Positions 1 to 9,283 of a stretch of DNA of 9,283 nt are shown piece after piece. The translations under genes were made by a program, and so were the position numbers. The notes below the pieces were generated by a model. It searched no databases. It was not told where the DNA came from and saw only the letters and a list, made by a program, of their open reading frames with translations. The DNA is taken from NCBI GenBank assembly GCA_015663225.1, contig DQSO01000174.1, positions 1 to 9,283 on the forward strand, written 5' to 3'. This DNA is from Campylobacterales bacterium. Lineage in GTDB: Bacteria > Campylobacterota > Campylobacteria > Campylobacterales > QNZT01. Each line of letters opens with the position of its first letter. Position 1 is the first letter of the stretch.

Positions 1-76
1 AATCACCTCCACCTACACTTTGTACCTCAACTATATTTCCACACTTATTACATCTGTATGATTCATACTGTCTCAT
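1..76 (-). CDS. dfx: Desulfoferrodoxin / superoxide reductase, N-terminal fragment
   Basis: Only the first 25 codons are in the window; the gene continues beyond base 1. Translation on the minus strand from ATG at 76-74 gives MRQYESYRCNKCGNIVEV followed by a Gly-rich turn ending in Asp25. The C9-x2-C12 pair, the GNIVEV stretch and the GGGD turn match the rubredoxin-like N-terminal domain of desulfoferrodoxins, where a CC pair follows just downstream (outside this window). In the known family the C-terminal iron centre reduces superoxide to hydrogen peroxide in the cytoplasm of anaerobes and microaerophiles. A good Shine-Dalgarno, AGGGAG, lies at 87-82, five bases before the start, which fixes the start. 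The gene is divergent from a PerR-type regulator, so peroxide-responsive control by that neighbour is likely. Whether the C-terminal catalytic domain is present cannot be seen. Confidence 0.85.
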   Translation of the reverse strand, partial: MRQYESYRCNKCGNIVEVQSVGGGD

Positions 77-97
77 AACTTCTCCCTAATATTTATT

Positions 98-178
98 GGA
101 TAATTTTTATCCTTAAGAGAACTCTATCATAAAGAATCTTAAATAACTTTTAGTAAATAATAATTTTTGTCCTTTAAG
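98..178. promoter_or_regulatory. Divergent dfx-perR control region with palindrome and repeated element
   Basis: The 124-bp gap between the divergent dfx and perR genes holds a perfect 6-3-6 palindrome, GGATAA-TTT-TTATCC, at 98-112. An element ATAATTTTTATCCTTAAG at 100-117 recurs 60 bp away as ATAATTTTTGTCCTTTAAG at 160-178, with one substitution and one inserted T. The first copy overlaps the likely start of dfx transcription (minus-strand TATGAT at 131-126), and the second lies just upstream of the perR TATAAT. This arrangement would let one protein, most simply PerR itself, control both genes. The assignment as PerR operators is an inference; the repeats themselves are seen directly. Confidence 0.5.
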
Positions 179-188
179 TTAATTTATA

Positions 189-194
189 TATAAT
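189..194 (+). promoter_or_regulatory. perR -10 box, leaderless arrangement
   Basis: A perfect TATAAT ends six bases before the perR ATG at 201, so transcription should start at or within a base or two of the start codon. No Shine-Dalgarno is visible in front of the ATG. Upstream there are T-rich runs but no -35 box, as is usual for Campylobacterota sigma70 promoters. The perR message is therefore probably leaderless. Confidence 0.5.
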
Positions 195-200
195 ATTTGT

Positions 201-605
201 ATGAAAAATATATCAAGACTAAAAGATAGCAACCTAAAAGTTACTCCTCAAAGATTAGAGATAGTAAAAATACTTTCAACCTATGGTCATATGAATATCA
301 ACTCTTTATATGAAGCACTAAGAGAGAAGTTTCCAACACTATCTCTTGCAACTATTTATAAAAATATTCATACTATGAGAGATAAATCTTTTTTAAGTGA
401 AGTAAAAATCCCAAACCAAAAAAATCTATATGAGCTAAAAAAAGAAGAACACTCTCATATAGTATGTTCAAAGTGCGATGACATTATAGATATTGAGCTT
501 GATACTTCTTCATTTATAAATCAAGCATCATCAATAAGTAACTATAAACTAGATAAAAGTTCAATAGTTTTAATTGGTATCTGTCCTAAATGTGCTACAA
601 TATAA
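201..605 (+). CDS. perR: Fur-family peroxide-responsive repressor PerR
   Basis: This 134-residue protein has the size and layout of the Fur family: a winged-helix DNA-binding half (about 1-80) with the typical LKVTPQR start and a recognition-helix stretch SLATIYKNI (48-56), then a metal-binding dimerisation half. By alignment from memory to Bacillus PerR, the regulatory metal ligands fall on H30, E78 (Asp in Bacillus), H84, H86 and D97. The structural zinc site is C89-x2-C92 and C128-x2-C131. The region around H30 and EKFPTLSLATIY resembles PerR more than Fur. Known PerR proteins sense peroxide by metal-catalysed oxidation of a ligand His and then release DNA. The divergent superoxide reductase gene, whose product makes peroxide, supports the role. 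No ribosome binding site precedes the ATG; see the promoter entry. A Fur or Zur role is less likely but not excluded. Confidence 0.82.
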   Translation: MKNISRLKDSNLKVTPQRLEIVKILSTYGHMNINSLYEALREKFPTLSLATIYKNIHTMRDKSFLSEVKIPNQKNLYELKKEEHSHIVCSKCDDIIDIELDTSSFINQASSISNYKLDKSSIVLIGICPKCATI

Positions 606-623
606 AAAATATAGGAGTTTAAC

Positions 624-1121
624 ATGGCAAAAGAACATAGTTTAGATATAACTGCAGAATTTGACAAACAAGAGATGAAAAATGCAATCGACCAAGCACA
701 AAGAGAAGTAGGCTCAAGATATGACTTTAAAGGTGTAATGGCTGATATTGTTTACAGTGAATCTGGAAAAAGCATCACTATAACTTCAACAACAGACAAC
801 AAAGTAGAAGCTATTATGGATATAGTCATAGCAAAAATCATCAAGCGAGGTATCAGCTCAAAAGCAGTAAATGAACATAGCCGAGATACCATAGGTGGTG
901 GAAATATCAAGCTAGTTCTAGCTATAAGAGATACACTTGACACAGAAAATGCTAAAAAAATAGTAAAAGAGTTCAAAACAAAAAAACTAAAAGTAAATGC
1001 CCAGATAAGAGGCGAAGAGGTAAGAGTTACATCAAAATCTATTGATAATTTGCAAACTTGTATGGCATGTGTTAGAGAGATGGACTTAGAAGTACCAATC
1101 AGCTTTAAAAATATGAAATAA
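624..1121 (+). CDS. yajQ: YajQ-family nucleotide/RNA-binding protein (UPF0234)
   Basis: The protein is 165 residues, the normal length of the YajQ family, and has its typical beginning (MAKEHSLDIT, then a helix and GSRYDFKGV at about 30-38). The family folds as two ferredoxin-like halves. Members bind RNA or nucleotides, and some bind cyclic di-GMP (reported in Xanthomonas), but a general cellular role is not settled. The protein is cytoplasmic, with no signal peptide or membrane segment. The start is supported by AGGAG at 613-617. The gene begins 18 bases after perR and ends two bases before the next start codon, so the three genes are probably co-transcribed. No functional link to peroxide stress is evident from the sequence alone. 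Confidence 0.9.
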   Translation: MAKEHSLDITAEFDKQEMKNAIDQAQREVGSRYDFKGVMADIVYSESGKSITITSTTDNKVEAIMDIVIAKIIKRGISSKAVNEHSRDTIGGGNIKLVLAIRDTLDTENAKKIVKEFKTKKLKVNAQIRGEEVRVTSKSIDNLQTCMACVREMDLEVPISFKNMK

Positions 1122-1123
1122 TA

Positions 1124-2176
1124 TTGAACTATATAGGCTCAAAACATAGACTAAGAGCTTTTTTAAAACATGAGATTAAAAAAGTTGTTGGAGATGATTT
1201 GAGTCAAAAAGTTTTTTGTGACCTTTTTGCGGGAAGTGGAGCAGTTGGAAAATCTTTTAAAAATGAAGTAAAACAACTCATATCCAATGATATCGAGCAT
1301 TACAGCTATATCCTAAACAAAAACTATATTGGCAATACAAAAGCTATAAAAAATCAAACTAAGCTAATAGAAGAGCTAAACTCTCTTACATTAAAAGATG
1401 ATGGTTTTATATATAGACACTATTGCAAAGGAAGTGGAAGCCAAAGACTATATTTTAGTGACTACAACGGCAAAAAAATAGACACCATAAGAACACAACT
1501 TAACCTTTGGAGAAAAACATCCTTTATAGATGAAAATACATACTACTTTTTACTAGCCTCACTTATAGAAAATGCAGATAGCGTTGCAAATACAGCATCA
1601 ATTTACAGTGCATTTTTAAAAACTCTTAAAAAAACTGCTCAAAAGAAACTGATACTAACTCCAGCAAAGTTTGAATTAAGCCCAAATACTCATATAGTTT
1701 ACAATCAAAACAGCGACACTCTTATCAAACAAATCCAAGGTGACATCCTCTACCTAGACCCACCATACAACCAAAGACAATATGGCTCAAACTATCACAT
1801 ACTAAATACTATCTCAATATATGATGAGTTTATCCCATACGGAATAACAGGAGTAAGACCAACCTACACAAGATCACTCTATGCCCAAAAAAGACATACA
1901 AATCAAGCCTTTAATAACCTCATCAAAAATGCAAACTTTAACTATATATTTTTAAGCTACAACAACGAAGGCTTAATGAGTAAAGAGTTTATAAAAAATA
2001 CCATGCAAAAATATGGCGACTATCATTTAGTTAAAAAAGAGTATAAAAAATTTCATACAACAAAAAGCACAAACCAAAATCAAAAAGCTGATAGGACTTA
2101 TGAGTATCTACATGTTTTGGTTAAAAGATACTCTTATTTAAATCCAACCAAACAAAACACGATAAACTCCATATGA
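1124..2176 (+). CDS. D12-class DNA adenine-N6 methyltransferase, orphan
   Basis: The start is TTG at 1124, only two bases after the yajQ stop. It gives MNYIGSKHRL, the conserved beginning of this family (Dam/D12 class, COG3392-like). The SAM-binding motif DLFAGSG is at 33-39 and the catalytic DPPY at 212-215, followed by NQRQYGSNYH, which is typical of the subgroup that transfers a methyl group to adenine N6 in DNA. At 350 residues it is a complete single-domain enzyme. No Shine-Dalgarno is obvious, so translation may depend on coupling to yajQ. No restriction endonuclease lies in the window, so it looks like an orphan methylase that could act in epigenetic regulation, or a relic of a restriction system. 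The target sequence cannot be read from the protein. Its last 43 bases overlap the convergent methyltransferase gene. Confidence 0.85.
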   Translation: MNYIGSKHRLRAFLKHEIKKVVGDDLSQKVFCDLFAGSGAVGKSFKNEVKQLISNDIEHYSYILNKNYIGNTKAIKNQTKLIEELNSLTLKDDGFIYRHYCKGSGSQRLYFSDYNGKKIDTIRTQLNLWRKTSFIDENTYYFLLASLIENADSVANTASIYSAFLKTLKKTAQKKLILTPAKFELSPNTHIVYNQNSDTLIKQIQGDILYLDPPYNQRQYGSNYHILNTISIYDEFIPYGITGVRPTYTRSLYAQKRHTNQAFNNLIKNANFNYIFLSYNNEGLMSKEFIKNTMQKYGDYHLVKKEYKKFHTTKSTNQNQKADRTYEYLHVLVKRYSYLNPTKQNTINSI

Positions 2177-2736
2177 GGTTTATCTATCTTTCCAGATTCA
2201 AAAACTTTCAGATCTTTAAAGCCTACCTCTTTAGCTATTTTTAACAACTCCTCTGTATCAAATCCAAAATGAAAAACTCCCTCATTATCGCTATGAAATG
2301 AGCCATCTTCACTCTCTAAATCAGCCAAAGCTATAAAGCCACCATCTTCAAGCATATCATGTAAGTTTTGTAGAAGTTTTTTTGTATCTTTAACATGATG
2401 AATAGTCATAGATGAAACAATACCATCAAATTTTTTATCCAACTTCTGACATGATATATCCATTTCAACAATCTCTATATCACATAAAAACTCATCTTTT
2501 TTACTTTCAAAGACCTCTAGCATAGATTTTGAGTTATCAAGTGCAGTAATTTTAGAAACTTTTTGAGATAAGAAAAAGCTCAACAATCCTGTCCCCGCAC
2601 CCAAATCAGCAAGGTGCATATCATCTTTCAAATCTATATTTTCAACTATCACACTTGCTATAGATTTTGCATTTTCAACTCTTAGGCTTTTCATATCCCA
2701 GCTCTTTGACTTATGAGCAAATAGATCTTTTTTCAT
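2134..2736 (-). CDS. Class I SAM-dependent methyltransferase, substrate unknown
   Basis: A 200-residue Rossmann-fold methyltransferase of the Methyltransf_11/25 type. Motif I is DLGAGTG at 44-50, the acidic residue that binds the SAM ribose is D67 (ALDNS), and a post-motif SMTIHHVKD stretch follows near residue 110. The N-terminus (FAHKSKSWDMKSLRVENAKSIA) is typical of a common small family annotated only as methyltransferase. It is soluble and cytoplasmic, with no added specificity domain. Its ATG shares a base with the upstream stop (TAATG), so it is translationally coupled to the PP-loop tRNA-thiolation-like gene; an RNA or cofactor substrate is possible but unproven. The 3' end runs 43 bases into the convergent DNA methylase gene, with no terminator between them. 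Confidence 0.82.
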   Translation of the reverse strand: MKKDLFAHKSKSWDMKSLRVENAKSIASVIVENIDLKDDMHLADLGAGTGLLSFFLSQKVSKITALDNSKSMLEVFESKKDEFLCDIEIVEMDISCQKLDKKFDGIVSSMTIHHVKDTKKLLQNLHDMLEDGGFIALADLESEDGSFHSDNEGVFHFGFDTEELLKIAKEVGFKDLKVFESGKIDKPHMEFIVFCLVGFK

Positions 2737-3725
2737 TATTGTTTCACCACAAAATATTTATGAGCTTCCATCTTTGTATCAAAAGGAACAACTTTAATAA
2801 CCTCATCACCTATCAAAACTGAACCCTCTTCATTTTTTGGAGCTTTTGTGTAGCTCAAGATAAGCTTTGCTGCCAATATCTTATCATCATCACTACTATC
2901 ATGTGAGATTAGTGCTAAAGGTCCTGAAATATCATTTGCTTTTGCAAATAGATATTTAGGATTTTCAACCTTTTCTAGTCTATCATTGTCAACTTGATCT
3001 CGTCCTATTACAAGTTTTGCACCATCGGGAAGTCTTAGATGCCGACCAGACTTTAAAACATCTATATCTTCAACTACAAACTCATCAAACTCAAGATGAT
3101 CTCTTATCTTTGAAGCCATAGCACTCTCAGTCAAAAGACACCCACCACCTGGACTCTCAAACTCTTCAAATCCATACTCTTTTGCAAGTGATAACTGTAT
3201 CTCACGACTTCTACCCTCAATCCCAAGAAGCTTCTCTCTATCAACCCAACCATTTTTTTCAGCCAATGTAGGAGTCATAAGTTTCGCACTCATCGGACGA
3301 AGTATCAAACCACCCTCTTCATCTCCAGCAAGTTTTGTTACATTTTTGATAGCCTCAACTCTTTGACTCATCGGTCGCTGACCAATAACCTCTCCCGTTA
3401 CAATAAAAGAAGCATTATATTTTTCTAAAAGTGCCTTAGCAATCCTAAACATATTTGCATGACAATCAATACACGGATTAAAGCTTTTCCCATAACCATA
3501 CTTTGGACTAAAAAGTATATCTTGCACAAACTGCTCTCTAGCATTTATTATCTCAAAATCAGCCCCTACCATAGTTGCACGAGATTTTAAAAGCTCACTC
3601 TTATCTTCACTACTACCAAAACCAACATCGATAAATAGTGCTGTTACATCTATCCCTTGACTCGTCATAAGCTTAACAGCAATCATGCTATCAAGTCCCC
3701 CACTAAATAGTGCTAAAGCTCTCAT
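2736..3725 (-). CDS. MnmA/ThiI-like PP-loop ATPase with NFACT-R-like C-terminal domain, predicted RNA thiolation
   Basis: This 329-residue protein starts with a PP-loop, SGGLDS at 8-13, which binds ATP and adenylates the substrate in tRNA thiolation enzymes. C85 and C88 in NPCIDC and C196 in GGGC sit where MnmA-type 2-thiouridylases keep their reactive cysteines. The C-terminal part (about 226-329), with LPDGAKLVIGRDQVDNDRL, resembles the NFACT-R RNA-binding domain, known to occur fused to PP-loop proteins. The likely role is sulfur transfer to an RNA, probably a tRNA; the target base is unknown. It is not QueC and probably not MnmA itself, which lacks such a tail. A strong GGGGAG at 3741-3736 sets the start. 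It lies 19 bases after the PIN toxin gene and overlaps the next methyltransferase by one base. Confidence 0.78.
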   Translation of the reverse strand: MRALALFSGGLDSMIAVKLMTSQGIDVTALFIDVGFGSSEDKSELLKSRATMVGADFEIINAREQFVQDILFSPKYGYGKSFNPCIDCHANMFRIAKALLEKYNASFIVTGEVIGQRPMSQRVEAIKNVTKLAGDEEGGLILRPMSAKLMTPTLAEKNGWVDREKLLGIEGRSREIQLSLAKEYGFEEFESPGGGCLLTESAMASKIRDHLEFDEFVVEDIDVLKSGRHLRLPDGAKLVIGRDQVDNDRLEKVENPKYLFAKANDISGPLALISHDSSDDDKILAAKLILSYTKAPKNEEGSVLIGDEVIKVVPFDTKMEAHKYFVVKQ

Positions 3726-3744
3726 ATACTACTTACTCCCCATA

Positions 3745-4143
3745 TTATAAATATCTCTCTACAAATTTTTTACTATCTATCACATCTATATCTACATGAT
3801 AAAAACTCTTATCATTTGTAATTATCAAATCACACTTGGATTTTTTTGCACACATATATTGAATAGTATCTTCCAAATCACTGTTATCTATATTAAATGC
3901 TTGATTAAACAAATCATTATCTGCACCCATAATTGTACATATACTATTTACTAACATTAAAAATTCTTTTACATCTTTAACTTGCTTTTTTGCAATATAG
4001 TCAATATTTAAAAGTGTAATATTTAAAATCGCTGCTTCAAATAGTCCTTTTTCTACACTATTTAAAATCTGCATAGACTCTTTAAAGTTTTCTCGTTTTA
4101 AAATCAAATCGAGAAAAATATTTGTATCGAGAAAAATCTTCAT
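3745..4143 (-). CDS. PIN-domain (VapC-like) toxin of a type II TA module
   Basis: A 132-residue PIN-domain protein. It begins MKIFLDTNIFLD, with the first catalytic Asp at D6 (DTN). It also has the later acidic pair in DLEDTIQY (D89, E91, D92) and the final IITNDKSFY with D111. PIN domains use these acids to bind magnesium and cut RNA; VapC toxins often cut tRNA or rRNA. The acidic residue commonly found near position 43-46 is not clear here (ITLLNIDYIAKK), as in the PIN_3-type subgroup. The start overlaps the antitoxin stop by four bases (ATGA), the usual coupling for these pairs. The local DNA is visibly more A+T-rich than the PP-loop gene downstream, which suggests separate acquisition. 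Its partner and position support a toxin role; the RNA target is unknown. Confidence 0.85.
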   Translation of the reverse strand: MKIFLDTNIFLDLILKRENFKESMQILNSVEKGLFEAAILNITLLNIDYIAKKQVKDVKEFLMLVNSICTIMGADNDLFNQAFNIDNSDLEDTIQYMCAKKSKCDLIITNDKSFYHVDIDVIDSKKFVERYL

Positions 4144-4388
4144 TTTACTATTTCACTATATTTTAAATCATCAGTTTTAAAATCATCATCTAATATCCCA
4201 ACAAATTTACAAAAACTTCCACTATCTAAATCATCTTTTTTATAAGAGCTAGATATAAGTGCTAAATACTCTTCATAAGGTAGTATAACGGCTTTTTTAT
4301 GATTAGCTTTTTTATCAACAATCAATACAGTTTTATTTAACAACTTTGTAAATTGTGTTTGAGCTTGAGATATTCCTAGTTCCAACAT
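4140..4388 (-). CDS. Phd/YefM-like antitoxin of a type II TA module
   Basis: An 82-residue protein whose N-terminal half (SQAQTQFTKLLNK, then a basic strand and KKAVILPYEEYLAL at 31-44) matches the Phd/YefM antitoxin fold, which dimerises and binds DNA. The acidic C-terminal part (about 50-82, ending FKTDDLKYSEIVK) would be the flexible segment that blocks the PIN toxin. In known systems the antitoxin and the complex repress their own promoter. Here a 36-bp palindrome directly upstream is the obvious operator. AAAGGAG at 4400-4394 gives a strong ribosome binding site five bases from the ATG, consistent with the antitoxin being made in excess. Its end overlaps the toxin start (ATGA). The pair lies directly behind dnaG. 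Confidence 0.8.
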   Translation of the reverse strand: MLELGISQAQTQFTKLLNKTVLIVDKKANHKKAVILPYEEYLALISSSYKKDDLDSGSFCKFVGILDDDFKTDDLKYSEIVK

Positions 4389-4401
4389 AACTTCTCCTTT
4401 G

Positions 4402-4437
4402 TATATAAGTACATATTATCATATATGTACTTATATA
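4402..4437. promoter_or_regulatory. Palindromic TA operator enclosing the -10 box
   Basis: Two perfect 15-bp arms, TATATAAGTACATAT (4402-4416) and its reverse complement (4423-4437), are separated by six bases. On the minus strand the sequence TATGAT (4423-4418) falls at the centre as a -10 candidate, with transcription expected to begin inside the proximal arm. A protein bound to the palindrome would block RNA polymerase, as expected for antitoxin autoregulation. The site ends two bases from the dnaG stop codon, so it could also act as a weak hairpin in the dnaG transcript, although it has no G+C stem or U-run of a standard terminator. Confidence 0.7.
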
Positions 4438-4438
4438 T

Positions 4439-7231
4439 CTATAGACCTTGATATGTTACCAACTCTCCTTTTAGCAATTTTTTAATGTTTTCATTTATTT
4501 TTCTTAATATAAAACTCTTTTTATTAAAATCTATACTTCTATCTTGTTTAACTATTTGAAGTTTTTGTCTGTTTTTTATAATAAGTTGTTTTATTATCTG
4601 ATTTGTCAACTCATCTTCGCTTAGCTCTTTTATATCATCTCGTAAAGAGATTTCAACGATATATGGATTGTCTAACTTATCTCTTAAAAGTAGCATAAAC
4701 TCGTTTTTATGCACCTTAAAAATCTCCTCACCAACTACATCTAAAAGTGTATCTATAAGATGAGGATGAGCCAAAAAAGTCTTTATCATGCTAAGTTCAC
4801 TTATATCTTCTCGTCTGTGTAGCTTGGTTTGGTCTTGAGGTTGATAGTTTGTATTTACATCTATATGTTTTTGATTTATCTGCAAGATTACACTTAGGTA
4901 TGATTTATACTCATCTTGAAGTACTGGAGAGAGTGATTTTAGATACGATGAGGCCTCTTTAAGTGCATCCTCTTTTTGTAGTGGGTCACTAAGATTGTAT
5001 TTAGCCAAAATCTGCTCAAAACAAAACTCCACAAAAAGCTTAGGCTTTGAAAATAGCTCTTTTAACTCTTTTGATTTATGTTGTTGCACCATTTCTGCGG
5101 GGTCTTGACCATCACCAAATATCACAACACCACCCTTTGCACTCTTGCCACTTAGCATTGTAGCAGCTTTAAATGCAGCTACAATACCAGCTTTATCCCC
5201 ATCATAAGCTACTATAACCCTAGCACCAGTTTTTAAAAGCAGAGGTATGTGAGTCTGGGTTAGAGCCGTTCCCAAAGTTGCTACACTATTTGTAAATCCA
5301 GCTTGATGCAGCATAATAACATCCAAATATCCCTCACAAACTATAATCTCATTAAGCTTCGCAACTGAACTTCGAGCCTTATGATAACCATAAAGAAGTC
5401 TTGACTTATCAAAAATTTTACTTTGAGGAGAGTTTATATACTTTGCAGGATGGTTTGAGATAGTTCGCCCACCATATCCAACTATCTTTCCATTTGTATT
5501 AAATATCGGAAAAGTTATCCTATCAATAAACCTAGCATAAGCTCTACCACTCTCATTTAAAGCGATAATCCCCAACTCCAATGCCTCAGTAGAAGAAACT
5601 TGTTGTCCTTTTATAAAGGATAAACTTTGATCAGAATCAGGGGCAAATCCTATCTCAAAGTTTTCAACCGAAGAGTCATAAATACCTCTATCACTAAGAT
5701 ACTTTTTAGCTTTAGTATTTTTATCAAGATTTCGTCTAAAATATGAGTTCAAATCCTCTAAAATCTTCTTCTGAACAAAGTTTTTTCTATCATCTTTACT
5801 ATATTTCAAAGTTACATTGAACTTATCAGCAAGTTTTTCTATGGCTTCAGGATAGTTTAGTTTCTCATACTCCATAACAAACTTTATACTATCTCCACCT
5901 ACTCCACAGTTTCCAACTAAAAAACTTTTTGTTAAAAAAGTATGACTACTATCTTTAACTGTAATATCATAAACCAACTCTTCATCAGCACTATCTTCTA
6001 TATCTTTTACTCTCATAAAGAGATATTGTAGACCCTCAATCTCTTGGAAAAAACCTTTTAAAGACTCTCTTTTATAAAAAAGTAACTTATAGCATTGCTT
6101 ATGATTAATACCATTTTTATCAATATATTTTTTACTCTTATAAAGCGATGGTATTTTTTTCAAACTAATAGATAGATCAACTAAAAGATAAGCTAACTCT
6201 CTACTTATAGTTGTATAAGTACGACGGCTATAACAACCATCTCCATCCATTAAGCCCTTTAAAAGTGCTTCTCTAAGTTCTATTTTTAAATAGTTAAAAC
6301 TATATGGATATTTTTTATTTTCAGCCCCTTTATTGAAAAGTGCTTTAAATATATACTCTAAGTTTGTACCTGAACAAGTAACTTCAAGAGAGTTATCTCT
6401 ATCTTTTGGAAAAGATAAAGATGCTTCTTTATCAAATGAAGATCTTAAAATTTTTATTATCTTATTTGCATACTCTATTTCAGCACTATGAAGCGAAAAC
6501 TTAATTCCACCACGATAAGTGCTACCTTCAGCTAGATAGATACCAAAAAGCCACATCAACTCTTCACTAAATTTTACTTTTTCTATCTTGTTAATCATGG
6601 GTCCAAGCTTACTGTTTTCCCAATAACTTGAGAGGTCTAAATACTCATCTTTTACTATATCTCTATCTACAGGATATAAAAAATAATCCCCTTTTTTTAC
6701 ATCAGAAGCCAACACTACTTTGCTATTAATCTCTATAGGTTTAATATATTGTCTTTTTTTAATTCTTCCATAAAACTTTAAAGGTCTTGTTTTTTCAACT
6801 CGAATATAGGGAAGGTTTTTGATTGCATTATCTTTTGAAACTACTATCATGTCATGATTTTTTGTAAAGGTAGACTCTTCACCAATCAAGTCAGTTCTAA
6901 ACTTTAACATTTGATATTGTGGTTTATGTTTTAAGACATTGATAACCTCCGTTTTTTTACCACTTGAAGCAAAAACAAAATCCCCAACTTCTATATCTTC
7001 TATTTTTTTTATACCCTTTGTAGTTCTTACCTCTTCATAAGGGGCTAAACACCCAAAGCAATGATATATCTGCTTAGAAGGGCTTACTACAAAAGAGGGT
7101 GTGTTTTCTCCATGAAATGGGCAGTTTGCTTTAAAGTTTGCACCACTTTTTTTAAGCTCAAGATACTCACCTACAACATCAACAACATCAAGTCTACTTT
7201 TTAGGTTTTCAATCGAATCTCTATCTATCAT
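4439..7231 (-). CDS. dnaG: DNA primase DnaG interrupted by an in-frame intein
   Basis: The 930-codon frame encodes a primase of about 549 residues once the 381-residue intein (61-441) is removed, close to the usual bacterial length. The zinc domain has C37, H40, C58 and, after the intein, C442. The catalytic core shows RITFPI near 571-576 and the TOPRIM motifs EGYLDV (633-638) and YDGDKAG (676-682), whose acids bind the metal for RNA primer synthesis. The C-terminal helical part (about 805-930) should contact the DnaB helicase. The start MIDRDSIENL is the conserved DnaG start. A TGC-TATAAT extended -10 lies six bases before ATG, so the message is probably leaderless. The enzyme primes lagging-strand DNA synthesis and is essential, so splicing must work for the cell to live. 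A TA module follows 50 bases after the stop. Confidence 0.95.
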   Translation of the reverse strand: MIDRDSIENLKSRLDVVDVVGEYLELKKSGANFKANCPFHGENTPSFVVSPSKQIYHCFGCLAPYEEVRTTKGIKKIEDIEVGDFVFASSGKKTEVINVLKHKPQYQMLKFRTDLIGEESTFTKNHDMIVVSKDNAIKNLPYIRVEKTRPLKFYGRIKKRQYIKPIEINSKVVLASDVKKGDYFLYPVDRDIVKDEYLDLSSYWENSKLGPMINKIEKVKFSEELMWLFGIYLAEGSTYRGGIKFSLHSAEIEYANKIIKILRSSFDKEASLSFPKDRDNSLEVTCSGTNLEYIFKALFNKGAENKKYPYSFNYLKIELREALLKGLMDGDGCYSRRTYTTISRELAYLLVDLSISLKKIPSLYKSKKYIDKNGINHKQCYKLLFYKRESLKGFFQEIEGLQYLFMRVKDIEDSADEELVYDITVKDSSHTFLTKSFLVGNCGVGGDSIKFVMEYEKLNYPEAIEKLADKFNVTLKYSKDDRKNFVQKKILEDLNSYFRRNLDKNTKAKKYLSDRGIYDSSVENFEIGFAPDSDQSLSFIKGQQVSSTEALELGIIALNESGRAYARFIDRITFPIFNTNGKIVGYGGRTISNHPAKYINSPQSKIFDKSRLLYGYHKARSSVAKLNEIIVCEGYLDVIMLHQAGFTNSVATLGTALTQTHIPLLLKTGARVIVAYDGDKAGIVAAFKAATMLSGKSAKGGVVIFGDGQDPAEMVQQHKSKELKELFSKPKLFVEFCFEQILAKYNLSDPLQKEDALKEASSYLKSLSPVLQDEYKSYLSVILQINQKHIDVNTNYQPQDQTKLHRREDISELSMIKTFLAHPHLIDTLLDVVGEEIFKVHKNEFMLLLRDKLDNPYIVEISLRDDIKELSEDELTNQIIKQLIIKNRQKLQIVKQDRSIDFNKKSFILRKINENIKKLLKGELVTYQGL
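5909..7051 (-). mobile_element. DnaG intein with LAGLIDADG homing endonuclease
   Basis: This in-frame segment covers DnaG residues 61-441 (381 residues). It starts with C61 in CLAPYEEV, and a typical block A follows (TTKGIKKIEDIEVGD). Block B carries the TxxH signature at T123-H126. The endonuclease has two dodecapeptides, LFGIYLAEG ending at 236 (acid E235) and LKGLMDGDG ending at 332 (acid D331), so both catalytic acids are present. Block F is VYDITVKDSSHTF (His430), and the end is LVGN441 followed by C442 as the +1 residue. The penultimate residue is Gly440, not the common His. Removing the segment restores the normal zinc-finger motif CFG-CGVGGD exactly, which fixes both borders. Known inteins of this class excise themselves after translation, and the endonuclease spreads them into intein-free alleles. 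Confidence 0.95.
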
Positions 7232-7237
7232 TTCAAG

Positions 7238-7243
7238 ATTATA
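7238..7243 (-). promoter_or_regulatory. dnaG extended -10 box, leaderless arrangement
   Basis: On the minus strand TATAAT is preceded by TGC (extended -10) and followed by six bases and then the dnaG ATG. The start of transcription should fall on or next to the start codon. There is no clear Shine-Dalgarno. The spacing is identical to that in front of perR. Confidence 0.5.
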
Positions 7244-7306
7244 GCAGATTAATCAAAATATAGTAAAATATTAAAAAGAAGCACCAACTAAATAATAGGA
7301 TAAGAT

Positions 7307-7696
7307 ATGAATAAGTTACTAATACTACTTTTAGGGTTAAACCTATTTGGTGGAGATTTTTTTTACGAATATGGTAAAAAAGTTGAGGTCACACCAACAC
7401 CAAATCACTTGCGAAGTATAGATTTTAATGAGGGTGGCATAAGATACTACACCACTAAAAATGGAAAACAATTTGGTCTAAAACATGAGATAATACTCAA
7501 ACTAAAAAACAAAACTAACGACGCTCACTTTTTTGCATCATATAGCATAACTAATGCAAAAAAAATTGCTACAAAAACATACCTTATAAAGCTTGATGAA
7601 AAACAAGATATTTTTGAATTTTCTCAAACTCTTCACAATAATCCAAATACTGTATATGCAGTACCAAATAAGATACAAAAAGTAGAAAAAAGATGA
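7307..7696 (+). CDS. Small exported protein resembling a subtilase prodomain
   Basis: A 129-residue protein with an N-terminal signal peptide (MNK, then [13 protein letters not shown]), so it is probably exported to the periplasm; no lipobox cysteine is present. I do not recognise a named family. From about residue 61 the pattern, a strand EIILKLKNK, then [19 protein letters not shown], then [11 protein letters not shown], closely follows the inhibitory prodomain of subtilisin-like proteases, which ends in a segment like p.VeyAePN. There is no protease domain behind it; the stop overlaps the pyrC start by ATGA. It may be a free-standing protease inhibitor or chaperone, or may only share the fold. 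AGGATAAG at 7297-7304 supports the start. The link to pyrimidine synthesis is probably only transcriptional. Confidence 0.72.
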
Positions 7697-8691
7697 AAAT
7701 TACAATAAACTCACCACTAGATATGCACCTTCATTTAAGAGATGAAGATATGTTAAAAGTAGTTGCTCCACTAAGTAGTAAAGATTTTACAGCAGCTATT
7801 ATCATGCCAAATCTTCTTCCTCCAGTTACAACTATACAAGATGTAAAAGCTTATAAACAAAGAATAAAAGATGCCATAGGAGATGACAATTTTGAGCCAC
7901 TAATGACACTCTTTTTTAAAGACAACTATGACTATGAGTTTTTAAAAGAAGCAAAAGAGTATATATCTGCTATCAAACTCTATCCAGCTGGTATTACAAC
8001 AAACTCAGAAGGTGGTGTTAGTAGTGTTGATGCTTCGAGTCTTGCTCCTACACTAAAAGCTATGAGTGAGTTAGAAATTCCTCTTTGCATACATGGAGAG
8101 AGTGATGGTTTTGTTATGGATAGAGAGAAGGAGTTTGTACCAGTTTATGAACACTTAGCAACTGCTTTTCCAAAACTAAAAATCATTATGGAACATATCA
8201 CAACAAAAGATAGTGTTGATGCACTAAAACGACATGATAACCTATATGCTACTATAACTCTTCACCATCTTTATATCACACTTGATGATGTAGCTGGTGG
8301 AATGCTTCAGCCTCATCTATTTTGTAAACCAATAGCAAAACGACCAGAAGACAAAGAGGCACTTCTTCAAGTAGCCCTAGAAGCAAATCCAAAAGTTATG
8401 TTTGGAAGTGACTCAGCACCTCATCCAAAAACAGCAAAAGAAGCACCAGGTTGTGCAGCTGGAGTCTTTACAGCACCAATAGCCCTACCTGCTTTAGCTC
8501 AACTTTTTGATAAACATGGAAAGCTTGAAAACCTACAAGCTTTTATAAGTGATAATGCTCAAAAAATTTATAACTTTAAACCTTTGAAAAAAGATATAAC
8601 TCTAAAAAAAGAGGAGTTTGAAGTTCCTGCAAACTACAACAATGTAGTACCTATGTTTGCAGGAGAAAAACTAAGTTGGAAAGTATTATAA
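7693..8691 (+). CDS. pyrC: Dihydroorotase, class II
   Basis: This 332-residue protein is the third enzyme of de novo pyrimidine synthesis, converting carbamoyl aspartate to dihydroorotate in the cytoplasm. The amidohydrolase metal site is complete: H12 and H14 in DMHLHLRD, the carboxylated lysine K95 in AIKLYPAG, H133 in CIHGES, H167 in MEHIT and D240 in FGSDSAPH. R16 and N40 in MPN match substrate-binding positions. Length and motifs correspond to the E. coli-type single-domain enzyme rather than the longer class I form. Its ATG overlaps the stop of the small exported protein by four bases, and the ribosome binding site is weak (AGAAAAAAG), so translational coupling is likely. No clear terminator hairpin follows. 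Confidence 0.95.
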
Positions 8692-8888
8692 AAATCCATA
8701 GAACCGTTTGCAAATTCAATCATCATAAAGTAGCTAATCTTTTATTTTAACCATAAACTATTTTATCTTTAATACTTAAATTTTTTTCATCTTGATTATC
8801 CTAAATATTCTACACTCTATATCGGAAAATATCAAAAATTCTTTAGTATTAACAAAGTTTTGATATTGTTGCATAAATAGGGGAATAT
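8692..8888. other. Intergenic region between pyrC and the flavoprotein gene
   Basis: These 197 A+T-rich bases hold no open reading frame or tRNA that I can support and no clear terminator for pyrC. They contain T-rich runs around 8781-8787 and the inverted repeat listed separately. A promoter for the flavoprotein gene must lie here or upstream, but I see no convincing -10 box. Confidence 0.5.
8828..8867. repeat. 10-bp inverted repeat upstream of the flavoprotein gene
   Basis: AATATCAAAA (8828-8837) and its exact reverse complement TTTTGATATT (8858-8867) are separated by 20 bases. An inner CTTT/AAAG pair (8841-8844, 8854-8857) could extend the stem past a three-base bulge. The repeat ends 21 bases before the ATG, so it could be an operator or a hairpin in the 5' leader. 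It is too A+T-rich and lacks the T-run expected of a terminator. Confidence 0.45.
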
Positions 8889-9283
8889 ATGGGATTAGAT
8901 GTATTGATTATAGGTTCTGGTGGGGCTGGTCTTAGTGGGGCTTTAATGGCCAAAGAGAGTGGAGCAGAAGTTTTAGTAGTAAGTGAAAGCTACCCAACAA
9001 GAGCTCAAACTTCTATGGCTCAAGGTGGACTAAATGCAGTCTTACCAAACTCTAATGACACGATAGAAAATCACATAAATGATACGATAAAAGCTTCTTG
9101 TGGTCTTGGAGATAAAAAGATGATAGAACTTTTATGTCAAGATGCTCCAAAAACTGTAGAGTGGTTAAACTCTATTGGTGTTCCTTTTAGCATAGATCAA
9201 GATGGAAATATCGCTCAAAGAAAACTTGGTGGAACAAAGCATGAAAGAGCTTGTTATTCGCAAGATTATACAGGGCTTAAAAT
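8889..9283 (+). CDS. sdhA: Fumarate reductase/succinate dehydrogenase-type flavoprotein subunit, N-terminal part
   Basis: The first 131 codons are present; the gene runs off the window. The FAD-binding GSGGAG (9-14) opens a Rossmann fold, followed by SESYPTRAQTSMAQGGLNAV (32-51), the flavin-contact region of SdhA/FrdA flavoproteins, and later WLNSIGVPFS and RKLGGTKHERACYSQDYTGLK at the visible end. These fit the Campylobacterota succinate dehydrogenase/fumarate reductase flavoprotein better than L-aspartate oxidase, which remains an alternative. There is no twin-arginine signal, so the protein should face the cytoplasm, unlike the exported MfrA type. AGGGGA at 8879-8884 supports the start. 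At position 40 a Gln replaces the His that usually carries covalent FAD (RSHT in the enterobacterial enzymes, RAQT here). The symbol is a best guess among sdhA, frdA and mfrA. Confidence 0.8.
   Translation, partial: MGLDVLIIGSGGAGLSGALMAKESGAEVLVVSESYPTRAQTSMAQGGLNAVLPNSNDTIENHINDTIKASCGLGDKKMIELLCQDAPKTVEWLNSIGVPFSIDQDGNIAQRKLGGTKHERACYSQDYTGLK

Follow-up and report, generated by a model that had tools for sequence, protein, structure and literature searches.

How could a working primase be made from a dnaG gene that carries a long insert within its zinc site, and what is the insert? The window (the whole stretch of DNA that was analysed, 9,283 nucleotides) comes from a Campylobacterales bacterium and is one entire contig of a fragmented bin with 189 contigs. 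The dnaG precursor is a single minus-strand frame of 930 codons, and the insert translates into 381 residues without a stop, with the insertion point after codon 60. The initial annotation had placed the insert exactly there, which was confirmed by the translation. The features are listed below; fractions give the intein-bearing DnaG proteins that hold the residue.

4439-7231, minus strand: dnaG precursor, 930 codons plus stop; TIGR01391 (dnaG) 423 bits, cut-off 283.6
7052-7231, minus strand: N-extein, residues 1-60, ending in IYHCFG, with three of the four presumed zinc ligands; PF01807
7121-7123, minus strand: codon of presumed zinc ligand Cys37; C in 106/106
7112-7114, minus strand: codon of presumed zinc ligand His40; H in 106/106
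7058-7060, minus strand: codon of presumed zinc ligand Cys58, extein Cys-3; C in 106/106
5909-7051, minus strand: predicted intein, residues 61-441 (C...GN); from Pfam, empty-site alignment and predicted fold
7049-7051, minus strand: codon of intein Cys1, predicted splicing nucleophile; C in 106/106
6854-6865, minus strand: block B T-x-x-H, residues 123-126 (TKNH); T and H in 107/107
6524-6550, minus strand: first LAGLIDADG motif, LFGIYLAEG, acidic Glu235; E in 102/110
6236-6262, minus strand: second LAGLIDADG motif, LKGLMDGDG, acidic Asp331; D in 104/113; PF14528
5909-5974, minus strand: blocks F and G (VYDITV...HTF...VGN); Asp422 and Asn441 in 114/114, Gly440 in 107/114
5906-5908, minus strand: Cys+1 (residue 442), predicted second splicing nucleophile and presumed fourth zinc ligand of mature DnaG; C in 114/114
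4439-5908, minus strand: C-extein, residues 442-930, beginning with CGVGGD; primase core, Toprim and helicase-binding domain

The 930-residue protein belongs to bacterial DnaG, as its TIGR01391 score lies well above the curated cut-off, and Pfam found the zinc finger (PF01807), the core (PF08275), the Toprim domain (PF13155) and the helicase-binding domain (PF16730). The source genome, a bin of 956 kb that is 65% complete, has no other dnaG match. When the insert was searched alone, Intein_splicing (PF14890) scored 36.0 bits (cut-off 35.8), LAGLIDADG_3 (PF14528) 30.9 (cut-off 22.5) and Hom_end (PF05204) 25.0 (cut-off 21.1); on the full DnaG protein, PF14890 gave 32.5 and stayed below its cut-off. 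The residues of a class 1 intein are all present (Cys61, the T-x-x-H at 123-126, Asn441 and Cys442), together with the block F Asp. The predicted fold of the insert is a Hint (splicing) fold, and two LAGLIDADG motifs, both with the acidic residue, mark an endonuclease. The penultimate residue is Gly440 (VGN before Cys442), not His; a penultimate His is usual in class 1 inteins but not required. Thus, the claim of the initial annotation that all splicing blocks are present held for Cys1, block B, the block F Asp, Asn and Cys+1, and the penultimate Gly is a departure from it. Its reading of a full-length intein in a bacterial chromosomal DnaG was supported by Pfam, the splicing residues and the predicted fold. 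Among solved structures, sequence search gave weak matches, the best being PI-SceI (E 0.0011). No further intein was found in the incomplete bin, where PF14890 and PF14528 each had a single match, in dnaG, and the PHROGs and PADLOC scans showed nothing bearing on the origin of the intein. A split intein, with half in each of two genes, was rejected, the window's frame being continuous.

The borders were defined by comparison with intein-free relatives. After removal of the insert, the joined flanks (549 residues) aligned with the intein-free DnaG P0059 (551 aa) without a gap over 549/549 residues at 89% identity, and near the junction 58/60 residues before it and 57/60 after it were identical. 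This bears out the earlier proposal that exact removal restores the zinc motif. A second close pair was found in the genus of genome G271, where P0041 (with intein) and the empty L130 aligned gap-free over 548 residues, 516 of them identical. Among the 22 genomes of the window's family, 20 have a dnaG match; the flanks are adjacent in 18, one holds the intein (the window's own) and one is cut. From the gap-free empty site, we infer excision and ligation at these borders.

The insert separates Cys58 from Cys442, the C-x-x-C zinc pair, and stands directly before the fourth zinc ligand. We take Cys37, His40, Cys58 and Cys442 to have the ligand roles established for CHC2 primase zinc fingers. In the precursor, Cys1 lies three residues after Cys58 with the C-x-x-C spacing kept, and it occupies the place held by the fourth zinc ligand in intein-free DnaG. 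Sequence and structure prediction together make it very probable that residues 61-441 are a class 1 LAGLIDADG intein before the fourth zinc-ligand Cys, that the precursor probably stays inactive as a primase before splicing, and that the freed intein is likely a homing one. Because the intein stands exactly before the last zinc-holding cysteine, the unspliced primase would likely be unfinished. In the proposed splicing, Cys1 would attack the Gly60-Cys1 bond, Cys442 would take over the N-extein, and Asn441 would cyclise to release the 381-residue intein; with Cys58-x-x-Cys joined, a 549-residue DnaG with a complete zinc site would fold. The cyclisation of Asn could be slow, since the penultimate residue is Gly and not His. 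The zinc domain of the precursor model has low pLDDT, which means an absence of confidence rather than shown disorder. Once free, the intein would likely serve as a homing endonuclease: it would cut dnaG or phage primase alleles that lack an insert, at the conserved codons for CFG/CG, and repair would copy the intein into the cut allele.

Conservation was counted in an alignment for which Cys1, Asn and Cys+1 were not required, and the denominators are the bearers that reach each column. The alignment omits inteins in other proteins (P0136-P0141) and the window's intein itself (P0002), and its columns are approximate in shortened inteins such as P0131. In the intein-bearing DnaG of the Campylobacterota-type set, Cys37, His40, Cys58 and Cys1 were each found in 106/106 and the Thr and His of block B in 107/107; the block F Asp, the terminal Asn and Cys+1 were each found in all 114 same-site bearers, of which 107 have Gly, 6 have His and 1 has Phe as the penultimate residue. 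The acidic residues of the endonuclease were less strictly kept (E in 102/110 and D in 104/113 of the aligned bearers), so selection seems to be stricter on splicing than on the endonuclease, which is expected for inteins in essential genes. The intein of P0131 has 211 residues only and retains the splicing ends. dN/dS was obtained from relatives, not from the window. Ten pairs came down to five distinct ones, since two (L122/L011 and L004/L127) consist of identical copies and three (L112/L147, L008/L012 and L006/L117) duplicate other pairs under a different locus id. In these five pairs of intein-bearing relatives, dN/dS was 0.08-0.17 for the whole intein, 0.06-0.16 for the splicing part, 0.09-0.24 for the endonuclease part and 0.05-0.10 for the exteins, with intein dS above 1 in 2/5 pairs.

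A His at -4 was tried as a target-site signature and rejected. It is present in 97/98 parsed bearers, and among intein-free sequences in 18/19 aligned proteins and 63/71 distinct loci. In the tree-aware comparison, on average 9.7/10 independent pairs had no difference, which argues that this His and the intein are not associated.

The same site is widely occupied. Homologous inteins at this place were found in 212 distinct aligned proteins, the window included (114 and 102, four in both), which speaks against a chance occurrence. In the Campylobacterota-type set, 114/134 aligned proteins have the site occupied, a set enriched for bearers because it was drawn from the best 120 of each of two match lists. 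In Actinomycetota-type DnaG, the intein is at the same place in 102/102 aligned proteins (98 from a profile search, best 120 of 841, and four from one of those two match lists), a label that rests on a few rows named Rubrobacter or Actinomycetota (P0156, P0185, P0191, P0219). Here Cys-3 and Cys1 were kept in 101/101 proteins reaching those columns, and the penultimate residue was His in 101/101. The rarity implied by the initial annotation is contradicted by these counts. At the genome level, full-length intein matches were found in 4/397 genomes of the window's class, its own included, and two more matches were weak and partial. In the genus of G271, at least 14/135 genomes have the intein (12 whole, 2 on cut contigs) and 11 have no dnaG match; in G488 and G496 of this genus, the intein-bearing dnaG is cut by contig ends. 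Another family has it in 2/104 genomes. The named bearers are bins of Sulfurimonas, Arcobacter, Campylobacteraceae and Helicobacteraceae, and Sulfurimonas sp. SAG-AH-194-L11. Nine matches begin within the gene, mostly within the intein. For P0112 (named S. sediminis), a split gene was rejected, because L123 has the full frame, within which P0112 starts; the eight remaining candidates (P0096, P0101, P0116, P0127, P0130, P0132, P0134, P0135) match no fetched locus.

The intein and its host do not share one history. In the extein tree, with 107 rows that were chosen rather than random (95 of them different), at least 14 changes are needed to explain where the intein is present, and starred branches force 10 of them. 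The window's DnaG stands next to the empty P0059, and the starred set that contains it has 17 other rows, all of them empty. With 34 bearers, the extein tree was rejected by the intein alignment (delta lnL 616, AU p 1.5e-43), as was the intein tree by the extein alignment (delta lnL 928, AU p 6.4e-93). In 93 of 99 comparisons of the window with another bearer, similarity was greater between the inteins than between the exteins, for instance 69% versus 49% with P0008. In the pair L002/L112, intein dS was 0.21 and extein dS 0.67, which suggests a recent exchange of the intein. In one bin, contig L015 runs through the intein, and contig L078, which starts with the Cys+1 codon, shares an overlap of exactly 127 bases, without a mismatch, with the end of L015. 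This is apparently an assembly-graph fork at the intein border, from which intein-bearing and empty alleles in one metagenome would follow; judging from the contig numbers, the bin looks like G488. Such lateral spread gives indirect support to homing, and homing would explain the patchy, laterally mixed distribution over two bacterial phyla and likely phages.

Related inserts were also found on predicted viral contigs. A pattern scan of 98 fetched loci gave six distinct IMG/VR contigs with an intein at the C-x-x-C (L148, L149, L150, L151, L152, L169; L148 and L168 are one contig), and these matches came from alignment scans, one of which gave the best 80 of 207. The single-sequence scan of viral contigs with the intein gave no match. 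Identity of the IMG/VR inteins with the window's is 30-49%. The highest value (48.5%) belongs to L148, which ends in VGN like the Campylobacterota form and groups with the Campylobacterota inteins in the intein trees on a starred branch (100/97, 100/96); within that group its position has no support, and long branches come together. The same C-x-x-C holds the intein in three primase-helicase fusions with DnaB_C (P0122-P0124). Two fusions, P0123 and L150:5995-10554, seem to have a further intein in the helicase part besides that at the zinc C-x-x-C. Among isolate phages, tblastn of the window's intein against INPHARED matched 17 records, all below 60% identity (22-32% in the rows); 12 are Staphylococcus phages, and the matches are mostly in DNA polymerase genes, i.e. 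in other hosts and at other sites. P0123 matched 199 INPHARED records; among the 15 listed, 13 match from residue 422 onward (the primase part), and two Staphylococcus phage 6ec records match the intein part at 24.5%. As the IMG/VR contigs are predicted viral, carriage by phages is likely rather than proven. With related inserts at the same spot in bacterial primases and on likely phage contigs, phages may have helped to spread the dnaG intein.

The surroundings of the gene were also read. At 3745-4388 on the minus strand, a Phd/YefM-like antitoxin gene (weak PF02604, below its cut-off) and a PIN-domain gene (PF13470, PF01850) stand between dnaG and the next gene, which is ThiI-like by reading. 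In the relative L014, dnaG overlaps the ThiI-like gene with nothing between, so a second insertion beside the window's dnaG seems likely. At 7307-7696 on the plus strand lies a gene for a small protein of 129 residues with no Pfam match; its counterpart in L014 is followed by an apparent S8-type protease adjoining dnaG, which is missing there in the window. At 1124-2176 on the plus strand is a D12-class adenine methyltransferase (PF02086; PADLOC MTase_II), and no restriction gene was noticed beside it in an informal reading of the window.

Several other readings of the insert were weighed. An ordinary DnaG domain kept in the mature protein would fit one shared site in many DnaG, but its presence is patchy, the exact gap-free empty sites in close relatives contradict it, the predicted fold is that of an intein, and the intein and extein trees reject each other; this reading is extremely improbable. 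An assembly chimera or binning contamination might be suspected in a fragmented bin where the window is one whole contig. This is highly improbable, because the frame is continuous, the extein tree puts this DnaG next to P0059 among rows that otherwise have no intein, the putative pyrC, the small protein, dnaG and the ThiI-like gene are also neighbours in L014, and whole intein-bearing dnaG genes are found in the single-contig genomes G361, G271 and G425. The locus could also be a fossil, in which splicing was lost or the endonuclease alone is dead. The penultimate Gly and the altered acidic residues in some relatives (8/110 in the first motif; 9/113 in the second, once to Glu) point that way, but Gly is the rule of this family, the window retains all splicing residues and both acidic residues, no second dnaG match was found in the (incomplete) genome, and dN/dS is well below 1 in relatives. 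Decay is therefore very unlikely.

A primase gated by zinc or redox state deserves more weight, although we consider it doubtful. In such a gate, Cys1 would be a stand-in fourth ligand, and with the C-x-x-C spacing of Cys58 and Cys1 preserved, either zinc, bound also by Cys37 and His40, or a Cys58-Cys1 disulphide would hold Cys1, stop the first step and keep the precursor unspliced. All 106 bearers that reach these columns have Cys-3, Cys1 and both upstream ligands. There are precedents in the passages available from the sources: a Cys-3/Cys1 disulphide traps the Pyrococcus abyssi MoaA intein (PMC3922620, PMC10663303), and zinc blocks a mycobacterial DnaB intein by binding its nucleophile (PMC7360933). 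However, the geometry is forced, as any Cys1 intein before the second cysteine of a C-x-x-C recreates the spacing, and the mature zinc site in itself would preserve the extein cysteines; their conservation is therefore no evidence for regulation; the precursor model also forms no zinc ribbon. If the gate did exist, these Campylobacterota would replicate their DNA according to metal or redox state, release would switch priming on, and the same device would be found in Actinomycetota and phage primases. The preferred reading is a class 1 intein that probably splices and homes, and which we suppose to leave the primase inactive until it is excised.

The initial annotation had suggested that an intein at this place in a chromosomal DnaG of the Campylobacterota is new. 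DnaG is already tabulated as an intein host in Eubacteria in a 2018 review (PMC5874633); this is the same host protein, also bacterial, and the table passage gives no insertion site, organism or sequence. In the open-access literature, as far as its text was available, no description of the dnaG insertion site or of a Campylobacterota intein was found; searches for an intein with Sulfurimonas or Campylobacterota gave nothing, and those for Epsilonproteobacteria inteins with homing endonuclease gave no paper on DnaG by title and start of abstract. The site is not described in the retrieved parts of PMC8861304, PMC6195587, PMC8987985, PMC6293099, PMC7886860, PMC9425974, PMC4031507, PMC5050341, PMC3322345 and PMC4853749, and the text of PMC2814812 has neither 'primase' nor 'DnaG'. 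As this search covered open-access literature only, the site may be catalogued elsewhere, e.g. in InBase. At this locus, an intein that is probably mobile lies within the metal site of a bacterial enzyme essential for replication. Members of a single intein family are found at the same conserved pair of codons in DnaG of two phyla and in primases on likely viral contigs, and this makes a case for testing whether an intein can tie the activation of a metalloenzyme to zinc or redox state.

Known systems share some of these features. In the accessible part of PMC5050341, mycobacteriophage inteins are related to host inteins and one is in a TOPRIM primase; as here, there are phage and bacterial relatives and a primase-type host protein. 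They are not close relatives of the dnaG intein, since none is among the 17 INPHARED matches by organism name. The Mycobacterium smegmatis DnaB intein, according to the available passages of PMC7360933, is likewise in the replication machinery with a nucleophilic cysteine as the metal target, but it is a class 3 intein with nucleophile Cys118, and the zinc is bound by intein residues. In the MoaA intein, as described in the portions at hand of PMC3922620 and PMC10663303, extein Cys-3 faces intein Cys1, as Cys58 and Cys61 do here; that host is an archaeal oxidoreductase, whereas the dnaG host is a replication zinc finger, in which the disulphide is hypothetical. Compared with the VMA-type class 1 LAGLIDADG inteins (TliVMA 7qsu, PhoVMA 7qst and PI-SceI), the dnaG intein has 19-23% sequence identity and differs from them by its bacterial primase host and its penultimate Gly.
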